Virus record (IMG/VR): IMGVR_UViG_3300036852_000741
Coordinates: 1 to 64,000 of that record
DNA: 64,000 nt
Source of the DNA: a virus
Strand: one strand, 5' to 3'
Position numbers and translations under genes: made by a program
Notes under the pieces: model-generated
Told to the model about the DNA's origin: nothing
What the model saw: only the letters and a program-made list of their open reading frames with translations
Database searches by the model: none
Shown here: piece after piece, positions 1 to 64,000 of the stretch
Position numbering within the stretch: the stretch's first letter is position 1
Layout of the letters: each line of letters begins with the position of its first letter

Positions 1-234
1 TCAGCCGTTCTCCTCTCGCACCGTGTAGGCGCGGATTGCGGGGCCGGCGCCCTCGGCCAGCCCCAGTTTCTCTGCCACGACCCCGCCGAGCACCTCGACG
101 TGCGCGACCTGCCTCACCGTGGATAGCAGCCCGTCGCCCTGGCGAATCTCGACCTCCGCGAGACGCCCGAGCAACACTGGCTCGGCGCTCACGCGATCGA
201 AGTTCTCGGCCGGGACCACGACCACGAGCCTCAT
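1..234 (-). CDS. Hypothetical protein, 77 aa
   Basis: I do not recognise this protein. It begins MRLVVVVPAENFDRV and is rich in Val, Ala and Glu with no Cys, signal peptide or membrane segment. The ATG overlaps the stop of the preceding gene as ATGA, which fixes the start and implies translational coupling. It is the last gene seen of the minus-strand operon that includes the HNH protein. Confidence 0.75.
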   Translation of the reverse strand: MRLVVVVPAENFDRVSAEPVLLGRLAEVEIRQGDGLLSTVRQVAHVEVLGGVVAEKLGLAEGAGPAIRAYTVREENG

Positions 235-434
235 TGGATGACGAACTCGATCTTGGCCACGCATTCCAGCGGGAAGTCCACTCCGCTGATCGTCGCGAAC
301 GCCGAGGTTGTCGCCACCCGCTGCACCACTCCCGTGAGCACCGCCGGCTCGCACGGTTCCCGCAGCGTCACGCTCACCGGCAGCCCTGTCAGCAGCGCCT
401 TGCGCAGCCTCCGGTCGGCGTCCTTGGGGCGCAT
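231..434 (-). CDS. Hypothetical protein, 67 aa
   Basis: Unknown function. The first third is basic (MRPKDADRRLRKALLTG) and the rest is a hydrophobic, probably beta-rich stretch ending in KIEFVIQ. Three bases separate it from the HNH gene upstream, and its stop overlaps the next ATG, so it is an internal operon member. Confidence 0.75.
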   Translation of the reverse strand: MRPKDADRRLRKALLTGLPVSVTLREPCEPAVLTGVVQRVATTSAFATISGVDFPLECVAKIEFVIQ

Positions 435-437
435 CGC

Positions 438-887
438 TCACGCGATGTACGTCCGCTCGATGAAGGGCTCCTCACCCAGCGCGCGGGCGAATGCCAGATT
501 GGCCTCGGTCAGGCACCGGCGGGGGATGCGCCTGAAGGCAAGTTCGTGGTGCGAATGGCAGCGCTCGCATACGCAAAGCCCGACCTCGGGCGCCCACAGC
601 AGGTCGGCCGGCGCTACCCCACGCGCACGAGCGATGCGCTTCAGACGATGCTGACTCACCACATGGTGGCCCTCCAGGGTGCGCCGTGAGCCGCACACGG
701 CACACGCGGCCCCCCTGGGTACCACTGCCTCGATCCACGCCCTCATCAGCGCCTGCTCGTACACGGTGGGCGCTGGGCGTGGCCGGCGCCCCAGGGTACC
801 CGCGCCCCGGGGCATCGGTGCGTGACGCTCCAGCGACCCGACGCCGCGCGTCAGGGGGGTTCTACGCGCCAGAGCGCCACGCCTCAT
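438..887 (-). CDS. HNH-type nuclease domain protein, 149 aa
   Basis: Probable HNH (beta-beta-alpha metal) endonuclease or recombination-associated protein. After a basic N-terminus of about 45 residues come a zinc pair CAVC, the core GHHVVSQHR, then CVCERCHSHHE, giving the paired CxxC and His-His arrangement of HNH proteins. The Asn usual in the middle of the motif is not obvious, so activity is uncertain. It could be a NinG-like recombination factor or a packaging-associated HNH protein; its place in a replication and recombination strand favours the former. The ATG overlaps the upstream stop as ATGA. Confidence 0.7.
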   Translation of the reverse strand: MRRGALARRTPLTRGVGSLERHAPMPRGAGTLGRRPRPAPTVYEQALMRAWIEAVVPRGAACAVCGSRRTLEGHHVVSQHRLKRIARARGVAPADLLWAPEVGLCVCERCHSHHELAFRRIPRRCLTEANLAFARALGEEPFIERTYIA

Positions 888-1213
888 CGCTGTGGATGCC
901 GACGCTGGTGACGGTTGGAGGGCGGCGGTGGGCCGCCGGGAGCCGGCGGTGCGCCCATGGGGATCGCCTGGGCGATCTGAACCTGCGGCTTGTTGTCCAG
1001 CAGCGCCCTGCCGATGGCCTCTGCCGCCGGCACGAACTCCGGTGGCGCGTCGGGCCCCTTGACCTTGGGCAGCGGAACGTCCACCACGATGCCGCTCTGC
1101 GGGTCCACGAACCGCACGAGCTTTACTGGCAGTGGCGGCAGGTCGGGTCGGGGCGGCGGCAGCACCCCGTCGAGCACGTCGTAGTTCACGTCGGTCAGCG
1201 TGATGTGCAGCAC
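884..1213 (-). CDS. Proline-rich hypothetical protein, 109 aa
   Basis: Unknown function. An N-terminal MLHITLTDVNYDVLDG segment is followed by two proline-rich stretches (around residues 19-30 and 88-100) and a basic tail. It starts with GTG one base after the preceding stop. Proline content suggests an extended binding region rather than an enzyme. Confidence 0.7.
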   Translation of the reverse strand: MLHITLTDVNYDVLDGVLPPPRPDLPPLPVKLVRFVDPQSGIVVDVPLPKVKGPDAPPEFVPAAEAIGRALLDNKPQVQIAQAIPMGAPPAPGGPPPPSNRHQRRHPQR

Positions 1214-1214
1214 G

Positions 1215-1778
1215 CTACGCCTCTGTCTTCGTCAGGCTGGCCGGTGGGAACAGGGTGCTCTGCGGTAGGGCCGCCGGTGAGCCGTCCGCCTTGGTGGGCG
1301 CCACCGCCGGGAGTCCTTCCAGCGTGCGCACGTAGCCGCTGTGGCCCTTCTCGGTGAGCACGAGCACGGCGGCGTCCGAGCCGTTGCGGGTCTTGCGGGT
1401 CCGCCGATCGTCCTGGCGCACGAAGCCGCCCTGGACCAGTTCGGTGATCCGGGCGGTGACCGAGTTGATCGGCTTGCTCAGCCACACCGCGGCCTCGTCG
1501 CGGGTCATGCCCTGCTCGCCGGCTCCGGCGATCGCCGCCAGCACCGCAAAGCGCTGCGAGCCCGAGCGCGGGTAGTTATCCAGGGCGGCCTTACGGCTCG
1601 TTGACGAGCCCGCTACGAAGCCACCCAGATTGTCGTCGTCGGGCCGCTTGATGCCGGCGTACAGCCTGCCGAGCGTCTTGGGCTCGCCGGGCACGTTTTC
1701 CTCGATGAACGCTTCCAGGTGCTCGATGTACTCGCGCGCCTCACCGCGCGTACACCGAGCGAGGTCAGGGCGCCGCAT
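1215..1778 (-). CDS. Winged-helix DNA-binding protein, 187 aa
   Basis: Probable transcription factor. Residues about 70-155 read as a MarR/wHTH-like domain: a helix FAVLAAIAGAGEQG, a recognition region TRDEAAVWLSKPINSVTARI, helix TELVQGGFV, and a basic wing DDRRTRKTRNGSD before VLVLTEKG. The N-terminal part is acidic and helical. The ATG overlaps the stop of the micro-gene upstream as TGATG. Its position downstream of the Cas4-like nuclease suggests it regulates the minus-strand operon, but no target is visible. Confidence 0.65.
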   Translation of the reverse strand: MRRPDLARCTRGEAREYIEHLEAFIEENVPGEPKTLGRLYAGIKRPDDDNLGGFVAGSSTSRKAALDNYPRSGSQRFAVLAAIAGAGEQGMTRDEAAVWLSKPINSVTARITELVQGGFVRQDDRRTRKTRNGSDAAVLVLTEKGHSGYVRTLEGLPAVAPTKADGSPAALPQSTLFPPASLTKTEA

Positions 1779-1849
1779 CAGGGCAGCGGCAGGATGCCGC
1801 CGATGGTGTGCAGCAGCTTGCAGATCACGTCGATGGTCGTCGCCAGCAT
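1778..1849 (-). CDS. Micro-peptide, 23 aa, hydrophobic
   Basis: A 23-residue peptide beginning MLATTIDVICKLLH and ending GGILPLP, hydrophobic to amphipathic. Support is the start context: on the minus strand CCCGACCCGTGGAGGA precedes the ATG, a variant of the start-associated sequence found before many genes here, and the stop is coupled to the next gene as TGATG. It could be a membrane peptide or just a leader that couples translation of the wHTH gene. Confidence 0.5.
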   Translation of the reverse strand: MLATTIDVICKLLHTIGGILPLP

Positions 1850-1907
1850 GGCGTCCTCCACGGGTCGGGGTTTCCAGACGGGAACCGTACGCAGTACAGC
1901 GGATGGA

Positions 1908-3236
1908 TCAGGCGGCGTCTTCGCGGGCCTGCCGTACGGAGCGCTCCATCGCCTCCAGCAGTGCCGCGTCGGCCTCGGCATCCTCGCCGGAGGCCGGCCT
2001 GGGTGTGTGCGGCTCGAAGCGCGAGGCGGTGGATGAGCGCCACAGCCGGCGCACGTCCGGGGGGCGTCTCTCCAGGCGCGCTAGTTCGACCTCGGCCTGC
2101 ACGTCGTCGGGCGAGGGGGCTGCCGTGCGCGTGTAGGCGCGGTGCCCCCAGACCCGCTCGCCCTTGGCGTCCTTGATCGGGATGGGGCCGTGCCTGTCGG
2201 CCCACACCTTGAGCGCCTCCTTGCCCTTTTTGGCGGCGGCGTCAGCCACGATCGTCTCGGCGGCCACTCGCTCCGCGTCGACCTGGGAGACGATGCGCCC
2301 GGCGTTGCGGGCGGTGGGAAAGATCGGGCAGGCGGTCGGACGAGGACACCACGAACAGTGCGCCCCCGGCGAGGGCGACCACGGCCCGATGAGATTCTCG
2401 TGGGCGACGCGCAGTTCCCGACGGCGAACGGGATCGGTCTCGGCCCGCCGGGCATTGTGCAGCGCCCTGGCCTCGTCTGACCACGGTGCCTTGCCCCGCT
2501 CCACGGCGCGGTCGAAGCGTTCCACCAGGGCCGATAGTTCCGCCTCGATGTTCTCCAGGTCCGAGCGCCACACCGTCGCCTCGCGGGGCTCCGAGCGCCG
2601 CACGTACACCTCGCGCAGCGTCACGCTGTGCACGGAGGGGAAGTTGCGCATCACCAGGAAGGCGTACATGCGCTGCTGGAAGTAGCCGTCGAAGCTCACC
2701 TCAGTCGGCGCCGGCAGACTCCACGTATCCTTCCAGTCGAGCACCGTCGCCCGGTCGGCCTCGGCGCCGAAGATGAACAGGGCGTCCAACTGGCCGGTGA
2801 CGACCCGCTCGACGGTACCGCCCTCGGGGTCGGGGTAGCGCAGCGTAGCGTTCAGGCGCTGCTCCACATCCACCAGGGCCTCGACATCGAGACTCGACTC
2901 GTTGGCCCACTTGACGATCGTCCAGCGCATGTCCTTGACCTGCTCGATCGGCAGGTTCACCACGTCGCGGGGGTCCACATCGGCCTGCCGTAGGCACTCC
3001 AGGAGGATCGCGGTCGCCACGTCAGCGGGGATGGTCTTCTCTCGGCGCTCGTACATCTCCGCCAAGCACTTGGCGAGGGCCCGGTGCAGAACCTGCCCGC
3101 GCGCCTGCTCGTGGGTGCTCCAGCCCTCCTCGTACTCCAGGCCCATCACGGTGGCCAGCGCGCAGCGGTCGAACGCTGCCAGCAACGACTGGCGGACGGC
3201 GGGAAACCGCTCCATGGCGGTCGGGTATGGCGGCAT
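1908..3236 (-). CDS. Cas4/RecB-family PD-(D/E)XK exonuclease, 442 aa
   Basis: Probable DNA exonuclease that resects ends for annealing by the RecT/Bet-like protein. Motifs follow the Cas4/AddB layout: Cys25 near the N-terminus, His51 in GQVLHRAL, Asp151 in QLDALF, the Asp167-x-Lys169 core in VLDWKD, a QQRMY motif at 187-191, and a late cluster Cys294, Cys297, Cys303 that with Cys25 could bind a 4Fe-4S cluster. Length fits phage Cas4/RecB-like nucleases. The start-associated sequence (minus strand CCCGACCAGGGAG) lies just before the ATG, confirming the start. It heads the operon running to the window edge, and two ATAC-ended dyads lie upstream. Confidence 0.85.
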   Translation of the reverse strand: MPPYPTAMERFPAVRQSLLAAFDRCALATVMGLEYEEGWSTHEQARGQVLHRALAKCLAEMYERREKTIPADVATAILLECLRQADVDPRDVVNLPIEQVKDMRWTIVKWANESSLDVEALVDVEQRLNATLRYPDPEGGTVERVVTGQLDALFIFGAEADRATVLDWKDTWSLPAPTEVSFDGYFQQRMYAFLVMRNFPSVHSVTLREVYVRRSEPREATVWRSDLENIEAELSALVERFDRAVERGKAPWSDEARALHNARRAETDPVRRRELRVAHENLIGPWSPSPGAHCSWCPRPTACPIFPTARNAGRIVSQVDAERVAAETIVADAAAKKGKEALKVWADRHGPIPIKDAKGERVWGHRAYTRTAAPSPDDVQAEVELARLERRPPDVRRLWRSSTASRFEPHTPRPASGEDAEADAALLEAMERSVRQAREDAA

Positions 3237-3380
3237 CTGTGGGCTCCCTGGTCGGGACGGAACGAGAGCCCATAGTGACGGCCGAGTCGGACGGAAGCCG
3301 ACAGACTCAGCGCCGACTCGTAAGCCGGCGCTGGCCCCATACCCGCAAAGGAATGGACCCCAATGCTAACCCAAGTGCGC

Positions 3381-3440
3381 ATACCATGTGTATCACGCCG
3401 TACGCCATCGTGACTGACGCCATACACAATGGTGTATGGC
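3381..3440 (-). promoter_or_regulatory. Two dyads upstream of the Cas4-like nuclease gene
   Basis: Two related inverted repeats lie upstream of the nuclease gene. One is GCCATACAC-AATG-GTGTATGGC at 3419-3440, with perfect 9-base arms; the other is ATACCATGTGTAT at 3381-3393. They differ from the TAGCWCAC dyads used elsewhere. The stretch 3250-3380 is an untranslated leader with an 8-bp hairpin (CAGCGCCG/CGGCGCTG, 3307-3332). I infer a dedicated operator; no clear -10 box was identified. Confidence 0.5.
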
Positions 3441-3446
3441 ATGAGA

Positions 3447-4595
3447 CTACGCCGCAGCGTCTGCCCACGGTCCCCATGCGGCTTCTAGCTGCTTGAGCGG
3501 AACGCGCGTCGCATCCGTGCTTGCTCTTGGTGCGGGCGCATCCATGGCTTCCAGAAAGCGATCGCACTCGTCGCGCAGGTTGGCCACGCTGGCGCGAACC
3601 CGCTCACGCATCGCGTCTGGCACTTCGGTAGCGATCGGAACTGTCACGCGAAACGAAGTGGCGTACTCGCGCGAGACGATCGCCAGGCGACGGAAGAAGG
3701 CCATCGCGCTCCACGCCTGTGCGTCGCGCTCCTGCACGCGCTTGCGCTCCGCCTGCTCGTTCTCCCAGCGCTCCATCTTCTGCGCCTCCGCGTAGGTCGT
3801 GGACGGCGAGCCCAGCAGTCGCTCGCGGACCGTCGGACTGGCCCGGTCCAGGAACTCCAGGACTTCAGGGAAGCCACCGCCGCCGGGGACCTTGCCGCTG
3901 AGCGCCTTCCGGCCAAGCGCTACCTGCTCGTTCTCGGACAGGCCGGAGCCGGTGAGCGCCGCTCCCACGTTGAGGTCGAGCCTGTGCTCCAGCAGCAGGG
4001 TCTGCACTCCCGGGGCTGCGTTCTTGACGATGCGTACCGAGCGGTCGGCGTGCTGACCGCCGGGTGCCGGGTTGCTCTTGTCGGCGAAGCGCCTGGCCAT
4101 CTTCTTCTTGGTCTCGGGGGGCATGTTGGCTTTGGCGAGTGCGCGGGCGTCCTCGCGCCCGATTTCTCCGTTCTCCGCCATGTCGGCCACCTCGTCGGGC
4201 AGGTTGAGCATCGCCATGAGGCTGGTGATCGTCGCCTCCGTCGTCCCCACGTAGGCGGCGAGTATGGCGTGGCCGACCTTGCCGTCGCTGGACTCGGCGC
4301 GCAGCATCTCGCGCAGGTCGCGCAGCGCCCGCGCCTTGGCCATCGGCGTGAGGTGGGACTTGGCCATCTCGTCCGACAGCCTCAACGCCAACGCCCCCAC
4401 CTCGGTGGCCTGGATGACGTGTGGCGTGACCTCCAGGCCGAGGCGTTCGGCGGCCTGCCGGCGGCCCTCTCCCAGGACGACCTCGCCGCTGGGCAGGGTG
4501 ACGACCGGCTGGGCGAGGCCGAAGCGCCGGATGGACTCGATCAGGTCGGGGGACGGCTCTGGGCGTGGCAGATGCCGTGGGGGCTTGAGGGGCAT
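3447..4595 (-). CDS. ParB-like nuclease/partition-domain protein, 382 aa
   Basis: Contains a ParB N-terminal-like domain (about residues 14-100): the helix DLIESIRRFGLAQPVV, a loop SGEVVLGEGRRQAAERLGL matching the ParB GERR box, and a helical HTH-like region GTTEATITSLMAMLNLP around 125. The C-terminal half is helical and charged. In phages such proteins act as DNA-binding or CTP-binding factors, sometimes nucleases; partition of a plasmid prophage is also possible, but no ParA was seen. The ATG has a strong GGAGG site eight bases upstream. Confidence 0.75.
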   Translation of the reverse strand: MPLKPPRHLPRPEPSPDLIESIRRFGLAQPVVTLPSGEVVLGEGRRQAAERLGLEVTPHVIQATEVGALALRLSDEMAKSHLTPMAKARALRDLREMLRAESSDGKVGHAILAAYVGTTEATITSLMAMLNLPDEVADMAENGEIGREDARALAKANMPPETKKKMARRFADKSNPAPGGQHADRSVRIVKNAAPGVQTLLLEHRLDLNVGAALTGSGLSENEQVALGRKALSGKVPGGGGFPEVLEFLDRASPTVRERLLGSPSTTYAEAQKMERWENEQAERKRVQERDAQAWSAMAFFRRLAIVSREYATSFRVTVPIATEVPDAMRERVRASVANLRDECDRFLEAMDAPAPRASTDATRVPLKQLEAAWGPWADAAA

Positions 4596-4616
4596 GGTTC
4601 CTCCGAACAGACGTGG

Positions 4617-4652
4617 GGGGGGGAAACCCCGCGATCGCGCGATTTCCCCCCC
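4617..4652. promoter_or_regulatory. 10-bp stem-loop between two minus-strand genes
   Basis: GGGGGGGAAA at 4617-4626 pairs perfectly with TTTCCCCCCC at 4643-4652. The 16-base loop holds GCGATCGCGC. It lies between the stop of the 203-aa gene and the ParB-like gene. There is no T-run on either side, so an attenuator, mRNA-stability element or protein site is as likely as a terminator. Confidence 0.45.
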
Positions 4653-4668
4653 AGGTTGAGATAGCCGA

Positions 4669-5280
4669 CTACGCCGTGGGCGGCGCCTGGGCGGGCGTGC
4701 CCTCCTCCGGCGGGACGCCGCCGCCGAGCGCCCTGCGCGTGCGGTCCATCGCCTCCAGGATCGCCTTCTCGGCGAAGGGGGCGAGCGCCGGGATGCGCCC
4801 GACGGTCTCCAGGGTGCCGCGCGCGAAGTTGCCGGCCGCCGACTCCAGGCGGCTGACGGTCGGCTGGTAGTAGCGCTCGTCCACCATTTCCGGGTTGGCG
4901 GTGAACACGCGCCCCACGCGCTTCTGCTTGGTCACGATCCCGCCGGGCCCCGGCACGTGGCGGATCGCCGGCCAGGTGATGAGCCAGCCCGGCTCGCCGC
5001 CGTTGCTCAGGGCCTGCTGGACCGTTCCGGTCACCCCCGGCGCCGCGACCTGGGAGACCAACTCCACGAGGTCGTCGTCCTCGACGCCGAAGAACTTGGC
5101 CGCGGTCTCGGCGTGCAGGATGACCCGCTCGTCGGCCTCGGCGGGCGTGTCCGCCCTGTGGTCGGTCCGGTACAGCGGCGCCAGCATCTCGCCCAACCGC
5201 TTGCGCTCGATGCGGCCGGCGATGGACAGCAGGTCCTTCTGGCGCAACGCTGCGAGCGCGCGCTCTGACTGGATAGGCAT
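4669..5280 (-). CDS. Hypothetical protein, 203 aa
   Basis: Unknown function. A helical N-terminus (IQSERALAALRQKDLLSIAG) precedes an acidic patch EDDDLVELVSQ, a basic segment TKQKRVGRVFTANPEMVDERYY and a long helix AGNFARGTLETVGR, ending in a Pro-rich tail. ATG at 5280 is preferred because AGGAGG lies ten bases upstream. It follows the ParB-like gene on the same strand after a stem-loop. Confidence 0.75.
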   Translation of the reverse strand: MPIQSERALAALRQKDLLSIAGRIERKRLGEMLAPLYRTDHRADTPAEADERVILHAETAAKFFGVEDDDLVELVSQVAAPGVTGTVQQALSNGGEPGWLITWPAIRHVPGPGGIVTKQKRVGRVFTANPEMVDERYYQPTVSRLESAAGNFARGTLETVGRIPALAPFAEKAILEAMDRTRRALGGGVPPEEGTPAQAPPTA

Positions 5281-5527
5281 GAGGGCCAATCCTCCTTTGC
5301 GGGTATGGGACGGCGCCGACGCATTCGGCCGCTGCCCGATTTATTGCGCCCCGCCTTCCCCACCGAGCAGCCTGCCATAAACAGCTTTAGCGCGTCAAGT
5401 CGTGCGCCTGTATGGGCCGTCCGGCCCTCCGGCGATACTGCGCCCGCGGAGGTTCATTGGATAGCCCGCCCTGACGCCGAAAGGCACCTTCGGGAAGGGG
5501 TCGCACGGGCGTTGTGGTTCCTTCTGG

Positions 5528-5562
5528 CCCAGCGCCCCCGGCTAACCACCGGGGGCGCTGGG
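5528..5562. terminator. Perfect 14-bp terminator-like hairpin
   Basis: CCCAGCGCCCCCGG (5528-5541), loop CTAACCA, and its exact complement to 5562, followed on the plus strand by CTTTCT. It lies just beyond the stop of the minus-strand gene at 5567, so it probably ends that operon, yet the T-rich side faces the plus strand. The rest of 5281-5527 has no gene; a TTGACG box on the minus strand near 5385 has no convincing -10 partner. Confidence 0.65.
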
Positions 5563-5566
5563 CTTT

Positions 5567-5854
5567 CTAGCTCTTGTACAGGCTCAAGATGAAGCCGTTG
5601 TAGGGCTCGGCGTGGATGCCCGCGAGGTTGTCGAGGACCGCGCGGGTGGTGGCGTCCTCGCCACCGCTGGCGTCCATCGCCCACTCGTACGGGCCCTCCT
5701 CCCAGACGACCTGAGCCGTGGCGCCGGAGCCCCAGCCGAAGCGAGCCATCTCCTCCTCGCCCCAGATGAGGATGCCCTTGGCCTCGGCCTCGTCCAGCCT
5801 GTAGCGCGTGATGAGCGCCTTGCGGATGCGCTGTGCTGCCTGCCGGCCGGTCAT
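5567..5854 (-). CDS. Hypothetical protein, 95 aa
   Basis: Unknown. A basic N-terminal helix (GRQAAQRIRKALITRYRL) is followed by a Trp/Tyr-rich region (VVWEEGPYEWAMD) and ends GFILSLYKS. The ATG overlaps the previous stop and has GGGGG nearby as a weak ribosome site. Last gene of the operon that starts with the dyad promoter at 6.4 kb; the 14-bp hairpin follows its stop. Confidence 0.75.
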   Translation of the reverse strand: MTGRQAAQRIRKALITRYRLDEAEAKGILIWGEEEMARFGWGSGATAQVVWEEGPYEWAMDASGGEDATTRAVLDNLAGIHAEPYNGFILSLYKS

Positions 5855-6126
5855 GCCCAAACCCCCTTCTTGTAGAGCCGTCCGTAGGCGTTGTCGTCGG
5901 ACGCTCGGTGAGCGGCGCTGACGGCCTCCTGCGCCTCGCGCAGCTTGTCGGCCGCCTCGATGAGCAGGTTTGCCTCCTTCGTCCACTCGCTCGCCCGAGC
6001 CTCGCCGTCCTCCCACGTCGAGTTGTCGTGCGCCGTCTCGGCGCGCGCGCGGAGCACTTCGATGATCGCGTCGATCGCCTCGTACGGACTGGCGACGGCG
6101 CCCTTGCGGATCGTGCTAATCAGCAT
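5851..6126 (-). CDS. Helical hypothetical protein, 91 aa
   Basis: Unknown, mostly helical and charged (SEWTKEANLLIEAADKLREA), resembling small phage coiled-coil proteins. Starts ATG inside the end of the upstream gene, with a 7-base overlap. Middle gene of the three-gene operon driven from 6.4 kb. Confidence 0.7.
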   Translation of the reverse strand: MLISTIRKGAVASPYEAIDAIIEVLRARAETAHDNSTWEDGEARASEWTKEANLLIEAADKLREAQEAVSAAHRASDDNAYGRLYKKGVWA

Positions 6127-6356
6127 GTTGCCCACCCGTAGCGCTCCATGGCGGCGGTGAAGCCGATCCCCAGCTTGGCCTTGGTGGCGGCGGCCTCCTC
6201 GACCATCGCGATCATCTCGGTGCGCAGGATCATCTTGCGCCCGCAGGTGGTCTTGACCTCCATCGCGGCGGTGGCCAGGTTTGCCTTGACCGTCTCGTAC
6301 CCAGCCGCCACCGTCAGTGTCCGCCCGGTGGTCAGCGTCAGCGTCGTGGCTTCCAT
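6120..6356 (-). CDS. Hypothetical protein, 78 aa
   Basis: Unknown. Threonine-rich start (MEATTLTLTTGRTLTVAAG) then helix VKANLATAAMEVKTTCGRK. Its opening resembles that of the 84-aa protein starting at 15812, which also follows a dyad promoter. CCCGACCAAGGAG on the minus strand ends seven bases before the ATG, which is strong evidence for this start. First gene of its operon. Confidence 0.8.
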   Translation of the reverse strand: MEATTLTLTTGRTLTVAAGYETVKANLATAAMEVKTTCGRKMILRTEMIAMVEEAAATKAKLGIGFTAAMERYGWATC

Positions 6357-6401
6357 CGTGGGCTCCTTGGTCGGGACGCGACCCCTTTTGGCCGCACACA
6401 C

Positions 6402-6431
6402 ATGGTACCACAATGCGCTCACGATGTGAGC
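6402..6431 (-). promoter_or_regulatory. Dyad promoter with displaced operator
   Basis: Minus-strand -10 box TACCAT (6402-6407) preceded by TGTGG, and a perfect dyad GCTCAC-GAT-GTGAGC at 6417-6431. At other members the dyad centre is about 8 bases from the -10; here it is about 17, roughly one helical turn further. This is a natural spacing variant of the dispersed regulon. Confidence 0.75.
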
Positions 6432-6482
6432 ACTGTAACGGGCTTTCAACCGGGCCCTTGAGAGTGCCTTCAGTACGCCGAG

Positions 6483-6842
6483 CTAGTCCCCGAACACGAA
6501 GACCGCCCTTCTGCGGGCCGGCATGATCGCCGGCACGAAGTCGCGCGACCGCACGGCCACCGGCTGGAGGGCAAGCTCGCTCAGCGCCCCCAGCCAGGGG
6601 GCGCCGACGTTGATGGTGTTGACCGGCTCGGGGCGCCCGTACCCGCCGTAATACTGGCGGTCGAGCATCTTGCTCCCGCCCGCCCCGGCGGCGAACGCCG
6701 CCAGCCACCCGCTGGTTGCGTCCAGGCTGCGCGCCCAGATCGGCCCGGCGTCCGCAAGCGCCGGGAACAGCCGCGTGACGGTTGCCACCGGCTCGGGGAC
6801 TAGTTCAGCCAGGCCCGCGCCGGTGTCGGCCAGGTAGGCCAT
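6483..6842 (-). CDS. Probable virion-associated protein, 119 aa
   Basis: No specific family recognised. Gly/Ala-rich with patches such as AGAGGSKMLDRQYYGGYGRP and a hydrophobic end AVFVFGD. It abuts the preceding gene with no spacer and shares its transcript with two proteins that look like surface or tail components, so a structural role is inferred from context only. Confidence 0.6.
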   Translation of the reverse strand: MAYLADTGAGLAELVPEPVATVTRLFPALADAGPIWARSLDATSGWLAAFAAGAGGSKMLDRQYYGGYGRPEPVNTINVGAPWLGALSELALQPVAVRSRDFVPAIMPARRRAVFVFGD

Positions 6843-7721
6843 CTACTCGTAGCGCATGAGCAGGCAACTATTGGCGGACCCGGTGCCTCGGCCGAAGATG
6901 CTCGCGGCGTTTGAGGGCACCCCGACCGGCAGATAGGTGTGAGCCGCGCCGTACATGTTGACCGTGATGGGCACTAGCGCCTGGATGTCTGTTGCCATGT
7001 ACGACAGCAGGCCCAGGCGCGGGTTGATGATGCGCCCATACCAGCCGAAGTGAGGAAAGACCCCAACGTCTGCGCCAACGACCGCTGTCGTGCCGGGGGC
7101 GCTGAACGCGAAGGGCGACGCCTCCACCGCCGGGATCGCGCCGGTGAACGGGATCATCTGCTCCTGGAACGCCTGCGACGTGCTTGCCGCCTTCCACATC
7201 GAGGTGAGGATGCCCGACGAGTCGTCTGCTCCCGCGGCGTCCTTGGTGCGCTCGACGCTGAAGCCGTGGCAGTAGGAGACCGCGCTGGGCCACATCACCA
7301 GGTGGATGCGGTCGGCCGCCCCCGAGACGTAGAAGTAGCTCGTGGTCGTCTGGGCGTTGTAGGCCGCGGCCTGATAGCGGGTGCCGACCTGGCCGGTGAG
7401 GGTCCCCGCACCGTTGGTCCCGGTGGCCACCGTCAGCCACATCCCCGTGGAGGTGGCCGAGCTTATCCCGGTGCCGTACTCCAGCTTGAGAAACACCGGC
7501 TTGGTCGCCTGAAGCGAGTCGTTGAACCGCCAGATTTCGTAGCCGGCGACGCCATTGGCTGCCGTGGGCCGGGCCACCGTTGCCCAGTCGATCTGGCCGG
7601 TGTCGGCGGCCTTTATCAGGCTCACGGCGGCCAACTGCGCCGAGACCGCTGAGCCCCAGGTGCGGAACTCCGCGTCGGTCGTGGCCTGCTGGGGATACGG
7701 ACCGACCTGTGCGAAGGCCAT
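6843..7721 (-). CDS. Probable virion surface or tail protein, 292 aa
   Basis: Ser/Thr/Gly-rich, beta-rich sequence with few charged residues, for example GISSATSTGMWLTVATGTNG and TTTSYFYVSGAADRIHLVMW, typical of phage tail or decoration proteins. No enzyme motif, signal peptide or collagen repeat. It lies between a 166-aa structural-looking protein and the 119-aa gene in a leaderless late-type operon. A receptor-binding or minor structural role is an inference. Confidence 0.6.
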   Translation of the reverse strand: MAFAQVGPYPQQATTDAEFRTWGSAVSAQLAAVSLIKAADTGQIDWATVARPTAANGVAGYEIWRFNDSLQATKPVFLKLEYGTGISSATSTGMWLTVATGTNGAGTLTGQVGTRYQAAAYNAQTTTSYFYVSGAADRIHLVMWPSAVSYCHGFSVERTKDAAGADDSSGILTSMWKAASTSQAFQEQMIPFTGAIPAVEASPFAFSAPGTTAVVGADVGVFPHFGWYGRIINPRLGLLSYMATDIQALVPITVNMYGAAHTYLPVGVPSNAASIFGRGTGSANSCLLMRYE

Positions 7722-7727
7722 CTGCGC

Positions 7728-8228
7728 TCACACCTCCCGGTAGGTCAGATTGGCCTGCACCGGCCGTCCTGCGGCCGACAGGTTGACGATCAGCGGCGTG
7801 TCGGGCGGGCCGTCGTGCATCTCGCGGTGAGTGAACGCCCCAGGCGCTCCCAGGTTCCAGCGGTAGATCGCGTCTCCGTCGGCACCGAACTTCACGATGA
7901 CGAGCACCTCGCCGGTGTTGGTCTCGCTCGTGCTCAGCCCGATCCAGTAGAAGCGGATCGCGTTGCCGGACGCCGGGGTGAGCACCGTGTTGTCGCCCAG
8001 CGCGCTGACTTCGACGGCCAGCGGCAGCCGGCCCGGCAGCCCGTAGCCGTCGTCGCTGACCGGCATGGGCTGCTCGGGCGACACGTCGTTGAACGCGCCG
8101 TCCGCGCCCCAGCCCGCCTTGACGCGCTGTGCGTGCTCCGGGGCGACCGAGGCACCGTTGCGTGTGGTCACCTCATCGGTCGCGATGCTCGCGCCGGACC
8201 CGGGGGTGACGGGGATGTTGTCGGCCAC
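7728..8228 (-). CDS. Probable phage structural protein, 166 aa
   Basis: The opening DNIPVTPGSGASIATDEV followed by HAQRVKAGWG matches a pattern I know from minor structural proteins of many phages (ATDxI...HxQRVKL). The rest is beta-rich. The GTG start lies six bases after a TACGCT box, so the mRNA is probably leaderless and there is no ribosome site. First gene of a three-gene operon. Confidence 0.7.
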   Translation of the reverse strand: MADNIPVTPGSGASIATDEVTTRNGASVAPEHAQRVKAGWGADGAFNDVSPEQPMPVSDDGYGLPGRLPLAVEVSALGDNTVLTPASGNAIRFYWIGLSTSETNTGEVLVIVKFGADGDAIYRWNLGAPGAFTHREMHDGPPDTPLIVNLSAAGRPVQANLTYREV

Positions 8229-8234
8229 GCCCGT

Positions 8235-8240
8235 AGCGTA
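8235..8240 (-). promoter_or_regulatory. Leaderless-type -10 box TACGCT
   Basis: Minus-strand TACGCT sits six bases before the GTG of the structural operon. Spacing and sequence match the other leaderless starts at 28.0 and 56.7 kb. Confidence 0.65.
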
Positions 8241-8361
8241 AGCCCGCGCAGCGGCGGGTCGGGATGTAGGCTGCCCGCGACGCCTGCACCGGCTTGGGCG
8301 TGACCGTTCGGATTCTCACCCCGCATACGACGGGCGGCAGGTCCGCCTCGGCACGGGCTTA

Positions 8362-8393
8362 CCCCGGCGGCTGTAGTGAGACGGCCGCCGGGG
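8362..8393 (-). terminator. Terminator-like hairpin after the annealing protein gene
   Basis: CCCCGGCGGC at 8362-8371 pairs with GCCGCCGGGG at 8384-8393, a 10-bp GC stem with a 12-base loop, just beyond the stop of the RecT/Bet-like gene on the minus strand. There is no long T-run. The remaining 8241-8401 stretch has no gene. Confidence 0.55.
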
Positions 8394-8401
8394 GACAGGC
8401 G

Positions 8402-9481
8402 TCAGGCCGCTTCGCCTTCCTCCGGCGGGGGCAGCGTGGGCTCGAACGGCTCGTTGGGCGCGGGGTCGGGAGTCGGCGTGGGCTCCAGCGGCTCGACGGG
8501 CTCCTCCTCGCGCGCGGGCTCGTCAGGCTCCTCGACTGGCACCTCGCCGTCGATCACCAACGCCTCCTCGTCGTCCCAGCGCAGCCGCTGGCCGTCGAGC
8601 GCGGCGAGCCCATCCGGCGGCTGCGGAGCGACGCCTCCGCGGCTTGAGATGAAGTCCACCAACTCCTGGGCGAACACCCGACGGTCGGCGGTGCTGCGGC
8701 CCCGCAGCAGGGCCAGCACCTTCTGGGGTCGGTAGGCATTGCGGCGCACCTCGTTGGCGTTGTCCACCAGCGTCTGGAGGTAGTCGGCCAGCGCTGGGTC
8801 GTCGCCCCACTCGATCACCGACGCCCGCGTCAACGAGGCCGGCTCGGGCCCGCCGACCTCCTCCTCGACCAGCAGCCCGGTGATCGAGAACGCCAGGCGC
8901 AGCGCCGTGCTCTGGGCGACCTTCAAGATCATCGCGCTGGGGTGGCGCTTCCAGAACTTCGAGTTCTCCTTGTTGTACTCGGCGAAGCGCGAGTAGAAGC
9001 CAATCGGCCTGGCGCGGTCTGAGCGCCATACCTGCGCCCACGCGCCGATCACCTTGCCGGTGAGATGCTGCTCCCCCCACTCGTGGACGAACTCGCGGGT
9101 GTCCCGGTCGCGGGTGAGCTTGTCGCCCTCGACCACCACGTCGGAGTCCATGCCGTCGAACTCGTCGTAGCGCTCGGCGATTGACAGCAGCCCGTCGCGG
9201 CCCACGAGGATCGCCACTGGCTGGCCGTCGCCCATCTTGGCCGCCCATATCTGGCGTGCGAATGGGTCCAAGCCGTAGCGGGCGGCAAGCTCCAGGAACA
9301 TCACGAACTCAGCCGGCGAGCACTCGCGCGCCACCGTCTGCTTGATTGCCTCGACCTGCTCGGGCTCCCACGAGAAGCGAGCCGGCGAGGTCAAGTCGGT
9401 GGTGTTGCGTGGCAGACGCGCGATCGCTGCGGGCGGATCGGGCTCGGCGGTGGGGGATTTCTCGACAGGGTGGGGCGACAT
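8402..9481 (-). CDS. RecT/Bet-like single-strand annealing protein, 359 aa
   Basis: Promotes annealing of complementary single strands during phage recombination and replication. Residues about 40-220 carry the family signature: a helix ending MFLELAARYGLDPFARQIWA, then GDGQPVAILVGRDGLLSIAE and DGMDSDVVVEGD, and later PSAMILKVAQSTALRLAF. The last 80 residues are Pro/Glu-rich and acidic, like the disordered tails of such proteins that bind SSB or nuclease partners. The start follows CCCGACCAAGGAGACC on the minus strand. Its likely exonuclease partner is the Cas4-like protein at 1908-3236; SSB is at 23.3 kb. Confidence 0.85.
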   Translation of the reverse strand: MSPHPVEKSPTAEPDPPAAIARLPRNTTDLTSPARFSWEPEQVEAIKQTVARECSPAEFVMFLELAARYGLDPFARQIWAAKMGDGQPVAILVGRDGLLSIAERYDEFDGMDSDVVVEGDKLTRDRDTREFVHEWGEQHLTGKVIGAWAQVWRSDRARPIGFYSRFAEYNKENSKFWKRHPSAMILKVAQSTALRLAFSITGLLVEEEVGGPEPASLTRASVIEWGDDPALADYLQTLVDNANEVRRNAYRPQKVLALLRGRSTADRRVFAQELVDFISSRGGVAPQPPDGLAALDGQRLRWDDEEALVIDGEVPVEEPDEPAREEEPVEPLEPTPTPDPAPNEPFEPTLPPPEEGEAA

Positions 9482-9579
9482 GGCGGTCTCCTTGGTCGGG
9501 TCGATCACAGCGCCCGGCAGGCTACAGCGCGCTGCGGACGCCATCCCGGAAGCGATTTGCTCTCGGCCGGCTCCGCCGG

Positions 9580-9608
9580 TTGACTCGCGCAGGGCCAAGG
9601 CGTATCTT
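9580..9608 (+). promoter_or_regulatory. Consensus -35/-10 promoter
   Basis: TTGACT, a 17-base spacer, then TATCTT, close to the housekeeping sigma consensus, 49 bases before an ATG that also has the GACCAAGGGAGG start-associated sequence. This is one of only two such promoters noted in the window. The divergent annealing-protein gene starts about 100 bases to the left. Confidence 0.7.
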
Positions 9609-9656
9609 GCTCAAAGCTCGCGGAACCGCCACGAGCGATGACCAAGGGAGGACCCG

Positions 9657-10094
9657 ATGGACACCAGCACTATCGTGCGGCTGCTGCGCACGGCCGCCGA
9701 CGTGATGGAGGCCGACGCCAGCGAGAACGGGCACGCAGCCGAGCCGGCCGACGGGGGGCAGACGATCGCCGGGGTGTCGTACCAGAGCTACGTCATCACC
9801 ACCGACCCGGTGCTGCTGCGTCAGTTCTGGGACACCAGCGAGCCGCCGTTCCGGCGGCTGCTCAAGTACCTGGCCGAGCGCCCCGACCAGACCTTGCTCA
9901 CCAAGCGGGTCGCCCAGGAGCTTGGGCTCCCGCGCGGAGACAGGTCGCTCGCTGGCATGTTGGGCGCCGCCGGGCGACGCAAGACGCTGGGCGGGACTGG
10001 GTACTGGCCGTTCCGGGTGCGCTGGTCGCACGCGCAGGGCGGTCGAGTTATCGAGATGCCCGGCGAGGTCGCGGCGATCATCGCCACGTTCTAG
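9657..10094 (+). CDS. Winged-helix-like protein, 145 aa (paralogue of 17667-18233)
   Basis: A candidate DNA-binding protein. Residues about 60-110 look like a helix-turn-helix: RRLLKYLAERPDQTLLTKRV, AQELGLPRGDRSLAGMLGAAG, a basic RRK and an aromatic wing. The end MPGEVAAIIATF matches MPGPVAAAICQAMGW of the second copy at 17.7-18.2 kb. It is the only plus-strand gene inside this minus-strand region and has its own consensus promoter, so it is likely expressed early or in lysogeny; a repressor-like role is a guess. Confidence 0.75.
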   Translation: MDTSTIVRLLRTAADVMEADASENGHAAEPADGGQTIAGVSYQSYVITTDPVLLRQFWDTSEPPFRRLLKYLAERPDQTLLTKRVAQELGLPRGDRSLAGMLGAAGRRKTLGGTGYWPFRVRWSHAQGGRVIEMPGEVAAIIATF

Positions 10095-10101
10095 GCTTAG
10101 C

Positions 10102-10138
10102 GGCGCCGGGGGACCGGGCTACGGGCTCCCCCGGCGCC
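10102..10138. terminator. Bidirectional hairpin between convergent genes
   Basis: GGCGCCGGGGGA (10102-10113) and TCCCCCGGCGCC (10127-10138) form a perfect 12-bp stem in the 52-base gap between the plus-strand wHTH gene and the minus-strand helicase gene. Position suits termination from both sides. Confidence 0.7.
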
Positions 10139-10146
10139 ACCAGGCG

Positions 10147-11388
10147 TCACGCCGCCCGTTGGAACGTGACGCGCGTCGGGATCAGCACGACCTCGACGCC
10201 GCCCAACTCACCGTTGCGGTTCTTGGCGATGTAGACCTTGCCGGACTCCTCCGGCGTGCCGTCACTGCCCTGCTCGCGGTGGACGAACGTCACGATGTCC
10301 GCGTCGTTCTTGAGCATCCCCGAGCCCCGGATGTCGCCCAGCGTCGGCGCCGGGCGCGTCTGGCCGGACACCCGGTTCTCGTTGAGATGGATGGTCGCGA
10401 TCACCCCGCAGTTGCAGGTCGACTCCTTGCACATCTGGTTGATCGTGCGGCTGATCGCCGCCAGGTCGCGCTCCTCGCGGTGCTCGATGAGGTGCAGGAT
10501 GTCGATGCCCACCACGTCCCAGTGATGCCAGCGGGCGTGGCGCATGATGTCCTCCGCCGTCCAGCCGGCGCAGTCGGTGATCCCGAACGGGATTTTGTTG
10601 GCCGCCTGAGAGGCTAGGTGAAGCTGCCCGCTCGTCAGCCGGCGTCGCCGGATCAGCGACAACGCAACGCCGGAGTGCCGGGCGAGCATCCGGTCGACGC
10701 GCGCCGCCGTGCTCATCTCGTTGATGTAGAGGTGCACCTTGGCGCCCTCCGCTGCAATGCCTTCCAGGGTCTGGTCTAGCAGTGCCGACTTGCCGAAGCT
10801 CGACCAGCCGCCCAGCAGCATCACCTCGCCGCGCCGCAGCCCACCGGCGCACGCCGTGACCAACTCGGCGAACGGCAAGGTGAACGTCTCCTCCTCGCCG
10901 CTGGTCAGCCGCTCCAGCGCCTGGTCGGCCAGCATCTCCGGCGTCAAGGTGCGCTCCGAGTCGTCGCTCTGCGGGGTGAGCAGTGCCTCGGCCTGCGCCA
11001 CCTTCGCCATGTCCTGGCCGTCGGCGGCTTCGACCAGGAGCAGCCCCGCCGTGCGCCGCGTCCGCCAGTGCGCCAGGTCCATCACGTGGCGCGCGTAGTC
11101 GAGCACCGCCGACACCGCCGGGGCGTACGCCGCCATCCTGTCCACGTGGTTGGGCTCCAGGTCGGTGATCGCGCCGACGGTCACCGGCGTGATCGCCTTG
11201 CCCTGCAACGCCAGGTCGAGCATCGCCCGGTACGCCTTCCGGGGGACCTCGATGCCGAAGTGCTCGGGCCGCAGCCCGACGATCGTCTGCAACGGCCGCA
11301 GGTGCGCATCGCTGAGCATCACCGCACCGACGATGCCGTACTCCGCCTCGGCGTCAAACAGCTTGCCCGAGTCGTACAGGCCGCCCAT
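10147..11388 (-). CDS. dnaB: DnaB-like replicative helicase, 413 aa
   Basis: Replicative hexameric helicase that unwinds the fork. The N-terminal domain (residues 1-100) has the DnaB opening FDAEAEYGIVGAVMLSD. The C-terminal RecA-fold domain has a Walker A variant GGWSSFGKSALLDQ near residue 200, a Walker B strand VVGIDILHL near 288, and the late motif RGSGMLKNDADIVTFVHRE. The Walker A is atypical (GGWSSFGKS rather than GxxxxGKT). ATG overlaps the initiator stop as TGATG. No primase was found in the window. Confidence 0.9.
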   Translation of the reverse strand: MGGLYDSGKLFDAEAEYGIVGAVMLSDAHLRPLQTIVGLRPEHFGIEVPRKAYRAMLDLALQGKAITPVTVGAITDLEPNHVDRMAAYAPAVSAVLDYARHVMDLAHWRTRRTAGLLLVEAADGQDMAKVAQAEALLTPQSDDSERTLTPEMLADQALERLTSGEEETFTLPFAELVTACAGGLRRGEVMLLGGWSSFGKSALLDQTLEGIAAEGAKVHLYINEMSTAARVDRMLARHSGVALSLIRRRRLTSGQLHLASQAANKIPFGITDCAGWTAEDIMRHARWHHWDVVGIDILHLIEHREERDLAAISRTINQMCKESTCNCGVIATIHLNENRVSGQTRPAPTLGDIRGSGMLKNDADIVTFVHREQGSDGTPEESGKVYIAKNRNGELGGVEVVLIPTRVTFQRAA

Positions 11389-12359
11389 CACGCCGCGACG
11401 AGGCCGAGGCGACGCAGCCGACTTGCCATCTCCTCTGCCTGCGCACGCCCCTCGGGCGTCGCCATCAGCCGCTGGTACTCCTCCTCGACCTCGCGGCACG
11501 CCTGTGCCTTCTCGGCCTCGATCTTGCGGTGGTACTCCGCCATCTGCGCGTCGCTGCGGCGCCTCTCGGCGTGCTGGTCGATGGCGGCGCTACGGACGCC
11601 GCGGGCCGCATCCCAGCCCTCCTGCTTCTCCATCCATCGCGAGAAGTGCGCCTGCAAGTCGACCTTGCGCCTGAACCGCCCCTCCTCGTTGGAGAGGTAG
11701 CTCGTCAGCCGCCGCGCCACGTAGACGGCATCGACGGCGGGATGTGTCGTGATCGCTCTGGAGACGGAGCGCCGTGACGGTGGTGCCCAGCGCTTCTTGC
11801 GAGCGAGGTCGGCGAGGACCGTGTAGGCCGGGTGGTCGCCACCGAGGTCCATCTCCTCCTGGGTGGGTGCGCACGCCTCGCGCGCGCTACCCCCCGTAAG
11901 GGGGGTTTCTTCTTTCTTTCCTCTCTTACACGCGAGGGACGTGTCTTCCTGGACGACACGTTGTGTCTTCCTGGACGACACGTTGATCGGTCGCTGGGCG
12001 TTGGACGTGTCTTCTGAGACGACACGTTGGGGCTCATCGAGGACGGTGTAGACGTTGCTCTTGCCGTCGCGCTCAACGAGCACCACGCCGGCTTCAACGA
12101 GCGCCTGGAGGTAGCGGACGGTGCAGTCGCGAGACATGCCGCAGCGCTCGGCGAGGGCGCTCTGGAGGCAGGTGAACGGTCCGCGGCCGGCTTCGTTGCG
12201 AAGCTCGGTGAGGGCCTGGTAGAGCCCGAGGCCGACGACGCGCTGGAGCCTCTTGCCGGAAGGCTCCTCGCGGCCGTCGAAGCGCGCGCGGATCGCGGTG
12301 GTGCTGGGGATGGTCTGGTAGGAGAAGGGGGCGGGGATGTGGCGGATCGTGTCCGTCAT
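11388..12359 (-). CDS. Replication initiator-like wHTH protein, 323 aa
   Basis: Likely origin-binding and helicase-loading factor, by analogy to lambda O/P-type initiators. The N-terminal third is a winged helix (FTCLQSALAERCGMSRDCTV, then YLQALVEAGVVLVERDGKSN). The middle carries peptides QRVVSEDTS, NVSSRKT and QRVVQEDTS encoded by three phased iterons. The C-terminal part is helical and charged (AERRRSDAQMAEYHRKIEAE), suited to binding DnaB encoded directly downstream. The start overlaps the upstream stop as ATGA. Iterons inside the initiator gene strongly suggest the replication origin is here. Confidence 0.75.
   Translation of the reverse strand: MTDTIRHIPAPFSYQTIPSTTAIRARFDGREEPSGKRLQRVVGLGLYQALTELRNEAGRGPFTCLQSALAERCGMSRDCTVRYLQALVEAGVVLVERDGKSNVYTVLDEPQRVVSEDTSNAQRPINVSSRKTQRVVQEDTSLACKRGKKEETPLTGGSAREACAPTQEEMDLGGDHPAYTVLADLARKKRWAPPSRRSVSRAITTHPAVDAVYVARRLTSYLSNEEGRFRRKVDLQAHFSRWMEKQEGWDAARGVRSAAIDQHAERRRSDAQMAEYHRKIEAEKAQACREVEEEYQRLMATPEGRAQAEEMASRLRRLGLVAA
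11939..12030. repeat. Three phased iterons inside the initiator gene; candidate origin
   Basis: Units starting at 11941, 11963 and 12007 share GTGTCTTCCTGGACGACAC or a close variant, followed by GTTG. They are spaced 22 and 44 bases, all multiples of 22, about two helical turns. Units one and three also have dyad arms ACGTGTC...GACACGT. Because 22 is not a multiple of three, the middle copy is read in another frame, so the DNA rather than the protein is conserved. A pyrimidine tract (11903-11930) lies beside them. Confidence 0.75.
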
Positions 12360-12640
12360 CGCTGTGACCGGAAGTCGCTGAGGTCGAGAACGACACGTGG
12401 GGCGGGGATTGAGCGGTCGACATGGAGATGGCAACGCTGCTGGGCGTATCGCTGGGCGGCGGCATCGTCCACGGCGCCGTTCTCCCAGCGGAACTCCTGG
12501 CTGTAGGAGACGGCGTTCCGGCAGCGCCTTCCGCTACGCGCCGTGGCGCTGCACTGCGGATGGATCGCCGCGATGCTCGGCGCCGGAATGACGATGGCCG
12601 CGTCGGAGCCCCATGCCGCCGGCCCATCCTGTACGCTCAT
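12356..12640 (-). CDS. Cys/His zinc-binding protein, 94 aa
   Basis: Probable small zinc-binding protein. The pattern HPQCSATARSGRRCRNAV, then QQRCHLH, resembles phage proteins where a CxxT...GxxC pair and a late C-x-H bind zinc. Function unknown. CTGACAAGGAGG on the minus strand before the ATG is a variant of the start-associated sequence. It precedes the initiator by a 4-base overlap, so it is the first gene of the replication operon. Confidence 0.7.
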   Translation of the reverse strand: MSVQDGPAAWGSDAAIVIPAPSIAAIHPQCSATARSGRRCRNAVSYSQEFRWENGAVDDAAAQRYAQQRCHLHVDRSIPAPRVVLDLSDFRSQR

Positions 12641-12665
12641 GCGCACCTCCTTGTCAGAGGGTTTT

Positions 12666-12705
12666 AGGCGCCCCGGGCCAGCCGTAAGGCGATCCCGGGG
12701 CGCCT
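12666..12705 (-). promoter_or_regulatory. 12-bp leader hairpin of the replication operon
   Basis: AGGCGCCCCGGG (12666-12677) pairs with CCCGGGGCGCCT (12694-12705). On the minus strand it comes just before the CTGACAAGGAGG ribosome site, the same order (hairpin, then ribosome site) as in the dyad-promoter leaders. The rest of the divergent gap to 12846 holds the upstream region of the HTH gene; no clear promoter was found. Confidence 0.5.
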
Positions 12706-12846
12706 CTGTTACGGGCGTGTGAAGCTCTACTCGATCGGCCCCAGCCTGGGAAGCCCCTGTTCCTGCAAATTGCGGGTTTTTCCTCCGCCGTTCGGCGATA
12801 AAAATGTAGAGTTCGGTGTCGCCCATAGCCCAGTTCTGGGGGTCCG

Positions 12847-13275
12847 ATGCCGAACCTGAGCCCGTCGGCCGACGAGCAGGCCGAGATGGTGTGCCTTTAT
12901 CGTGAGCAGCGCCTGTCGATGGCCGAAATCGGCGACCGCATGAGTTGGAGCGCCACTGCGGTGCGCAACGCGCTGAAGCGCAACGGCGTGGCGATCCGGC
13001 CGCGGTCCTCGGGCGCTTGGCGCAGGCAGCTTGCGACGCCCGAGGTTGAGCGCACCCTGGCGCTTTACCGTTCTGGCGGGCCGAACGGTGGGCCGCTCTC
13101 AATGGCGGAAGTAGCTCGGGTTCTGGGGCTGGCCACCTCAACGATCTGGTTTCGCTTACGCCACATCGCTGGCGAGATGCCCCACCCGCCGCACCGGGGC
13201 CTGCGCCCCCGGGACCCCGAGCAGCCCCGGAGGGCCGCGATCGCGCGCTGGCAGAAAAACCGCGCGGAGTCCTAG
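12847..13275 (+). CDS. Two-HTH DNA-binding protein, 142 aa
   Basis: Two helix-turn-helix segments are visible: residues about 12-48 (AEMVCLYREQRLSMAEIGDR then SWSATAVRNALKRNG), in the style of resolvase/transposase HTH domains, and about 70-105 (LSMAEVARVLGLATSTIWFR). The C-terminus is basic. A regulator or a DNA-recruiting factor is plausible. A GGGGG run six bases before the ATG is a weak ribosome site. Transcribed divergently from the replication operon, a usual place for a switch regulator. Confidence 0.7.
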   Translation: MPNLSPSADEQAEMVCLYREQRLSMAEIGDRMSWSATAVRNALKRNGVAIRPRSSGAWRRQLATPEVERTLALYRSGGPNGGPLSMAEVARVLGLATSTIWFRLRHIAGEMPHPPHRGLRPRDPEQPRRAAIARWQKNRAES

Positions 13276-13311
13276 CTCACATCCTGGGTATCGCCTATCC
13301 TGACGTGAGCT
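13273..13311 (+). promoter_or_regulatory. Split half-sites flanking a TATCCT box
   Basis: TAGCTCAC (13273-13280) and its exact complement GTGAGCTA (13304-13311), centres 31 bases apart (about three helical turns), bracket TATCCT at 13296-13301. These are the half-sites of the dispersed 19-bp dyad, but pulled apart. A GAGGAG site and the resolvase ATG follow. Confidence 0.55.
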
Positions 13312-13343
13312 ACGAGCGCCGATGCGCCACGAGGAGCCGCGCA

Positions 13344-13907
13344 ATGGAAGGCACCCGCACCCCCATCAAGATCGTCGTCTACGGCACGCCGGCCCCCGCG
13401 GGGTCCAAGACGAGCACCGCCGTCTACCGCAAGGACCCGCAGACCGGCAGGGCGGTTCCGGTGATGACCGGGGACGGCCGGGTCATCACCAGGGTGCGCG
13501 ACGCCAACCCGGACGCCGGGTCGTGGAAGGAGTCGGTGGCTCAGCGCGCCCGCGAGCAGTACGACGGGCCGGTGCTCACGGGCGCGGTGCGCCTGGAGGT
13601 GACGTTCTTCACGCCGCGGGGTGCCAACCACTACGGCACGGGGCGCAACGCGGGGCGCCTGAAGGACTCGGCGCCGCTGTTCGTCACCAAGAAGCCCGAC
13701 GCACTCAAGCTCGCCCGCGCGGTCGAGGACGCACTGACGAACGTCGTCTGGGCCGACGACGCGCTGGTCTGGCAGGGCGCGCAGCGCAAGGTGTGGGTGG
13801 AGCGCACGGAGCCCGCCGGCTGCGAGATACTGGTCACGCCCGAGCCCGTGCTCACAGTGGGCGATCAGCGCGGTGCCGGGCAGGGCACCCTCGCGCTCGT
13901 CGCGTAG
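13344..13907 (+). CDS. rusA: RusA-like Holliday junction resolvase, 187 aa
   Basis: Endonuclease that cuts four-way junctions during phage recombination or before packaging. It shows the RusA layout: first strand KIVVYGTPAPAGSKTSTAV, SWKESVAQRARE, LEVTFFTPR, then KKPDALKLARAVEDALTNV with WADDALVWQ, where the Asp-Asp pair and the KPD motif supply metal ligands. Somewhat longer than E. coli RusA. The ATG is chosen for the CGAGGAG site nine bases upstream. Confidence 0.85.
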   Translation: MEGTRTPIKIVVYGTPAPAGSKTSTAVYRKDPQTGRAVPVMTGDGRVITRVRDANPDAGSWKESVAQRAREQYDGPVLTGAVRLEVTFFTPRGANHYGTGRNAGRLKDSAPLFVTKKPDALKLARAVEDALTNVVWADDALVWQGAQRKVWVERTEPAGCEILVTPEPVLTVGDQRGAGQGTLALVA

Positions 13908-14036
13908 AGGCTTGCCAAGGGAGAGCCGGGTCGCCGGAGTGCCTGCGGGCTACCGGTGATCCGGCCTGCTCCAATAGCAAGGTGCGGCATGGCCGCGGTG
14001 CGCCTTCGCGCAATCGCGTTGCGGATCGCTTTAGGG

Positions 14037-14089
14037 GTGCGCACATCGTGTTAGGCTGCCGCCTCCTGGCTGGGCGTGGCATGGCAGCC
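14037..14089 (+). promoter_or_regulatory. Degenerate dyad promoter and leader hairpin
   Basis: GCGCACATCGTGT overlaps a TAGGCT box (14052-14057). A leader hairpin GGCTGCC/GGCAGCC (14054-14089) follows, then GCGACCAGGAGGG directly before the TTG start. All parts of the regulon cassette are present though the dyad is weak. The upstream stretch 13908-14030 holds no gene. Confidence 0.55.
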
Positions 14090-14132
14090 ACGACCTCGGG
14101 CTATCACACACAGCGACCAGGAGGGTCGAACA

Positions 14133-14774
14133 TTGAGCACTGTGGCCGAGCGCAAGCGGGTCATCCCCGCCGCGTACCGTGAAGGCACCATCCGAATCGA
14201 GGGGACCGCTCCGCTGCTGATGCACCGGGACACGCTCCTTGACTTGGCGCATCCGATCACCCGCGAGTTTAAGCTGCTCGCCGGCAAGAGCAGTAAGGAC
14301 CGCACGCCGGACGACGAGATGAACCTGGCCAAGCTGGAATGGCTGGCGGGCATCTACCACGACGAGGACCTTGGGCCGTTCATCCCGGGCGTCAACGTCA
14401 AGACGGCGCTGGCGGAGGCCGCCACGCGCTGGAAGAAGGGCGCCACCATCCGGCGCTCCCTCATCGTCCTGGAGCACAAGCTGGCGCTGGAGTTCAGCGG
14501 GCCACGCGACCTGGAGACGCTTTGGGAGGAGGGCTACCGCGACGTGCGCGGCGCCGTCAACTCGGGCTACGGGCGCGGCCGGGTGTCGCGCTGCCGGCCA
14601 TGCTTCCCGGACTGGGCGCTGACCGCCGAGGCCGCCTACGACCCGGCGGAGGTCGGCGAGGACACCGTGGTCGCCGCGCTGGAGGTGGCGCAGATGCGCG
14701 GCCTGGGCGACTTTCGCCCGGAGTTCGGCACGTTCGTAGCGACGTGGACGCCGAAGACGAACGGTACGAAGTGA
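14133..14774 (+). CDS. Conserved phage protein, 213 aa, TTG start
   Basis: Function unknown. Motifs APLLMHRDTLLDLAHPITRE, DDEMNLAKLEWLAGIYHD and GPFIPGVNVKTALAEAATRW match a family I know only as hypothetical proteins of many phages (PLLMH...K..DEE...LEF.GGLY...G..IPG..I..AL..GA). The TTG start is supported by AGGAGGG seven bases upstream and by the lack of an ATG in the right place. Adjacent to the resolvase and inside a recombination block, so a role in DNA metabolism is possible. Confidence 0.75.
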   Translation: MSTVAERKRVIPAAYREGTIRIEGTAPLLMHRDTLLDLAHPITREFKLLAGKSSKDRTPDDEMNLAKLEWLAGIYHDEDLGPFIPGVNVKTALAEAATRWKKGATIRRSLIVLEHKLALEFSGPRDLETLWEEGYRDVRGAVNSGYGRGRVSRCRPCFPDWALTAEAAYDPAEVGEDTVVAALEVAQMRGLGDFRPEFGTFVATWTPKTNGTK

Positions 14775-14944
14775 TGAGCGCCTACCAGAAGCTCGTCCAG
14801 GCGCGGGACGCCGTGTTCCATGCGATGGGCTGGGTGCCCCGGCAGTTCGACGTGCCCGAGACTGAGGGCTCGATCGAGCGGCTGAACGCAGAGCTACACG
14901 CTCGGAGCCACGCTGCGCTGCGGCGGAGGATCAAGGGCGAGTAG
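14774..14944 (+). CDS. Hypothetical protein, 56 aa
   Basis: Unknown, helical and basic at its end (LHARSHAALRRRIKGE). ATG overlaps the previous stop as TGATG. Last plus-strand gene before the pentamer array. Confidence 0.65.
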   Translation: MSAYQKLVQARDAVFHAMGWVPRQFDVPETEGSIERLNAELHARSHAALRRRIKGE

Positions 14945-14949
14945 GACGA

Positions 14950-15290
14950 GGCCCGGCAAGGCGGGGCTTGGCAACGCGGGGCCTGTCGTGGCAAGGCGTG
15001 GCATGGGCGGGGCATGGGCCAGGTACGGCGTGGCGAGGGATGGCCGCGGCGAGGCTCGGCAAGGCCCGGCCCGGCGTGGCACGGTTCGGTGCGGCTGGGC
15101 GCGGCCTGCCATGGCAAGGCAGGGCGAGGCATTGCGCAGCGTGGCCAGGAGCGGCATGGCCGGGCTGGGCGTGGCGCGGCACGGCGCGGCGAGGTCTGGC
15201 GAGGCGCGGAGGGCATGGCTAGGCCAGGCGCGGCGAGGCTGGGCGCGGCCCGGTGGGTTCGGTGCGGTCGGTGGTCACGCTGCCGATCGC
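14950..15290. repeat. Phase-locked GGCNN pentamer array
   Basis: About 340 bases made of a 5-base unit in which G-G-C is fixed and the next two bases vary (for example GGCAAGGCGTGGCAT). In the middle part more than 40 successive units keep the same register, with only a few phase changes at the ends. It lies between convergent gene blocks and has no credible gene; open frames in it give low-complexity Ala/Arg/Gly or Pro/Ala/His peptides. Role unknown. Confidence 0.85.
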
Positions 15291-15294
15291 ACCG

Positions 15295-15558
15295 TCAGAC
15301 CATCTGGCGCACGAGCTTGCGGCCTTCGCGTGAGGCGGTCAGTGCGGTCTGGTGGTCGGCCCCGCGGGCTCGCTCGCTGTGATAAATGGCGGTCTCAAGC
15401 TCCGCAACAAGCACCCAGACGATCGCCTGACGATCGAGTTGGGTCATGCGCTCTGCCATCGTGATCGCAACTAGCAGAGCATCAACCCGGCGGGCGGAGC
15501 GCTCGGCGAGGTGCTTCCAGCGGCGCCGGACTTCGGCGCGGACCTGGGCGGCGGTCAC
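15295..15558 (-). CDS. Helical hypothetical protein, 87 aa
   Basis: Unknown, basic helical start (TAAQVRAEVRRRWKHLAERS) and conserved-looking MTQLDRQAIVWVLVAELETA. GTG overlaps the previous stop as TAGTG. Ends at the border of the pentamer array. Confidence 0.7.
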   Translation of the reverse strand: MTAAQVRAEVRRRWKHLAERSARRVDALLVAITMAERMTQLDRQAIVWVLVAELETAIYHSERARGADHQTALTASREGRKLVRQMV

Positions 15559-15812
15559 TAGTCCAGCCACCCGAAGCTGGCGACCTTGGCGTAGGACCCC
15601 GGTGCCGAGAGGTCGTCGCGGGTGACCGTGGCGTACGCGCAGTGCCCGTTGGTCAGGGCCTTGAGCGCGTCGGCGTTGTCGCCGTCGAGCGCGACGACGA
15701 GCTTGTCGTCGTCGGCGGTGGTGTAGACGACGGTGGCGCGCGCCCGCAGCGCGATGCCGGAGCCGTCGTAGGCGTAGGTGACGAGCACCTTGTTGCCGGT
15801 GGTCACGTCCAT
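15558..15812 (-). CDS. Hypothetical protein, 84 aa
   Basis: Unknown, begins MDVTTGNKVLVTYAYDG and looks like a small beta-barrel fold (alternating Val/Thr strands, then DDDKLVVALDGDN). CCCGACCAAGGAGACC lies just before the ATG. The reading frame stays open upstream through the leader to about 16085, so a longer protein cannot be excluded, but the ribosome site favours this start. Confidence 0.75.
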   Translation of the reverse strand: MDVTTGNKVLVTYAYDGSGIALRARATVVYTTADDDKLVVALDGDNADALKALTNGHCAYATVTRDDLSAPGSYAKVASFGWLD

Positions 15813-16071
15813 CGTGGTCTCCTTGGTCGGGAACTCTCGCTTCCGGGTGGGACCCGCGGAGACAGCGAACGCGGCGGCTGGCCATCCCGGGCGGTACCAG
15901 CCCGGGTGGGCTTCACGCCACTCCAGCCTTCTTTCGACCCGGGGTGCCACCCCCGGACCGCCGCGCTGCTCGCCCTGGCGGGGCGACGGGCGCGGGACGC
16001 CCTGGCTCGTCGCTGCCTTCGTGGGCCTCACCCGGCCCTCCGGCGGCCGGAGCCTTTCCGACCGCACCCAC

Positions 16072-16094
16072 ATGGTAGCACACATCGTGAGCTA
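16072..16094 (-). promoter_or_regulatory. Dyad promoter with a 250-base leader
   Basis: Minus-strand TAGCTCACGATGTGTGCTA (16076-16094) overlaps -10 TACCAT (16072-16077). The start-associated sequence of the gene it drives lies about 250 bases downstream, unlike the 10-60 bases seen elsewhere. The leader (15830-16070) is GC-rich with several possible hairpins and no convincing gene. Confidence 0.8.
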
Positions 16095-16104
16095 GTCCTA
16101 CCAA

Positions 16105-16281
16105 TCAGTGCTCGATTGCCGTCATGCGCTGGTCAAGGCGCGCGAGGGCAACCTCTATCGCGCTCACGCGATCCTCGACTCTGCCCAGGCGGGCCTCGAT
16201 GCTCCGCAACGAGCGTGTGATCCAGGCAGTCTGGAGAGCCAGTAGGCCAGCAAACGCCGCGATTGTTTCCCAGTCGATCAT
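16105..16281 (-). CDS. Small membrane-anchored coiled-coil protein, 58 aa
   Basis: An N-terminal hydrophobic helix (IAAFAGLLALQTAWI) is followed by a heptad-like coiled coil (IEARLGRVEDRVSAIEVALA). AGGAGG lies four bases before the ATG. Such one-helix plus coiled-coil proteins occur among phage holin- or spanin-accessory proteins, but no lysis genes are adjacent, so function is open. Confidence 0.7.
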   Translation of the reverse strand: MIDWETIAAFAGLLALQTAWITRSLRSIEARLGRVEDRVSAIEVALARLDQRMTAIEH

Positions 16282-16290
16282 GGCTTCCTC

Positions 16291-16668
16291 CTACTCCCAA
16301 ACGGCGCGCGGGTCGCACTCGCCCAGGAGCGCGTTGAGGTCGCTGCGGCTGTAGCGCAGATGACGCCACTCCTCGGCTGCGAAGCGATGGCCGTGGGCCT
16401 CCAGTAGGGCGCGCCGCGCCCGCACGAGCCCGTCAACCGCCTGGGTGAGCAGGCGCCGGTTGCTGGGCTTGCGGCGGTCCTTGATCGACTGGCGCGTATA
16501 TGCCCGCTCGGCCTCCAGCAGGTTGACCAGTCGGGCAAGCTGCCGGCGTCGCTCGGGGTCCTCGCACGCACGGCGCTCGGCCTGGGCCTCGCGCAGCGCC
16601 TGTGCGATGCGCGCGTTGTAGCCCTCGGCCCAGGCGATCTTGCGTTTCATGAGCCTGGAGACGGCCAT
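16291..16668 (-). CDS. Arg-rich helical protein, 125 aa
   Basis: Unknown. Long, strongly charged helices (IAQALREAQAERRACEDPER, QLARLVNLLEAERAYTRQ) suggest a coiled coil or nucleic-acid-binding protein. ATG overlaps the previous stop as TGATG. Confidence 0.7.
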   Translation of the reverse strand: MAVSRLMKRKIAWAEGYNARIAQALREAQAERRACEDPERRRQLARLVNLLEAERAYTRQSIKDRRKPSNRRLLTQAVDGLVRARRALLEAHGHRFAAEEWRHLRYSRSDLNALLGECDPRAVWE

Positions 16669-16982
16669 CAGTCGCAGAAGGGCTCCTCGACCCGGACCAT
16701 CCACACCTGCCGGCGCGGTCCCAGCGTGTTGTCGGTCAGCGCCACGTCCTCAGTGCACTCCAGGCGCTTGAGGCGCGGCCGGAAGTGCGAGTCCATCGAG
16801 CCGTCGGAGGGCTCCTCGGTAAACGGGTGCACGCACGCCCGGATCAGGTCTTTCATCTGCCCCTCTAGCAGGCAGTCCCAGCGCTGGGCGCCCTCGATGG
16901 TGATTTTCGCTTCGTAGGTATGCGGCCCATACGGACGGGGCTGGCCCCGCTGTAGGTGTTCGACTGCGATCTTCATGCTCAT
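16668..16982 (-). CDS. Hypothetical protein, 104 aa
   Basis: Unknown. It has KITIEGAQRWDCLLEGQMKD and a Pro-rich, acidic middle, with three Cys but no clear metal site. Start ATG overlaps the stop of the zinc-finger gene as ATGA; a second in-frame ATG two codons later is possible. Confidence 0.7.
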   Translation of the reverse strand: MSMKIAVEHLQRGQPRPYGPHTYEAKITIEGAQRWDCLLEGQMKDLIRACVHPFTEEPSDGSMDSHFRPRLKRLECTEDVALTDNTLGPRRQVWMVRVEEPFCD

Positions 16983-17593
16983 CCCTGCATCGCCTCCTTG
17001 AGCGTGTCGTTGAACTCCGGGCAGTCCAGGACGCCGTAGGTGCCCTTGGCCATGACGACCTCGATCAGGCGCTCGCGCGAGACGCGCACGCCCAGGTACT
17101 CGGCCGCCTCGCGGCTGGGGTGCTCGTGCTCCTGCTCACCGGTGCCCTGGCACCAGCGGCAGTCGACCTCCTCCCAGCCGGCCTCGTCGCCGTCCTCGTC
17201 CCACTCGACGGCCTTCTGGACGGTGCCGTTGCCCTGGCAGAAGCCGCACTCGGTTCCGCCGTCGCGCCAGGTCACGTCGATGACTTCGCCGCACTCGTTG
17301 ACCACCCAGGCGTGATGGCAGGCGATCAGGCCGGGCGTGTAGGCGTAGCCCTCGCAGTAGGTGAGGGCACCCTCACCGTCGGTGCTGAAGGCGGCGCCGA
17401 AGGCGTTGCCAAAGCAGTTCCTGGTCTCGCCGTACTCCATGCCGGCGGGCAGGTCGATCCGCGGGCCCATCGCCTCACCGTGCTCCAGCAGGTACTTGGC
17501 GATCAGCGAGTCGAGCGTGTCGCGCCCGAACTTCGTGTGCGCGTCGATTGTCTGCTGAAGCCAGTGCCGAACGGTGTCGGCGGATGCGTTCAC
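16979..17593 (-). CDS. Protein with DnaJ-type CxxCxGxG motifs, 204 aa
   Basis: Unknown overall function. Residues about 120-160 carry CGFCQGNG and CRWCQGTG, the two-repeat zinc-ribbon form seen in DnaJ-like and many phage proteins. The region before it (GMEYGETRNCFGNAFGAAFS, GLIACHHAWVVNECGEVIDVTW) resembles a papain/NlpC-like Cys-His layout, with a Cys early and HAW later, but this is weak. GTG start is fixed by CCCGACCAAGGAGC. Confidence 0.7.
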   Translation of the reverse strand: MNASADTVRHWLQQTIDAHTKFGRDTLDSLIAKYLLEHGEAMGPRIDLPAGMEYGETRNCFGNAFGAAFSTDGEGALTYCEGYAYTPGLIACHHAWVVNECGEVIDVTWRDGGTECGFCQGNGTVQKAVEWDEDGDEAGWEEVDCRWCQGTGEQEHEHPSREAAEYLGVRVSRERLIEVVMAKGTYGVLDCPEFNDTLKEAMQG

Positions 17594-17611
17594 GGCGCGT
17601 GCTCCTTGGTC

Positions 17612-17660
17612 GGGTGCGGCCTTCCGACCGCACCCCAAGGATAGCACACGATGTGTGCTG
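17612..17660 (-). promoter_or_regulatory. Dyad promoter with 8-bp leader hairpin
   Basis: Minus strand: AGCACAC-ATC-GTGTGCT near-perfect dyad (17642-17660) overlapping TATCCT, then GGGTGCGG/CCGCACCC hairpin (17612-17635), then the start-associated sequence. One of the clearest cassettes. Confidence 0.85.
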
Positions 17661-17666
17661 GTGGTG

Positions 17667-18233
17667 CTACCAGCCCATCGCCTGACAGATTGCTGCGGCG
17701 ACCGGCCCCGGCATCGTGTAGTAGGGCTGGCCGGTCACCGTGCGGCCCCGGCGGTAGGGGACGGATGTGCGGCGCCGCGCGAAGTAGCGCGAGGACGGGC
17801 CGAGCCCGAGGCGGCTCTCCGAGCCGATCCCCAGGTGTGTCCGTAGCGCCTCGGCCAGAACCTGCTGGTCGGGGTGCTGCGCCAGGTGGCGCAGGAACTC
17901 CTTGTACATGTCGCTGCGCTCGGGCAGGTGGCGCTCGGCGTGTTCCGGGCGCGTCCACTTTGTGGAGATGCCGTGGAGCGCGCGCGACGGCGCTCCCGGC
18001 TCGGAGGCCGCGACGACGCTCTCGGTCTCCTCGTGCTCGGCGTTCGCCAGCGCGACGAAGGGGTTGGACGAGCCGAGGATGATGTCCTCCGCGCGCGGGG
18101 TGGGGGCGCCTGTCCCCGGCTCGGACACGGCGACCTCTCCGTTGGAAAAGTGCACGAGGTCCGCAAGCTCGCGCACGGCGGTCATTACGTCGGCAGGCGC
18201 GTCGCCCTGGACGCTGATGGTGATATTGGGCAT
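17667..18233 (-). CDS. Winged-helix-like protein, 188 aa (paralogue of 9657-10094)
   Basis: The C-terminal half contains FLRHLAQHPDQQVLAEALRT then HLGIGSESRLGLGPSSRYFA, basic RRR, and YTMPGPVAAAICQAMGW, paralleling the 145-aa protein at 9.7 kb. The N-terminal half is distinct: PNITISVQGDAPADVMTAVR and an acidic linker. It has its own consensus promoter and an AGAGGGA ribosome site. Candidate regulator; the two copies may have different targets. Confidence 0.7.
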   Translation of the reverse strand: MPNITISVQGDAPADVMTAVRELADLVHFSNGEVAVSEPGTGAPTPRAEDIILGSSNPFVALANAEHEETESVVAASEPGAPSRALHGISTKWTRPEHAERHLPERSDMYKEFLRHLAQHPDQQVLAEALRTHLGIGSESRLGLGPSSRYFARRRTSVPYRRGRTVTGQPYYTMPGPVAAAICQAMGW

Positions 18234-18274
18234 CCTGTTCCCTCTGTTTGTTGGGGATAAACCTTGACCTGGCG

Positions 18275-18304
18275 AGTCTAGGGCGCCAGATGGCGATGTG
18301 TCAA
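18275..18304 (-). promoter_or_regulatory. Consensus -35/-10 promoter
   Basis: Minus-strand TTGACA (18299-18304), 18-base spacer, TAGACT (18275-18280), upstream of the 188-aa wHTH-like gene. The dyad cassette is absent here. Confidence 0.7.
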
Positions 18305-18324
18305 GAATCCCGCGAGGTGGATGC

Positions 18325-18420
18325 GCGTTCTAACCTATTCTAATTGTTATCAGGGGTGAGTCAGATGGGTTGTAGCCATAGAAATAAGGACAGTCAGTTA
18401 CGCCGGTTCAATAAACGAGT
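18325..18420. other. AT-rich island
   Basis: A roughly 95-base stretch much richer in A and T than its surroundings, including TTCTAACCTATTCTAATTGT and ATAGAAATAAGGACAG. No gene or clear inverted repeat was seen. It lies upstream of the consensus promoter and beyond the terminator of the next minus-strand gene; an attachment site, UP-element or imported segment are possible readings. Confidence 0.5.
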
Positions 18421-18428
18421 AGACCAAA

Positions 18429-18452
18429 GCGCCGGGGGCGGGGCCCCGGCGC
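18429..18452 (-). terminator. Rho-independent-like terminator
   Basis: On the minus strand GCGCCGGGG pairs with CCCCGGCGC, followed by TTTGG, about 15 bases beyond the stop of the 223-aa gene. Confidence 0.65.
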
Positions 18453-18466
18453 CGGCCGTGGTCGGT

Positions 18467-19138
18467 CTAGTTGATCCACTCGTCGGGGCTCGCGCTGATG
18501 CCTGCCTCGCGCATGACCGCTGCTGCCGCACTGGCCGCCGCGTACAGCCGGGTGACCGACTGGCTACCGTGCGCGCTGCTCTCGGTGACCAGCTTCCACG
18601 CGCTGATGCGCAGGCACTTGGCGTAGCTGTCGTAGCTCCCGTACCCCTCGCGGCGCAGGAAGTTCGCCAGGCGCGAGTTGGCGGGGCGGATCAGCAGGTA
18701 GGCCGACCCGCAGATGCCGCCGGGGACCACGTAGACCGGCTCGTTGGGGTCGAACCCCCCGTCGTCCTTGCCCATGAGCGAGGCCATCATGTCCTTGGGC
18801 GTGCCGACGACCATCGGTGTGGGGATGGTCTCGGTGTACGCCTTGGTGGCCGCCTCACACGCACGCGCCAGAAGCGCCTTCATCTCGTGTGTGGCGAGCT
18901 TGATCGACCCGCCGGTGCCGCTGGCCTTTTTGCGACACGACGCGCACAGCGAGTAGTCGCTGCCCAGGTCGCCATCGACCTCCTTGGTCTGGAGCCTGCC
19001 GCGACCGATGGCGCCGCGGAGGTCGCCCTTGACCGCCGCCACGTCGGTGCCGCAGATTGCCTTGGTGCCCTCGCCGTCGATGAGGTGCCAGCGAGGCTGC
19101 TTGTACGCCATCGGATTCTGGCGTCGCATCGCTTTCAT
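18467..19138 (-). CDS. Hypothetical protein with zinc-ribbon-like segment, 223 aa
   Basis: Unknown. The N-terminal part has WHLIDGEGTKAICGTD and later CASCRKKA, a possible zinc ribbon common in phage proteins. The middle has a helix (THEMKALLARACEAATKAYT) and GFDPNEPVYVVPGGICGS, then a hydrophobic Ala-rich helix near the end. Start is fixed by CCCGACCAAGGAGACGGC. Single-gene operon with a terminator. Confidence 0.75.
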   Translation of the reverse strand: MKAMRRQNPMAYKQPRWHLIDGEGTKAICGTDVAAVKGDLRGAIGRGRLQTKEVDGDLGSDYSLCASCRKKASGTGGSIKLATHEMKALLARACEAATKAYTETIPTPMVVGTPKDMMASLMGKDDGGFDPNEPVYVVPGGICGSAYLLIRPANSRLANFLRREGYGSYDSYAKCLRISAWKLVTESSAHGSQSVTRLYAAASAAAAVMREAGISASPDEWIN

Positions 19139-19179
19139 GCCGTCTCCTTGGTCGGGGATCGCGCTTTCTGCGCACCAAC

Positions 19180-19202
19180 AGAGTAGCACACATCATGCGC
19201 GA
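19180..19202 (-). promoter_or_regulatory. Dyad promoter (minus), divergent from 19263
   Basis: GCATGATGTGTGCTA overlaps TACTCT (19180-19185) on the minus strand. The left half-site is degraded. It forms a divergent pair with the plus-strand cassette 60 bases away. Confidence 0.7.
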
Positions 19203-19262
19203 TGTGGGGCCGCAAAAGGCCGATAGAAACGGGTCTCCCGGCCGGGCGCCGAAAATGGGCCT

Positions 19263-19281
19263 GCTCACGATGTGGTAAGAT
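19263..19281 (+). promoter_or_regulatory. Dyad promoter (plus), shortened right half
   Basis: GCTCACGATGTGGTAAGAT: the right half-site has lost two bases, placing -10 TAAGAT closer to the dyad centre. AACCCGACCAAGGAGG follows at once, without a leader hairpin. Confidence 0.75.
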
Positions 19282-19314
19282 ATGTCGAAGAACCCGACCA
19301 AGGAGGCAGCACCC

Positions 19315-19500
19315 ATGAGGCTCTCGGGCGTCAAGCCGGGGGACCTGATCGAGGTCAACGATGGGATGCCGTACGTCGCGCGTGTGCTCGACGTGCCGGC
19401 ACGCCAGCGGGTGCGCGTGCAGCCGCTGACCTTCAGGTCCATGCCCCGCGAAGCCAGGGCCCGCGATGTAGTGGCTCACTATCGGAGGGCGAAGGTGTGA
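19315..19500 (+). CDS. Hypothetical protein, 61 aa
   Basis: Unknown small beta-type protein (RLSGVKPGDLIEVNDGMPYV), resembling KOW/SH3-like small barrels. Strong start-associated sequence before the ATG. First gene of a three-gene operon. Confidence 0.75.
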   Translation: MRLSGVKPGDLIEVNDGMPYVARVLDVPARQRVRVQPLTFRSMPREARARDVVAHYRRAKV

Positions 19501-19760
19501 CCTGGACGCATGTGCTCAACACGACCGTGCGCCGGGCGCGCAAGCGCTGGGAGTGCGCGGGCGATGGCCGGCTCATCAGCGAGCCGGGCCACGCCGCCGG
19601 CTGCGGCCGGGTGATCGAGCCCGGCGAGTTGCACGTCGAGTGTTTCGAGCACGCCGCGGCGTATCAGTCAGGCACGCGCCACAGCCTGGCGTGCGCGATG
19701 GAGTTTCTCGGCGTCGGCTGGATTGACGACGAGGTGGACAACCCCGACCAAGGGAGGTAG
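19497..19760 (+). CDS. Zinc-binding-like protein, 87 aa
   Basis: Cys/His-rich: WECAGDG, AAGCGRVIEPGELHVECFEH, then HSLACAMEF. This pattern resembles phage zinc-ribbon proteins of unknown function. GTG overlaps the previous stop as GTGA. Its last codons (DNPDQGR) are formed by the start-associated sequence of the next gene. Confidence 0.7.
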   Translation: MTWTHVLNTTVRRARKRWECAGDGRLISEPGHAAGCGRVIEPGELHVECFEHAAAYQSGTRHSLACAMEFLGVGWIDDEVDNPDQGR

Positions 19761-19764
19761 GACG

Positions 19765-20190
19765 ATGGCTCTGCACTGGAGCGTCGAGGACATCGCAGAC
19801 AGCGACCGGGTGTGCTTCGAGGAGCGCGACCCGCTGCCGTCGGAGGGCAAGCCCGGGGAGAAGGTCCGGGCTCTGCGGCCACTGACCGAGGCGCTGATCT
19901 TCGCCACGCTGGGTGTGAAGATCGGCCACATCACCGAGAGCAACGCGAGCGAGTTCTACGCGCGGCTGAAGGTGACGGAGCGGCTCGACGGGCCGCTGCT
20001 CTACAAGACCGATGACGAGGGCAACCAGATCGACGTGGCGGTCACGCCGGAGATGATTCGCGCGCACGTGGGGCTGAGGACGAACGTGCCCACCGAGAAG
20101 CGCGCGGCGTTCCTGGCGGGCATCCGCGCGGACCTGGACCGGCGGATGCGCGAGTATGAGCACGACGCGCAGCAGGCCGCCACGGCGTAG
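19765..20190 (+). CDS. Hypothetical protein, 141 aa
   Basis: Unknown. Helical, charged, no Cys cluster; segments LTEALIFATLGVKIGHITES and SEFYARLKVTERLDG then a charged C-terminus. CCCGACCAAGGGAGGTAGG lies directly before the ATG. Confidence 0.75.
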   Translation: MALHWSVEDIADSDRVCFEERDPLPSEGKPGEKVRALRPLTEALIFATLGVKIGHITESNASEFYARLKVTERLDGPLLYKTDDEGNQIDVAVTPEMIRAHVGLRTNVPTEKRAAFLAGIRADLDRRMREYEHDAQQAATA

Positions 20191-20207
20191 GGGTGAGACC
20201 GGCCAGC

Positions 20208-20230
20208 GTGCTCACGTCGTGTGCTATGCT
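20208..20230 (+). promoter_or_regulatory. Dyad promoter
   Basis: GTGCTCACGTCGTGTGCTA overlapping TATGCT (20225-20230), then AACCCGACCAAGG and a second AGAGGAGG nearer the ATG. Confidence 0.8.
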
Positions 20231-20266
20231 GGCCGGTAACCCGACCAAGGTGAGAGGAGGTAGCTG

Positions 20267-22045
20267 ATGGGCAAGGCGGCGCGACGTAAGCGCGAGCAGC
20301 GACGACGTGGCGAGGCGCGCGCCGAGCGCACGGCCGAGGCGATCGACGCGGTGCAGGGCGGCACCAAGGCCGCCGACTGGCTGCGCGAGCGACGCCAGCC
20401 CGACCTGGGCACCCCGGTGGGGCGCGCGCCCCTGCCCAACGGCAAGGAGACCTTCGCCTACGGCTTCCTGCGCGATCGCCACGGCGACCTACACATGGAG
20501 CGCCTAGCTCTCCCCGCCAAGCTGTTCATGAGCACGCCAACGCTGCTCAACCTCTCACGCCTCGCGCGCGAGCAGCGCTGGTGCTCCAAGGCGTTGGACG
20601 ACGAGACGCTGGCACGGCTTGACCCGGCGGGCGAGCACATGGTCCTGGGGGCGTTCAAGCACACCACCCAGGACTGGAAGCGCGAGAACGTCCGCGCCCA
20701 CATGTACCTCAAGTTGCGCGGGCAGGGGCCCGACGCTCCCCACGAGCGGATAGTGGACCTCCCGTCGCGGCAGTTCGGCGTGTTCCTCGGCGCCCTGCGG
20801 CCGGGCCGTGCCCCGACTGCCGGCGCGATGCTGCTGGGTGGGGCCGAGCACCCGTTGCGCAAGCCTCACTGGGCGGCCGGGCGATCCTTCCCGAAGGCGT
20901 GGGACGAGTGCGAGACGATGTTCACGCTGTTCTCCGCGGCCCAGGTCAGTGGACCCCACCTTGTCGATGACCTGCGCCTACGGGGCGTCGACACCCCGGA
21001 GAAGGTGGCGGCGGGGGCAACCTCTCCGCGGGCGCTGATGGGAGCGGCGGCGCTGAACTCGTTGGCGGTGGCCAAGCTCATCGTGGTCGAGCCGGAGTGG
21101 GTGGCTGGCATTGACGATCGCCGCCCCGACAACTCCGCGATCGCGGGGTTTGCCAAGGACTGCCACCTGCCCTTCGAGACGATCTACCTGGACTTCGAGG
21201 GGCCCGCCGGCAACCTCCCCACCGTGCCCGTGCGGCTGGACTCCACCACCCGGACCCTGAAGCTGGCCGGTGCGTTGGTCTGGCGCGAGGTCGGCGACGA
21301 GGGGGGGCTGGTGGTCGTGCCGTTCGCCGCTCCCTCCAGCGGTGACGAGGGCTGGTCCGAGCCGTCCTCCTACGCACCGATGGGTCGCTACGTGCTTCAC
21401 GGCGCCCAGCCCGCCGTCGATGTCGGCTTCGCTTCCACCCAGATTGACGGCGAGGCTAGCGATGTGCGCATCACGGTGGTTGAGCCCTGGGTGGTTGATG
21501 TGGACGCGGCGCCTGGGCGCATCGAGGTTCCTCTTGACGGGGCCCGGGAACGCGACCTGGCGGTGGCCTGGGCAAGCGCGCTGTATGCCGCGGCGACCCG
21601 TTCGCTGCGGGTGCTGTACATGCTCCAGGGCGCCAACGTGCAACTCGTGGAGGCCAAGCTGCACTCCGAGGGGCGGCGCCGGCTCAAGCGCGCCGAGAAG
21701 CGGGGCTGGCCGATCGAGATTGGCCTGATGGTCGCCGTGCGCACGCCGAAGAAGCTGTACTACCGCCCTCCGGGCTCGGAGGCGATGGAGGGGCAGGGCA
21801 TCGCCTACTCCCACGCCTTCTGGGTCAGTGGGCATCCCGCCTACTATCCGCTGGGCACGCGCATCGCGGACTCGTTGGCGGAGGCCGATCCCTCCAAGCT
21901 GGTGGAGCACCCCGTCAAGGGGCTGTGCCGGATGGTGTGGCGACCTCCGTACGTCAAGGGCTTGTATGACCCGGATACCGGCGTGGAGCGCGATCCGGTC
22001 GAGAAGGTCAGAAAGGTGGTCGGGGACCTCCCCCCCGACTGCTAG
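20267..22045 (+). CDS. Large unknown early-type protein, 592 aa
   Basis: I cannot name this family. The first 25 residues are very basic (MGKAARRKREQRRRGEARAE), then a mixed globular protein with ALMGAAALNSLAVAKLIVVE and a C-terminal part holding SHAFWVSGHPAYYPLG and VWRPPYVKGLYD. The His...GH...W-PPY-KG pattern is reminiscent of C-terminal domains in some phage and plasmid accessory proteins, which is only a weak hint. It is the largest gene under a dyad promoter and stands alone in its operon, suggesting an important host-takeover or DNA-related role. Confidence 0.8.
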   Translation: MGKAARRKREQRRRGEARAERTAEAIDAVQGGTKAADWLRERRQPDLGTPVGRAPLPNGKETFAYGFLRDRHGDLHMERLALPAKLFMSTPTLLNLSRLAREQRWCSKALDDETLARLDPAGEHMVLGAFKHTTQDWKRENVRAHMYLKLRGQGPDAPHERIVDLPSRQFGVFLGALRPGRAPTAGAMLLGGAEHPLRKPHWAAGRSFPKAWDECETMFTLFSAAQVSGPHLVDDLRLRGVDTPEKVAAGATSPRALMGAAALNSLAVAKLIVVEPEWVAGIDDRRPDNSAIAGFAKDCHLPFETIYLDFEGPAGNLPTVPVRLDSTTRTLKLAGALVWREVGDEGGLVVVPFAAPSSGDEGWSEPSSYAPMGRYVLHGAQPAVDVGFASTQIDGEASDVRITVVEPWVVDVDAAPGRIEVPLDGARERDLAVAWASALYAAATRSLRVLYMLQGANVQLVEAKLHSEGRRRLKRAEKRGWPIEIGLMVAVRTPKKLYYRPPGSEAMEGQGIAYSHAFWVSGHPAYYPLGTRIADSLAEADPSKLVEHPVKGLCRMVWRPPYVKGLYDPDTGVERDPVEKVRKVVGDLPPDC

Positions 22046-22056
22046 AGTGGCCCGAA

Positions 22057-22079
22057 ATGCTCATGATGTGTGCTACCAT
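22057..22079 (+). promoter_or_regulatory. Dyad promoter of the tandem-HTH gene
   Basis: ATGCTCATGATGTGTGCTA overlapping TACCAT (22074-22079). No CCCGACCAAGG element follows; GCGAGGAGG serves as ribosome site. The gene it drives encodes a tandem HTH protein, so autoregulation is possible. Confidence 0.8.
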
Positions 22080-22113
22080 GTCCGGTTAGCCGATTGGGCG
22101 AGGAGGCGTTTGG

Positions 22114-22548
22114 ATGGCGAAGAACGGGCGAGTGTACGACCTAGTAGGGACGAGCGAGGCCGCCGAGGTACTCGGCGTCGAGAAGCCGCGCATCGGCCGC
22201 TACATACGCACGGGCAAGATGCCGACGCCTGTGGCGTTGCTCGGCGCCACGCCGGTGTGGAACCGCGGCGATGTGGAGGCGCTGCGTGATGCGATGGCCG
22301 CCGCTCGGTCGGGGCACCCCGAGATGCGGGTGGCGCCCGCCCGTGCGCTGGACATCGTGGGCACGCGCGAGGCCGCGGAGATGCTTGGAGTCGAGCGCAC
22401 TCGGATCGGGCGCTGGCTGCGACTGGGCCGGATGCCGGAGCCGCTCGCGCGCCTTCATGCGACGCCCATCTGGTTGCGCAAGGACCTGGAGAAGTTCCGC
22501 GATCGCCTGGTGAGGGAGCGCGCCGAGCGCCAGAAGACGGCGGCGTAA
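22114..22548 (+). CDS. Tandem excisionase/MerR-like HTH protein, 144 aa
   Basis: Two copies of one AlpA/excisionase-type winged helix in a single chain: residues about 10-58 (LVGTSEAAEVLGVEKPRIGR) and 81-129 (IVGTREAAEMLGVERTRIGR), each followed by a GKMP or GRMP turn and a late HATP/GATP wing. The chain is a covalent two-domain DNA binder suited to dyad or direct-repeat sites. It is itself preceded by the 19-bp dyad, making it the best candidate regulator of the dispersed promoters. This link is inference. Confidence 0.8.
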   Translation: MAKNGRVYDLVGTSEAAEVLGVEKPRIGRYIRTGKMPTPVALLGATPVWNRGDVEALRDAMAAARSGHPEMRVAPARALDIVGTREAAEMLGVERTRIGRWLRLGRMPEPLARLHATPIWLRKDLEKFRDRLVRERAERQKTAA

Positions 22549-22552
22549 GGGC

Positions 22553-22678
22553 GTGGCCGACCGCCTGGCGCAGGGCGCGGTGGCGGTCATTCTCGGCTGC
22601 GTGTGGCTTGTCGGCTTCGGGGTCGCCACCCTTTGTGAGGTGCTGAGGGTGTTCGCTGGCAAGAAGCGCATCTGGTGA
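22553..22678 (+). CDS. Small membrane protein, 41 aa
   Basis: A single hydrophobic segment (AVAVILGCVWLVGFGVATLC) between a short polar start and a basic end (GKKRIW), the usual inside-positive pattern. GTG start four bases after the previous stop; its TGA overlaps the next GTG. Role unknown. Confidence 0.65.
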   Translation: MADRLAQGAVAVILGCVWLVGFGVATLCEVLRVFAGKKRIW

Positions 22679-22902
22679 GTGGTCTGCGGCTGGACTGGCG
22701 GATGGCCGAGTTGGTGCTCTGGCGGCTGGCCAGTAGTGAGCACCCCGCGGCTCGGGAGGCATACCGGGAGGTGGTCATGGCGATGGGCGCCGGGGATGTT
22801 CGTCGGCAGCAGGTCACCGTCCGGGCCGGTCCGCGGGCGCACGGGGCGCTACTGGCTGCCCTGCCCGAGTGGGCCGGCGCTTCGGCCCAGGTCGTAGGAT
22901 GA
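22675..22902 (+). CDS. Hypothetical protein, 75 aa
   Basis: Unknown, begins SGLRLDWRMAELVLWRLASS and ends Ala-rich. GTG overlaps the previous stop as GTGA. Last gene of the operon from 22.06 kb. Confidence 0.65.
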   Translation: MSGLRLDWRMAELVLWRLASSEHPAAREAYREVVMAMGAGDVRRQQVTVRAGPRAHGALLAALPEWAGASAQVVG

Positions 22903-22949
22903 ATACAGCCCAGGCTGGGTAGCCCGGGAACGCCTACGAAGGGAGCGCA

Positions 22950-23201
22950 GTGAGCGCGCAGGACTACGCCGACCTGTCTGACGCCGAGCTTCAGAGCATC
23001 GCCGCCGAGCGGGGGATCGAGGACATCGAGAGCTTCAGCAGGGACGAACTCGTGGAGGAGCTACAGGAGCGTGATGTGGAGAGCGCCGCCGATGCTGCGG
23101 CGTCCACTTCGCAGGACGCGGCTGTTGCCCAAGTGCAGGCCGATGAGGCCCAGCCGGCGCAGCCCGACGAGCCAGGAGGCGCACCTCAGCCTGGCCAGTA
23201 G
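22950..23201 (+). CDS. Rho N-terminal/SAP-like small acidic protein, 83 aa
   Basis: Residues 5-42 (YADLSDAELQSIAAERGIED then SFSRDELVEELQERD) match the Rho N-terminal/SAP-like helical fold, often DNA- or RNA-binding in phage proteins. The rest is acidic, Ala/Gln/Pro-rich and probably disordered. GTG start with AAGGGAG upstream; a G/C-rich hairpin follows the stop. Confidence 0.7.
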   Translation: MSAQDYADLSDAELQSIAAERGIEDIESFSRDELVEELQERDVESAADAAASTSQDAAVAQVQADEAQPAQPDEPGGAPQPGQ

Positions 23202-23234
23202 CGGCGGAGCCTCCCCCCTCCGTTGCTGCGTAGG

Positions 23235-23268
23235 GCGGGGGGGTGGGCCGTGTGGACCCACCCCCCGC
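23235..23268 (+). terminator. GC-rich hairpin after the acidic protein gene
   Basis: GCGGGGGGGTGGG and CCCACCCCCCGC form a stem of about 12 bp with one bulge and a 9-base loop. No T-run. It separates the previous gene from the SSB promoter region, where GTGCGCTACCGT (23281-23292) is a degenerate extended -10. Confidence 0.5.
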
Positions 23269-23324
23269 TCCATCCGTCGGGTGCGCTACCGTCGTGCGCT
23301 CCTACCTCGACCAAGGGAGCGGCT

Positions 23325-23816
23325 GTGTCTGAAAACGTGAACTCCGTGGTGCTCTCGGGACGCCTAACGCGCGACCCCGAGCTTCGCACCCTGCCGTCGG
23401 GCAACACGGTGTGCTCGATCCGCATGGCGGTCAACGGTCGGCGCAAGAACTCCTATGGGGAGTTTGAGGATGTCCCCGGCTTCTACGATGTCACGGTCTG
23501 GGGCAACCGCGGGGAGGCGGTCGCGCGCTACCTGGCCAAGGGTCGGCGCATCCTGGTCCGCGGGCGCTTGCAGTGGCGCGAGTGGGAGACCCAGGATGGG
23601 CACAAACGACAGGCCGTGGAGGTCGTGGCCGACCAGATCGAGTTCATCGACTTCGGCGACGACAAGGACGGCGGCGGAGGCGGCGGGTTCCAGCGGCGTG
23701 AGCCCGAGGTGGCCCCAGACCTCCCGACCCCCGGCGCCGAGGACTTCCAGCCGGCGGCGACGCCCCAGTACGGCGTCCCGGGCGCTGGCCACAGCGACGA
23801 CGACATCCCGTTTTGA
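23325..23816 (+). CDS. ssb: Single-stranded DNA-binding protein, 163 aa
   Basis: Coats single strands during replication and recombination. Residues 1-110 form the OB fold with the usual landmarks SVVLSGRLTRDPELRTLPSG, VCSIRMAVNGR, YDVTVWGNRGEAVARYLAKG and RILVRGRLQWREWE. A Gly/Pro linker leads to the acidic tip DDDIPF, the partner-binding tail. GTG start is set by CTCGACCAAGGGAGC. Works with the annealing protein and the DnaB-like helicase. Confidence 0.95.
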   Translation: MSENVNSVVLSGRLTRDPELRTLPSGNTVCSIRMAVNGRRKNSYGEFEDVPGFYDVTVWGNRGEAVARYLAKGRRILVRGRLQWREWETQDGHKRQAVEVVADQIEFIDFGDDKDGGGGGGFQRREPEVAPDLPTPGAEDFQPAATPQYGVPGAGHSDDDIPF

Positions 23817-23908
23817 TGCTCGTTGACCTGTTGCAGAGCATCTCACTCGCACTCCTCGGCACGGCGTTTCTGGTCCACCTGCTCTGGCACTACCTACGGG
23901 GTCGCTGA
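23816..23908 (+). CDS. Micro membrane protein, 30 aa
   Basis: One hydrophobic helix (SISLALLGTAFLVHLLWHYL) and a basic end RGR. ATG overlaps the SSB stop as TGATG, and its own stop overlaps the next ATG the same way, which supports translation. Confidence 0.6.
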   Translation: MLVDLLQSISLALLGTAFLVHLLWHYLRGR

Positions 23909-24141
23909 TGGAGTCGCGTGAGGTGTTCTACGACTGGGAGGCCGAGCTTCCCAGCGGCCTGTGGCAGATCGGAACGCGCACGCTCAAGGTGCGCACCTGG
24001 GTGGTCGTGCGCGGCCAGGAGAACGACGAGGGCAGCTTCGTCGTGCGCCACATCGTGAGCGTCAAGCGCCACGAGGTGGAGCCGGCCGACTGGCAGGCGC
24101 CGAAGCGGCCCGGCGACGAGCGGCGCCAGTCGCGCGTGTGA
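23908..24141 (+). CDS. Hypothetical protein, 77 aa
   Basis: Unknown, compact beta-type N-terminal part (YDWEAELPSGLWQIGTRTLK, TWVVVRGQENDEGSFVVRHI) and a basic, polar tail. Coupled to both neighbours by TGATG overlaps. Confidence 0.75.
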   Translation: MESREVFYDWEAELPSGLWQIGTRTLKVRTWVVVRGQENDEGSFVVRHIVSVKRHEVEPADWQAPKRPGDERRQSRV

Positions 24142-24377
24142 TGGCGGACCCGCGGACACTGAGCGTCCCGGTGGTCGCCGGCAAGGTGGAGGGGCTGAGG
24201 TGGGGGCAGTTGCCGCCGATCGTCCCGGGCGGCGAGCTTCAGCCGTTCGTGGTCCTGGAGTTCACGACGATCGTGGGCGCCAAGCTGCGCATTCAGGTAC
24301 CGGCCGCTGCCTACGAGGACCTGCTCGCCCACCAGCAGCAGACGATCGAGACCCTGCGAGCCGACGCGTTGAAGTGA
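24141..24377 (+). CDS. Hypothetical protein, 78 aa
   Basis: Unknown. Beta-rich first half (LSVPVVAGKVEGLRWGQLPP) then a helix AAAYEDLLAHQQQTIETLRA. TGATG coupling at both ends. Confidence 0.75.
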   Translation: MADPRTLSVPVVAGKVEGLRWGQLPPIVPGGELQPFVVLEFTTIVGAKLRIQVPAAAYEDLLAHQQQTIETLRADALK

Positions 24378-24613
24378 TGGCCGACAAGTGCCGGCGCTGT
24401 GCTGCGCCGATCCGGTGGGGCAAGACCGCCAAGGGGCGCCGGATGCCCCTCGATGCCGAGCCGAACCCGGAGGGCAACGTCGTGATGCTGGACGAGTTCG
24501 GCAACGTCCGGGTGCTCAAGAAGGACGAGGAGCCGCCGCGCGGGGTCGCGAGGTGGATGCCGCATTGGGCAAGCTGTCCGCACGCCGAGGCGTTCCGCAA
24601 CGCCCCACACTAG
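24377..24613 (+). CDS. Zinc-ribbon phage protein, 78 aa
   Basis: Opening MADKCRRCAAPIRWGKTAKG with C-x-x-C, and a late SCPHAEAF, is the usual pattern of a small zinc-ribbon family found in actinophages (CRRC..P......G..MPLD). Function unknown. Its TAG stop is the first three bases of the next dyad operator. Confidence 0.75.
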   Translation: MADKCRRCAAPIRWGKTAKGRRMPLDAEPNPEGNVVMLDEFGNVRVLKKDEEPPRGVARWMPHWASCPHAEAFRNAPH

Positions 24614-24633
24614 CTCACATCGTGTGCTAAGCT
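24611..24633 (+). promoter_or_regulatory. Dyad promoter overlapping a stop codon
   Basis: TAGCTCACATCGTGTGCTA with -10 TAAGCT (24628-24633). Its first TAG is the upstream stop codon. GACCGACCAAGGGGG follows. Confidence 0.85.
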
Positions 24634-24659
24634 CCATGTGGACCGACCAAGGGGGCCAC

Positions 24660-24890
24660 ATGAGTATCAAGCTCACCGCGAGGGAGCGCCGGGCGATCGC
24701 GAAGGCGACGAGGCGGCACCTCGCTGCTGAGGGCTACGACGGGGGCTACGGCATCGACACCGCCAGGGCCTTCATCGAGACGCAGGTCGATGACCTGGGG
24801 CGCTTCGAGGGCGTGCCGTACACGGACATCAGCGACTACGCGCAGGGGTTGGCGCGCTTTGTCTGCCCGCGCGAGGCCAGGGACTTCTAG
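24660..24890 (+). CDS. Hypothetical protein, 76 aa
   Basis: Unknown, helical (SIKLTARERRAIAKATRRHL then GIDTARAFIETQVDDLGRF), ending FVCPREARDF. Start set by the start-associated sequence. Single-gene operon between two dyad promoters. Confidence 0.75.
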   Translation: MSIKLTARERRAIAKATRRHLAAEGYDGGYGIDTARAFIETQVDDLGRFEGVPYTDISDYAQGLARFVCPREARDF

Positions 24891-24913
24891 GTGCTCACGA
24901 TGTGTGCTACCAT
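24891..24913 (+). promoter_or_regulatory. Dyad promoter
   Basis: GTGCTCACGATGTGTGCTA directly after a stop codon, with TACCAT (24908-24913), then TTGGGGTGCAG and CCCGACCAAGGAGCC. Confidence 0.85.
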
Positions 24914-24946
24914 TGGGGTGCAGGATTCCCGACCAAGGAGCCACCA

Positions 24947-25243
24947 ATGAGCGTCACCCAGACGATCGCGCAGCAGGCGAAAGCCCAGGGCGTGAAGGCC
25001 AAGAAGCTCGTCAAGATGGACGAGCGGACGCTGCGCTTCCACCAGAAGCGCGGCGGCTTCGTGTTCAACACCGACGTGGCCTACGACCGCGCCCGCGACC
25101 TCTACAACATCACGGTCCACAAGCTGGACATGCGCCTGGAGGTTGGCGGTGAGTTCAACGCCAACTACGGCGACCTGCTGGCGACCAAGACCTACCAGGG
25201 CGCCTTCTGCGACCAGCTTGGCGACTTGATCGGGAGGCTGTGA
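24947..25243 (+). CDS. Hypothetical protein, 98 aa
   Basis: Unknown. Basic helical start (IAQQAKAQGVKAKKLVKMDE), then a mixed alpha/beta region (YDRARDLYNITVHKLDMRLE). ATG seven bases after the start-associated sequence. Confidence 0.75.
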   Translation: MSVTQTIAQQAKAQGVKAKKLVKMDERTLRFHQKRGGFVFNTDVAYDRARDLYNITVHKLDMRLEVGGEFNANYGDLLATKTYQGAFCDQLGDLIGRL

Positions 25244-25554
25244 TGCCGTACATCATCTGCGTCAGCCGACCGGGCTGCCTGCCCGAGCAGGAGCCGTTCG
25301 CGGTCGCCGACCTTGGCGAGGCCAAGGACCATGCGGCGAGTATCGCGGTCGAGGCCAACACATCGCTGAGGCACGTCGGCCAGGCCCACACGCTGCCCGA
25401 GGAGGGCGGCAGAATCGGTCCGCTGCCGGACGGCTATGTGATCGAGGTTCGGCGCGTGGACTGGCTCGAACTGGCCGCCAGCATGGCGCAGCGATTCATC
25501 GGCCAGCCGCCGGACGTGATCCTCCACGCCTACAACGAAGGGACGCGGCGCTAA
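25243..25554 (+). CDS. Hypothetical protein, 103 aa
   Basis: Unknown. Starts PYIICVSRPGCLPEQEPFAV and has AKDHAASIAVEANTSLRHVG. A GTG one codon earlier is possible; the ATG is better spaced from GGGAGG. Confidence 0.75.
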   Translation: MPYIICVSRPGCLPEQEPFAVADLGEAKDHAASIAVEANTSLRHVGQAHTLPEEGGRIGPLPDGYVIEVRRVDWLELAASMAQRFIGQPPDVILHAYNEGTRR

Positions 25555-25799
25555 TGCGCGAGTACACCTTTGAGGAGATGCGCGCGATCGAGCGCGGCTG
25601 TCAGATCGAGGTGCGCCTCCACGGCCAGCGGGTCATCGCGGGCACCTTCCTGGGCATCGCCCCGGGCAGGGAGAGCGGCACGGTGCGCCAGCGCCAGGCG
25701 GCGCTGGGCGTGCGCTACGGCGCGATCATCGAGCACCTTCGCGAGGACGACGTGTGCGCCATCCGCGCCGACGCGCGCAGGGCCAGGGCCCGTCGCTGA
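25554..25799 (+). CDS. Hypothetical protein, 81 aa
   Basis: Unknown, with a small barrel-like core (CQIEVRLHGQRVIAGTFLGI) and an Arg/Ala-rich C-terminus that may bind nucleic acid. ATG overlaps the previous stop as TAATG. Last gene of the operon from 24.9 kb. Confidence 0.75.
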   Translation: MREYTFEEMRAIERGCQIEVRLHGQRVIAGTFLGIAPGRESGTVRQRQAALGVRYGAIIEHLREDDVCAIRADARRARARR

Positions 25800-25852
25800 C
25801 CCTGGCCCTCAAGGACATGAGCCCTCTGGACGAATAGAGGACTACGGGCTCG

Positions 25853-25903
25853 ACGCGAGCGTCCTTGGGGGGGGCTGGCGCCGGGTCATGTGATCCGGGA
25901 CCA
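25853..25903 (+). promoter_or_regulatory. Block shared with 35847-35900, before secreted-protein genes
   Basis: GACGCGAGCG, a short variable stretch, then GGCTGGCGCCGGGTC and GTG. The same order of words occurs before the collagen-like gene at 35.9 kb. No dyad or clear -10 is present. Inference: a regulatory element common to exported proteins. Confidence 0.5.
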
Positions 25904-25920
25904 AGACCAAGGGGGAGGAC

Positions 25921-26424
25921 ATGAAGAAGGTACTTGCGGTGCTGGTTGCTGCGAGCGTTGGTGCGCTCGCGGTGGGCTGCGCCGAGACACAGACGGGCAG
26001 CATCGCGCCCAAGGCGACGCCGAAGGCGCACGTCTCGGAGCGCGGCGGCGCCCGCGACACCTGGCCGAAGACGCCGGCCCCCGAGCCGGCGCCCGTCGCA
26101 GCCAAGCCGGACGGGAAGTTCTCGTCTAGCTGCGACCTGCTGCTCAACATCGACTCGCCGTCGCATCTGGTGGCGCAGACGAAGTTGCGCAACACCGGCA
26201 ACGTCGGGATTGTGGTCAAGGCGACCGCGGTGTTCGAGCAGGTGGGCACCAGCCCGCTGAAGCTGTCGAAGATCGTCAGGGTGACCCGCGGGCACTCGCG
26301 GCGCGTCAACTTCGACACCGAGGTTAGCTCGGAGCAGATCGACCGCTACCAGGCGGCCTACGGCCAGGGCGACGAGTGTCGGGTGCGCGTGAGCATCATC
26401 GACTCCTTCGGCGAGGCCGTCTAG
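25921..26424 (+). CDS. Secreted lipoprotein, 167 aa
   Basis: A classic lipoprotein signal peptide: MKK, a hydrophobic stretch VLAVLVAASVGALAV and lipobox LAVGC with Cys20 as lipidation site. A Pro/Ala/Lys linker (25-65) leads to a beta-rich domain with two Cys (SCDLLLNID, GDECRVRVSIID) that may pair, and KLRNTGNVGIVVKATAVFEQ, resembling FxLYD/DUF-type extracellular beta domains. Expected on the host cell surface, where a phage lipoprotein may block superinfection. GACCAAGGGGGAGG precedes the ATG. Confidence 0.8.
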   Translation: MKKVLAVLVAASVGALAVGCAETQTGSIAPKATPKAHVSERGGARDTWPKTPAPEPAPVAAKPDGKFSSSCDLLLNIDSPSHLVAQTKLRNTGNVGIVVKATAVFEQVGTSPLKLSKIVRVTRGHSRRVNFDTEVSSEQIDRYQAAYGQGDECRVRVSIIDSFGEAV

Positions 26425-26456
26425 CCAGCCTGGGGGGAACCATCCGGCGTGGGCGT

Positions 26457-26462
26457 TAGCCT
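26457..26462 (+). promoter_or_regulatory. Leaderless-type -10 box TAGCCT
   Basis: TAGCCT lies seven bases before the ATG of the nuclease gene, and no ribosome site is present. Confidence 0.65.
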
Positions 26463-26469
26463 GCGCCGG

Positions 26470-26841
26470 ATGCTTGTTCCCGACCCGGCGTATCGCTACC
26501 GCGCCACCGCGCGGAGAGTCATCGACGGCGACACGATTTTGGCGGACGTGGACCTGGGCTTCTACATCCAGACGACCATTCGCGTGCGCCTTTTTGGGGT
26601 GGACACCCCGGAGTTGAATCGCGCCGACCAGCGCGACGCGGCACGGGAGGCGCGAGAGTACGTCTTGCGTCTGCTGTTCACCGACGCCGGCCAGCCGGTC
26701 CCCCTGATCCTGGAGTCCTACAAGGACCACCGCAGCTTCGATCGCTGGGTGTGCCGGGTCTGGTTCGCCCGCCTCAATGGGCCCGTGGACCTCGCGGAGG
26801 CGCTCATCGCGGCCGGGTATGGCAAGCGCATCGAGGCATGA
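26470..26841 (+). CDS. Staphylococcal-nuclease-like thermonuclease, 123 aa
   Basis: Small Ca-dependent DNA/RNA nuclease fold. Landmarks are RRVIDGDTILADVDLG (catalytic Asp21), IRVRLFGVDTPELN (Arg40, Asp45, Glu48), AREAREYVLRLL, and HRSFDRWVCRVW (Arg88 or Arg92), then DLAEALIAAGYGKR, matching the SNase order of active-site residues. No signal peptide from the ATG chosen, so cytoplasmic. Lies upstream of the terminase genes in a leaderless operon; might degrade host DNA or process packaging ends. Confidence 0.85.
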   Translation: MLVPDPAYRYRATARRVIDGDTILADVDLGFYIQTTIRVRLFGVDTPELNRADQRDAAREAREYVLRLLFTDAGQPVPLILESYKDHRSFDRWVCRVWFARLNGPVDLAEALIAAGYGKRIEA

Positions 26842-26867
26842 CACCTACACCGAGGAGGTAGAAGCAG

Positions 26868-27263
26868 ATGGGCGACGATGTGGATGGCGTGGCGGGCCTG
26901 ATGACCCAGAAGGCCGCCCCCAAGCCCACCGACTATGTGGTGCTCCAGGCCGTGTATGTGGACAGCGAGGGCCTGGTGGTCAGCGAGGACGCGTCCCGGC
27001 TTCCGGTGGATGACTCTGGGCGGATCATGCTCTGGGCGCCTCTGCTCAACGAGACGCCGGCCCAGGGCTCAGACGGGAAGGCGCGGATTGTGGCGGCGCG
27101 CTCGGACAAGGAGGCGTGCCGGATCGCCACTCGCATGAGCGACGATGAGGACCTCCAGCGGCCCGGCGCCTACAAGGCCATCCCGTGGAGGTCGTGGAAG
27201 GGTGGTGTCGTGTACCACAACGATCAGCGTCTGGTGACCACTGCCGCCGATCTGGAGGACTAG
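26868..27263 (+). CDS. Hypothetical protein, 131 aa
   Basis: Unknown. Mid-region SRLPVDDSGRIMLWAPLLNE and a C-terminal RSWKGGVVYHNDQRLV, soluble. CGAGGAGG lies twelve bases before the ATG. Its TAG stop starts the TAGGCT box of the next gene. Confidence 0.75.
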   Translation: MGDDVDGVAGLMTQKAAPKPTDYVVLQAVYVDSEGLVVSEDASRLPVDDSGRIMLWAPLLNETPAQGSDGKARIVAARSDKEACRIATRMSDDEDLQRPGAYKAIPWRSWKGGVVYHNDQRLVTTAADLED

Positions 27264-27274
27264 GCTCTAGGTCC

Positions 27275-27445
27275 GTGAGGCTGAGGCACCCCGCCCCGCC
27301 GTGTCCCGATTCCTCCGGCAGGCCCTTCGGGTTGCTCGCCAGCTACTGCGGAGACTGCCGGCGGCACTGGCTCGACTCGCCCGACGCCCGGCGCCGTTGG
27401 CCGCGGTGCCCGTTCTGTGGGCAGCGCAAGGTGAAGAACGGGTGA
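27275..27445 (+). CDS. Zinc-ribbon protein, 56 aa, leaderless
   Basis: A tight zinc ribbon: PPCPDSSG, YCGDCRRHW, then RCPFCGQRK, that is two CxxC knuckles. GTG lies eight bases after TAGGCT (27261-27266) and lacks a ribosome site, so the transcript is probably leaderless. Such proteins sit near terminase genes in many phages; function unknown. Confidence 0.7.
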   Translation: MRLRHPAPPCPDSSGRPFGLLASYCGDCRRHWLDSPDARRRWPRCPFCGQRKVKNG

Positions 27446-27732
27446 GGACGGTGGTCAAGGTGCAGGTCGTCGGTGGGCCGCTGGACGGACTGGTGACGAC
27501 GATCGCCGATCCTCCGCCTGTCATTTTTCTCTGTCAGGCGACCGGGGTTGCCTATGTCGTGCCGGGCACGGGGCGCTGGATGTACATGGCTGAGGACGAC
27601 GAGGGGTGCATCAGGCGCTACGTCTGCGTCGAGCACACCCACGCCTGCTGTCTGGTCTGTGGTGCTGTTCGTGCGCGCGCGGCGTGCTGCGACGCGTGCC
27701 ACAGGCCGGTCGGTGCACGCGGGTGGGCATGA
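27442..27732 (+). CDS. Cys-rich hypothetical protein, 96 aa
   Basis: The N-terminal half is beta-rich (VKVQVVGGPLDGLVTTIADP), a pattern seen in small phage proteins. The C-terminal half has ACCLVCGAVRARAACCDACH, a probable double zinc knuckle. GTG overlaps the previous stop as GTGA. Confidence 0.7.
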   Translation: MRTVVKVQVVGGPLDGLVTTIADPPPVIFLCQATGVAYVVPGTGRWMYMAEDDEGCIRRYVCVEHTHACCLVCGAVRARAACCDACHRPVGARGWA

Positions 27733-27977
27733 TGGCCGGCCGAGCGGCGTTCGTGTACCGCGAGGACGGCGAGCCTGTTCTAAACGCCTACGCGCGGCGC
27801 ATCCACGCCAGGGCGCTGGCGGACGCCTTTTACCTCAGCGTCTGGCGCTCCATGGGTCCGCAGGCGGCGGGGCGCGCGACATGTGCACGCTTCGGCCATG
27901 ATGTGCGCGCCGGCCGTTGTGACAGGTGCGGGCTGGGTGTCGCTGCCGTGCGCGAGGAGCGCCTTCTGGGCAGGTAG
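27729..27977 (+). CDS. Hypothetical protein with late CxxC, 82 aa
   Basis: Unknown. Helical middle (AYARRIHARALADAFYLSVW) and an end CARFGHDVRAGRCDRCGLG like zinc-ribbon tails. Two adjacent ATGs; the first overlaps the previous stop as ATGA. Confidence 0.65.
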   Translation: MMAGRAAFVYREDGEPVLNAYARRIHARALADAFYLSVWRSMGPQAAGRATCARFGHDVRAGRCDRCGLGVAAVREERLLGR

Positions 27978-28009
27978 CGGCCCAGTCTGGCTGGGTCTTG
28001 CGGTGGGGG

Positions 28010-28015
28010 TACGCT
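28010..28015 (+). promoter_or_regulatory. Leaderless-type -10 box of the terminase operon
   Basis: TACGCT lies six bases before the GTG of the small terminase gene; GGGGG precedes it. No ribosome site, so a leaderless start is inferred. Confidence 0.65.
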
Positions 28016-28021
28016 GTCGGC

Positions 28022-28552
28022 GTGGGCCTCACCAGCACGCAGCGGGCGAAGCGCAACGCTCAGGTCGTGCGCGACCGCCTGGAGGCCGAGCTTCCCTGGG
28101 AGGAGATAGCTAAGCGCAACGGCATCAACGCGCGGCACTGCCGGGAGGTGGTGCGGTCGTGGCTGGGGGAGGCGGGGCCGACCGCCGACGAGGACCCGAT
28201 CAAGGTCGTGGACGATCTTCTGCGCGGCTACTCCACCGACCTGTGGGAGTTGACGGAGGCCGCGAACGCCGCCTGGGATGAGCGCAACGTGGCGGCCGTG
28301 ATTGCTGCGGTGCGTTCGCGCATGGAGGTGCGCAACAAGGCGGTGGAGCTTCTCCAGGCCACCGGCCGACTTCCGAAGGACCTGGGCCGGCTGCGGGTCG
28401 AGGTGGATGTGCGCTGGCTCACCGAAGTCATCCTGGAAATCTTCGCCCGCCACCAGGTCCCGGCGGCAGCACGGCGCGAGCTAATGGAAGCGCTGCGGCC
28501 GAGCCAGCCGGAAAGCAACGGCCACGCGGTCGCGGAGCAGGAGGAGGAGTAG
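28022..28552 (+). CDS. terS: Terminase small subunit-like protein, 176 aa
   Basis: DNA-recognition part of the packaging motor, named from its position directly before TerL and its layout. A basic N-terminal HTH-like region (STQRAKRNAQVVRDRLEAEL then WEEIAKRNGINARHCREVVR) is followed by oligomerisation helices with DERNVAAVIAAVRSRMEVRN and a late ARRELMEALR. An acidic tail ends EQEEE. Length is normal for TerS. Confidence 0.75.
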   Translation: MGLTSTQRAKRNAQVVRDRLEAELPWEEIAKRNGINARHCREVVRSWLGEAGPTADEDPIKVVDDLLRGYSTDLWELTEAANAAWDERNVAAVIAAVRSRMEVRNKAVELLQATGRLPKDLGRLRVEVDVRWLTEVILEIFARHQVPAAARRELMEALRPSQPESNGHAVAEQEEE

Positions 28553-30325
28553 GTGTCCTCGGGGCGAGGGCTGGCGGTCTACCACCGGCGTCGGGTGGCC
28601 GCCGACGAGCCGGTGCTGCTGCTGTCGGAGGCGATGTACGAGCGCTTGCGCCTGGCCGACAGCGACGAGAGCGAGCGCCGCACTCCGTTTCTGGACTGGG
28701 CCCTGCGCATCCCCGAGCCCAAGACGGGCACGCTGGACTTCCAGCGCTTCCCGTTCCAGCGCGAGATGTACAAGGAGGGCGCCGACGCCCACGAGGTGGC
28801 CGTGATGAAAGCCACGCAGGTGGGCGTGTCGGCTTATCTCATTCGCTGGGCGATGTACTGGCCGGACATGAAGGGCCTCACCGCCCTCTACGTGTTCCCC
28901 AAGCGCGTGCAGCTTGGCGAGTTTTCACAGCAGCGCATCCGTCCGCTGATCCGCAACGGCGAGTACCTCCAGCGGCGGGTGCCGCGCGACCACATCGACA
29001 ACCTGTTTCAGAAGCAGATCGGGCTGGGGTTCGTGAACTTCCGCGGCTCGGAGGTCAAGGACGACCTGGACGCGGTGGACGCCGACGTGATCGCTTTCGA
29101 TGAATACGACCGGCTCAACCAGCAGAACATCGCCGACGCCGAGCACCGCGTGGACGCCTCGCCGCTGGGCCTGATCCGCCGGGTGGGCAACCCGACGATT
29201 GACGACTTCGGGATCGCCAGGGCGTACGAGCGCTCCGACAAGCGGCGCTGGCACGTCAAGTGTGGCTGCGGGGAGTGGCAGACGCTGGACTTCTACGAGA
29301 ACGTCATCTACGTCCCGCGCGAGCCCACCGAGACCAAGCCGCCGTACGTGGGCTGCCGGCGCTGCTGCCGGCCGCTGGACGTGCGCCAGGGCGCCTGGGT
29401 GGCCGAGCATCCAGGCCGCGACGTGCGCGGCTACCACATCACCCGGCTGATGGTGCCCGAGGTCAACCTGGCCCGGATCATCGCCAACTCCCAGATGCGC
29501 GAGCCCTACGCCGTGCAGACGTTCTTCAACAAGGACCTGGGGCTGCCCTACTCGCCGGCCGAGGGCCGGCTGTCGCTCCAGGCGCTGGCGGCGGCGCAGA
29601 GCGCTGGCGGCATGTACTGCACCGTACCGGGGCATGTGCGCGACGGCTCGCTGGTGACGATGGGGGTCGACGTGGCCAGCGTGCGCAACCTGAGCATTCG
29701 GATTAGCCGCCACCTGCCCTCCGCCGACGGGCGGACCCGCAAGCTCGCGTTGTGGATCGGGGAGGTCGATAGCTTCGATGAGGTGGTAACGCTGATGGAT
29801 CGCTACGCCGTGAACATGGCGGTCATCGACCACCTCCCCGAGTACCGGCTGGCCCAGGGCGTGGCCGAGCGCTTCCCCGGGCGGGTGTACCTGTGCAACT
29901 TCGCCACCCAGAACGACGTGCTCAAGGTCGACGCCGAGATGCGCCGGGCGAGTGTGCGCCGCGTCGAGGCGCTGGACGCCACCCTGGAGATGGTGCGTTC
30001 GCAGCGCAACCTGCTGCCGGCCGACTGGCCCGACAACTACGTCTCCCAGATGCGCGCACCGGTCCGCGTGGCCGAGAAGGATGAGGTGGGGCGTAAGGTG
30101 GTGCGCTACGTGAGCACGGGCCCAGATGACTTCGCCATGAGCGAGGTTTACGACCTGGTGGCCACCGAGTGTTGGCACATCCACACTGAGGTCGAGCAGG
30201 CTGCCGAGGAGCAACTGCGCCCCCTCGATTCGATGCTTGAGTTCACTCGCTCGGGCCTGGCTGACCCCGAGGACATTAGCTATCGCGCTGGCCCGGAGCG
30301 CGAGCCCGGCTTGGACGACGGCTAG
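28553..30325 (+). CDS. terL: Terminase large subunit, GpA-like, 590 aa
   Basis: ATP-driven DNA packaging motor and nuclease. ATPase part: a Walker A variant HEVAVMKATQVGVSAYLIRW near residues 80-100, Walker B VDADVIAFDEYDRLNQQ near 176-192. A zinc-binding insert with CGCGEW and CRRCCRPL near 240-275 is typical of lambda GpA-type terminases. RNase H-fold nuclease part begins VTMGVDVASVRN near 368 with later acids in IDHLPEYR. GTG start directly after the TerS stop, with AGGAGGAG upstream. Confidence 0.9.
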   Translation: MSSGRGLAVYHRRRVAADEPVLLLSEAMYERLRLADSDESERRTPFLDWALRIPEPKTGTLDFQRFPFQREMYKEGADAHEVAVMKATQVGVSAYLIRWAMYWPDMKGLTALYVFPKRVQLGEFSQQRIRPLIRNGEYLQRRVPRDHIDNLFQKQIGLGFVNFRGSEVKDDLDAVDADVIAFDEYDRLNQQNIADAEHRVDASPLGLIRRVGNPTIDDFGIARAYERSDKRRWHVKCGCGEWQTLDFYENVIYVPREPTETKPPYVGCRRCCRPLDVRQGAWVAEHPGRDVRGYHITRLMVPEVNLARIIANSQMREPYAVQTFFNKDLGLPYSPAEGRLSLQALAAAQSAGGMYCTVPGHVRDGSLVTMGVDVASVRNLSIRISRHLPSADGRTRKLALWIGEVDSFDEVVTLMDRYAVNMAVIDHLPEYRLAQGVAERFPGRVYLCNFATQNDVLKVDAEMRRASVRRVEALDATLEMVRSQRNLLPADWPDNYVSQMRAPVRVAEKDEVGRKVVRYVSTGPDDFAMSEVYDLVATECWHIHTEVEQAAEEQLRPLDSMLEFTRSGLADPEDISYRAGPEREPGLDDG

Positions 30326-30408
30326 TCGCCGTAGTCGCGCACTCGCAGGGCGCGCCAACGCATCCGGCGCTCCATCTCCTCGGGGTCGTAGTCGAACAGT
30401 GCGGACAT
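30322..30408 (-). CDS. Possible minus-strand micro-gene, 28 aa
   Basis: Encodes MSALFDYDPEEMERRMRWRA and ends VRDYGD, which looks like real protein sequence. It is convergent with terL (stops overlap by four bases). There is no good ribosome site or promoter, so it may be a remnant of a longer gene. Confidence 0.35.
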   Translation of the reverse strand: MSALFDYDPEEMERRMRWRALRVRDYGD

Positions 30409-30426
30409 TGCCCCGGAGGGCTCCTG

Positions 30427-30475
30427 TAGCTCACATCGTGTGCTATCATCCTGCCTGGTGCGGCGGTAACGCCGC
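30427..30475 (+). promoter_or_regulatory. Dyad promoter with GNRA-loop leader hairpin
   Basis: TAGCTCACATCGTGTGCTA, -10 TATCAT (30444-30449), then hairpin GCGGCG-GTAA-CGCCGC (30460-30475) and ATCCCGACCAAGGAGG. First of the accessory-region operons. Confidence 0.9.
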
Positions 30476-30502
30476 GATCCCGACCAAGGAGGAGTGAGCG
30501 TC

Positions 30503-30631
30503 ATGAGGGTGCAGGCTGTCGGCGGGACCCACGACTGGGTGGTGCTCGCGATCTGGATGGGCGCCGAGCGCGTCGTGTTCCGGGGCGACCTGTTTGCCTG
30601 CCTGGCGTTCGCGCGCGAGGGGGTGGCGTGA
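30503..30631 (+). CDS. Hypothetical protein, 42 aa
   Basis: Short protein MRVQAVGGTHDWVVLAIWMG and onward, moderately hydrophobic but without a clear membrane helix. AAGGAGG lies ten bases before the ATG; the stop overlaps the next ATG as TGATG. Confidence 0.65.
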   Translation: MRVQAVGGTHDWVVLAIWMGAERVVFRGDLFACLAFAREGVA

Positions 30632-30834
30632 TGTGGAGCTTCCACAAGCCTGGCCCTGACGGGTGGCGCCGGAGTCTCGGCTACCGCACGCGGCGCACTC
30701 AGTACGGCAACTACGAGCTACAGCGGTGGACTGGTGCCCCCGATTGGGAGCACATCGGCTTCGCTCGGACCTACGGTCAGGTGCGTGCGATGGCCAGCGG
30801 GGACGCCGCGAGGCGCGAGGCTGGCCGCCGATAG
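30631..30834 (+). CDS. Hypothetical protein, 67 aa
   Basis: Unknown, rich in Trp/Tyr/Arg (SFHKPGPDGWRRSLGYRTRR). Its TAG stop doubles as the start of the next operator. Confidence 0.7.
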   Translation: MWSFHKPGPDGWRRSLGYRTRRTQYGNYELQRWTGAPDWEHIGFARTYGQVRAMASGDAARREAGRR

Positions 30835-30874
30835 CTCACGATGTGTGCTACCATGTAGGTGGGTCGAGAGACCC
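30832..30874 (+). promoter_or_regulatory. Dyad promoter with GAGA-loop hairpin
   Basis: TAGCTCACGATGTGTGCTA overlapping TACCAT (30849-30854), hairpin GGGTC-GAGA-GACCC (30861-30874), then TTCCCGACCAAGGAGG. Confidence 0.9.
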
Positions 30875-30899
30875 GAGTTCCCGACCAAGGAGGGGCGCG

Positions 30900-31217
30900 A
30901 TGAGCGCGAAGAAGAAGGCGGTCTACCGGCTGGAGCCGGCGGGCCTCATGGACAGGACGAGCGCGCGGGTCATGGCTCACGCGGGCGCCGAGGTCCAGAT
31001 GGTTCAGCCGCACGGCTGTCCGAAGAACGGAGCGATGGGCATGGTCTACGTCCAGGTGGCGGAGACCGGCGAGTTCATCGGCCTGGTCATGAAGACCTCG
31101 CTGGTCAAGACCGGCAAGACCGCGGTCGTCCGCGACCTGGCAGCCGAGGCGCGCGAGGCGTGCAGCGCGAAGCTGCGGCGCCCCTCGCCCTTCACGGTGA
31201 TCGGGGGGAGCTTCTGA
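30900..31217 (+). CDS. Hypothetical protein, 105 aa
   Basis: Unknown. Very basic start (SAKKKAVYRLEPAG), a central AMGMVYVQVAETGEFIGLVM that suggests beta strands, and a basic end. First of six overlapping genes in this operon. Confidence 0.75.
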   Translation: MSAKKKAVYRLEPAGLMDRTSARVMAHAGAEVQMVQPHGCPKNGAMGMVYVQVAETGEFIGLVMKTSLVKTGKTAVVRDLAAEAREACSAKLRRPSPFTVIGGSF

Positions 31218-31438
31218 TGACGGACCGCGAACTGATGGACCTGTACCCGGATGGCCGTACGTACTACGACGAGACCGACGACCCGGCCGGGTTCATGGCG
31301 GCGTGCCATTCGCTCGACCTGTCGGTTGCGGTGAACCACCCGCCTGCGAGCACGGGGCTGGAGCCGTACGCGACGGTCTACGTTCCGCCGAAGAAGCTCG
31401 GAGACTTCGAGCGGCTCGGGCTGCGGGTGGGGACGTGA
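31217..31438 (+). CDS. Hypothetical protein, 73 aa
   Basis: Unknown, acidic N-terminus (TDRELMDLYPDGRTYYDETD) and a beta-like C-terminal part (YATVYVPPKKLGDFERLGLR). TGATG start overlap. Confidence 0.7.
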   Translation: MTDRELMDLYPDGRTYYDETDDPAGFMAACHSLDLSVAVNHPPASTGLEPYATVYVPPKKLGDFERLGLRVGT

Positions 31439-31626
31439 GCACGCTCAAGCACGCCACGCCGAAGGGCGGGATTGCCACCAGGCGCACCGAGCACGACTAC
31501 CTGTACGTGCGGCTCAACGACCGCGGAGACCAGGTGCTCTCCTGGCACAAGACGTACGAGGCGGCACGCCGGGCGGCGGGACGCTTCGACCACGTTGAGG
31601 CAATCAACGGAGGGGAGAGGCGGTGA
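31435..31626 (+). CDS. Hypothetical protein, 63 aa
   Basis: Unknown, with EHDYLYVRLNDRGDQVLSWH and an Ala/Arg helix. GTG overlaps the previous stop as GTGA. Confidence 0.7.
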   Translation: MSTLKHATPKGGIATRRTEHDYLYVRLNDRGDQVLSWHKTYEAARRAAGRFDHVEAINGGERR

Positions 31627-31844
31627 TCGACCTGACGACACGTCGCAGGGGCGAGGTCGTGCGGGCGCAGCGGGCGTTCGCGGCGCACGCCAACCGGGAC
31701 GCTTTCGGCCACATCAAGCTCAAGCGCGAGTGCGCCGCGGGCAACCCCTACGTGCTGGCCAGGCTGGCGCGCATGGGGCTGGAGTACCACGACGGAGCAA
31801 TCACGACGACGTACCAGGAATCAATCACGACGGAGGAGTTCTAA
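31623..31844 (+). CDS. Hypothetical protein, 73 aa
   Basis: Unknown, basic helical N-terminus (TRRRGEVVRAQRAFAAHANR). GGAGAGG lies before the GTG, which overlaps the previous stop. Confidence 0.7.
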   Translation: MIDLTTRRRGEVVRAQRAFAAHANRDAFGHIKLKRECAAGNPYVLARLARMGLEYHDGAITTTYQESITTEEF

Positions 31845-32258
31845 ATGGGCCTGACCGCAGACATCTTCAAGGCCGGAGGCCGCAGCTTCTCCAACGGCGG
31901 CATCTCCGACCACTGCGACGAGGTGACGATCGTCAACATCCCGGGGCCGTTCGAGCCCACGCCGGAGCGCCCGGCGGTGCTGCTGGTCATGGGCAACCTG
32001 CCCGGCACCGTCAAGATCATCCCGGCCGCCGACATCAGCGGTCAGCCCGGCGCCGCGGTCGAGTACCACGGCAAGTGGGCGCCGCTGATCCCGGACGGCA
32101 AGCTGGGTCCGATGATGGGCGGCTGCTACGTCGCTACGTCCGACAGCCGGCTGGGCGAGGCGATCGCGAAGCTGCTGGGCACGCGGTTTGCGCCGGGCAT
32201 TGCGCCCCTCCATGACAGGACCGAATCCCAGGCCGAGTACGACGCGCTCTCGGTATGA
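31845..32258 (+). CDS. Hypothetical protein, 137 aa
   Basis: Unknown. Beta-rich and Gly/Pro-rich (DEVTIVNIPGPFEPTPERPA, GNLPGTVKIIPAADISGQPG), reminiscent of a small enzyme or decoration fold but with no motif I can assign. ATG abuts the previous stop; GGAGGAG upstream. Confidence 0.75.
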   Translation: MGLTADIFKAGGRSFSNGGISDHCDEVTIVNIPGPFEPTPERPAVLLVMGNLPGTVKIIPAADISGQPGAAVEYHGKWAPLIPDGKLGPMMGGCYVATSDSRLGEAIAKLLGTRFAPGIAPLHDRTESQAEYDALSV

Positions 32259-32491
32259 GCGGGCGGGAGGGGCTGGGCGCCCTGATGGATCAGCGGATGC
32301 AGTGGCTGCGCGTTGCCGCCGTCGAGAACGAGTACGGCACGTGGGACGTGGTGCTCCGGCTCGACGGCTCCTACGCCGAGGCGGGCGACGCCGAGGGGAT
32401 GCTCACCTACTGGCGCGACCAGGTGATGGCCGCGCTCGATGCGGACGGCCTGGATGTCCGGCGACTTCTGCGGGGAGACTGGACCCAGTAG
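32255..32491 (+). CDS. Hypothetical protein, 78 aa
   Basis: Unknown, alpha/beta, with ENEYGTWDVVLRLDGSYAEA. ATGA overlap with the previous gene. Stop TAG is part of the next operator. Confidence 0.7.
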   Translation: MSGREGLGALMDQRMQWLRVAAVENEYGTWDVVLRLDGSYAEAGDAEGMLTYWRDQVMAALDADGLDVRRLLRGDWTQ

Positions 32492-32533
32492 CTCACGATG
32501 TGTGCTACCATTGGGGTGCGGTCAGAGGGCCGC
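32489..32533 (+). promoter_or_regulatory. Dyad promoter with leader hairpin
   Basis: TAGCTCACGATGTGTGCTA, TACCAT (32506-32511), hairpin GCGGTC-AGAG-GGCCGC (32518-32533), then ACCCGACCAAGGAGG. Confidence 0.9.
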
Positions 32534-32554
32534 GACCCGACCAAGGAGGCCGTG

Positions 32555-32731
32555 ATGGACAGGGCGAGGCAGTGGGCACGGGCGCTCAGCGCGCATCTTT
32601 CCCACACCGAGAACTGCACGAGCGCCGCGGCGATCATGGGCGGCGACCTCGCGCACGCGGCCAGCGACTGCCGCAAGTGCGAGGAGACGGCGGGCTACTG
32701 GCGCCGCTACTACGCGAAGGCGGCGGCATGA
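32555..32731 (+). CDS. Hypothetical protein, 58 aa
   Basis: Unknown. Helical, with HTENCTSAAAIMGGDLAHAA and DCRKCEETAGYW, so Cys-x-x-Cys and an earlier Cys could hold a metal. Start set by the start-associated sequence. Confidence 0.7.
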   Translation: MDRARQWARALSAHLSHTENCTSAAAIMGGDLAHAASDCRKCEETAGYWRRYYAKAAA

Positions 32732-33609
32732 GCCGGCTCGACTACGAGGCGATCGCCGCTCTCGACCTGACCGCGATGACTGCGGCCGAGATAGACGCGG
32801 CCTGGGAGCCGCTGATGGCTGAGGCGCAGTCGCAGCGTGCGGCGGCGACCCGGTTGCAGGCCACCTACAACGAGGCGGAGCGCCGAGGTCTGGAGTACAC
32901 GTACGCCAGCTACCCCGCGGCGGTCGCCCAGGCGCGTGACCGCGCCGAGCGGGCGGAGGCGGCGATGGGGCCCTTCAACGCGGAGTGGGAGCGCCGCGGC
33001 GGCTGGGAGCGCGTTTTCCTGGTCCAGAACCACGACGGCCACTACCACCGCACCACGGCGTGCACGACGTGTTTCGCGACGACGACGTTCGCCTGGGTTC
33101 CCGCGCTCTCGGACAAGTCCGAGGACGAGGTGATCGCCACGGTCGGCTGCATGGCCTGCACGGTCTGCTGGCCGGCGGCTCCCCGCCACCCCAAGTTCGT
33201 GGCGATGGAGGCCGAGCGCGCCGCGGCGGCGAAGGCGAAGGTCGAGGGCGAGTGCGAGGGCTCGGGCCAGGTCGCCGAGAACCTCCAGATGTCCTACGCC
33301 AGCCCCCGCGGGCGCTGCGCGGCGTGCGGACGCACCGTGTCGGTGACCAAGACCGGCAAGGCGCGAGCGCACAAGACGCGCGAGCAGGAGCGCATTGAGG
33401 AGCAGCGCAAGCGTGGCGAGAAGGAGCTACGCAACCTGGGGCGCATCCAGACGCTGGCGGGCAAGGTGGACGCGGCGCTGGACCTGCTCGACGGGGCCGA
33501 CGCTCTCCAGGCGATCCGGCGAGCGTGGCTGGACGAGCGGATCACCACAAACGTGCGTGAGGTCCTGGAGTCGCTGCTCAAGGAACGGCTCCAGGGGGTG
33601 GGGCGGTGA
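32728..33609 (+). CDS. Conserved actinophage Cys-rich protein, 293 aa
   Basis: Matches a pattern I know from mycobacteriophage and related phages, function unknown: WERVFLVQNHDGHYHRTTAC with CTTCFATTTFAWVPALS, then GCMACTVCWPAAP. A helical N-terminal third precedes it. After it come CEGSG and CAACGRTVSVTKTGKARAH, a second zinc site, and a helical C-terminus. ATGA overlap with the previous gene. Probably a regulatory or DNA-associated zinc protein. Confidence 0.8.
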   Translation: MSRLDYEAIAALDLTAMTAAEIDAAWEPLMAEAQSQRAAATRLQATYNEAERRGLEYTYASYPAAVAQARDRAERAEAAMGPFNAEWERRGGWERVFLVQNHDGHYHRTTACTTCFATTTFAWVPALSDKSEDEVIATVGCMACTVCWPAAPRHPKFVAMEAERAAAAKAKVEGECEGSGQVAENLQMSYASPRGRCAACGRTVSVTKTGKARAHKTREQERIEEQRKRGEKELRNLGRIQTLAGKVDAALDLLDGADALQAIRRAWLDERITTNVREVLESLLKERLQGVGR

Positions 33610-33840
33610 GCCGCGTCGAGGAGGCGGTCGCGCTGGAGATGGCCAAGCTCGCCCGGGGCGCAGACCAACATCGACGTGGCGGTGGCCGACGGGCGCATCA
33701 GCGAGCACGATGGCGAGGAGCGCAAGGCGCGCGCTGAGCAGTGGACGCTCAACCGAATTGCGTTCATCGAGGGGGCGCCGCGGCCCAGGCAGCGCGAGCA
33801 GCAGCCGCTGGACGATCCGAACGCGGGGGCGGTCGGATGA
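33606..33840 (+). pseudogene. Frameshifted small gene (about 76 aa if repaired)
   Basis: From GTG 33606 the first frame reads VSRVEEAVALEMAKLARG, then degenerates. The +1 frame from 33661 reads QTNIDVAVADGRISEHDGEE and onward to TGA 33840, which overlaps the next ATG as expected for a real gene end. Dropping one G in the GGGG run at 33655-33658 joins both into one protein. This could be a sequencing error, a real mutation, or programmed frameshifting. Confidence 0.6.
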
Positions 33841-34022
33841 GGGGCTGGCGCGAGCTTCAACCGGGAGACCGTGTGGTTAGCGTCGCTGGCGCGACCGGCA
33901 CGGTCGTCCGGGTCAGCGTGCCCAAGCGCGGTCAGTCCAAGGGGCTGGCCTGGGTGCGCGTGCGCTGGGACAACGGGGCGGAGGGACGAGTGTCGCCGCC
34001 GACGATCGGGGGTCGGGCGTGA
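33837..34022 (+). CDS. Hypothetical small barrel protein, 61 aa
   Basis: Unknown. WRELQPGDRVVSVAGATGTV then GLAWVRVRWDNGAEGRVSPP looks like an SH3/KOW-type small barrel, as in several phage nucleic-acid-binding proteins. ATGA overlap with the frameshifted gene. Confidence 0.75.
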   Translation: MRGWRELQPGDRVVSVAGATGTVVRVSVPKRGQSKGLAWVRVRWDNGAEGRVSPPTIGGRA

Positions 34023-34201
34023 AGACCGCGACGTACGTGATCGACTACGCGGCGAAGGGGCAGCCGGGCGTGCAGCCGCGAAGGCTCCACCGCCTGGACT
34101 GCCCCCACTTCTATCCGGGCACGCCGACGAGGCCGGCGACGCCGTTGGAGCGCCAGGCGCTGCCGACGTGCTTCGACTGCGCGATCAACGCCTGGCGGTA
34201 G
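34019..34201 (+). CDS. Hypothetical Cys/His protein, 60 aa
   Basis: RRLHRLDCPHFYPGTP then LPTCFDCAINAW forms a likely zinc site (C-x-H, CxxC). GTG overlaps the previous stop as GTGA; stop TAG starts the next operator. Confidence 0.7.
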   Translation: MKTATYVIDYAAKGQPGVQPRRLHRLDCPHFYPGTPTRPATPLERQALPTCFDCAINAWR

Positions 34202-34252
34202 CTCACATCGTGTGCTACACTGGGTGTGGCCTACAACGTTTGCGGGCCACAC
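34199..34252 (+). promoter_or_regulatory. Dyad promoter with 8-bp leader hairpin
   Basis: TAGCTCACATCGTGTGCTA, TACACT (34216-34221), hairpin GTGTGGCC/GGCCACAC (34224-34252). The ribosome site is GAGGGGGAGGACC; the usual CCCGACCAAGG word is altered to CACCGAGGGGGAGG. Confidence 0.85.
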
Positions 34253-34269
34253 ACCGAGGGGGAGGACCA

Positions 34270-35178
34270 ATGCCACGAACCATCAGGGCGCTGCTCGTAG
34301 GCGCCTTCTTACTGGCGCTCTGCGGAACCGCGCAGGCCGCCACCATCAGCTACCACACCGACGACGGGGCGGTCAGCACAGACTGCTCCACGCGACACTG
34401 CGTGCCTGCCGGAGTGGCCGTCCACTTCGAGGTGGCCACCACTGCCTCCGATGATCGGATCACCTGGGATGCCGGTACCGGGTTGACCGGGGTCGGCCGC
34501 ACGGTGGACTTCACCTTCCAGCCGGGGCAGTACCGGGTGGCGGTGAGGATTGCCAGTAGCTCGGGGGGGATGCCTCCTGACACTGGGGTCATCTACCTGG
34601 ACGCGCTGGCACCGCCGCCGCCCCCACCGCCGCCCGCTGAGCCGGTTGCAGAGGCGCCATCGGCAGCGCAGCCGACACCGTGCCAGGAGGTGCACCCGGC
34701 CATCTCGATCAACGGCGGGGCGTTGTTCACCAACACCCTGGCGGTGACGATCGCGGTCCAGAAGGAGTGCGCGGACACCACGACCGTGCTCTCCAACGAC
34801 GGCGGGTTCGCCCAGGCATCCCCGTTCACGGACGCAGCCATCCCGTGGACGCTCAGCGAGGTGGGCCCGGCAGACAGCGTGAGCAGGACGGTCTACGCGC
34901 GCGTCGGCCCCTTCCAGGTCACCGACGACATCATCCTGGACAACGTGGCCCCGCAGCCCACGTCGGCCACCACCGACACGGGGACGGCGAACGCCGCGAG
35001 CATCGGGCGGCTGAGCCGGACCTTCCGCAAGGGGCACCTGCGGATCAGGGTGCGCGACAACGCCTCGGGTCCCAGGAGCGTCCGGGTCCGTCACGCCAGG
35101 CACGGGGTGCGCGTGCAGGCGGTGGACTACGCCGGCAACGTGAGCCGGTGGAAGCTGCTGCGCGTCAAGCGCAGGTAG
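34270..35178 (+). CDS. Secreted protein with PKD-like and Ig-like domains, 302 aa
   Basis: Signal peptide: basic MPRTIR, hydrophobic ALLVGAFLLALCG, then AQA-A as a likely cleavage site. Domain 1 (about 30-115) has VPAGVAVHFEVATTASDDRI and VDFTFQPGQYRVAVRI, like PKD folds. A poly-Pro linker separates domain 2 (about 140-240), and a basic C-terminus includes VDYAGNVSRW, the D-x-A-G-N-x-S pattern common in actinobacterial cell-surface proteins. Probably exported by the infected host; possibly a surface-altering cargo. Terminator follows. Confidence 0.75.
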   Translation: MPRTIRALLVGAFLLALCGTAQAATISYHTDDGAVSTDCSTRHCVPAGVAVHFEVATTASDDRITWDAGTGLTGVGRTVDFTFQPGQYRVAVRIASSSGGMPPDTGVIYLDALAPPPPPPPPAEPVAEAPSAAQPTPCQEVHPAISINGGALFTNTLAVTIAVQKECADTTTVLSNDGGFAQASPFTDAAIPWTLSEVGPADSVSRTVYARVGPFQVTDDIILDNVAPQPTSATTDTGTANAASIGRLSRTFRKGHLRIRVRDNASGPRSVRVRHARHGVRVQAVDYAGNVSRWKLLRVKRR

Positions 35179-35202
35179 CTCGCGCTGGGGGGGCGTGAGC
35201 TA
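35176..35202. promoter_or_regulatory. Split half-sites after the secreted-protein gene
   Basis: TAGCTCGC (35176-35183) and GTGAGCTA (35195-35202), centres 19 bases apart, one mismatch to a perfect inverted pair. The first TAG is the stop codon. Resembles the split site before the resolvase gene; no -10 follows at the usual place. Confidence 0.4.
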
Positions 35203-35209
35203 GGGCGAG

Positions 35210-35235
35210 GGGCCGTCTTCGGGCGGCCCTTTTCT
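35210..35235 (+). terminator. Rho-independent terminator
   Basis: GGGCCG, loop TCTTCGGG, CGGCCC and then TTTTCT. The best T-tract terminator seen in the window. Confidence 0.8.
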
Positions 35236-35267
35236 CTTGGCCGACCCGCCGCGCCCAGCCCTTGCGA

Positions 35268-35290
35268 TAGCTCACATCGTGTGCTACCGT
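35268..35290 (+). promoter_or_regulatory. Dyad promoter
   Basis: TAGCTCACATCGTGTGCTA overlapping TACCGT (35285-35290), a weak hairpin CGGTCC/GGATCG in the leader, then ATCCCGACCAAGGAG. Confidence 0.85.
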
Positions 35291-35337
35291 CTCTGCACGG
35301 TCCAATTCGGATCGTATCCCGACCAAGGAGTAATCCC

Positions 35338-35676
35338 ATGGAAGCAACCACCCACGAGGCGCCTGCTGCGCCGCAGCAGGTCATCCATGTCACGACCGTC
35401 GGCAAGCAGACGAGCGGCATGGCCATCACCGGGTTCATCCTGAGCCTGGTGGGCATCTCGGCGCTCGGCGTGATCTTCAGCGCCATCGCCCTGCCCAAGA
35501 CCAAGACCGAGATGGGCGGGCGGGGCCTGGCTATCGCCGGGCTCGTCCTCGGCATCCTCGGCAGCATCGGCTGGGTCCTGATGCTGGCGGGCGCCTTCGC
35601 GGGCGCGGAGGCCCTGGACTCCTACAGCAGGTGCATGGATGCCGCCCAGACCCTGAGCGAGATGGGCGCGTGCTGA
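35338..35676 (+). CDS. DUF4190-like membrane protein, 112 aa
   Basis: Two membrane helices (GMAITGFILSLVGISALGVI and GLAIAGLVLGILGSIGWVLM) separated by a short cytoplasmic loop KTKTEMGGR, the usual DUF4190 pattern of actinobacterial membrane proteins. A polar N-terminus and a short C-terminal tail with two Cys. Could alter the membrane or block superinfection. Start-associated sequence nine bases before the ATG. Confidence 0.8.
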   Translation: MEATTHEAPAAPQQVIHVTTVGKQTSGMAITGFILSLVGISALGVIFSAIALPKTKTEMGGRGLAIAGLVLGILGSIGWVLMLAGAFAGAEALDSYSRCMDAAQTLSEMGAC

Positions 35677-35810
35677 TGGCCGAGGAGAGGCTGCTGCTGG
35701 GCCTCGTCGTGATGGTGCTCGCGGTCGTGTTCGCGGTACTCATGGCCGGTGCGGTCACTGAGGACGTGCGCCACGTTCGCGAGACGCTCGCGGCGGCTGG
35801 ACTGCTCTAG
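35676..35810 (+). CDS. Small membrane protein, 44 aa
   Basis: One helix (LLLGLVVMVLAVVFAVLMAG) flanked by MAEER and a charged tail EDVRHVRETL. ATG overlaps the previous stop as TGATG, so it is probably co-translated with the DUF4190-like protein. Confidence 0.65.
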   Translation: MAEERLLLGLVVMVLAVVFAVLMAGAVTEDVRHVRETLAAAGLL

Positions 35811-35824
35811 CCGGCTGGCTGTGC

Positions 35825-35845
35825 GGGGCGCCTTCTGGGCGCCCC
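35825..35845 (+). terminator. Hairpin after the membrane-protein operon
   Basis: GGGGCGCC-TTCTG-GGCGCCCC, a perfect 8-bp stem 15 bases past the stop. No T-run. Confidence 0.6.
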
Positions 35846-35846
35846 C

Positions 35847-35900
35847 GACGCGAGCGCTCGCCTGATCGGCGGGCGCTGGCGCCGGGTCGCGTGGCTCGGA
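35847..35900 (+). promoter_or_regulatory. Second copy of the block at 25853-25903
   Basis: GACGCGAGCG, then GCGCTGGCGCCGGGTC and GTGG, in the same order as before the lipoprotein gene. A CTCGAAGGGGG ribosome site follows. No dyad present. Confidence 0.5.
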
Positions 35901-35927
35901 ACCATCACCTCGAAGGGGGACACTCAC

Positions 35928-36422
35928 ATGCAGTTCAAGCAGATCATGGTGCTGGCCGCAGTAGCCAGCATCGCCGGGACCGGCACGGCTGTTGCCGGCT
36001 CGGCCTACGTCACGGGGCGCGACATCAAGAACGGCACCGTGACGGGCAGGGACATCAAGGATCGCTCACTCAGCCCGCGCGATTTCAACGGTTCCGTCCA
36101 GGGACCGCAGGGAGCCCAGGGAGTCCAGGGAGCCCAGGGAGCCCAGGGACCGGCGGGGGCCGCAGGTTCCCAGGGTCCGGCGGGCAGCTTCTCGGACATC
36201 CAGCGCATCACGCAGACGCAGAGCGTGGCGCCCGGCCAGGCGGTCACCATCGTCGCCCAGTGCTCCGCCGGATACAAGGTCGTTGGCGGCGGCTTCTACA
36301 GCGCCAACATCACCTTCGCCAGCGACTCGTTTGGCACCACGACGGCGTGGAAGGTGATCGCTGGCAACCCGAGCAGCACCACCAGCTACGACGCGACCGC
36401 TATCGCGTACTGCGTCCGATGA
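35928..36422 (+). CDS. Secreted collagen-like protein, 164 aa
   Basis: Signal peptide MQFKQIMVLAAVASIAGTGT with a likely site at AVAG-S. Then YVTGRDIKNGTVTGRDIKDR, a repeat common in secreted actinobacterial proteins, followed by short collagen-type triplets (QGPQGAQGVQGAQGAQGPAG) and a C-terminal beta domain with two Cys (VAQCSAGYKVVGGGFY, IAYCVR). Likely exported from the host or displayed on the surface. The triplet stretch is short, so a trimeric stalk is possible but not proven. Confidence 0.8.
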   Translation: MQFKQIMVLAAVASIAGTGTAVAGSAYVTGRDIKNGTVTGRDIKDRSLSPRDFNGSVQGPQGAQGVQGAQGAQGPAGAAGSQGPAGSFSDIQRITQTQSVAPGQAVTIVAQCSAGYKVVGGGFYSANITFASDSFGTTTAWKVIAGNPSSTTSYDATAIAYCVR

Positions 36423-36610
36423 GGCGCCCGGCGATGACTCGGGCGGTCCTCGCGAGCATGGCTGTGGTCCTGCTCGCGACGGGCCTCGCCCTTCCCGAGA
36501 GCGGCGGCAAGATGAAGCCGCTGCTTGAGAGGCACGGCAACATCGGGGCCATCGGATGCGTCCACTTGGCGCCCGACCATGCCGGACCCACGTGGCCGAG
36601 ATGTCCTTGA
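36419..36610 (+). CDS. Tandem copy 1: short exported-type protein, 63 aa
   Basis: Signal-like helix (ASMAVVLLATGLALPE) then GGKMKPLLERHGN. Its first 41 residues closely parallel those of the next gene, including DNA sequence, but the C-terminal part differs (ending TWPRCP). It looks like a duplicated, probably decaying copy. ATGA overlap with the collagen-like gene. Confidence 0.6.
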   Translation: MRRPAMTRAVLASMAVVLLATGLALPESGGKMKPLLERHGNIGAIGCVHLAPDHAGPTWPRCP

Positions 36611-36873
36611 GGCGCCGGGCGATGACACTGGCGGTCCTCGTGAGCATGGCCGTGACCATGCTTGCGACGGCGGTGGCGGTGCCCGAGGACGGCGGCAAGA
36701 TGAAGCCGCTGTTTGAGGCGCAGCGCGCGTACGAGCGTTGCGTGCAGATCGGCGTGACGATCCCCGGTAGCAGTCAGCGCTGGAACGCGACGCCGGAGTG
36801 TCGAGCGGCGGCACTCAGCGACCTGGCAGGCCGGCGCGCGACGCGGGACTTCCTGCGCAAGATCACTCAGTAG
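36601..36873 (+). CDS. Tandem copy 2: secreted protein, 90 aa
   Basis: Signal-like helix (AVLVSMAVTMLATAVAVPE) then GGKMKPLFEAQRAYERCVQI and a second Cys in ATPECRAAAL, so a small disulfide-bonded secreted protein. This is the fuller version of the copy just upstream. ATG 36601 is used; a TTG at 36607 would give a coupled overlap. Confidence 0.65.
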   Translation: MSLRRRAMTLAVLVSMAVTMLATAVAVPEDGGKMKPLFEAQRAYERCVQIGVTIPGSSQRWNATPECRAAALSDLAGRRATRDFLRKITQ

Positions 36874-36920
36874 GAGCCCCGGCGCCTCCCTTGTCGCAAG
36901 GCTTGGGGGGCGCCGTGCGT

Positions 36921-36943
36921 TGGCTCACGATGTGTGTTAGCCT
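36921..36943 (+). promoter_or_regulatory. Dyad promoter, short leader
   Basis: TGGCTCACGATGTGTGTTA overlapping TAGCCT (36938-36943), then TGGGGCCCGACCAGGAGG within a few bases, without a hairpin. Confidence 0.8.
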
Positions 36944-36966
36944 TGGGGCCCGACCAGGAGGACAGA

Positions 36967-37161
36967 ATGCTCTACAACGGCACCGCTACCGACGTGCTGA
37001 CCAAGCGCCCGGTCTGCGACATGTGCGGCAACCGACCGGCGGCGATCGACGGCAAGGTCAAGTACGCCACCGCCTGGGCGTACATGTGCATCCCGTGCTG
37101 GGAGCAGCACGGCGTCGGGCTTGGCGTCGGGCTCGGCCAGCGACTGCTGATCGACCCATGA
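36967..37161 (+). CDS. Zinc-ribbon protein, 64 aa
   Basis: VCDMCGNRPAAIDGKVKYAT then YMCIPCWEQHG, two CxxC knuckles. Family unknown beyond zinc ribbon. AGGAGG six bases before the ATG. Confidence 0.75.
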   Translation: MLYNGTATDVLTKRPVCDMCGNRPAAIDGKVKYATAWAYMCIPCWEQHGVGLGVGLGQRLLIDP

Positions 37162-37391
37162 GCTACGTCGTCGTGCTTTGGCGGATCGGCGTCGAGGGAA
37201 CCGACGTGGCCTACCACGACGTGATCGTCGGGCCGTTTAGGAGCGAGGAGCGCGCGGAGGAGGTCGCTGCTCGCATCTCTAGGCGTGCGGCGAAATGCGG
37301 CGATGACGTGACCGTCACGGTGAGGCCGATCGCGCCCGCGGGCATCGCTGCCATTGATGCGCTGGAGTGGTTCTCCGAGACGGCCGGATGA
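37158..37391 (+). CDS. Hypothetical protein, 77 aa
   Basis: Unknown alpha/beta protein (YVVVLWRIGVEGTDVAYHDV, FRSEERAEEVAARISRRAAK). ATGA overlap. Confidence 0.7.
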   Translation: MSYVVVLWRIGVEGTDVAYHDVIVGPFRSEERAEEVAARISRRAAKCGDDVTVTVRPIAPAGIAAIDALEWFSETAG

Positions 37392-37858
37392 CCGGCTACG
37401 TGATCTTCGAGCGTGACTCTGAGCGGCGCCTAGCGGCGGCGTGGAATGCGGTTGAGGCGGAGGGCAAGGCGCGGGCGCTGGAGGCTGCCGGTCATGCGGT
37501 CGGCATCGCTACCGTCGAGGTGAGCGACGGGGCGCTCCGGGCGGCCCGTCGTCCCAGGCCGCAGGTGCCCTACGGTTACCGTCTGCGCACTCGATCGCCG
37601 CTGGCGCGCAGCACGATGGCCAAGCCGTGGCGTCGGCAGTGGGTGTGGGCGCTTCGCGACATCGCCGCAGCCGGCGATTGGACGACCTGGGGGCACGGGC
37701 ATCTCACGGCGCCGATCCAGAACGCGCTGGAGGCGCGTGGCGCCATCCTGGTGGCGGTGCCGGCGCGCGGGCGGGGGCGCTATCTGTTCAAGGCGACCGA
37801 ACACGGGCGTGCGCTGCTCGCGGAGCGCGCTGCCGGGCGCCTGCGAATCGACGGGTGA
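37388..37858 (+). CDS. Hypothetical protein, possible wHTH, 156 aa
   Basis: The second half (WALRDIAAAGDWTTWGHGHL, APIQNALEARGAILVAVPAR, then YLFKATEHGRALLAE) looks like a winged helix. The first half is alpha/beta. No named family. ATGA overlap with the previous gene. Confidence 0.65.
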   Translation: MTGYVIFERDSERRLAAAWNAVEAEGKARALEAAGHAVGIATVEVSDGALRAARRPRPQVPYGYRLRTRSPLARSTMAKPWRRQWVWALRDIAAAGDWTTWGHGHLTAPIQNALEARGAILVAVPARGRGRYLFKATEHGRALLAERAAGRLRIDG

Positions 37859-37860
37859 CC

Positions 37861-37904
37861 TAGCTCACGATGTGTGCTATCCTTGGGGTGGTGCTGAGAG
37901 GCAC
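37861..37904 (+). promoter_or_regulatory. Dyad promoter with GAGA-loop hairpin
   Basis: TAGCTCACGATGTGTGCTA, TATCCT (37878-37883), hairpin GTGCT-GAGA-GGCAC (37891-37904), then TTCCCGACCAAGGAGG. Confidence 0.9.
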
Positions 37905-37931
37905 GATTCCCGACCAAGGAGGCAAGGTCCA

Positions 37932-38150
37932 GTGGAGAAGGTCATCACCGTGCGCCGCTCGCGGCGGACCGGGACGACTGTCGCGCTGATCGACAACCGC
38001 GATGAGTCCTTCGACGTGGGCGGTCTGCCGTGGATCACGCTCTGCGAGGACCACGGCAACTACTGCGAGCACGAGACGCGCAAGCTCGCGGAGAGTCACG
38101 CGCCTGAGCCCGACCAGTGGTGCGCGGGCTGTCAGGGGGGCGAGGCATGA
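37932..38150 (+). CDS. Hypothetical Cys-rich protein, 72 aa
   Basis: Pattern CEDHGNYCEHETRKLAESHA then WCAGCQGG, common in small actinophage zinc proteins. GTG start eight bases after AAGGAGG. Confidence 0.75.
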   Translation: MEKVITVRRSRRTGTTVALIDNRDESFDVGGLPWITLCEDHGNYCEHETRKLAESHAPEPDQWCAGCQGGEA

Positions 38151-38488
38151 CAAAGCTCATCAAGGACCTGCCCAACGCCAACATGCTGGTCGAACTCTCC
38201 GGCGGCGGTGAGGCCACGCTGTCGCGCATGGATGGCAGGTGGGCGGTGGCGCGCCGGGACTACTACACCGGCGCTTTCCTGATGGCCACCAGCGGTGATC
38301 GCCGGGCGGCGCGCAGGACCGTCGAGGCGTGGGCCAACGGCGAGGGCCGCGCGGAACTGGACAGGCGCTTCCGTGCCAACCGCATCGCCTACAACAAGCG
38401 CCGGATCGAGGAGCTACAGCGCAACCTGCGCGATCGCGAGGCGAAGCTCGCCAGGCTCATCGAGGAGGAGGAAGGCGCTGATGTATGA
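38147..38488 (+). CDS. Hypothetical coiled-coil protein, 113 aa
   Basis: Unknown. Beta-like N-terminal half (LVELSGGGEATLSRMDGRWA) and a C-terminal helix (RRIEELQRNLRDREAKLARL) ending in Glu. ATGA overlap. Confidence 0.75.
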   Translation: MTKLIKDLPNANMLVELSGGGEATLSRMDGRWAVARRDYYTGAFLMATSGDRRAARRTVEAWANGEGRAELDRRFRANRIAYNKRRIEELQRNLRDREAKLARLIEEEEGADV

Positions 38489-38510
38489 CCCCGACCAAGG
38501 AGGCAGTGAG

Positions 38511-38813
38511 ATGACGACCACGCTGAATGCCACCGAGCGTGGCGTGATGGACGCGCTGATCGCCTGGTGCGAGGCGAACCCTCGCAGCGCCGCGCGGATC
38601 GTCTGGGCGGATGGCCGTAGGCACACCGGCTACCTGACGGTGACCCGCCTCAGCGATGGGCGGGTCTCCGTGAGCGTGCGCAACTCCGATCGTCTGCACG
38701 GCCAGTATCGAACCGTGAGCGATTGGATGCTTGCGGGCGAGCAGTTGCAGATCAAGGTGGGCGCTCGCTATCGCCCTGCCCCGGAGGTCATTCTAGCTCA
38801 CGATGTGTGCTAA
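38511..38813 (+). CDS. Hypothetical protein, 100 aa, ends inside an operator
   Basis: Unknown alpha/beta protein (GVMDALIAWCEANPRSAARI, HTGYLTVTRLSDGRVSVSVR). The last residues LAHDVC and the TAA stop are encoded by the next dyad operator, so the operator sequence is translated here. The start-associated sequence precedes its ATG although no dyad lies upstream. Confidence 0.75.
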   Translation: MTTTLNATERGVMDALIAWCEANPRSAARIVWADGRRHTGYLTVTRLSDGRVSVSVRNSDRLHGQYRTVSDWMLAGEQLQIKVGARYRPAPEVILAHDVC

Positions 38814-38816
38814 GCT
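38794..38816 (+). promoter_or_regulatory. Dyad promoter lying inside a coding end
   Basis: TAGCTCACGATGTGTGCTA with TAAGCT (38811-38816); the stop codon TAA of the upstream gene overlaps the -10. AACCCCGACCAAGGAGG follows. Confidence 0.85.
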
Positions 38817-38852
38817 GTAGGTAGGCAAGAACCCCGACCAAGGAGGCAAGCG

Positions 38853-39428
38853 ATGGACTATTCGACTCTCGACCTGCGCTTCGGCCACACGAGCGCGGAG
38901 ACCGCCCTGGCGGTCGAGGACTATCCGTACGGTTTCCATCTGCGGACGACGATCCGCTACTGGATCGAGTCGAAGGCCAAGCATGGCGACCGGCTCGTCT
39001 CGCAGACCCTGAATCCGAAGACGGGCCGCTGGAACAAGCCCAAGGCTGGGACGTACTCCACGCTCCAGGTCCTCTACGTCAACGAGGAGGGGCACGTCAA
39101 GACGGTCGGCCTGGGCACCTGGCCCGACGAGGATCAGATTGCCCGCTTCTGTGCGGCGGTCGGCGCCGAGCGGCTCAACGAGGTCCAGAAGCGCGAGCTT
39201 GCCGGCCTGATCGGGCGCACCCGGGTCTTCAAGCACGTGACCTGGAAGGCCGAGGGGCAGGGCACCTACAACCTCTCCGAGCCCGGCGAGCTTGAGCGCA
39301 TGAAGGCCGACGACGAGGCACGCAAGGACAAGGATGCCGAGCAGGCGGCGATCATGGAGCGCATCTGGAGGGCGTGTGCGGTCGAGGCCAGCCAGGCGCA
39401 TGAGGCGCTGACCGGAGGCGAGTCGTGA
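38853..39428 (+). CDS. Hypothetical protein, 191 aa
   Basis: Unknown, with GFHLRTTIRYWIESKAKHGD, NPKTGRWNKPKAGTYSTLQV and YVNEEGHVKTVGLGTW. A style I recall from actinophage proteins of unknown function in early regions. C-terminal helix charged. Start-associated sequence precedes the ATG. Confidence 0.8.
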   Translation: MDYSTLDLRFGHTSAETALAVEDYPYGFHLRTTIRYWIESKAKHGDRLVSQTLNPKTGRWNKPKAGTYSTLQVLYVNEEGHVKTVGLGTWPDEDQIARFCAAVGAERLNEVQKRELAGLIGRTRVFKHVTWKAEGQGTYNLSEPGELERMKADDEARKDKDAEQAAIMERIWRACAVEASQAHEALTGGES

Positions 39429-39607
39429 GCGTGAAGACCAGCGCCACCCGCTTCCACGCCGACGACGGACGACTGCTCGCCAGCGTCATCCGCATGGGCA
39501 ACTACCGCGTTCGGCTGTACGGCCCGGACGAGCAGGTCATCGAATACAGCGAATGGGCCACCAGGGACGCGGCCTTCAACGTCGCACGCCGCTACGCGCG
39601 CACGTAG
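39425..39607 (+). CDS. Hypothetical protein, 60 aa
   Basis: Unknown, small alpha/beta protein (GRLLASVIRMGNYRVRLYGP, WATRDAAFNVARRYART). GTG overlaps the previous stop as GTGA. Confidence 0.7.
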   Translation: MSVKTSATRFHADDGRLLASVIRMGNYRVRLYGPDEQVIEYSEWATRDAAFNVARRYART

Positions 39608-39633
39608 GACTAGAGCGTCGCCCAGCCTGGCGT

Positions 39634-39656
39634 CCGCTCACAATGTGGGCTAGTAT
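39634..39656 (+). promoter_or_regulatory. Degenerate dyad promoter
   Basis: CCGCTCACAATGTGGGCTA with TAGTAT (39651-39656). The downstream word is changed to TTCCCGGCCAGAGG. Confidence 0.65.
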
Positions 39657-39719
39657 CCGAAGTCGGGTTCCCGGCCAGAGGTAGACCGTATGCGGGCCTG
39701 GTTCCCGGAGGGAGAATCA

Positions 39720-40238
39720 ATGGCCAGGGTGCCAGTAGTGCCGAAGATGACGCCGGGGGCGGCCACGGCCACTCTCGTGCGTTCGCTAGAGCAAGCCCGC
39801 CGCGAGGTGGAGCGCCGCCGCGATGCCGTGCTGAACGAGATGAACCGCGAGATTCGAGCGCTCGACCGGGCGGTGAGGATTCTCCGGGGCGAGCGCCCGC
39901 TCGCAGACAAGTCCGATCCGGTGAAGATCGCCGGTCGCAAGAACGTCGAGGCGGTCCGCGAGTACCTGTGCCAGCGAGAGGCGGCCAGCCAGGCGGCCAT
40001 CGGCAAGGCGTTGGACCTCAACAGCGGCACGCTGTCCTGGGTGATGAAGGCCCTCCAGGAGGAGGGCAGCGTCAAGCCGACAGGCCGTGAGGGGCGCTCG
40101 CGTGTGTGGAGCTACATCGGCTTGCCGGTGGTCCTCAAGGGCGGAGGCGCGGAGGGGAGCGCGACGGGAAGCGGGGAGCGTGACTCCCGTCCTAGTGCGC
40201 AGGGCGTGAGCCGGCCGGGCCGCCGCCGGGCCAGCTAG
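39720..40238 (+). CDS. Coiled-coil plus winged-helix protein, 172 aa
   Basis: Residues 12-55 form a basic coiled coil (VRSLEQARREVERRRDAVLN). Residues about 75-125 look like a wHTH: KNVEAVREYLCQREAASQAA, IGKALDLNSGTLSWVMKALQ, EEGSVKPTGREGRSRVW. The tail is Gly/Ser/Arg-rich. Same overall plan as the protein at 57508-58035. ATG is set by GGAGGGAG; an upstream ATG at 39690 is less likely. Confidence 0.7.
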   Translation: MARVPVVPKMTPGAATATLVRSLEQARREVERRRDAVLNEMNREIRALDRAVRILRGERPLADKSDPVKIAGRKNVEAVREYLCQREAASQAAIGKALDLNSGTLSWVMKALQEEGSVKPTGREGRSRVWSYIGLPVVLKGGGAEGSATGSGERDSRPSAQGVSRPGRRRAS

Positions 40239-40241
40239 AGT
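40236..40241 (+). promoter_or_regulatory. Leaderless-type -10 box TAGAGT
   Basis: TAGAGT, eight bases before a GTG; its TAG is also the upstream stop codon. Confidence 0.55.
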
Positions 40242-40249
40242 CCGGCGGC

Positions 40250-40447
40250 GTGGAGGACTCCGAGGTAGCCGCGCTCGTCCGCGAGGTCGCCGCAAGACGT
40301 GAGCAAGTCCTCGCCCTGGGGCGCGAGCGGGACTGGTACCGCGAGCGCTACGATCGTGCGCTTGCCCTGCTGCTGCGCATCGAGCGCTGCGATGCCTGGG
40401 GGCCGCTGGTACGCGAGTGGCTGTGTGCTGAGGAGGCGCTGTCGTGA
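40250..40447 (+). CDS. Helical hypothetical protein, 65 aa
   Basis: Unknown, a single long charged helix (VAALVREVAARREQVLALGR). No ribosome site; probably leaderless. Confidence 0.65.
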   Translation: MEDSEVAALVREVAARREQVLALGRERDWYRERYDRALALLLRIERCDAWGPLVREWLCAEEALS

Positions 40448-40614
40448 GTGGGTCCGCTGTCCCCTGGTACCACGAGGTCGTTGCCACGTGCCCCGTGTGC
40501 GGCAGGCCGGTGCACCGTGACGATCCGAGGGCGCTGGAGATTCGCGAGAAGGACGACACCCGGCTGCGGCGGCTCGGGCATCTGCGCTGCGTGCGCCCGG
40601 ACTGGAAGCCATGA
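40444..40614 (+). CDS. Zinc-ribbon protein, 56 aa
   Basis: TCPVCGRPVHRDDPRALEIR and a later GHLRCVRPDWKP give a CxxC...H...C site. GTG overlaps the previous stop as GTGA. Confidence 0.65.
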   Translation: MSGSAVPWYHEVVATCPVCGRPVHRDDPRALEIREKDDTRLRRLGHLRCVRPDWKP

Positions 40615-40617
40615 GAC

Positions 40618-40809
40618 ATGGACGAGACGGACGCCCAAGCGCAGCGACGCAGGCGCGCCGCGCACCGCAGTCGCCACTATGACTATCGCTCTGGCCGCTA
40701 CCTCTATCTCGTGGGGTGTGAGGCGAAGCTAGCCAGGAACCGTGGGCCTGGGGTGCGATGGTGGTACGTCTCGGGCCCAGGCGCGGCGTCGCCCACCAGT
40801 TCGGCGTGA
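40618..40809 (+). CDS. Arg-rich hypothetical protein, 63 aa
   Basis: Unknown, basic (QRRRRAAHRSRHYDYRSGRY). Three bases after the previous stop; weak ribosome site. Confidence 0.55.
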   Translation: MDETDAQAQRRRRAAHRSRHYDYRSGRYLYLVGCEAKLARNRGPGVRWWYVSGPGAASPTSSA

Positions 40810-40834
40810 TGTAGTGGCCAGGCCGGGCGGGGGG

Positions 40835-40840
40835 TAACCT
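40835..40840 (+). promoter_or_regulatory. Leaderless-type -10 box TAACCT
   Basis: TAACCT preceded by GGGGGG, seven bases before an ATG. First gene of the run leading to the portal. Confidence 0.65.
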
Positions 40841-40847
40841 CAGACCC

Positions 40848-41123
40848 ATGGCGGCATACGCCACGGTCAACGAGAGGCTGCCCCGGCCGGCCAGGCTCAT
40901 CGACCAGGCGGATGTCATCTGCCCGGCTGGGTGTGTCGCCAGGGCGGGGGGTGGCGTGCTGTGCCGGATCGAGGGGGACGTGATCGACGCGCGGCTCAAC
41001 CCCCTGTCGGTCGGGGACTTCTGCCTGGGCGACTACCAGTCTTGTCCGACCTGGAGGGCACACAAGAACGCCATCAGTGCCGGCAGCGAGCGGGCCTTCC
41101 GGGAGGCGCTGGGCACGAGGTGA
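40848..41123 (+). CDS. Cys-rich hypothetical protein, 91 aa, leaderless
   Basis: VICPAGCVARAGGGVLCRIE and GDFCLGDYQSCPTWR suggest a compact metal site. Unknown family. Starts the late-type operon that contains the portal gene. Confidence 0.7.
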   Translation: MAAYATVNERLPRPARLIDQADVICPAGCVARAGGGVLCRIEGDVIDARLNPLSVGDFCLGDYQSCPTWRAHKNAISAGSERAFREALGTR

Positions 41124-41127
41124 CCGC

Positions 41128-41328
41128 ATGTCCACCTACATCCGTCAGGGCGACTACCTCACGAACGGTCGGCGGCTGGTCCAGGTGCAGATGCTGCTGC
41201 CCGACGGCGAGGCGCTGGTCGAAGACGCTCAGACCTATCGCGAGGAGCACATGAGCGCCCGCGAGCTAAGCACGTGGATGCCCCCTCGCGACTGGGCGCT
41301 GGCCCACCGACACCGAAAGGCGGCCTGA
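41128..41328 (+). CDS. Hypothetical protein, 66 aa
   Basis: Unknown, with TYIRQGDYLTNGRRLVQVQM, possibly a small barrel. ATG four bases after the previous stop. Confidence 0.7.
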   Translation: MSTYIRQGDYLTNGRRLVQVQMLLPDGEALVEDAQTYREEHMSARELSTWMPPRDWALAHRHRKAA

Positions 41329-41331
41329 GCC

Positions 41332-43323
41332 GTGGCACAACGCAAGGGGGGCTGGGTGACGCGGCTGCAAGAGGCCGTCGAGGAGAGGACGGGCTACACC
41401 GTCGCGGAGAAGGGGCGGCTCGACCTGCTGGAGGCGGCGGCGACGGAGGGCCGGGCGCTGCGCCGGGAACTGGACCTCATCGGCTGGAGCGTCCTCGACT
41501 ACCTCAGCGGGCAGCCCCAGGAATTGCGCTTCGAGGAGCGCAAGAAGATGGCCCAGCAGGCGCGCATGGTCTGGGCCCAGGACCCGCAGGCCGGCGCGGC
41601 GGTGGACCTCTCCAACGACTTCGTGTTCGGCCGCGGCGTGCCCAGGCCCAAGTGTCGCGACGAGGCGGTGCAGGAGGTCGTGGACGAGGCGTGGGCCGAT
41701 CCCGACAACCAGGCTGTGCTGACCTCTTACGAGGCCCAGATCGCGCTCAACACCGACCTGGAGCTTCAGAGCAACCTCTTTTTGCTGATGTTCGACGGCG
41801 GCGAGGATGGCAAGGTCAAGCTCGGGCTGCTGGATCACGACACGGTGGAGAACGCGGTGCGCGATCCGCAAAACCGCCTGCGGGTCCTCTACTACGTCGC
41901 CAAGACGCGCCACTTCGAGTGGGACTTCACCCACGATCGCCCCGCTCTGCCGGGTGCCGGCGGCAAGCCGCTGGTGTCCAAGACGATGTACTACGACCAC
42001 TGGCGCAACGTGGCCGACGCCGAGGAGGAGGAACGAGAGGAGCCGCTTCCCAAGCCGCCCAAGGAGAAGCACGCTGACGGCAAGGTGCGCCACGTGGCCG
42101 TCAACCGCACCGCGGAGATGGCCTTCGGGGTGCCGCGGATGCGGCGCACGATCCGCTGGTTCACGGCATACAACGACCTGCTCAAGGCGCGCGTGGACAT
42201 GGCGCAGGCCGCCGCCGCGTTCATCATGAAGCGCAAGGTCCAGGGGACGCCGACGCAGCTTGCCAAGCTGGCCGCCAAGGCGGTGTCGCGGAGGAGTGAC
42301 CTGGCGGAGAGCGGCACGCTGACGGGCCCCCGGCCGGCGTCGGTGCTCAGCGAGTCAGAGACCGTCGAGCACGAGCCGCTGAGCCTGGACTCGGGCGCCG
42401 CCAACGCCGCCCAGGACGCGCAGATGATCCGCGCGCAGGTGAGTGCCGCCACCCACTTCCCGCAGCATTACTTCGGCGGTGAGCCCGGCAGTTTGGCCGG
42501 GGCCACCGCCGCCGAGCTTCCGGTCATCAAGCACATCGAGGGGCGCCAGGAGGTGTGGGAGGGCGTCTTCCGCTGGTTCATCGACCGGGTGATCGAGAAG
42601 GCGGTGGACGACGGGCGCCTGGATCGCTACATCGAGGGCGAGGCGGCCGGGGGGCAGGGAGCCGAGGCGATCGGCAGCCCGAACGGCGGAGCGCCGGAGT
42701 GGGCGCCGGACCTGGGCGCACCGGCAGGCTCGCCGTATCTGGGCGAGGCCCACGAGGACCAGGCCGACGACGAGCGCTCGACCGAGCGCGACCTGTCCTA
42801 CGAGTTCTCGATGCCCAACGCGCTCAAGCGGATGATGGCCGACCTGGTGGGCGCGGTGACCAACATCGCGCGCACCTTCGACCCCAACAACACCAACGTC
42901 GAACTGAGCCGCATCCTGCTGGCGATCGTGCTGGGGGAGGGCCTGGAGGTCGAGGACCCGCAGGGCCTGGTGGAGCGCATCTTCCCCGAGGACTACGTGG
43001 ACCCGGCGGTCGCAGCGGCGCAGGCGGCAGCCCAAGGCGGCGGCCCTCCGGGCGAAGGAGAGCCGCCGACGGCCACGGGCGCCGACGGCGAGCAGCACGG
43101 GGCAGGCAACCCATACGGGGCACCCATGAACTCGCCGTACCCCGAGGAGATGGCGCAGGGGCTCAGCGAGGCGCGCTTCGGCGACCTCTCCGACGTGCTC
43201 CAGGTACGTCAGCGCGGCCGGGTCACCGAGGTCGAAAGGATGTTCAACGAGGAGGTGCGATCCGTCGTAGACGAGGCATTGGCGGGCCTGCTCGCCGGTG
43301 CGTCAACCAACGGCAAGCACTAG
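41332..43323 (+). CDS. Portal protein, 663 aa
   Basis: Dodecameric ring through which DNA enters the head. Features of phage portals: ELRFEERKKMAQQARMVWAQ, AGAAVDLSNDFVFGRGVPRP, DTVENAVRDPQNRLRVLYYV, a long central helix region MRRTIRWFTAYNDLLKARVD, and HFPQHYFGGEPGSLAGATAA where portals have the conserved GD/GGE-LAGAT segment. The C-terminal 150 residues are Gly/Pro-rich with a last helix. Follows terminase by 11 kb of accessory genes, an unusual separation. Confidence 0.85.
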   Translation: MAQRKGGWVTRLQEAVEERTGYTVAEKGRLDLLEAAATEGRALRRELDLIGWSVLDYLSGQPQELRFEERKKMAQQARMVWAQDPQAGAAVDLSNDFVFGRGVPRPKCRDEAVQEVVDEAWADPDNQAVLTSYEAQIALNTDLELQSNLFLLMFDGGEDGKVKLGLLDHDTVENAVRDPQNRLRVLYYVAKTRHFEWDFTHDRPALPGAGGKPLVSKTMYYDHWRNVADAEEEEREEPLPKPPKEKHADGKVRHVAVNRTAEMAFGVPRMRRTIRWFTAYNDLLKARVDMAQAAAAFIMKRKVQGTPTQLAKLAAKAVSRRSDLAESGTLTGPRPASVLSESETVEHEPLSLDSGAANAAQDAQMIRAQVSAATHFPQHYFGGEPGSLAGATAAELPVIKHIEGRQEVWEGVFRWFIDRVIEKAVDDGRLDRYIEGEAAGGQGAEAIGSPNGGAPEWAPDLGAPAGSPYLGEAHEDQADDERSTERDLSYEFSMPNALKRMMADLVGAVTNIARTFDPNNTNVELSRILLAIVLGEGLEVEDPQGLVERIFPEDYVDPAVAAAQAAAQGGGPPGEGEPPTATGADGEQHGAGNPYGAPMNSPYPEEMAQGLSEARFGDLSDVLQVRQRGRVTEVERMFNEEVRSVVDEALAGLLAGASTNGKH

Positions 43324-43335
43324 GAGGGCATGGGA

Positions 43336-43521
43336 ATGCTTGCGCTCTCTCGCGCCGATACCGTCTCGGTCGAGGCGCTGCTCGTGGGCCTGCTCGTCAC
43401 GGTTCTCGTGGCGGCGGTCGTGTACTTCGGAGGACGGGAGGTGGCCCCGCGGTGGGCGGGAGGCGGCGCCTTCATCGTCCTGCTCGTCGGCTGCCTGCTG
43501 ACGCTGCTCGCTGCGCTGTAG
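43336..43521 (+). CDS. Two-helix membrane protein, 61 aa
   Basis: Helices EALLVGLLVTVLVAAVVYFG and GGAFIVLLVGCLLTLLAAL with a charged loop REVAPRW, a holin-like layout, but it is far from any lysis gene. ATG 43336 is better spaced from AGGAGGG than ATG 43330. Confidence 0.65.
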   Translation: MLALSRADTVSVEALLVGLLVTVLVAAVVYFGGREVAPRWAGGGAFIVLLVGCLLTLLAAL

Positions 43522-43542
43522 AGGGGAACGGGGTGTTTGAGC

Positions 43543-43722
43543 ATGGTCTTTTTCAGCACGGAGACGCCGGGGATCGTGGGCTTCGCGGTGCACGTAGGGC
43601 CACTGGCGGTGTGCCTTGCCCTGGGCCATATCCCCACCATGGAAGCGGTTGGCGCGGCCGTAGACTCCGGGGCAGATGGCGTTCCCTCGCGAACTCGGGG
43701 TAGCTCTAGCCGCGTTGCCTAG
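43543..43722 (+). CDS. Possible small membrane protein, 59 aa
   Basis: Hydrophobic N-terminal half (GIVGFAVHVGPLAVCLALGH) and a polar Ser/Arg tail. The ribosome site is weak and nothing else supports it, so it may be spurious. Confidence 0.35.
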   Translation: MVFFSTETPGIVGFAVHVGPLAVCLALGHIPTMEAVGAAVDSGADGVPSRTRGSSSRVA

Positions 43723-43730
43723 ACCACCAG

Positions 43731-43775
43731 GGGTGGGGACCGACGCGGTGGCGTCCTGGTATTCGGTCCCCACCC
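43731..43775 (+). terminator. 13-bp stem-loop followed by CCCTTTCTC
   Basis: GGGTGGGGACCGA (43731-43743) pairs perfectly with TCGGTCCCCACCC (43763-43775). GGCCCTTTCTC follows. Likely ends the portal transcript or separates it from the next gene. Confidence 0.6.
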
Positions 43776-43795
43776 GGCCCTTTCTCGCATGTTTG

Positions 43796-43912
43796 GTGCG
43801 CGGGCATGACTGGACTCAGCAGGCGCAGATAGACGCACCGTCGGGCCGGCGTTTCACGGTGTACCTGTGCGCCCAGTGCGGGGTGCGCATCCAGTACGAC
43901 GAGTCGTTCTGA
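43796..43912 (+). CDS. Short zinc-knuckle protein, about 38 aa
   Basis: Core GHDWTQQAQIDAPSGRRFTV and YLCAQCGVRIQYDESF, a GHxW...CxxCG pattern also seen in the 91-aa protein at 48.7 kb. The frame is open up to 43676, but that part would cross the stem-loop; GTG 43796 or TTG 43793 are used as starts here. The stop overlaps the next ATG as TGATG. Confidence 0.5.
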   Translation: MRGHDWTQQAQIDAPSGRRFTVYLCAQCGVRIQYDESF

Positions 43913-46900
43913 TGGCGGCGCGGCGCCCGCAGCCCGCACCACCGCCGAGCTTTGACCAGGCAGCCCAGGGGCAGGACGCCGGCTCGCTCAGTGCGCCGGT
44001 AGCCGGCCTCGCCGTCGGGGGTGTGGGCGCTGGTGCCGGAGTGGGCGCCGGCTACGTGGCGGGGGCCGTCACCGCCGCCGCGGGCGCTGCCGCGATCGCC
44101 AAGGCCACCAAGGCGATCCTCGCCGCGCTCGTGCGGTTCTTCAGGCGCAAGAACGCCGACGACCTGGTGTGGCTCGTGGGCGCCCTGCGCCAGGCCCGAG
44201 CGGCGGAGGGCGTCACCGACGACGAGCTACGCGCGATCGCCCGCGACGAAATCAAGCTGGAGCAGCAGTTTCAGAAGAAGGCGATGGCCCGCTGGGCCGC
44301 GGCGCTGCCCAGGCTCCTGGCGATCGCCGACCCGCAGGAGCGTAACTCCGCGATCGCCAAGTTCCAGGCCCTCGAACGCCACTATCTCAACCTGCGCCAG
44401 CAGGCGATGGTCACCCGCGCCGACTCCCGCATCGAGCAGCGCCTGCTCAAGGAGCTATCCCCCCGCGGCGCCTACTGGAAGCTGTCGCCCTTCGTGATGA
44501 AGTCCACCCCCGACTGCATCGCCCTCGCCGGCAAGGTGTGGCCGTGGAGCGTGATAGATGCCGTGGGCCCACCGCCCCGGCATTTTGGTTGCGCGTGCAC
44601 CCTCTACGGAGTGGACGAGGCCAAGGCCGCCGGCTGGATCACCGACGCCCAGGTCCCCACCGACGAGCACGCCGCGCTGCGCCAGGCCCGCGACCTCCTG
44701 CGCCGAGCCGAGAAGCTGGAGGAGGCCGTCGGCGAGCACTTCGACCACTGGGCGGCTTATCACGACGGTAAGACCGAGGACCCCCCCACCCGGGTTGCTG
44801 CCCTCGCGCTCGACCACTTTTTGGAGGAGGGCCACAAACCAAAAGCTACGCAGGCGGAGGAAGCGGCCTACGAGGAGCACCTCCACCCCCGAAACCGACT
44901 CGGGCGCTGGGCCGAGGTCCTCAAGTACAACCCCCACCTCCCCGGCGAGGCGCGCAACAGCCGCTACCGCGACGCCGAAGGCAAGCTCACCGGGCACATC
45001 GAGTACGGGCCGAAGTTCCTGGACCTCCCCGCCCGCCAGCAGGAGCACGTGCTCGCCCACGAGATAGGCCACGACCTGGACGACGACCTGCTGCGCGACC
45101 CGCACTCCTGGGTGTGGGACGAGTGGAACTGGGCCGACCGCGCCTTCGAGCACCTCATGGGCGGGCCGAACACCACCCCGGGCGAGCGCATCGCAGACGC
45201 CTACGCCGCCGCGTTCGTGGGCAGCGTCGAGGACGCCGTGCGCTGGCCGGCGGTGCTGCGCATCGCCCAAGAGGCCAAGGCGCGCGGGCTCCCGATCCAC
45301 GAGCGCATCGAGGCACTGCTGCCCGAGGAGCCCAACGACGAGCCCGGCGAGGTGCTGGCCGACCTGGACTGGCGCGCCGGCTACGAGGGGCGCAGGCGCT
45401 GGGAGGCGCTACCCGACGACGCCTGGGTGTGGCTGTTTCACGCCACCCGCCGTGAGGACGCCGAGGCGTTCGCGCAGCGCGGCATCGACCCGCTGGCCAA
45501 GCCGCGTTCGCTGGCGCGCGAGCGCTACGAGGCCGGCGAGCACGCCACCTTCCAGCCGGGTGCCGGCGTCGGCGGCGGCCTGTACGTCTCCCCCACCGCG
45601 CATGGCGCCAGCGGCTACGGCCGCGAGCTACTGGCGGTCAAGGTCCGCAAGCGCGACGTGATCGTGCCGCCCGAGCAGCACGGGGCGACGGTGGCGATGG
45701 CGCTGGGCGTCAGCGACGCGATGGTGGCCAGGGCGATCCCACCCGAGCACGTGCGACGCATCGAGACCGGTGGACGGGAGCTAGCGCCGGAGGCGGCAGC
45801 GGCGCTCCTGCGCGAGCCGAAGGCCGAGCCCGCCCGGCGACTGTACGGGGCGACCCCCGAGCGCCTGGCCGACTTCGCCGCGGCGCTGCACAGGCTGGAC
45901 CGGATCACCCGGGCGGACGTGGAGGCGGGGCGAGTGCCGGGCGTGGCGATGGGCGGGCTGGCCGCGGGCGTCGCGGGACGTGCGGACCTGGCGGAGGGGA
46001 CGATCACGCTCACCCCGAGCAGCTTCAACGCGGACGGCACGATCGACTCCGTGCACTTCGCCCACGAGGTCGGGCACTTCCTCGTGCACGCGGTCCTGCG
46101 TGACGGCAAGGTGCCACCCGAGCTTGAGGCGATGGCGGCGGGGCATGGTCGGGCCGAGGGGCGCTACGGCAAGATCGCCGGGGAGGGCGCCAGGCTGTTT
46201 GGGCCGGACGCCAAGCTGCCGGAGGAGTTCATCGCGGACTCCTACGCCGACCTGATCCACGGCCGAGCGGAGTTCTCCTACGTGCCGGGCCTGGACGGAC
46301 CCGATGATCCCGAGTCCCGCGAGGCGGCGCTGCGCGAGTTCGACGCCAGGCCGCAGACGCGGTGGCTGCGCTGGCTGGCGGGCGTGGCCGGGGAGCACGG
46401 CCTGCCCGACCGGGGCCTGTGGCGGTTCGTGCGCGACGAGGACGGCATCTACCGACTCGTGGCGCGTGAACTCCAGGAGGCCGAGTACGACGACACGCTG
46501 CACCCAAGGGGCCGCCTTGAGACGGTCGGGCATGAACTGCCACGGCTGGAGTGGGTGGACCCGCCGCCGCTCAAGCCCAGAACCGGCGAGCGCAAGGCGG
46601 GCGGTTTCACCGCGACCGGCCAGACGACTACCAAGCTCGGCGACCTGATCGAGGGCCTGCTTGTGGGCCAGCTTGGACTGCGGTCGCTGCTGCCGGAGGG
46701 CGGGCGCCAAAGCCCGCTGGACGCGGGGATTGGCGAGTGGGGCTTCGAGGTCAAGGTGGTCACGACGGCGGCGTCCGAACTGAAGATCAAGCCCAAGAAG
46801 CACGAGGTGGCGAGCAAGGTCGCCTACGCGCAGGAGAACGGGCTGACGGCGGCGTCGATGATCGTGGTGGTGGACGTGGACGCCAAGAGGGCGTGGGCCT

Positions 46901-46989
46901 ATTGGCGTGAGGGGATCGGCGCCTACCGACTCACGAGGGAGCCCCCGTGGCATTTCATGGGGTCGCTGGAGCTACCGGCGGCGGCGTGA
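43912..46989 (+). CDS. Polyvalent MuF-type head protein with zincin, ART-like and nuclease-like domains, 1025 aa
   Basis: Order of parts: Gly/Ala-rich hydrophobic start (1-70); MuF/SPP1 gp7-like head domain (about 90-235) with TPDCIALAGKVWPW and PPPRHFGCACTLYG; linker LHPRNRLGRW; zinc peptidase 1 with VLAHEIGHDLDDDLL (His383, His387); an ART-like domain (about 500-600) with WLFHATRREDAEAFAQRGID and GGGLYVSPTAHGASGYGREL; zinc peptidase 2 with HFAHEVGHFLVH (about 718); linker LHPRGRLE; and a C-terminal domain (about 930-1000) with GFEVKVVTTAASELKIKPKK, like small restriction-type nucleases. MuF proteins carry such effectors into the host with the DNA; the effector roles are inferred from motifs. 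Confidence 0.8.
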   Translation: MAARRPQPAPPPSFDQAAQGQDAGSLSAPVAGLAVGGVGAGAGVGAGYVAGAVTAAAGAAAIAKATKAILAALVRFFRRKNADDLVWLVGALRQARAAEGVTDDELRAIARDEIKLEQQFQKKAMARWAAALPRLLAIADPQERNSAIAKFQALERHYLNLRQQAMVTRADSRIEQRLLKELSPRGAYWKLSPFVMKSTPDCIALAGKVWPWSVIDAVGPPPRHFGCACTLYGVDEAKAAGWITDAQVPTDEHAALRQARDLLRRAEKLEEAVGEHFDHWAAYHDGKTEDPPTRVAALALDHFLEEGHKPKATQAEEAAYEEHLHPRNRLGRWAEVLKYNPHLPGEARNSRYRDAEGKLTGHIEYGPKFLDLPARQQEHVLAHEIGHDLDDDLLRDPHSWVWDEWNWADRAFEHLMGGPNTTPGERIADAYAAAFVGSVEDAVRWPAVLRIAQEAKARGLPIHERIEALLPEEPNDEPGEVLADLDWRAGYEGRRRWEALPDDAWVWLFHATRREDAEAFAQRGIDPLAKPRSLARERYEAGEHATFQPGAGVGGGLYVSPTAHGASGYGRELLAVKVRKRDVIVPPEQHGATVAMALGVSDAMVARAIPPEHVRRIETGGRELAPEAAAALLREPKAEPARRLYGATPERLADFAAALHRLDRITRADVEAGRVPGVAMGGLAAGVAGRADLAEGTITLTPSSFNADGTIDSVHFAHEVGHFLVHAVLRDGKVPPELEAMAAGHGRAEGRYGKIAGEGARLFGPDAKLPEEFIADSYADLIHGRAEFSYVPGLDGPDDPESREAALREFDARPQTRWLRWLAGVAGEHGLPDRGLWRFVRDEDGIYRLVARELQEAEYDDTLHPRGRLETVGHELPRLEWVDPPPLKPRTGERKAGGFTATGQTTTKLGDLIEGLLVGQLGLRSLLPEGGRQSPLDAGIGEWGFEVKVVTTAASELKIKPKKHEVASKVAYAQENGLTAASMIVVVDVDAKRAWAYWREGIGAYRLTREPPWHFMGSLELPAAA

Positions 46990-47026
46990 CGTAGGTAGCC
47001 TGCGCGGCCCCGACGGAGGAGTGCGC

Positions 47027-47203
47027 GTGCCGAGCCCCCGCCGCAAGTCCGACGACCCGCCGCCGGCACCCCGGGTGGTTCGGGGCCCTGGCGACGGGTG
47101 GCGCTACACCGACAGGGAGACCGGCGAGACGATCGGCTACGTCGAGGCGTTCACGCGGATGAGCGCTCGCAAGTTCCGCTTCAAGAAGAAGGCCAAGGAG
47201 TAG
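47027..47203 (+). CDS. Basic hypothetical protein, 58 aa
   Basis: Unknown, with SPRRKSDDPPPAPRVVRGPG and a basic end ARKFRFKKKAKE. TAGCCT at 46996-47001 gives a short leader with GGAGGA before the GTG (alternative GTG 47021). The 170 bases after it hold no gene. Confidence 0.65.
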   Translation: MPSPRRKSDDPPPAPRVVRGPGDGWRYTDRETGETIGYVEAFTRMSARKFRFKKKAKE

Positions 47204-47358
47204 GCTGCCGGCTGGCGGTGCTGGCGAGACTCCACGGCCGAGTCCTGCGGGGCGTTGAGGCCAAGAACGAAGCTGCGCGATGAGCGACCGGGTGCGCGCG
47301 TAGCCCCTCGTCTGGGGGCACCCGGGCTAGCGCCGCCCCCTCGAACGCCTCAAGCCAG

Positions 47359-47364
47359 TACCTT
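47359..47364 (+). promoter_or_regulatory. Leaderless-type -10 box TACCTT
   Basis: TACCTT, eight bases before an ATG without a ribosome site. Confidence 0.5.
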
Positions 47365-47372
47365 GCCGCGCC

Positions 47373-47525
47373 ATGACCAACACCAATCTGCGAGTAATCG
47401 TGGCGGGCCTGGTCGTGACGGCCGCGACCGTCGGGCTCTACGCGATCGAGGCGCCGTTGTGGCTTCTGGCGCTGGTGAGCGTGGTGGGCTCCCTGTCGAT
47501 GATCGCCTGGGCGTTTGACGAGTGA
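47373..47525 (+). CDS. Two-helix membrane protein, 50 aa
   Basis: Helices VIVAGLVVTAATVGLYAI and LWLLALVSVVGSLSMIAW joined by EAP, no charged loop. Leaderless start inferred. Role unknown. Confidence 0.65.
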   Translation: MTNTNLRVIVAGLVVTAATVGLYAIEAPLWLLALVSVVGSLSMIAWAFDE

Positions 47526-47584
47526 GCGCTGGGGCGTCCGGGCCGGCTGAGAGACTGGCGGGCCCGACCTTCCAGGAGGCCCAC

Positions 47585-47809
47585 ATGCGCGAGGCGATCA
47601 TGAGTGAGCTAGCGGCACGCAACGGCGGGCCGGGACTCACGGCCCGTGAGCTTGCCAGCTTCCTGCACGCGCCCGAGGCGATCGTGCGCAACATGCTCGC
47701 GGCGCTCGTGTTCCGCGAGAAGTGCGTGACGTGCGATGCGCGTGGCCGCTTCTCTATCGGTGAGCCCTCGGCGCTGCTGGCCGCCGGGCCGATGCCGCTG
47801 GGGGCGTGA
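47585..47809 (+). CDS. Winged-helix-like protein, 74 aa
   Basis: REAIMSELAARNGGPGLTAR, ELASFLHAPEAIVRNMLAAL and FREKCVTCDARGRFSI make a compact wHTH with a CxxC in its wing. ATG chosen because CCCGACCTTCCAGGAGG precedes it; a GTG at 47522 overlapping the previous stop would add 21 residues. Confidence 0.7.
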   Translation: MREAIMSELAARNGGPGLTARELASFLHAPEAIVRNMLAALVFREKCVTCDARGRFSIGEPSALLAAGPMPLGA

Positions 47810-48045
47810 TGGCCGAGGCCGAGGAGAACGGCTGGATTCGGTGTGAGCGCAGCCACGAGGTCAAGGTGGGCGTGCTCTCCGGTCGGCTTGTGGTCCTGTA
47901 CGTCAACGTGGACGGCCGCGCGGCGAGCCTCTCGCTGCTGGACCCGGAGGTCGCGCGCGAGCTTGGTGACGCGCTGGAGGCGGCGGCGGTGAAGGTCGGG
48001 GCGCCGATCCGCGCGGCGCATGAGAACCCGAGGGCGGGGCGGTGA
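47809..48045 (+). CDS. Hypothetical protein, 78 aa
   Basis: Unknown, beta-rich (EVKVGVLSGRLVVLYVNVDG) with a C-terminal helix. ATG overlaps the previous stop as TGATG. Confidence 0.7.
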   Translation: MAEAEENGWIRCERSHEVKVGVLSGRLVVLYVNVDGRAASLSLLDPEVARELGDALEAAAVKVGAPIRAAHENPRAGR

Positions 48046-48287
48046 GCATCGAGCGCATGTTCTACTGCGAGGGGCCGGGCTGTGGCGACCAGCACGACGA
48101 CGGCCTGCCGGTGCACGCCATCACCGCGAGCCCGTACCCCCATCTTCCGATGGGCTTCATCGAGACCCGCCAGCGCCAGGACGGCGAGGACTTCGAGCAC
48201 CACTTCTGCTCGTGGGACTGCTTGATGAAGTACGCCGCCCAGCACCCACCGCCGGAGATGATCGAGGTGGAGGACCCCGGCTCGTGA
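48042..48287 (+). CDS. Zinc-binding actinophage-type protein, 81 aa
   Basis: MFYCEGPGCGDQHDD, then FEHHFCSWDCLMKYAAQHPP is a pattern I know from actinophages (C...C...HFCSW.CL..Y.A). Function unknown. GTGA overlap. Confidence 0.75.
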   Translation: MSIERMFYCEGPGCGDQHDDGLPVHAITASPYPHLPMGFIETRQRQDGEDFEHHFCSWDCLMKYAAQHPPPEMIEVEDPGS

Positions 48288-48400
48288 ACGCCGAGGATGA
48301 GCGGCGGCTGGCGCACGCGTTCTGGCGCGGCTACTACTTCGGCGCGGCCGTCGGGGTCGCCGGGTTCGTCGGCGGGATGCTGTTGGCGAGGCTGGCCTGA
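48284..48400 (+). CDS. Small membrane protein, 38 aa
   Basis: One helix (YYFGAAVGVAGFVGGMLLAR) after a charged start NAEDERRLAHAFWRG. GTGA and TGATG overlaps with both neighbours. Confidence 0.65.
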   Translation: MNAEDERRLAHAFWRGYYFGAAVGVAGFVGGMLLARLA

Positions 48401-48573
48401 TGCGAGGGAAGCAAGCCCCGACGCGCGGGGAGTGGGGGCGGATGCCGGCGGCCTTCGGCGCGATGATTGTCGTGGGCTTGTACCTGCGCTGGGCCGACCC
48501 GCCCGTTGGCCTCGGCTTCGTTGTCCTGCTGGTGTGCAACCTCATCGTGGGGCGGTGGGTCGAGCATGGCTGA
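48400..48573 (+). CDS. Two-helix membrane protein, 57 aa
   Basis: Basic start (RGKQAPTRGEWGR) and helices AAFGAMIVVGLYLRW and GLGFVVLLVCNLIVGRW. Coupled to the gene before it. Confidence 0.65.
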   Translation: MRGKQAPTRGEWGRMPAAFGAMIVVGLYLRWADPPVGLGFVVLLVCNLIVGRWVEHG

Positions 48574-48582
48574 GGGGCAGTG

Positions 48583-48756
48583 ATGGATCGGCTTGGGCCG
48601 CGCTGCGGGTGTTGCGGGCAGCCGCTGGACCCGCCGCTGGACTTCCTGGCCCGAGTGGTGATGCGGGGTGCGGCGACGTGGCTGTGGACGCTGCCCTGCC
48701 GAATCTGCGAGGCGTTCGCCCGGCTGCGGGCGCTGCGTGACGGGGGTCCGTGGTGA
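48583..48756 (+). CDS. Cys-rich hypothetical protein, 57 aa
   Basis: RCGCCGQPLDPPLDFLARVV and LPCRICEAFARLRA carry two CxxC motifs around an amphipathic helix. Unknown family. Confidence 0.6.
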   Translation: MDRLGPRCGCCGQPLDPPLDFLARVVMRGAATWLWTLPCRICEAFARLRALRDGGPW

Positions 48757-49028
48757 CTGGCGCCCCGCGGGAAAAGCGACTGTCCGTGTTCCGGCGGGTC
48801 TACCTGTTCGCCCGCGACTACTTCAGCGAGTTCGGCATCGCCTGGTCGTTGGCGCGGATGCACGACTGCGAGCGCAACGGCGGACACCGCTGGGGCGACG
48901 TGCAGCCCGACGAAACGATGGGCCGCGGGCAGACCTGCTCGCGCTGCGGGACCTTCCGTGGCGTGACGAAGACCAGCGGGACGGCTGTCACGAACACGCC
49001 GCTGTCTGTCCAGATGCGGACGAAGTGA
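48753..49028 (+). CDS. Zinc-knuckle hypothetical protein, 91 aa
   Basis: Basic helical N-terminus, then ARMHDCERNGGHRWGDVQPD and QTCSRCGTFRGV, a GHxW...CxxCG site as in the short gene before the MuF protein. GTG overlaps the previous stop. Confidence 0.65.
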   Translation: MTGAPREKRLSVFRRVYLFARDYFSEFGIAWSLARMHDCERNGGHRWGDVQPDETMGRGQTCSRCGTFRGVTKTSGTAVTNTPLSVQMRTK

Positions 49029-49040
49029 CCGAGGACAGAG

Positions 49041-49238
49041 ATGACGGTGTTTGCAGCGTTCAACGATGAGCAACTTGACGAACTGACGGAGGCATTGGAT
49101 GCCGCCTACCGCGAGGGCGGTTTCGACACCGAGGGCGATCTTGCAGGCGCGTTACGCACTGAGCATGAGGCGCGTGCAAGGCCGATGGCCAAGGCTCATG
49201 GGGCGCCGCCCTGCACGCCCAAGGAGTGGGGGCGTTGA
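49041..49238 (+). CDS. Hypothetical protein, 65 aa
   Basis: Unknown helical protein (NDEQLDELTEALDAAYREGG). GAGGACAGAG serves as ribosome site. Confidence 0.65.
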   Translation: MTVFAAFNDEQLDELTEALDAAYREGGFDTEGDLAGALRTEHEARARPMAKAHGAPPCTPKEWGR

Positions 49239-49266
49239 TAGCTGCCACATCGCGGACGGAGAAGCC

Positions 49267-49497
49267 ATGAGGCGCCGCCTCCTGCTGCTGTGGCTGCGCA
49301 CCGGCTACCGGCCGCTCGCGCGGCTACTCCACCGCTTCGACCTGCACCACACCGTTCGCATGGGCCCGCTGGAGGACGGCGTGACCGTCCACCGCTGCGA
49401 GTGGTGCGGCGTCAGCAGGACCGAGGTTCCGATGGAGGTCACGATGCGCCGGATGGCTGCTGCTTCGCGGACGACCGGAGGGACGCCGAATGCCTGA
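49267..49497 (+). CDS. Zinc-knuckle hypothetical protein, 76 aa
   Basis: Basic start (RRRLLLLWLRTGYRPLARLL), then TVHRCEWCGVSRTE. The tail AAASRTTGGTPNA is encoded by the repeated start cassette. Confidence 0.7.
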   Translation: MRRRLLLLWLRTGYRPLARLLHRFDLHHTVRMGPLEDGVTVHRCEWCGVSRTEVPMEVTMRRMAAASRTTGGTPNA

Positions 49498-49693
49498 CTG
49501 GCAGCAGAACGAGTACGGCAACTGGGTTCCTGCCGAGCCGCTGGAAGGCACGTTCGGGCTGCGATGGGAGTTCGCGTGGCAGCATCGCCGCTCGCTGGGC
49601 CAAAACATCGTTCGTGCCGTCGTGGGCGGCTGGCGCGACACGCGCACCGTCGATCGGCTGGCTGCTACGTCGCGGACGGAGAGCCAGCGATGA
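49490..49693 (+). CDS. Hypothetical protein, 67 aa
   Basis: Trp-rich (PDWQQNEYGNWVPAEPLEGT, GLRWEFAWQH), ending LAATSRTESQR through the cassette. Eight-base overlap with the previous gene. Confidence 0.7.
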   Translation: MPDWQQNEYGNWVPAEPLEGTFGLRWEFAWQHRRSLGQNIVRAVVGGWRDTRTVDRLAATSRTESQR

Positions 49694-49923
49694 CCCAGCG
49701 GGATCGGCGGCAATTGTCACAAACGGCGCTCGCGGAGACTCCACTAGATATGAGCCAACCCCGCAAGACCGCAGACGACCTGCTCCGCGAGTGGATGCAG
49801 GAGAACGACGACGCCAAGCGCGCAGTCCTCCGCAGGCAGTACTTCGACGCCAGAGCCATCGAGCTTCGTCGCCCGGCGAAACGACGGGCCGCCCCTAAGC
49901 GGACGACCGGAGAGACGCCATGA
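49690..49923 (+). CDS. Hypothetical protein, 77 aa
   Basis: Unknown, helical (TADDLLREWMQENDDAKRAV), basic end then APKRTTGETP from the cassette. An internal ATG (MSQPRK) 20 codons in is possible. Confidence 0.65.
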   Translation: MTQRDRRQLSQTALAETPLDMSQPRKTADDLLREWMQENDDAKRAVLRRQYFDARAIELRRPAKRRAAPKRTTGETP

Positions 49924-50186
49924 GCGAGTGCGATTGCCCGCACATGCCCGGACGCCCCCCGGCGTACCACGCGATCGACTGCCCGCTCGCGCCTCCTGGG
50001 GACCAGAAGGTCATCTTCGAGGAACACGCCATCGAGGCGATCGGATGGCTCAGCGCCGAACTGGCGGGTCGCGCCGACGCCTGGAACGGCAACGCGCCCG
50101 ACTGGTTCCCTGAGCCGCCCGAGTTCCTCGACCTGTGGCGTCAGGCGTTGGCTTCTACTAAGCGGACGACCGAGGGGACGCCGTGA
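49920..50186 (+). CDS. Hypothetical Cys/His protein, 88 aa
   Basis: Opening SECDCPHMPGRPPAYHAIDC suggests a metal site; then helix AIEAIGWLSAELAGRADAWN. Ends STKRTTEGTP from the cassette. Confidence 0.7.
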   Translation: MSECDCPHMPGRPPAYHAIDCPLAPPGDQKVIFEEHAIEAIGWLSAELAGRADAWNGNAPDWFPEPPEFLDLWRQALASTKRTTEGTP

Positions 50187-50341
50187 GCTACCCGTTGCTC
50201 TGTCAACGCTGCGGTCGCCCGGCCGGTCTGACAAGCGAGCCCAAGCAGCCCGATCCCGAACGGGTGGTCGTACGGTGCTGGGACTGCCATCGCCGTGGGC
50301 GCATCTCGCTGGCTGTCCCTAAGCGGACGGAGAAATCGTGA
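50183..50341 (+). CDS. Zinc-ribbon protein, 52 aa
   Basis: LLCQRCGRPAGLTSEPKQPD and VRCWDCHRRGRIS give two CxxC knuckles. Ends AVPKRTEKS. GTG overlaps the previous stop. Confidence 0.7.
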   Translation: MSYPLLCQRCGRPAGLTSEPKQPDPERVVVRCWDCHRRGRISLAVPKRTEKS

Positions 50342-50472
50342 GCGCGGTCTACTGGTTCATCCGGTATCTGCTGGCGCTCTGCTTCCGCCGCCCCGACGCC
50401 GTTGCGATCTATCGGTCGATGGCTGCTACTTCGCGGACGATCCAGCAGCCAGCGGAGGGCGAGGGCCCATGA
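50338..50472 (+). CDS. Hypothetical protein, 44 aa
   Basis: Short, with one hydrophobic aromatic segment (VYWFIRYLLALCF) and the cassette-derived MAATSRTIQQPA tail. Confidence 0.55.
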   Translation: MSAVYWFIRYLLALCFRRPDAVAIYRSMAATSRTIQQPAEGEGP

Positions 50473-50780
50473 CGGAGCCGCGCAATGAGCCGCCAGCTTC
50501 CGCTCCGCGGGAAACTCAGAAGCTGGCCGATCCGGACGTGGCCTTCATCCTTGAGCGACTCAGGCAATCGGGCAGGGAGAAGGACGAGCCGGTGCTGGCG
50601 CTTGCGGCGGCGCTCGTCGTGGCCGAGGCCGAGGTCGAGCGGCTGCGCGAGGCGCTGCGCCGGATCGCCGAGGAGCCGTGCCCGCATCCCGGACCAACCG
50701 TCCCGATGTGCCCCTACTGCGCTGAGGATGCGCGCGAGGCACTGGCGCTCGGTATGCGGACGACCGGAGGGCCGACGTGA
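50469..50780 (+). CDS. Hypothetical helical protein with CxxC, 103 aa
   Basis: Helix pair (LADPDVAFILERLRQSGREK, ALVVAEAEVERLREALRRIA), then PCPHPGPTVPMCPYCAEDAR and the tail MRTTGGPT. A layout common in small phage proteins; function unknown. Confidence 0.7.
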   Translation: MTEPRNEPPASAPRETQKLADPDVAFILERLRQSGREKDEPVLALAAALVVAEAEVERLREALRRIAEEPCPHPGPTVPMCPYCAEDAREALALGMRTTGGPT

Positions 50781-52732
50781 CGTTCGTGTTGTGGATCAGC
50801 GAGGACGATGGCATCGACCTTGGGCCAACGCCGGAACTGCTCGCCGCCTTCCGTGAGATGGCGCAGGCGGCCGACGGCGACGAGTACGGGCAACTCTGGT
50901 ACGTCCCGCAGACCGCCGACGAGACGATGCCGGCTGACTACATCGCGGCGGCGTCCGCCCAGGCGGCGGACCTGCTGGTGGCGGCCGGCGACAGGCTGGG
51001 CGGGCACGCGCGCTGGGTCCTGGAGCGCCTGGCGGCGGCGGGTGCCCTGGAGGAGGCGTTCAGCCCGGACCAGCCGCGCTACCCGAAGGGCCACCCGAAG
51101 GCCGGGCAGTGGCGTCCGAAGATCGCCGCCGGCCGGGGCCGGATCGCCCCCGGGCATCTGAAGAACGACCTGTTCTACCTGCGCTACTCGATCAAGGCCG
51201 CCCAGGAGGCGCCGCAGGCGCAGGGCGCGGTGGTGGGCACCCGTCGCCTGGCGGAAATCGGCCACGAGGTCGAGAAGATCGCGCTGCGCTACTCGACGCG
51301 CCGCGACTACGAGAAGCGTCTGGCGGACATCCGCGCGGAGCGCAGGCGCATCTCTGATGCGCACTGGGAGCGTTGGGAGGGGTGGGCCCATACCGCCACC
51401 GGGGAGGAGTGGAAGGCCGCCTCGATGGACGAGGAGCGCTTTCTGTCCGCGCGCGACAAGGAGCGCCTGGCGGAGATAGTGACCGAGGAACTGAAGCTCG
51501 CGCGCGACCGCGATCGCGCCGACAAGGACGCGATCCTGGGGGTGCTCGCCGAGATGCGCAAAATGGGCGGCAAGGTGCGCCAGGGGTCAGTGAACATCGA
51601 CCCGGAGGACCCCGACGGCTACTTCTTCATCGCGCTCAAGAGCGGCGAGCAGCGGGAGGTCACCCACGAGACGACGATTCAGGCGATAGAGGAGTCGCGC
51701 ACCAAGGTGCAGGCCGCCTACCGCAACGTGGCCAAGCTGTTGCCGGCGGACTGGCTGGCGGATACGTCGGCAAAGGGCGAGGTGCACACGCTGTTGTCCA
51801 CCAAGCGGGCGTGGCATCGCCGGGAGACGCCGAGCGTGCTGCGCGACCCGTGGGAGGCGGCCCGCCACAAGTTCACCGAGCTACAGAGCGAGGGCCACAA
51901 GTTCCTGGGCCTGCACAAGCAGTACCCGTTCGCGCTGTTCGCCGACAGGGACACCGGCGAGGTCTTCGCGCTGCGCCAGGACGGCACTGTGGTCACCGAG
52001 GCGTGGGATCGCGTCAGGCTCGTGAGCTTCCCGATGGCCGGCGAGGGCACCCTGGAGGACATCTTGGTGCCGGCGCACAGTCTGCCGGCCGCCCCGCTCA
52101 AGCCGGGCGCGAAGGACTACTACGCCGAGATGCGCGCGGAGGCTCTGCGGCTGATGCGCGAGGAGGGCTACGCCTGGGTGGGGATGCGCGGCAAGTGGGG
52201 AACGCTGCGCTCGCCGCAGGGCGAGGAGGTGAGCCTGGACTGGGCGGGCAAGCCGCTGACCTCGCAGGTGGGCGCGGGCGGCACCAAGGCCGCCCTGCCG
52301 CCGCTGCTGCCCGGTGTGATCCCCGACCCACCGCCACCGAAGGTCGAGGACTCCACCATCCGGGTGGACCCTCGGGACGAGCACAAGGTCCTCCACGAGC
52401 TAGCCCACCGTATGGAGGTCGTGGTGGGCGAGGAGAACCAGGCCGGCTACCGTCCGCTGCACTATGCCGCCCTGCTGTTCTTGCAGCAGCGCACCCAGGG
52501 TGAGAGCCTGGTGAAACTCATCGACCTGTACCCCGGCTACGCCTACGAGGACGACGAGGTGACCCGCCCGGACAAGTTTGTGGACGCCTACGTTGGCAAG
52601 GACTATGGCGGCCGGGCCACCGAGGTCATCACAATGGGCCTCGAAATGCTGTTCTATCCGCGCTACAAGCGTGATCTGGCCGACGACCCGGAGATGAAGC
52701 GATGGGTGCTGGGACTGCTGGCAGCGGCGTGA
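50777..52732 (+). CDS. Large protein with zincin motif and phage linker, 651 aa
   Basis: The N-terminal 100 residues are helical, then RYPKGHPKAGQWRPK, the HP-G-G-W linker common in MuF-fused phage effectors. A long charged coil (RLADIRAERRRISDAHWERW) follows. The C-terminal part has EHKVLHELAHRMEVVVGEEN, a zinc-peptidase helix (HELAH), and EVITMGLEMLFYPR, which could supply the third ligand Glu. I infer a polyvalent or injected protein related to the MuF fusion; the target is unknown. Confidence 0.7.
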   Translation: MTFVLWISEDDGIDLGPTPELLAAFREMAQAADGDEYGQLWYVPQTADETMPADYIAAASAQAADLLVAAGDRLGGHARWVLERLAAAGALEEAFSPDQPRYPKGHPKAGQWRPKIAAGRGRIAPGHLKNDLFYLRYSIKAAQEAPQAQGAVVGTRRLAEIGHEVEKIALRYSTRRDYEKRLADIRAERRRISDAHWERWEGWAHTATGEEWKAASMDEERFLSARDKERLAEIVTEELKLARDRDRADKDAILGVLAEMRKMGGKVRQGSVNIDPEDPDGYFFIALKSGEQREVTHETTIQAIEESRTKVQAAYRNVAKLLPADWLADTSAKGEVHTLLSTKRAWHRRETPSVLRDPWEAARHKFTELQSEGHKFLGLHKQYPFALFADRDTGEVFALRQDGTVVTEAWDRVRLVSFPMAGEGTLEDILVPAHSLPAAPLKPGAKDYYAEMRAEALRLMREEGYAWVGMRGKWGTLRSPQGEEVSLDWAGKPLTSQVGAGGTKAALPPLLPGVIPDPPPPKVEDSTIRVDPRDEHKVLHELAHRMEVVVGEENQAGYRPLHYAALLFLQQRTQGESLVKLIDLYPGYAYEDDEVTRPDKFVDAYVGKDYGGRATEVITMGLEMLFYPRYKRDLADDPEMKRWVLGLLAAA

Positions 52733-53001
52733 CCTTCCACTGGCGGGGAGCCCTGGACGGCCGTCCCGTCGAGGGCGAGGTGGACGAGGGCATGATTCTC
52801 GGGCCGCCGGTGGTCACGATCTGGGTGGAGGCGCTGGTGGACGGCAAGGCGCACGTGGGCGAGGGCCCGTGGTCAGGCCGGGCGACGCTGGACGACGAGG
52901 TGCTGGCTCGGGCGACGATCGCCGCCGTGCTCGACACGGGGAGCGCCAGCTTCGATCCGCCCGCGCCGGTGGACGATGTTCCCGTCGATGCCGTGGCGTG
53001 A
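52729..53001 (+). CDS. Hypothetical protein, 90 aa
   Basis: Unknown, beta-rich (FHWRGALDGRPVEGEVDEGM, VVTIWVEALVDGKAHVGEGP), acidic tail. GTG overlaps the previous stop. Confidence 0.7.
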   Translation: MTFHWRGALDGRPVEGEVDEGMILGPPVVTIWVEALVDGKAHVGEGPWSGRATLDDEVLARATIAAVLDTGSASFDPPAPVDDVPVDAVA

Positions 53002-53004
53002 GAC

Positions 53005-53223
53005 GTGGCCGAGCCATGCACGGTGCTCCTAGACGGCTCGCCTATGACATGGGCGGCGGCCCTGAGCCTCGTGCGCGCCGGCCACGCCGCTCGCGACCAT
53101 CCGCCGCTGGAGTTCGACTCGGCCAGCGACCTGCCTTGCCCGCTTGCTCGGACGCTGTTCGTCTGGGGCGAGAAGCGCGCCCCCGGTCGCGTGACTATCA
53201 AGATGGGAGACACCTGGCGATGA
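53005..53223 (+). CDS. Hypothetical protein, 72 aa
   Basis: Unknown, alpha/beta (PCTVLLDGSPMTWAAALSLV). Three bases after the previous stop; no strong ribosome site. Confidence 0.65.
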   Translation: MAEPCTVLLDGSPMTWAAALSLVRAGHAARDHPPLEFDSASDLPCPLARTLFVWGEKRAPGRVTIKMGDTWR

Positions 53224-53426
53224 TCGAACATGGCGGCGGCGGGTGGACGGCGAGGCATCTGCTGGCCGACTACAAGGCGGCGCTTGTGGCCGCGCGCGAG
53301 CGTGCCGACCTCTACGAGCGCACGCTGCGCGGTATCGCCCAGCGCGGCGAGTGGGCGACTGCGCGGGCCGCTCGCCGGGCACTGAAGAAGGCAGAAGCAG
53401 CACTGGAGAAGGCAGAGGCAGCATGA
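53220..53426 (+). CDS. Basic helical protein, 68 aa
   Basis: Long helix (DYKAALVAARERADLYERTL) and an Ala/Lys tail (ARRALKKAEAALEKAEAA). ATGA overlap with the previous gene. Confidence 0.65.
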   Translation: MIEHGGGGWTARHLLADYKAALVAARERADLYERTLRGIAQRGEWATARAARRALKKAEAALEKAEAA

Positions 53427-53602
53427 CGACGATCGCCCCACCGCGTCGGTGTGACCCCGAGGCCGAGCACGGCGAGGGGCACGACCTGTTCGTGGGCGCC
53501 TGCGAGGAGGGTCCGTACGCGCAGACGCTGTGGATGAAGTGCCGCGACTGCGGCTACTGGTGGGAGCGCCGGCTCGACTTTGGCTACGAGGGCGTCACCT
53601 AG
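53423..53602 (+). CDS. Zinc-knuckle hypothetical protein, 59 aa
   Basis: RRCDPEAEHGEGHDLFVGAC and MKCRDCGYWWERRLDFG; CxxCG with earlier Cys/His. Its TAG stop is the start of the next operator. Confidence 0.7.
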   Translation: MTTIAPPRRCDPEAEHGEGHDLFVGACEEGPYAQTLWMKCRDCGYWWERRLDFGYEGVT

Positions 53603-53622
53603 CTCACGTCGCGTGCTAGGCT
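53600..53622 (+). promoter_or_regulatory. Dyad promoter with leader hairpin
   Basis: TAGCTCACGTCGCGTGCTA overlapping TAGGCT (53617-53622). A hairpin with GAGACC-GTTG-GGTCTC (53632-53647) and complementary GCGCGA flanks follows, then GCGACCAAGGGAGC. Confidence 0.85.
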
Positions 53623-53667
53623 CCGCGCGATCGAGACCGTTGGGTCTCGCGCGACCAAGGGAGCGCC

Positions 53668-53835
53668 ATGACGGAGAAGCCGGAGAGGCCGAAGTCCACA
53701 CCGGGCAGGCCGATCATCAAGGACGGGCCGCGCCACGGGCAGCCACGCACCCGCGTGCAGGGCGGCGGGTACGGCAAGCCGCCGCACCTGCGCCGCACGC
53801 GGAGCGACAAGGGCGTCCCGCGCAAGCCGAAGTGA
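53668..53835 (+). CDS. Basic Pro/Gly-rich protein, 55 aa
   Basis: Low-complexity basic protein (EKPERPKSTPGRPIIKDGPR), likely disordered and nucleic-acid-binding. Start set by the start-associated sequence. Confidence 0.65.
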   Translation: MTEKPERPKSTPGRPIIKDGPRHGQPRTRVQGGGYGKPPHLRRTRSDKGVPRKPK

Positions 53836-53842
53836 CGGCCGA

Positions 53843-54364
53843 GTGAGGCGCAACGCCAGGCAGAAGGCGCGTCTCAGGGCACTGCGCGAGGTGTACGAGC
53901 GGCTGCCCAGGCTGGACTGCAAGGGCTTGTGCGGGCACTCCTGCGGGCCGATCGGGATGTCGCCAGCCGAGTACGAGCGCTTCTGCGACCGGTTGGGTCG
54001 CGAGCCCAGGGAGCGGGTGACCTACAAGAACGATGGCGCGACGATGCTCACGGCGACCTGGTGCCCGGCCTTGACGGCGGTGGGCCGCTGCCGCATCTAC
54101 TCCGACCGGCCGATGGTTTGTCGCCTCTGGGGCGTGGTCGAGTCGATGCCCTGCCCGTACGGCTGCCTGCCCGAGGGCGGCTTGCTCAGCGACGTGGATG
54201 GGATGGCGCTGCTGGGCGACGCGATGGTGGCGGGCGGGGCGGTCTTGGTGGACGGCGAGACCTTCCGGCAGCGGGTCGCCGAGGACCCGTCGCTGCTGGA
54301 GTTGGGGCGGCGCTGGACTCGGGATGGCATGGCGGCCGAGGAGCGCCGCGCCGGCTTACGCTAG
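53843..54364 (+). CDS. YkgJ-like Cys-cluster protein, 173 aa
   Basis: Matches the YkgJ/UPF0153 Cys pattern of putative Zn/Fe-chelating proteins: DCKGLCGHSCGPIGMS near 24-38, TWCPALTAVGRCRIYSDRPM then VCRLWGVVESMPCPYGCLPE. Basic N-terminal helix. Biochemical role of the family is not established. GTG start; its stop TAG begins the next operator. Confidence 0.8.
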   Translation: MRRNARQKARLRALREVYERLPRLDCKGLCGHSCGPIGMSPAEYERFCDRLGREPRERVTYKNDGATMLTATWCPALTAVGRCRIYSDRPMVCRLWGVVESMPCPYGCLPEGGLLSDVDGMALLGDAMVAGGAVLVDGETFRQRVAEDPSLLELGRRWTRDGMAAEERRAGLR

Positions 54365-54384
54365 CTCATGATGTGTGCTACCAT
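54362..54384 (+). promoter_or_regulatory. Dyad promoter with leader hairpin
   Basis: TAGCTCATGATGTGTGCTA, TACCAT (54379-54384), then GGGTGC...GCACCC stem and ACCCGACCGAGGAGC. Confidence 0.85.
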
Positions 54385-54425
54385 TCGGGTGCCCTCATGG
54401 GGGCGCACCCGACCGAGGAGCGCGG

Positions 54426-54722
54426 ATGACCGACCTGACGACGATGCCGGATCGCCACATCGTGGACGCGATGATCTACGCGGAGCGCCGGCTGGCCGAG
54501 CATCTGGAGATGGACTGCATGGGCGGCGGCGAGTACGACTGCCCACGGTGCTCAGCCGACCGGGACTTCATGCGGGCCGCCAACGCCGAGATGAAGCGCC
54601 GGGAGGAGGCGGGCATCCTCATCGAGGACCCAGACGAGCCGTCGTTCGAGGAGCGCCATGCGCCGTGGGGCCCGGAGTGGCAGCTTGAGCAGCGCGAGCG
54701 GGAGGGGTGGCACAGCCTATGA
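54426..54722 (+). CDS. Hypothetical protein, 98 aa
   Basis: Helical with a CxxC in GEYDCPRCSADRDFMRAANA and an earlier Cys; a C-terminal acidic part rich in Glu/Trp. ATG seven bases after the ribosome site. First of a coupled series. Confidence 0.75.
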   Translation: MTDLTTMPDRHIVDAMIYAERRLAEHLEMDCMGGGEYDCPRCSADRDFMRAANAEMKRREEAGILIEDPDEPSFEERHAPWGPEWQLEQREREGWHSL

Positions 54723-54925
54723 GCTTCAAGCCCGAGGTGATCGCCGACGCCAGCGGCAAGTGGGCCGGCAACGCGCTGCGCTTCGCCACCCGCGGGGAGG
54801 CGGAGGCATACGTGGCCGACCTGGCGAGGCGCTGGACGCTTGTGCGCGAGACGCGGGTGGTGGAGTCCGAGGACGCGGTGAACTACCGGATCGTGGCTGG
54901 CATGATGGAGCGGGTCGAGCTATGA
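54719..54925 (+). CDS. Hypothetical protein, 68 aa
   Basis: Unknown alpha/beta protein (SFKPEVIADASGKWAGNALR, TRGEAEAYVADLARRWTLVR), similar in style to small actinophage proteins that share FAT--EAE-Y. ATGA overlap. Confidence 0.7.
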   Translation: MSFKPEVIADASGKWAGNALRFATRGEAEAYVADLARRWTLVRETRVVESEDAVNYRIVAGMMERVEL

Positions 54926-55254
54926 GCCGGATCAGGGTCAAGCTCGACGGTGGGCGGGAGGTTGTGATGGGCTGGGATCAGCCGATGCGCACCTACTACG
55001 CGCAGTTGTGGGACTCCGCGTTTGACCCGGACTTCGATCTTGGCGCGCCCGCCAAGGCGGCTGGCTACCACGAGGCGGAGAAGATCGCGCCACTGGCGGG
55101 CGAGTACGGGCCTTACCCGATCACGACGATCGCGGCTCTTGAGGAGCAACTCGCATCGTGGGGCGTGGCCCAGGCGCTGACGAGCCGTCGGGCCGACGAA
55201 CTGGTGAGAGGCAGAGAACTGGCACAAAAGGAGTCTGAGCGATGGGTGCGCTGA
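54922..55254 (+). CDS. Hypothetical protein, 110 aa
   Basis: Unknown. RIRVKLDGGREVVMGWDQPM then YYAQLWDSAFDPDFDLGAPA, ending in charged helices. ATGA overlap with the previous gene. Confidence 0.7.
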   Translation: MSRIRVKLDGGREVVMGWDQPMRTYYAQLWDSAFDPDFDLGAPAKAAGYHEAEKIAPLAGEYGPYPITTIAALEEQLASWGVAQALTSRRADELVRGRELAQKESERWVR

Positions 55255-55526
55255 ACGCGATGGGCTGGGTGCTGTGCGTGAGCGCGGCCGAAGGTCCCGA
55301 CGAGGTGTGGGACCTGCTCAACGAGTTCGGTGAACGGACGGGTACCGACGGCCCGACGGTGCACGCGATGGCGCGCGACAGCGGCCAGCCGCGCTACTGC
55401 GTGCACCCCGACTCGACGCCCGAGGTGGAGTTCCGCCATGACGACCTGCGCGAGGCGCTGCTGCTGGGCGCCGTGTGGAAGGCCGAGCGGATGGATGCGG
55501 CCGAGATGTGGCGGCGAGATGGGTGA
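55242..55526 (+). CDS. Hypothetical protein, 94 aa
   Basis: Unknown, with NAMGWVLCVSAAEGPDEVWD and DDLREALLLGAVWKAERMDA. AGGAG lies inside the end of the previous gene, 13-base overlap. Confidence 0.7.
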   Translation: MGALNAMGWVLCVSAAEGPDEVWDLLNEFGERTGTDGPTVHAMARDSGQPRYCVHPDSTPEVEFRHDDLREALLLGAVWKAERMDAAEMWRRDG

Positions 55527-55713
55527 CCTTGCGGTGGGTCGGCGGGTAGGCACGGTGCACGGGCCGGGCACGGTGGAGGGGGTCGAGCCCGACGCGGTGC
55601 TCGTGGCGCTCGATGATGGCGTGCCGGCGTGGTTTGTGCCTAACCTGGTGCACCCGATCGAGGAGACGGTGTGGCATCGGCGTGACGACGATCAGCCGGT
55701 GTACCGGCCGTGA
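55519..55713 (+). CDS. Small barrel-like protein, 64 aa
   Basis: DLAVGRRVGTVHGPGTVEGV and VLVALDDGVPAWFVPNLV look like a KOW/SH3-type barrel. Eight-base overlap with the gene before. Confidence 0.7.
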   Translation: MGDLAVGRRVGTVHGPGTVEGVEPDAVLVALDDGVPAWFVPNLVHPIEETVWHRRDDDQPVYRP

Positions 55714-55994
55714 GTGGGGAGGCGGCCCACCTAGTGGGGATGGGCCTGGGGCTCGGCTTTGCGGTGGCGTACGCAGCGTGGAGACTGCCGAGACGGAGAC
55801 GTATGGCCCCTGGCGCCAGCCGGGAAGGCTGGAGGCCGGCATTTCGTTCGTGGCAGCGGATCGCCTTCTCGATCCTCTACGCGTGGGCGATCTACGGCAT
55901 GTGGGTGACGGACGCCCAGTTCGCTCGCGTCACCGCGACGGGATTTTTTGTTGCCCTGGGGCTGCTTACTTGGCGCTTGCGGGTGCGCTCGTGA
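55710..55994 (+). CDS. Three-helix membrane protein, 94 aa
   Basis: Helices HLVGMGLGLGFAVAYAAWRL, IAFSILYAWAIYGMWVTDAQ and ATGFFVALGLLTWRLR, with an Arg-rich loop LPRRRRMAP that should face the cytoplasm. Function unknown. GTGA overlap. Confidence 0.7.
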   Translation: MSGEAAHLVGMGLGLGFAVAYAAWRLPRRRRMAPGASREGWRPAFRSWQRIAFSILYAWAIYGMWVTDAQFARVTATGFFVALGLLTWRLRVRS

Positions 55995-56209
55995 CGCGGG
56001 AAAAGCAGGGGACAGTCTCGTGGCTCTGCCCAGCCTGCGGGGCCATGATGTACGAGGCTCGGCTCCTGAAGGGCTACCCGAAGACCGGGCCGGAGAGCGA
56101 GCGCCTGACGTGCGCGCTACATGGGCCTCGCGGCCGGTTCCACCACATTGCCACCGACCGGCGGGCTGCCGTATCGCGGACAAGGGGGGCGCTGGATGGC
56201 CCGTCGTGA
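55991..56209 (+). CDS. Zinc-ribbon protein, 72 aa
   Basis: TVSWLCPACGAMMYEARLLK then RLTCALHGPRG, a CxxC...C..H site. Tail AVSRTRGALDGPS lies on a degenerate start cassette. Confidence 0.7.
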   Translation: MTREKQGTVSWLCPACGAMMYEARLLKGYPKTGPESERLTCALHGPRGRFHHIATDRRAAVSRTRGALDGPS

Positions 56210-56483
56210 CGATCGTCCCCGCGTCCGCTTTCGCGGGGGCGGACTCGACGGCGCGATCGCTCCTGCTGGCGAGGTCGAGCCCAAGGTGGACTACCGGGCG
56301 TGGCGCCTGGCGCCATGCGCGAGCACGACCGGGCCCCAATACGACCTGTACCGCTGGGAGCCAGGCGGCGGCACGATGGCCTACGTGGGTACCGTGTTCG
56401 ACCTGGATGGGCCGGCGCTGGCGCGCGTGCCCGAGCGCCCGCTGCCGAAGATCGACCCGCCGAAGCGGTGGAATTGGAGGTAA
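56196..56483 (+). CDS. Hypothetical protein, 95 aa
   Basis: Unknown. Basic start (ARRDDRPRVRFRGGGLDGAI) and YDLYRWEPGGGTMAYVGTVF. Fourteen-base overlap with the previous gene; GGGGGGC is the ribosome site. Confidence 0.7.
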   Translation: MARRDDRPRVRFRGGGLDGAIAPAGEVEPKVDYRAWRLAPCASTTGPQYDLYRWEPGGGTMAYVGTVFDLDGPALARVPERPLPKIDPPKRWNWR

Positions 56484-56486
56484 CAC

Positions 56487-56720
56487 ATGGGCGTCCGCAT
56501 CCTGCATGACCCCAGCGAAGGCAAGGCCGCGCTCTACGACTCCGTGAGCGGGCACGCCTTCGGGCCGGTGATAGGTGACCTGGAGCTATTCGCGAGCGCC
56601 CAGGACGCCGCCCTGGCGTTCCTGGACCATCTCAACGTGGACGCTCGCACCCTTGCACCTTCCATCCTGGAGGTGCGCCTGGAGGCGTTCCGTCAAGCGC
56701 TGGAGAAGGCCACCGAGTGA
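56487..56720 (+). CDS. Hypothetical protein, 77 aa
   Basis: Unknown alpha/beta protein (GVRILHDPSEGKAALYDSVS, SAQDAALAFLDHLNVDARTL). GGAGG eight bases before the ATG. Confidence 0.75.
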   Translation: MGVRILHDPSEGKAALYDSVSGHAFGPVIGDLELFASAQDAALAFLDHLNVDARTLAPSILEVRLEAFRQALEKATE

Positions 56721-56738
56721 GTCGTCCCCAGCCTGGGT

Positions 56739-56744
56739 TACGCT
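56739..56744 (+). promoter_or_regulatory. Leaderless-type -10 box TACGCT
   Basis: TACGCT, six bases before GTG, preceded by CCCAGCCTGGG. Same spacing as at 28.0 kb and 8.2 kb. Confidence 0.65.
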
Positions 56745-56750
56745 CCCGGT

Positions 56751-57149
56751 GTGAGCGAGGTGGAGTGCTGCGCGGCGTGCGGGTATGAGCACGCGGACCC
56801 CAAGACAGCGGTCCGCGTTGGGATCGCCTTCATCGCGGCCGAGTGCGCCTGGACGCTGCGCTACCCCGGCCATTCGGCCAACGAGGTCATCGACATGCTG
56901 GAGGCGCGGATCGCCGGCTACGCGGAGGGCGGTGTCACCTCGAAGGCCGTGGAGTCGTGGACGGCGCCACCGGGGCCCGAGCCGAGTCCGGCCCGCAACG
57001 GTGATCCCGACCCGGCGCTGACGGGCCTAACAGAGAAGCTGTGTCCGGTGTGCGAGGGCGACGGGGAGCTTGTGGACCCAGCGGTCCCCGACACGGTGGT
57101 GGTGTGTGCACGCTGCGATGGGAGCGGTCGCGTCAAGGTGATGGCGTGA
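56751..57149 (+). CDS. DnaJ-type zinc-ribbon protein, 132 aa, leaderless
   Basis: Start VECCAACGYEHADPKTAVRV, a helical middle, then LCPVCEGDGELVDPA and VCARCDGSGRVKVMA, two CxxCxGxG repeats. Like the 204-aa protein at 17 kb it uses a DnaJ-type knuckle without the J domain. Function unknown. Confidence 0.75.
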   Translation: MSEVECCAACGYEHADPKTAVRVGIAFIAAECAWTLRYPGHSANEVIDMLEARIAGYAEGGVTSKAVESWTAPPGPEPSPARNGDPDPALTGLTEKLCPVCEGDGELVDPAVPDTVVVCARCDGSGRVKVMA

Positions 57150-57152
57150 CGG

Positions 57153-57437
57153 ATGGGGATTCAGGGGCGGATCGCGGTGTTCAGGAGGCTGCCGGTGGGG
57201 ACACTGCTGACGCTGGTGCTGGGGCCCGCCGAGCCGCTGCCCGATTCGCTGGGGGAACTGGAGGGCACGACGCGGGTGCGGGTGCGCGGGAGCTACATGG
57301 GGCTTAGCGACGCTGGGCTGGCGTGTCCGAAGGTGCATCTGCGCTATTTCTCTCGCGCGGGCTATGAGCAGGAGGCGGTATTCCTGCTGGCCGATGTCGT
57401 GAGAGTGGAGAACGTGTGCCTGCCGGAGGCGGCGTGA
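57153..57437 (+). CDS. Hypothetical protein, 94 aa
   Basis: Unknown, beta-rich (GIQGRIAVFRRLPVGTLLTL, GTTRVRVRGSYMGLSDAGLA). Four bases after the previous stop; weak ribosome site. Confidence 0.65.
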   Translation: MGIQGRIAVFRRLPVGTLLTLVLGPAEPLPDSLGELEGTTRVRVRGSYMGLSDAGLACPKVHLRYFSRAGYEQEAVFLLADVVRVENVCLPEAA

Positions 57438-57507
57438 GAACGCAGCGGCGATACGTGGGTTACGATGTGAGCTTCGTTTGTTCTCGACCACCGATAGGGG
57501 TGCGCTC

Positions 57508-58035
57508 ATGAAGGAAGCTCTCAAGGCCATAGAGGCCGCGTTGACGGATGCTCGCGAGGCCCGTGACAGGGCCCAGGTCCGACTGGCTGACGCGCAGGCG
57601 GCGGTGGACCGGCTGGAGGCCGCCAAGGCGGTGCTGCGAGGCGAGCCGGTCGCCGGGGCCGAGCGCGGAAAGACCGAGCGCGACCAGGTGGCGCAGGGAA
57701 GGTCCAAGCGTCTGTCGGCGCACGCTCGGCCGCGGGGCGGCTCGCCGCGGGCGCGCAAGAACGGAGGGCCGACGACATCGCAGGCTGCCGCCACGCTTAT
57801 GGAGGAGGCGATGCGCAAGGTGGGCAACGGCGGCATGACCGAGCACCAGTTGGCCGAGGCCATCGGCCTGGTGGGCCGCGGGGCGCACATGAAGCGCCAG
57901 GCGGCGTTGCGCTCGCTGGTGGCTGCCAACGTCTTCGTCGTGGCCAACGAGTCTTCCTCGGACGGCTCGCCGCTGTACACGCTGAGTGCCAGGGCCGCCG
58001 GGGCGGTGGCCGGGGGGCCGGCGGAGGTGGTTTGA
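57508..58035 (+). CDS. Coiled-coil plus winged-helix protein, 175 aa
   Basis: Same plan as 39720-40238: N-terminal coiled coil (AIEAALTDAREARDRAQVRL), a basic Ser/Arg linker (KRLSAHARPRGGSPRARKNG), then a wHTH (MTEHQLAEAIGLVGRGAHMK, QAALRSLVAANVFVVANESS). Upstream ACGATGTGAGCT is a half-dyad and TCTCGACCACCGATAGGGG a weak start-associated sequence. Candidate regulator. Confidence 0.7.
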   Translation: MKEALKAIEAALTDAREARDRAQVRLADAQAAVDRLEAAKAVLRGEPVAGAERGKTERDQVAQGRSKRLSAHARPRGGSPRARKNGGPTTSQAAATLMEEAMRKVGNGGMTEHQLAEAIGLVGRGAHMKRQAALRSLVAANVFVVANESSSDGSPLYTLSARAAGAVAGGPAEVV

Positions 58036-58292
58036 CGTACGCCTACCTCTTTACCTTGGAGGCGGTCGGCCGCTGTGTGAACGAGCGCGATGCGGAGTAT
58101 TGGCTGCGCGTCGCTGCGCACGCGCTTGAGCAGGCGGGGTTTGTGATGGACGACGCGCAGGCCATAGGGATCGACGGGGGGCGGGGGGCGGCGCTGGACT
58201 TCCCCGACCCGGTGGCCCGGGTGCTGGTGGATGCCAACCGTGCCGATCCTGACACGCGCCGGTTCTCGGACGTACCGGGTCGACTGCGGTGA
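58032..58292 (+). CDS. Hypothetical protein, 86 aa, TTG start
   Basis: Unknown, with YAYLFTLEAVGRCVNERDAE and YWLRVAAHALEQAGFVMDDA. TTG overlaps the previous stop as TTGA; GGAGGTGG lies just upstream. Confidence 0.65.
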   Translation: MTYAYLFTLEAVGRCVNERDAEYWLRVAAHALEQAGFVMDDAQAIGIDGGRGAALDFPDPVARVLVDANRADPDTRRFSDVPGRLR

Positions 58293-58417
58293 CCGAGCGG
58301 CAGGCGGCGGCCTTCGCCGATCCGCTGGCACGAGCCACGGGCGAGCTTGAGCGCTTCCGGCGCTACCGCGGCGTGTGCGGCGGCGTGCTCACCACGATCC
58401 TCACGGTGAACCGCTGA
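58289..58417 (+). CDS. Hypothetical protein, 42 aa
   Basis: Short helical protein (TERQAAAFADPLARATGELE) ending GVLTTILTVNR. GTGA overlap with the previous stop; the next ATG follows at once. Confidence 0.55.
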   Translation: MTERQAAAFADPLARATGELERFRRYRGVCGGVLTTILTVNR

Positions 58418-58720
58418 ATGGATGCGTTTGACGGCGTGCCCGTGTGGCACGTCTCGCTGAGCTTCCAGAGGGCGCAGGCGGTCGTAGCGGTGAACGCCTG
58501 GCCGCGCGAGGTACGCGCCGAGGTCGAGCGCGAGGCGCGCAGGCTGTTGCGTGGCGTGGGTGCGGGGCCGCGCCGGTGGGAGCACGGCGAGGCGGCACAC
58601 GTCCTACACGTACGCCAACGGCTCAGCGACGCGGAGGTTGCGGCTTTGCCGCGGGGACCTGAGCCGGTGGACATGGCGGGCGGCGGCCCGCTCTACCGTC
58701 CGCTTACGGTGCGACCATGA
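58418..58720 (+). CDS. Hypothetical protein, 100 aa
   Basis: Unknown. HVSLSFQRAQAVVAVNAWPR then EVRAEVEREARRLLRGVGAG. Directly abuts the previous stop. Confidence 0.65.
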   Translation: MDAFDGVPVWHVSLSFQRAQAVVAVNAWPREVRAEVEREARRLLRGVGAGPRRWEHGEAAHVLHVRQRLSDAEVAALPRGPEPVDMAGGGPLYRPLTVRP

Positions 58721-58926
58721 CCGCCGTGGACGACGACGCCCTCGTGGCCCGGTTCCCGGCGATTGCATGGAGAGCGCCGATCCTCATAACGGTCGCGGGC
58801 GGTGCGACGGGGCTCGGCTGTCGGCTTTGCATCGCTCGCAAGGGCCTCCATGCCAGCCAGGTCAAGGCGCTGGCGCGCACCCAGGCTGAGTTCGAGCGCC
58901 ACATGGAGCGGGAGCACCCGCAGTGA
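58717..58926 (+). CDS. C2H2-like zinc protein, 69 aa
   Basis: LGCRLCIARKGLHASQVKAL and FERHMEREHPQ give C-x-x-C ... H-x4-H, close to a classical zinc finger. ATGA overlap with the previous gene. Confidence 0.7.
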   Translation: MTAVDDDALVARFPAIAWRAPILITVAGGATGLGCRLCIARKGLHASQVKALARTQAEFERHMEREHPQ

Positions 58927-59135
58927 CCGAGGTGCAGCGCATCCGTGCGGCGTTGCCCAGTCTGGAGCGCCAATTCACCGGGCACGATGTGGACTTCGTG
59001 ATCCCGCTGGGCGACAACTGGCTGGCCGCGTGGAACTGGGCGCTTAGGCTTGAACGCGAGCAGGGCGTCGACCACCAGGCGGCGCTGCGCGTGGTGCACG
59101 CCAAGCACTTTGTGGACCGGCAGGGCCGGCCGTGA
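58923..59135 (+). CDS. Hypothetical protein, 70 aa
   Basis: Unknown helical protein (TEVQRIRAALPSLERQFTGH, DNWLAAWNWALRLEREQGVD). GTGA overlap. Confidence 0.7.
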   Translation: MTEVQRIRAALPSLERQFTGHDVDFVIPLGDNWLAAWNWALRLEREQGVDHQAALRVVHAKHFVDRQGRP

Positions 59136-59491
59136 ATCGCGCCGAGACCGAGCCGAACCCCTATTTCGGCGACCTGGAGGGCGTGCCGGCGACCGAGGGT
59201 GCGCGCAGGGTCACGACGCCGACGGGGGCGCGCTGCCTGTACTGCCGTGAGGCGGTGCGGGCGGGCGACAGCGGCTACCTGATGGCGTCCTACGAGCCGG
59301 AGGGCGCCCGGGTGGTGGCCGTCCACGCGGAATGCCAGCTACGTCAGGTCGTTGGTGGGGTGGAGTGCCTCAAGCGTCAGCACGCGGGCACGCACGTCGT
59401 GGGCGACCACGACCCCGACCCACCGGGGCTGAGCCGGCGCGAAGCGGCGCAGGCGACGTGGGCGTGGATTCATGAGCATGGGCTTCCGTAG
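59132..59491 (+). CDS. Zinc-binding hypothetical protein, 119 aa
   Basis: ARCLYCREAVRAGDSGYLMA, AVHAECQLRQVVGGVECLKR and HAGTHVVGDHDPDPPG, a CxxC...HxxC site like those in LIM- or ribbon-type phage proteins. Function unknown. Confidence 0.7.
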   Translation: MNRAETEPNPYFGDLEGVPATEGARRVTTPTGARCLYCREAVRAGDSGYLMASYEPEGARVVAVHAECQLRQVVGGVECLKRQHAGTHVVGDHDPDPPGLSRREAAQATWAWIHEHGLP

Positions 59492-59494
59492 TGG

Positions 59495-60100
59495 ATGAGC
59501 GTGGAGGTTTTCCTGTGGACGGACGGGAGCGGCACCACGAGTGGGCCGATCGGCTGGGCGTACGTCCTGAGAGCGGTGGACCCGGAGACGGGAGCGGTGC
59601 TCAAGGAGCGCGAGGGGATGGGGGCGTTCCCGGAGGGGACGAGTCAGCGCGCTGAGCTTATGGCGGTGATCGAGGGGCTGCTGGTTCTCTCGCGCCGCGC
59701 CCGGGTGACCGTGGTGACCGATAGCAAGTACGTGAGGATGGGTGCCACCGAGTGGGTGGCCGGCTGGGAGAAGCACCGGTGGCGAACCGTCGGGCCGTCG
59801 GAGCGCGACGACCCCGACCTGGCGTGGCAGTGCCCGCTGTGCGCCTGCCCGACCAAGGCCGAGGCGGACGTGTGCGCCCGCCACGACCCGCCGGCTGCTA
59901 TGTGCGCGTCCTATGATTCGCGCGCGGTGCGCAACCGGGACCTCTGGCAGATGCTGCTGGGAGCGATGAAGCTCCACGACGTGTCGTTTCGCCAGGTGCC
60001 TGGCCACGACAAGCAGGGGCGCTACCCGCTCAACGAGCGTGCCGACGAACTGGCGGGGCAGGCGCGGCGGGCGCTGATCGAGGCGTGTACGACCGTCTGA
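59495..60100 (+). CDS. rnhA: RNase H1-like protein with a Cys-rich insert, 201 aa
   Basis: Degrades RNA in RNA-DNA hybrids, for example primers or R-loops. Active-site acids follow RNase HI: Asp10 in LWTDGSGT, Glu54 in QRAELMAVIEG, Asp76 in VVTDSKYV, His171 in VPGHDKQG and Asp184 in NERADELA. An insert of about 45 residues (101-147) between GWEKHRWRT and NRDLW holds CPLCACPT, CARH and a further Cys, a possible zinc knuckle not present in standard RNase HI. Catalytic set is complete, so activity is likely. Confidence 0.85.
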   Translation: MSVEVFLWTDGSGTTSGPIGWAYVLRAVDPETGAVLKEREGMGAFPEGTSQRAELMAVIEGLLVLSRRARVTVVTDSKYVRMGATEWVAGWEKHRWRTVGPSERDDPDLAWQCPLCACPTKAEADVCARHDPPAAMCASYDSRAVRNRDLWQMLLGAMKLHDVSFRQVPGHDKQGRYPLNERADELAGQARRALIEACTTV

Positions 60101-60327
60101 AGCTCGTCCCGTCCGAGCGGCGCGCGATCGCCTACCTCAGCCACTCGCACTGGGCGTCGGCCGAGCAGGTGGGTGACGGCGTGGGCCTTACCGCGCTGAT
60201 CGCCGCCGGCAAGCTGCGCCGTCTGTCCAGCCGGGGGCTGGTGGAGTCGATGCCGGGGCGCGGCCGGCGGGTCTACCGGCTCACCAAGGCCGGCGTGCAC
60301 TACAAGCGCACACTGCCCCGCGAATAG
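60085..60327 (+). CDS. Winged-helix protein, 80 aa
   Basis: Small wHTH: ERRAIAYLSHSHWASAEQVG, LTALIAAGKLRRLSSRGLVE and a wing PGRGRRVYRLTKAG. Overlaps the end of the RNase H1 gene by 16 bases. Could be a local regulator. Confidence 0.7.
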   Translation: MYDRLKLVPSERRAIAYLSHSHWASAEQVGDGVGLTALIAAGKLRRLSSRGLVESMPGRGRRVYRLTKAGVHYKRTLPRE

Positions 60328-60358
60328 GCCCGCGTGGCGTTCGGTCTCCCCGAGCGCC

Positions 60359-60364
60359 TACGAT
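60359..60364 (+). promoter_or_regulatory. Leaderless-type -10 box TACGAT
   Basis: TACGAT, nine bases before the GTG of the polyvalent gene; nearly leaderless. No ribosome site. Confidence 0.5.
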
Positions 60365-60373
60365 GGGTTCACC

Positions 60374-63304
60374 GTGACCCAGCCTGGCGCAGAGGAGCTT
60401 GTCGTGGGACGGGTCGATCCGTTCGTCGCTTTGCGGGGGCGGATCGAGGAGGCCAGCAACGGGGGCAAGGATGCTGGCGAGCGGGCGCTGGCGCTCAAGC
60501 GGGTGCGCTACGGCCTGCTGGCGGCACTGAGGGACGTGGAGGGCCGCATCGAGGAGGCCGAGGGCGACCGCGAGCGCGAGGTGCGTCGCGAGGTGCTGCG
60601 CCGGGTGCGTGAGAACGCCGACCTGCGCGAGCAACTGGAGCGCCGGGGGCTGGTGGCGCCGGAGCGCTTGGACGCGATGGGGCTGGTCTCCCATGACGCG
60701 CTCGATGAGGCCGGGGTCGAGGGGCGCCTGGAGGAGTTCGCGGCCGGCGCCCTGGCGAAGCTCGACAACATCGGGCAGGGCTCTGGCGTGTTGGGCAAGT
60801 GGCTGGAGAAACTGCACCCGCGCGATCGCGGGGGCCAGTTTGCGAAGAAGCCCGGCTCGGGGGTGATGACGGCTCACGTGGGCCCGGACGCCGGTGGCAG
60901 GGGGACGGTGAAGCGTACGGTCAAGGCACCGGCCGCCAAGCGGCCCGAGCGGGTGTTCAAGACGCAGAAGGTCATGCCCGAGGAGCTTGTGGCTCAGCAG
61001 AAGACGCCCGAGCAGAAGGACGTGCCGGAGGCCGAGCGTGTCGGGTTCGAGGGCCTGGCCCCGGGTGCTCGCCCGGCCGGGATGAGCGAGCGGCAGTGGC
61101 GCCAGGAGCGTGCTCGTACCCCGGAGGGGGCTCGTCGGACCAAGGGGCCGGTGCAGGCGCCCGAGGAGATTGAGAAGGCCAAGGCCAAGGACCGCGAGAA
61201 GCGCCAGCGGGGAATGGCCAAGCGTGTCGAGCGCGAGGTGGCCAAGGGCGTCAAGGGCGGGGCCGCCCAGCACTTCAATCCGGCCGGCAAGGTCAGCCAG
61301 AAGGCGCTGTTGGACTACGTGCGCAACACGCTGACCACGCCGTCAACGGCCGATGCGCACTCCGAGGTGCGCGGCGAGCAGCGCTTCTATCACCCCGACC
61401 GCAAGCAGCTTCACGACACGATTATCGACACGTTGCTGCGGCGCCCCAACGAGGACGGCACCATCTCGGCGTCCAACGAGTACCTGCCCTCCCAGGAGAC
61501 GCCGGAGGTCCTGTTCATGGGCGGCGGCTATGCGGCGGGCAAGTCGAGCGCGGAGAAGTTGCTGCGGGCCCGCAACGAGGTGCCGGCGGACTCGCTGAAG
61601 ATCGACCCCGACCAGATCAAGTCGATGCTGCCCGAGTTCGTGGCGACGGCCGGCCACGACCCGGAGGCCAACCTGCGCGTCTACGAGGAGGCGTGGGACA
61701 TCGCCCAGGAGCTTCAGCGTCAGGCCAAGGAGCGCAAGCTCAACGTGGTGGTGGACGGCATCACCAACACCTCGGCCGACGAGGTGTTCGGTCGGGTGCA
61801 GAGCTTCAAGGACGCCGGCTACGGCAACGCGCGGATCGCCTACGTGGATGTGCCCACCGACGTGGCGCTCACCCGGGCCGCCGACCGGATGGCCAAGGCG
61901 ATCGAGCGTGGCGACGGGCCGAACATGCGCCACATCCCCGAGCCGATCATGCGCGCTGTGCACCGCGACGTGGCGGCGACGATTCCGGCAGTGATGGGCG
62001 ACCCCCGCCGCGAGGGCCTGGGGGTGCATGTGGACGTGTACGACGGCCAGTCGGGGGCGCTGCCGATCGCCTCGATCGCCCCCGACGCCGCCGAGCCGAC
62101 GATCCACAACGACCCGGCGTGGGCGCGGCTGCGCGAGAAGGCCGACGAGAAGATCGCCGGGGTGGACGCGGCCAAGAGCGCCACCGACCCGTGGGCTGCC
62201 GGGCGCCTGGCGGAGAACCACGAGGACTTCTTCAACGTGACGCCGCAGACGACGCGGGTGTCGCTGGACAAGCTGCGCCCGTCCAAGCAGCCCGAGAGCC
62301 AGCCCAAGTCGGTGGACAACGCCGAGCGGTTCATGCGTCAGGCGGCGGCCGGCGAGAAGGGCAAGCGCGACCCGATCAGGGTGCGCGACGATGGCGATGG
62401 GACCTACACCGTGCTCGACGGCAACGCCACCTACGGGGCGGCGGTGCGCAACGACTGGAAGGACCTCCCCGTCGAGGTGGTCAACGCCAAGCCCGGCGGC
62501 GAGACCACGGGCGGAGCGGCGGTGCGGCCCGGCGATGACGAGGCCCGAGCCGTGCACCAGCGGATCGTGGAGTCTGTCGGCGATGTGCCCGCGGAGGCGC
62601 CTCCTCAGCCGGCCAGCACCGAGGAGGAGTTGTATGCGCTGGCGCCTGCCGCCCAGGAGGGCTTCGTTGACATCCTGGACCGCGGTGTGGGCGTCTCAGC
62701 GTCGTTGGGGGCGCGTACTCACCAGATCACGAACGAGGACGACTTCAAGGAGGCGGTGGCCGCGGTCGAGGCCGACCCCGACAGCCCGCACATCCTCCTG
62801 GCGCCGTTGAAGGGCACCGAGCGTGCGCGCGAGAAGGTCGAGGGCAAGTACAAGGGCGACTGGGGCAAGCTCTCCGATGTTGTGCGCGGGACGGTCGTGG
62901 TGCCGGACATCGAGACGCTTGAACAGGCGATGGACGCGGTACGCCGGGAGGCGGAGGCCAACGGCTGGAAGGTCAGCGCCCTGGAGAACCGGATGGTCAA
63001 CATCCAGGGCGAGGGCAAGCGTGCGCCGGGGCCGACCTCCTCGGGCTACACGGACTTCAACATCCGCCTGGAGGCGCCCAACGGCATCCAGGCTGAGCTT
63101 CAGTTCAACACCTCGCACATGGTGATCGCCAAGGAGGGCACGCCAGGCGGCCACAAGCTGTTTGAGGAGGAGCGCACGATTGTGGATCGGGCGAACGCGA
63201 GGGGACTCCCGCTCACCGCCGCGGAGCGCGCCAGGGTGTTCGAGCTTCGCAAGCAGCAGACGGCGATCTACACCCAGGCATGGGAGGCCGGCATCCCATC
63301 GTAG
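60374..63304 (+). CDS. Polyvalent protein: zeta-toxin-like kinase, ParB-like and RelA/SpoT-like domains, 976 aa
   Basis: N-terminal helical part, then linker LHPRDRGGQFAKKPG (about 150-165) as in injected MuF-fused proteins. Zeta-like kinase (about 320-540): Walker A GGGYAAGKSS near 382, KIDPDQIKSMLPEF, VVDGITNTSADEVFG and ADRMAKAIERGDGP. ParB-like domain (about 610-700): RVSLDKLRPSKQ and TVLDGNATYGAAVRN. RelA/SpoT-like domain (about 810-935): LKGTERAREKVEGKYKGDWG, KLSDVVRGTVVV, GYTDFNIRLEAPNGIQAELQ. Zeta kinases phosphorylate UDP-sugars and RelA-like enzymes make (p)ppGpp or modify RNA, so the protein might halt host growth after injection. Domain calls are by motif only. Confidence 0.8.
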   Translation: MTQPGAEELVVGRVDPFVALRGRIEEASNGGKDAGERALALKRVRYGLLAALRDVEGRIEEAEGDREREVRREVLRRVRENADLREQLERRGLVAPERLDAMGLVSHDALDEAGVEGRLEEFAAGALAKLDNIGQGSGVLGKWLEKLHPRDRGGQFAKKPGSGVMTAHVGPDAGGRGTVKRTVKAPAAKRPERVFKTQKVMPEELVAQQKTPEQKDVPEAERVGFEGLAPGARPAGMSERQWRQERARTPEGARRTKGPVQAPEEIEKAKAKDREKRQRGMAKRVEREVAKGVKGGAAQHFNPAGKVSQKALLDYVRNTLTTPSTADAHSEVRGEQRFYHPDRKQLHDTIIDTLLRRPNEDGTISASNEYLPSQETPEVLFMGGGYAAGKSSAEKLLRARNEVPADSLKIDPDQIKSMLPEFVATAGHDPEANLRVYEEAWDIAQELQRQAKERKLNVVVDGITNTSADEVFGRVQSFKDAGYGNARIAYVDVPTDVALTRAADRMAKAIERGDGPNMRHIPEPIMRAVHRDVAATIPAVMGDPRREGLGVHVDVYDGQSGALPIASIAPDAAEPTIHNDPAWARLREKADEKIAGVDAAKSATDPWAAGRLAENHEDFFNVTPQTTRVSLDKLRPSKQPESQPKSVDNAERFMRQAAAGEKGKRDPIRVRDDGDGTYTVLDGNATYGAAVRNDWKDLPVEVVNAKPGGETTGGAAVRPGDDEARAVHQRIVESVGDVPAEAPPQPASTEEELYALAPAAQEGFVDILDRGVGVSASLGARTHQITNEDDFKEAVAAVEADPDSPHILLAPLKGTERAREKVEGKYKGDWGKLSDVVRGTVVVPDIETLEQAMDAVRREAEANGWKVSALENRMVNIQGEGKRAPGPTSSGYTDFNIRLEAPNGIQAELQFNTSHMVIAKEGTPGGHKLFEEERTIVDRANARGLPLTAAERARVFELRKQQTAIYTQAWEAGIPS

Positions 63305-63324
63305 CTCACGATGTGTGCTATCAT
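63302..63324 (+). promoter_or_regulatory. Dyad promoter
   Basis: TAGCTCACGATGTGTGCTA, first TAG being the stop of the polyvalent gene, with TATCAT (63319-63324). GGAGGTGATGCC gives the ribosome site; the CCCGACCAAGG word is absent. Confidence 0.85.
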
Positions 63325-63345
63325 TCAGGCTGGAGGTGATGCCAC

Positions 63346-63657
63346 GTGGCATCCAATGAGACCACGCCAGAGGTCCCCACCGGGGCCACGATGTACTACA
63401 GGGACAACGAGGGCAGCCTATTCCGGGAACGAGACGGGTGGGGCGGCGAGATACTCAACGGCGACGAGTGGCAGTTCTACGCGATCGACATGACCAGGGT
63501 CGTGACGATTGACGAGGCCGAGGCCGAGGAGATGGCCGCCGGCACACCGCTGGACGCCGAGAACCAGGGGATCAGCGTAGCGGCCGGCATCAGTGCTGAC
63601 CAGTACGCCGAGGAGACGCCTGGCGAGAAGCCGGAGGAGGAGCAGAGTGCCGTCTGA
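63346..63657 (+). CDS. Hypothetical acidic protein, 103 aa
   Basis: Unknown. YYRDNEGSLFRERDGWGGEI and NGDEWQFYAIDMTRVVTIDE, then an acidic disordered tail. GTG chosen for the GGAGG site. Lies between head genes, so might be a scaffold-like or assembly factor, but that is inference. Confidence 0.7.
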   Translation: MASNETTPEVPTGATMYYRDNEGSLFRERDGWGGEILNGDEWQFYAIDMTRVVTIDEAEAEEMAAGTPLDAENQGISVAAGISADQYAEETPGEKPEEEQSAV

Positions 63658-63955
63658 GCGCAAGGACGAGGGCAAGGAGACGAAGGGCAGGGAGCCCGCG
63701 ATCGCGCCCGGGATGTCGCACGAGGACATCGCGACGGCCGGCGGGATGATCGACCTGCCCTACGAGGCGCCTCCGGGCGACGCGCAGCCGCTCCAGTACG
63801 CCGACGACCTGCCCGACGAGAAGGGCTGGACACCCCCCGAGGGGTTCAAGATCGCGGGGGTGGACTTCGCAGACGCAGTGGCCGGGATCGGGGGTGGCGC
63901 GCAGATACCACCGCCGGCCCCGGTCGAGGAGGAGGAGAACGGCTCGACCGAGTAG
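63647..63955 (+). CDS. Hypothetical Pro/acid-rich protein, 102 aa
   Basis: Unknown. Highly charged N-terminus (SERKDEGKETKGREPAIAPG), then MIDLPYEAPPGDAQPLQYAD and an acidic end. Probably disordered; could be a scaffold or decoration factor. GTG start inside the previous gene with GGAGGAGC upstream. Confidence 0.65.
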   Translation: MPSERKDEGKETKGREPAIAPGMSHEDIATAGGMIDLPYEAPPGDAQPLQYADDLPDEKGWTPPEGFKIAGVDFADAVAGIGGGAQIPPPAPVEEEENGSTE

Positions 63956-63964
63956 GAGCGGGGC

Positions 63965-64000
63965 ATGGCGGCAGAGAGCCGGGCGACGCCCGCCGAGCAG
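63965..64000 (+). CDS. Start of a gene cut by the window edge
   Basis: ATG after GGAGCGGGGC, reading MAAESRATPAEQ to the edge. By gene order a head or scaffold gene may follow, but too little is visible. Confidence 0.4.
   Translation, partial: MAAESRATPAEQ

What the first reader, a model, noticed from the sequence alone, without database searches (positions are those of the whole stretch)
11939..12030. Helically phased iterons hidden in the initiator gene mark a likely origin
Three near-identical words start at 11941, 11963 and 12007, all on a 22-base grid. Because 22 is not divisible by three, the middle copy is read in another frame (NVSSRKT versus QRVVSEDTS), so DNA identity is what is conserved. 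The layout parallels lambda, where the origin iterons lie within the O gene.
Basis: partly seen in the sequence, partly recalled or inferred. Interest (0 to 1): 0.66.

Follow-up and report, generated by a model that had tools for sequence, protein, structure and literature searches.

The report
P22-type replication origin inside initiator gene
An otherwise unknown 105-kb bacterial virus appears to hide its DNA replication start site inside the gene for the protein that starts replication, as phages lambda and P22 do; a new member of a known kind, whose comparison also turned up a GC-run DNA element that recurs at the same spot in many phage initiator genes.

Summary
Three near-identical words start at 11941, 11963 and 12007 on a 22-bp grid, with none expected by chance. 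Each is a 21-23 bp imperfect palindrome (ACGTGTC-N9-GACACGT). Two of the three bases by which copy 3 differs are a symmetric pair that keeps the palindrome; the third is the centre base.

The repeats lie at nt 333-421 of gene 11388-12359(-). It encodes a winged-helix protein weakly matching phage initiator families and sits next to a DnaB-like helicase gene. On the gene strand the repeats are followed by a 22-nt all-purine, 68% A+T tract (11906-11927) and the palindrome CCCCCCTTACGGGGGG (11890-11905). Phage P22 gene 18 has the same order at the same gene positions: its annotated origin spans nt 353-497 and ends in CCCCCTTACCCCCTAAAGGGGG. Lambda O has the same order with a different final palindrome.

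In 76 dnaB-linked loci, repeat arrays are strongly enriched just upstream of dnaB (16/76 versus 3/141 control windows). The GC-run element recurs in diverse initiator genes in all three reading frames, which points to selection on DNA.

Binding and origin activity are untested, and third-position GC skew gives no support.

The parts
11388..12359 (-). replication initiator gene, 323 aa: N-terminal winged HTH (aa about 36-106), disordered linker (aa 114-222, overlapping the origin-encoded stretch), C-terminal helical region
   Evidence: PHROG 270/186/678 replication initiation / DnaD-like / O-like, E 5e-5 to 4e-4; HTH_36 E 2e-4, below the gathering cut-off; AlphaFold pLDDT 80-88 over aa 41-110 and <50 over 114-222; best viral structure matches are phage HTH and initiator proteins, one named lambda GpO N-terminal
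12005..12027 (.). iteron copy 3, ACGTGTCTTCTGAGACGACACGT, gene nt 333-355
11961..11983 (.). iteron copy 2, left arm truncated where it abuts copy 1, gene nt 377-399
11939..11961 (.). iteron copy 1, ACGTGTCTTCCTGGACGACACGT, gene nt 399-421
11906..11927 (-). putative unwinding element: 22-nt all-purine tract on gene strand, AAGAGAGGAAAGAAAGAAGAAA, 68% A+T
   Evidence: sequence; the 200-nt window at 11898 is the second most AT-rich in the 105-kb record (0.42 vs mean 0.30), although coding
11890..11905 (.). C6/G6 palindrome, gene strand CCCCCCTTACGGGGGG, gene nt 455-470; short form of the P22 CCCCCTTACCCCCTAAAGGGGG element
   Evidence: only match to CCCCCYNNNRGGGGG in the window (0.06 expected)
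10147..11385 (-). DnaB-like replicative helicase gene, directly downstream of the initiator
   Evidence: PHROG 19 E 8e-51; DnaB_C E 5e-35
12390..12398 (-). extra half-site ACGTGTCGT about 31 nt before the initiator ATG; possible autoregulatory site, weak
   Evidence: 7 occurrences in the record, 3 of them the iterons

Best explanation
This is a lambda/P22-type intragenic theta-replication origin. Shown: palindromic iterons on a 22-bp grid, a purine/AT-rich tract and a C6/G6 inverted repeat follow one another inside the linker-coding part of a winged-helix initiator gene, next to a DnaB-like helicase gene. Inferred: the initiator binds the iterons as dimers, one per two helical turns, and wraps them into a nucleoprotein complex. 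Supercoiling then melts the adjacent AT-rich tract. The phage DnaB-like helicase is loaded on the opened strands, with the GC inverted repeat bounding the bubble or folding into a hairpin on the exposed strand.
For: Repeats far beyond chance. Dyad symmetry kept through a symmetric double change. Repeats read in two frames, so DNA is conserved. Initiator and helicase families. The origin-encoded residues (aa 111-157) fall in or at the start of the predicted disordered linker. Array at gene nt 333-421 followed by AT/purine tract and palindrome at 455-470; lambda O has iterons at nt 349-433 and P22 gene 18 its origin at 353-497 with the C/G element at 476-497. Iteron arrays in dnaB-linked upstream windows 16/76 vs 3/141 controls, Fisher p = 6e-6; many are dyads at about 22-bp pitch followed by AT-rich DNA. 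Published: lambda/Stx origins lie mid-O, each iteron is an inverted repeat, and two iterons plus the AT tract suffice for unwinding (PMC7466680); P22 and L carry different iterons in gene 18, and gene 12 is a DnaB-type helicase (PMC8022706).
Against: Only three iterons. The AT tract is short (22 nt). Family matches of the initiator are weak (E 5e-5 at best) and no close relative of the phage was found for phylogenetic footprinting. GC skew at third codon positions shows no switch at the site. Of the 16 panel arrays, L024 and L074 are low-complexity, and L068 and L078 are in-frame 30- or 24-nt repeats that could be protein repeats. No binding or replication data.
Confidence: 0.86

Rival explanations
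1. The palindromic repeats are operators: the winged-helix protein, or a phage repressor, binds them to control the operon, with no role in starting replication.
For: Winged-helix dimers bind such dyads; an extra half-site lies about 31 nt before the start codon; the phage uses another dispersed 19-bp dyad at about 20 sites, probably regulatory.
Against: The array lies 330-420 nt inside the gene, where an operator would be unusual, and is followed by an AT-rich tract and inverted repeat exactly as in P22 and lambda. No promoter-like site was found nearby.
Confidence: 0.07
2. The repeats are a centromere (parS-like) array bound by the ParB-like protein encoded at 3447-4595.
For: A ParB-like gene is present; parS sites are palindromic.
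Against: The half-site does not occur near the ParB-like gene; a different 36-nt palindrome lies just upstream of that gene.
Confidence: 0.03
3. A recent local tandem duplication without function, in a disordered linker that tolerates anything.
For: Copies 1 and 2 are identical and adjacent; the linker is predicted disordered.
Against: The copies are read in different frames, copy 3 diverges while keeping both 7-bp arms and the dyad, and flanking features match known origins.
Confidence: 0.04

Closest known systems
Salmonella phage P22 origin in gene 18, with gene 12 DnaB-type helicase
   Same: winged-helix/O-like initiator with about 20-bp iterons in mid-gene, AT-rich tract, then C-run/TTAC/G-run inverted repeat at nt 476-497; DnaB-type helicase gene directly downstream
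   Different: different iteron sequence; 3 rather than 4 copies; C6TTACG6 lacks the second C-run; 69-70% GC genome, 105 kb, with a terminase distantly related to SPO1/Listeria-phage types; protein similarity only at remote-profile level
Phage lambda ori in gene O, and the Stx-phage versions
   Same: palindromic iterons at nt 349-433 of O, purine-biased AT tract 3' of them, then an inverted repeat
   Different: lambda follows O with the loader P, not a helicase; 4 to 6 iterons; the inverted repeat is TTCGTCAGAGAATTCTGGCGAA
Uncultured-phage initiators with the C/G element (L021, L061, L080, L130) and Flavonifractor phage Cormatin
   Same: iteron-like dyads where present, AT tract, and C-run/G-run element at gene nt about 400-480
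   Different: most have two C-runs (C5-6 N2-6 C5-6 A-AAA G5-6); reading frame of the element varies

Membership tests
lambda/P22-type intragenic origin | initiator with N-terminal winged-helix DNA-binding domain | tested here: met
   (profile E-values weak, predicted fold clear)
lambda/P22-type intragenic origin | array of about 20-bp iterons in the middle of the initiator gene | tested here: met
lambda/P22-type intragenic origin | each iteron an inverted repeat | tested here: met
lambda/P22-type intragenic origin | AT-rich tract on the 3' side of the iterons | tested here: met
   short (22 nt, 68% AT, vs 30% genome mean)
lambda/P22-type intragenic origin | inverted repeat after the AT-rich tract | tested here: met
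lambda/P22-type intragenic origin | helicase or helicase-loader gene directly downstream | tested here: met
   DnaB-like, P22 type; lambda P type not seen
lambda/P22-type intragenic origin | sequence homology of the initiator to O/gp18 families | tested here: inconclusive
   phrog_678 O-like E 4e-4, phrog_270 E 5e-5; Pfam Phage_rep_O not matched
lambda/P22-type intragenic origin | initiator binds iterons; replication starts here | not testable with these tools
   needs biochemistry or replication mapping; GC skew uninformative
parS centromere array | ParB-binding palindromes at or near the parB locus | tested here: not met
   half-site absent from the 3.4-4.7 kb region
intrinsic transcription terminator (C6/G6 palindrome) | GC stem followed by a U-run | tested here: inconclusive
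   Terminator-like hit on the + strand, antisense to the gene, with mixed tail TTCTTCTTTC; other phages' elements have no T-run on that side, for example L104

The most novel reading that the evidence does not exclude
The C-run/G-run inverted repeat is a third, DNA-level conserved part of many phage intragenic origins. It sits just 3' of the AT/purine tract at gene nt about 400-530, and is kept in all three reading frames of otherwise dissimilar initiator genes (encoding PPxxPQGG, PPxPPKGG or TPPxPPRG), so it acts as DNA, for example as a hairpin that bounds the bubble or guides helicase loading, and is not a peptide motif.
Probability: 0.5. Interest if true: 0.6.

Novelty: new member of a known kind. 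Interest (0 to 1): 0.42.

Why it matters
It gives a testable origin and initiator-helicase cassette for a phage with no close isolate, and shows that the P22/lambda layout can be recognised across large sequence distance from DNA anatomy alone. The comparison suggests that the inverted repeat 3' of the AT tract, present in P22's annotated origin, recurs widely and is conserved as DNA. That makes its unknown role (bubble boundary, hairpin or helicase landing site) directly testable in P22.

Tried and rejected
Relatives: single-protein scans with the initiator, the helicase and the neighbouring 14-kb protein found no relative in viral contigs; the initiator also gave none in genome contigs, phages or plasmids, and the left 24 kb had no near DNA match in phages.

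GC skew: rejected as evidence, because it is confounded by gene strand.

The window's exact variant (purine tract + C6N4G6) in GTDB genomes: 23 hits, mostly low-complexity runs and none recognisable as an initiator, so the short form is not shown to be widespread. Stricter patterns found nothing.

Peptide-only reading of the GC element: disfavoured by its use in three frames. But the element is dispensable: epsilon15, phiPSA1 and Olaya lack it while BUCT711, in the same genus as epsilon15, has it.

Terminator reading: not general. Rfam: nothing in 9-16 kb.

Literature: no description of the GC-run element was found in the searches made, but the older P22 papers are not in the library.

Full report
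WHAT IS THERE. The window is part of a 105,351-base virus record. Three near-identical words start at 11941, 11963 and 12007; no shuffle of the window gave even one match. The grid is 22 bp with one empty slot. On the minus strand the copies are translated RVVSEDTS, NVSSRKT and RVVQEDTS, so a shared DNA word is read in two frames. Each copy is an imperfect palindrome, ACGTGTC-N9-GACACGT; copies 1 and 3 pair 9 of 10 positions around the axis, a level reached by only 16 odd-centred 21-mers in the record. Copy 3 differs from the others at the axis base and at one symmetric pair of positions (TCC/GGA to TCT/AGA), which keeps the palindrome. This is what sites for a dimeric protein look like.

THE GENE. 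The array lies in 11388-12359(-), 323 aa, starting ATG at 12359. It matches PHROG replication-initiation, DnaD-like and O-like families at E 5e-5 to 4e-4 and Pfam HTH_36 below the curated cut-off. AlphaFold, with a thin alignment, gives a winged helix at about aa 36-106 (pLDDT 80-88 over aa 41-110) and a disordered stretch at aa 114-222; the array and the two following elements encode aa 111-157, so they lie almost entirely in that linker. Best viral structural matches are phage helix-turn-helix and replication-initiator proteins, including one named lambda GpO N-terminal. The next gene, 10147-11385(-), is a DnaB-like helicase, and RecT-, RusA- and exonuclease-like genes are nearby.

THE LAYOUT. 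On the gene strand: iterons at nt 333-421, an all-purine AT-rich tract at nt 433-454 (11906-11927), and the palindrome CCCCCCTTACGGGGGG at nt 455-470 (11890-11905). The 200-nt window at 11898 is the second most AT-rich of the record although it is coding. Lambda O has annotated iterons at nt 349-433 of 900, then a purine-biased AT tract, then TTCGTCAGAGAATTCTGGCGAA. P22 gene 18 has its annotated origin at nt 353-497 of 816: repeats, AT-rich tract and, as its last 22 bases, CCCCCTTACCCCCTAAAGGGGG. The window's palindrome reads like the P22 element without its second C-run. Published work places lambda and Stx origins in mid-O with each iteron an inverted repeat, and two iterons plus the AT tract sufficient for unwinding (PMC7466680). 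It also notes that P22 and phage L carry different iterons within gene 18 and that gene 12 is DnaB-like (PMC8022706). The window is therefore closest to P22.

COMPARATIVE TEST. Eighty viral contigs were collected by DnaB similarity alone. In windows just upstream of dnaB, 16 of 76 carry an iteron-like array by a fixed score, against 3 of 141 control windows within or downstream of dnaB (Fisher p = 6e-6). Many arrays are dyads with 21-24 bp pitch followed by AT-rich DNA, for example L083, L042, L069 and L087. A few (L024, L074, L068, L078) are low-complexity or in-frame and should be discounted. In the same loci a C5+/G5+ inverted repeat occurs in 6 upstream windows (91 kb) against 4 places in 503 kb elsewhere. 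L028 and L034 are homologous, so the independent count is lower; one of the four elsewhere, L061, is itself a 363-aa ORF downstream of dnaB with the element at nt 455-476.

A RECURRING THIRD ELEMENT. A scan of viral contigs for CCCCCYNNNNCCCCCCAAGGGGGG gave 74 stretches, 65 distinct on de-duplication; 43 lie at least 250 nt inside a gene of at least 180 aa, in frames 0, 1 and 2 in 22, 10 and 11 cases. Of 20 frame-1 and frame-2 genes checked one by one, 18 match PHROG replication-initiation, primosomal, replisome-organizer or DnaD-like families; the whole set matches such families widely. The sequence before the element is AT-rich and purine-rich (mean 58% AT and 63% purine in the 45 nt upstream, over all hits, against a locus mean of 44% AT). 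Because the same DNA is kept in three frames at the same gene position, selection on DNA is the simplest reading. The element is not essential to the class: epsilon15, phiPSA1 and Olaya lack it. The window's short form was not found in other initiators, so its membership of this group rests on position and on similarity to P22.

MECHANISM. Shown: anatomy, gene identity at family level, comparative enrichment. Inferred: dimer binding, wrapping, melting of the AT tract, loading of the DnaB-like helicase, and any role of the inverted repeat.

RIVALS AND LIMITS. Operator, parS and neutral duplication readings are less likely (see rivals). GC skew does not help: the cumulative minimum at 11687 coincides with the switch of gene strand and is absent at third codon positions. 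No close relative of the phage was available for footprinting.

VERDICT. Observation confirmed; interpretation supported as a strong prediction; a new member of the P22/lambda intragenic-origin kind. The wider GC-run element is the part worth following up.

Noticed in passing
16076-16094, 24611-24629, 30427-30445, 30832-30850, 32489-32507, 34199-34217, 35268-35286, 37861-37879, 38794-38812, 63302-63320 and about 10 weaker sites in the 105-kb record: Dispersed 19-bp palindrome TAGCWCACATCGTGWGCTA, ten perfect copies to the degenerate pattern (none expected by chance). Those read lie shortly before an RBS-like GGAGG or an ATG, so it may be an operator or promoter family used genome-wide.
   Followed up: partly
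4617-4652: 36-nt near-perfect palindrome (GGGGGGGAAACCCCGCGA/TCGCGCGATTTCCCCCCC) immediately upstream of the ParB-like gene 3447-4595(-); possible parS or operator.
   Followed up: no
L096-L169 (IMG/VR), P22 gene 18 nt 476-497 (L199), BUCT711, Cormatin, MT835558: C-run/G-run inverted repeat directly 3' of an AT/purine tract in phage initiator genes, in all three reading frames.
   Followed up: partly
L061:5367-6455: A 363-aa ORF downstream of dnaB carries the same AT tract plus C6TTC6AAAG5 element at nt 455-476, so the order of initiator and helicase genes may be swapped there.
   Followed up: no
18208-18420: Most AT-rich stretch of the whole record (up to 63% AT per 60 nt against a 30% mean), near 18.3 kb, upstream of ORF 18344; possible control region or alternative origin.
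   Followed up: no
36096-36149: In-frame 9/27-nt tandem repeat reading GSPGSPGSPGSPG, a collagen-like stretch in the + strand ORF 35891-36610.
   Followed up: no
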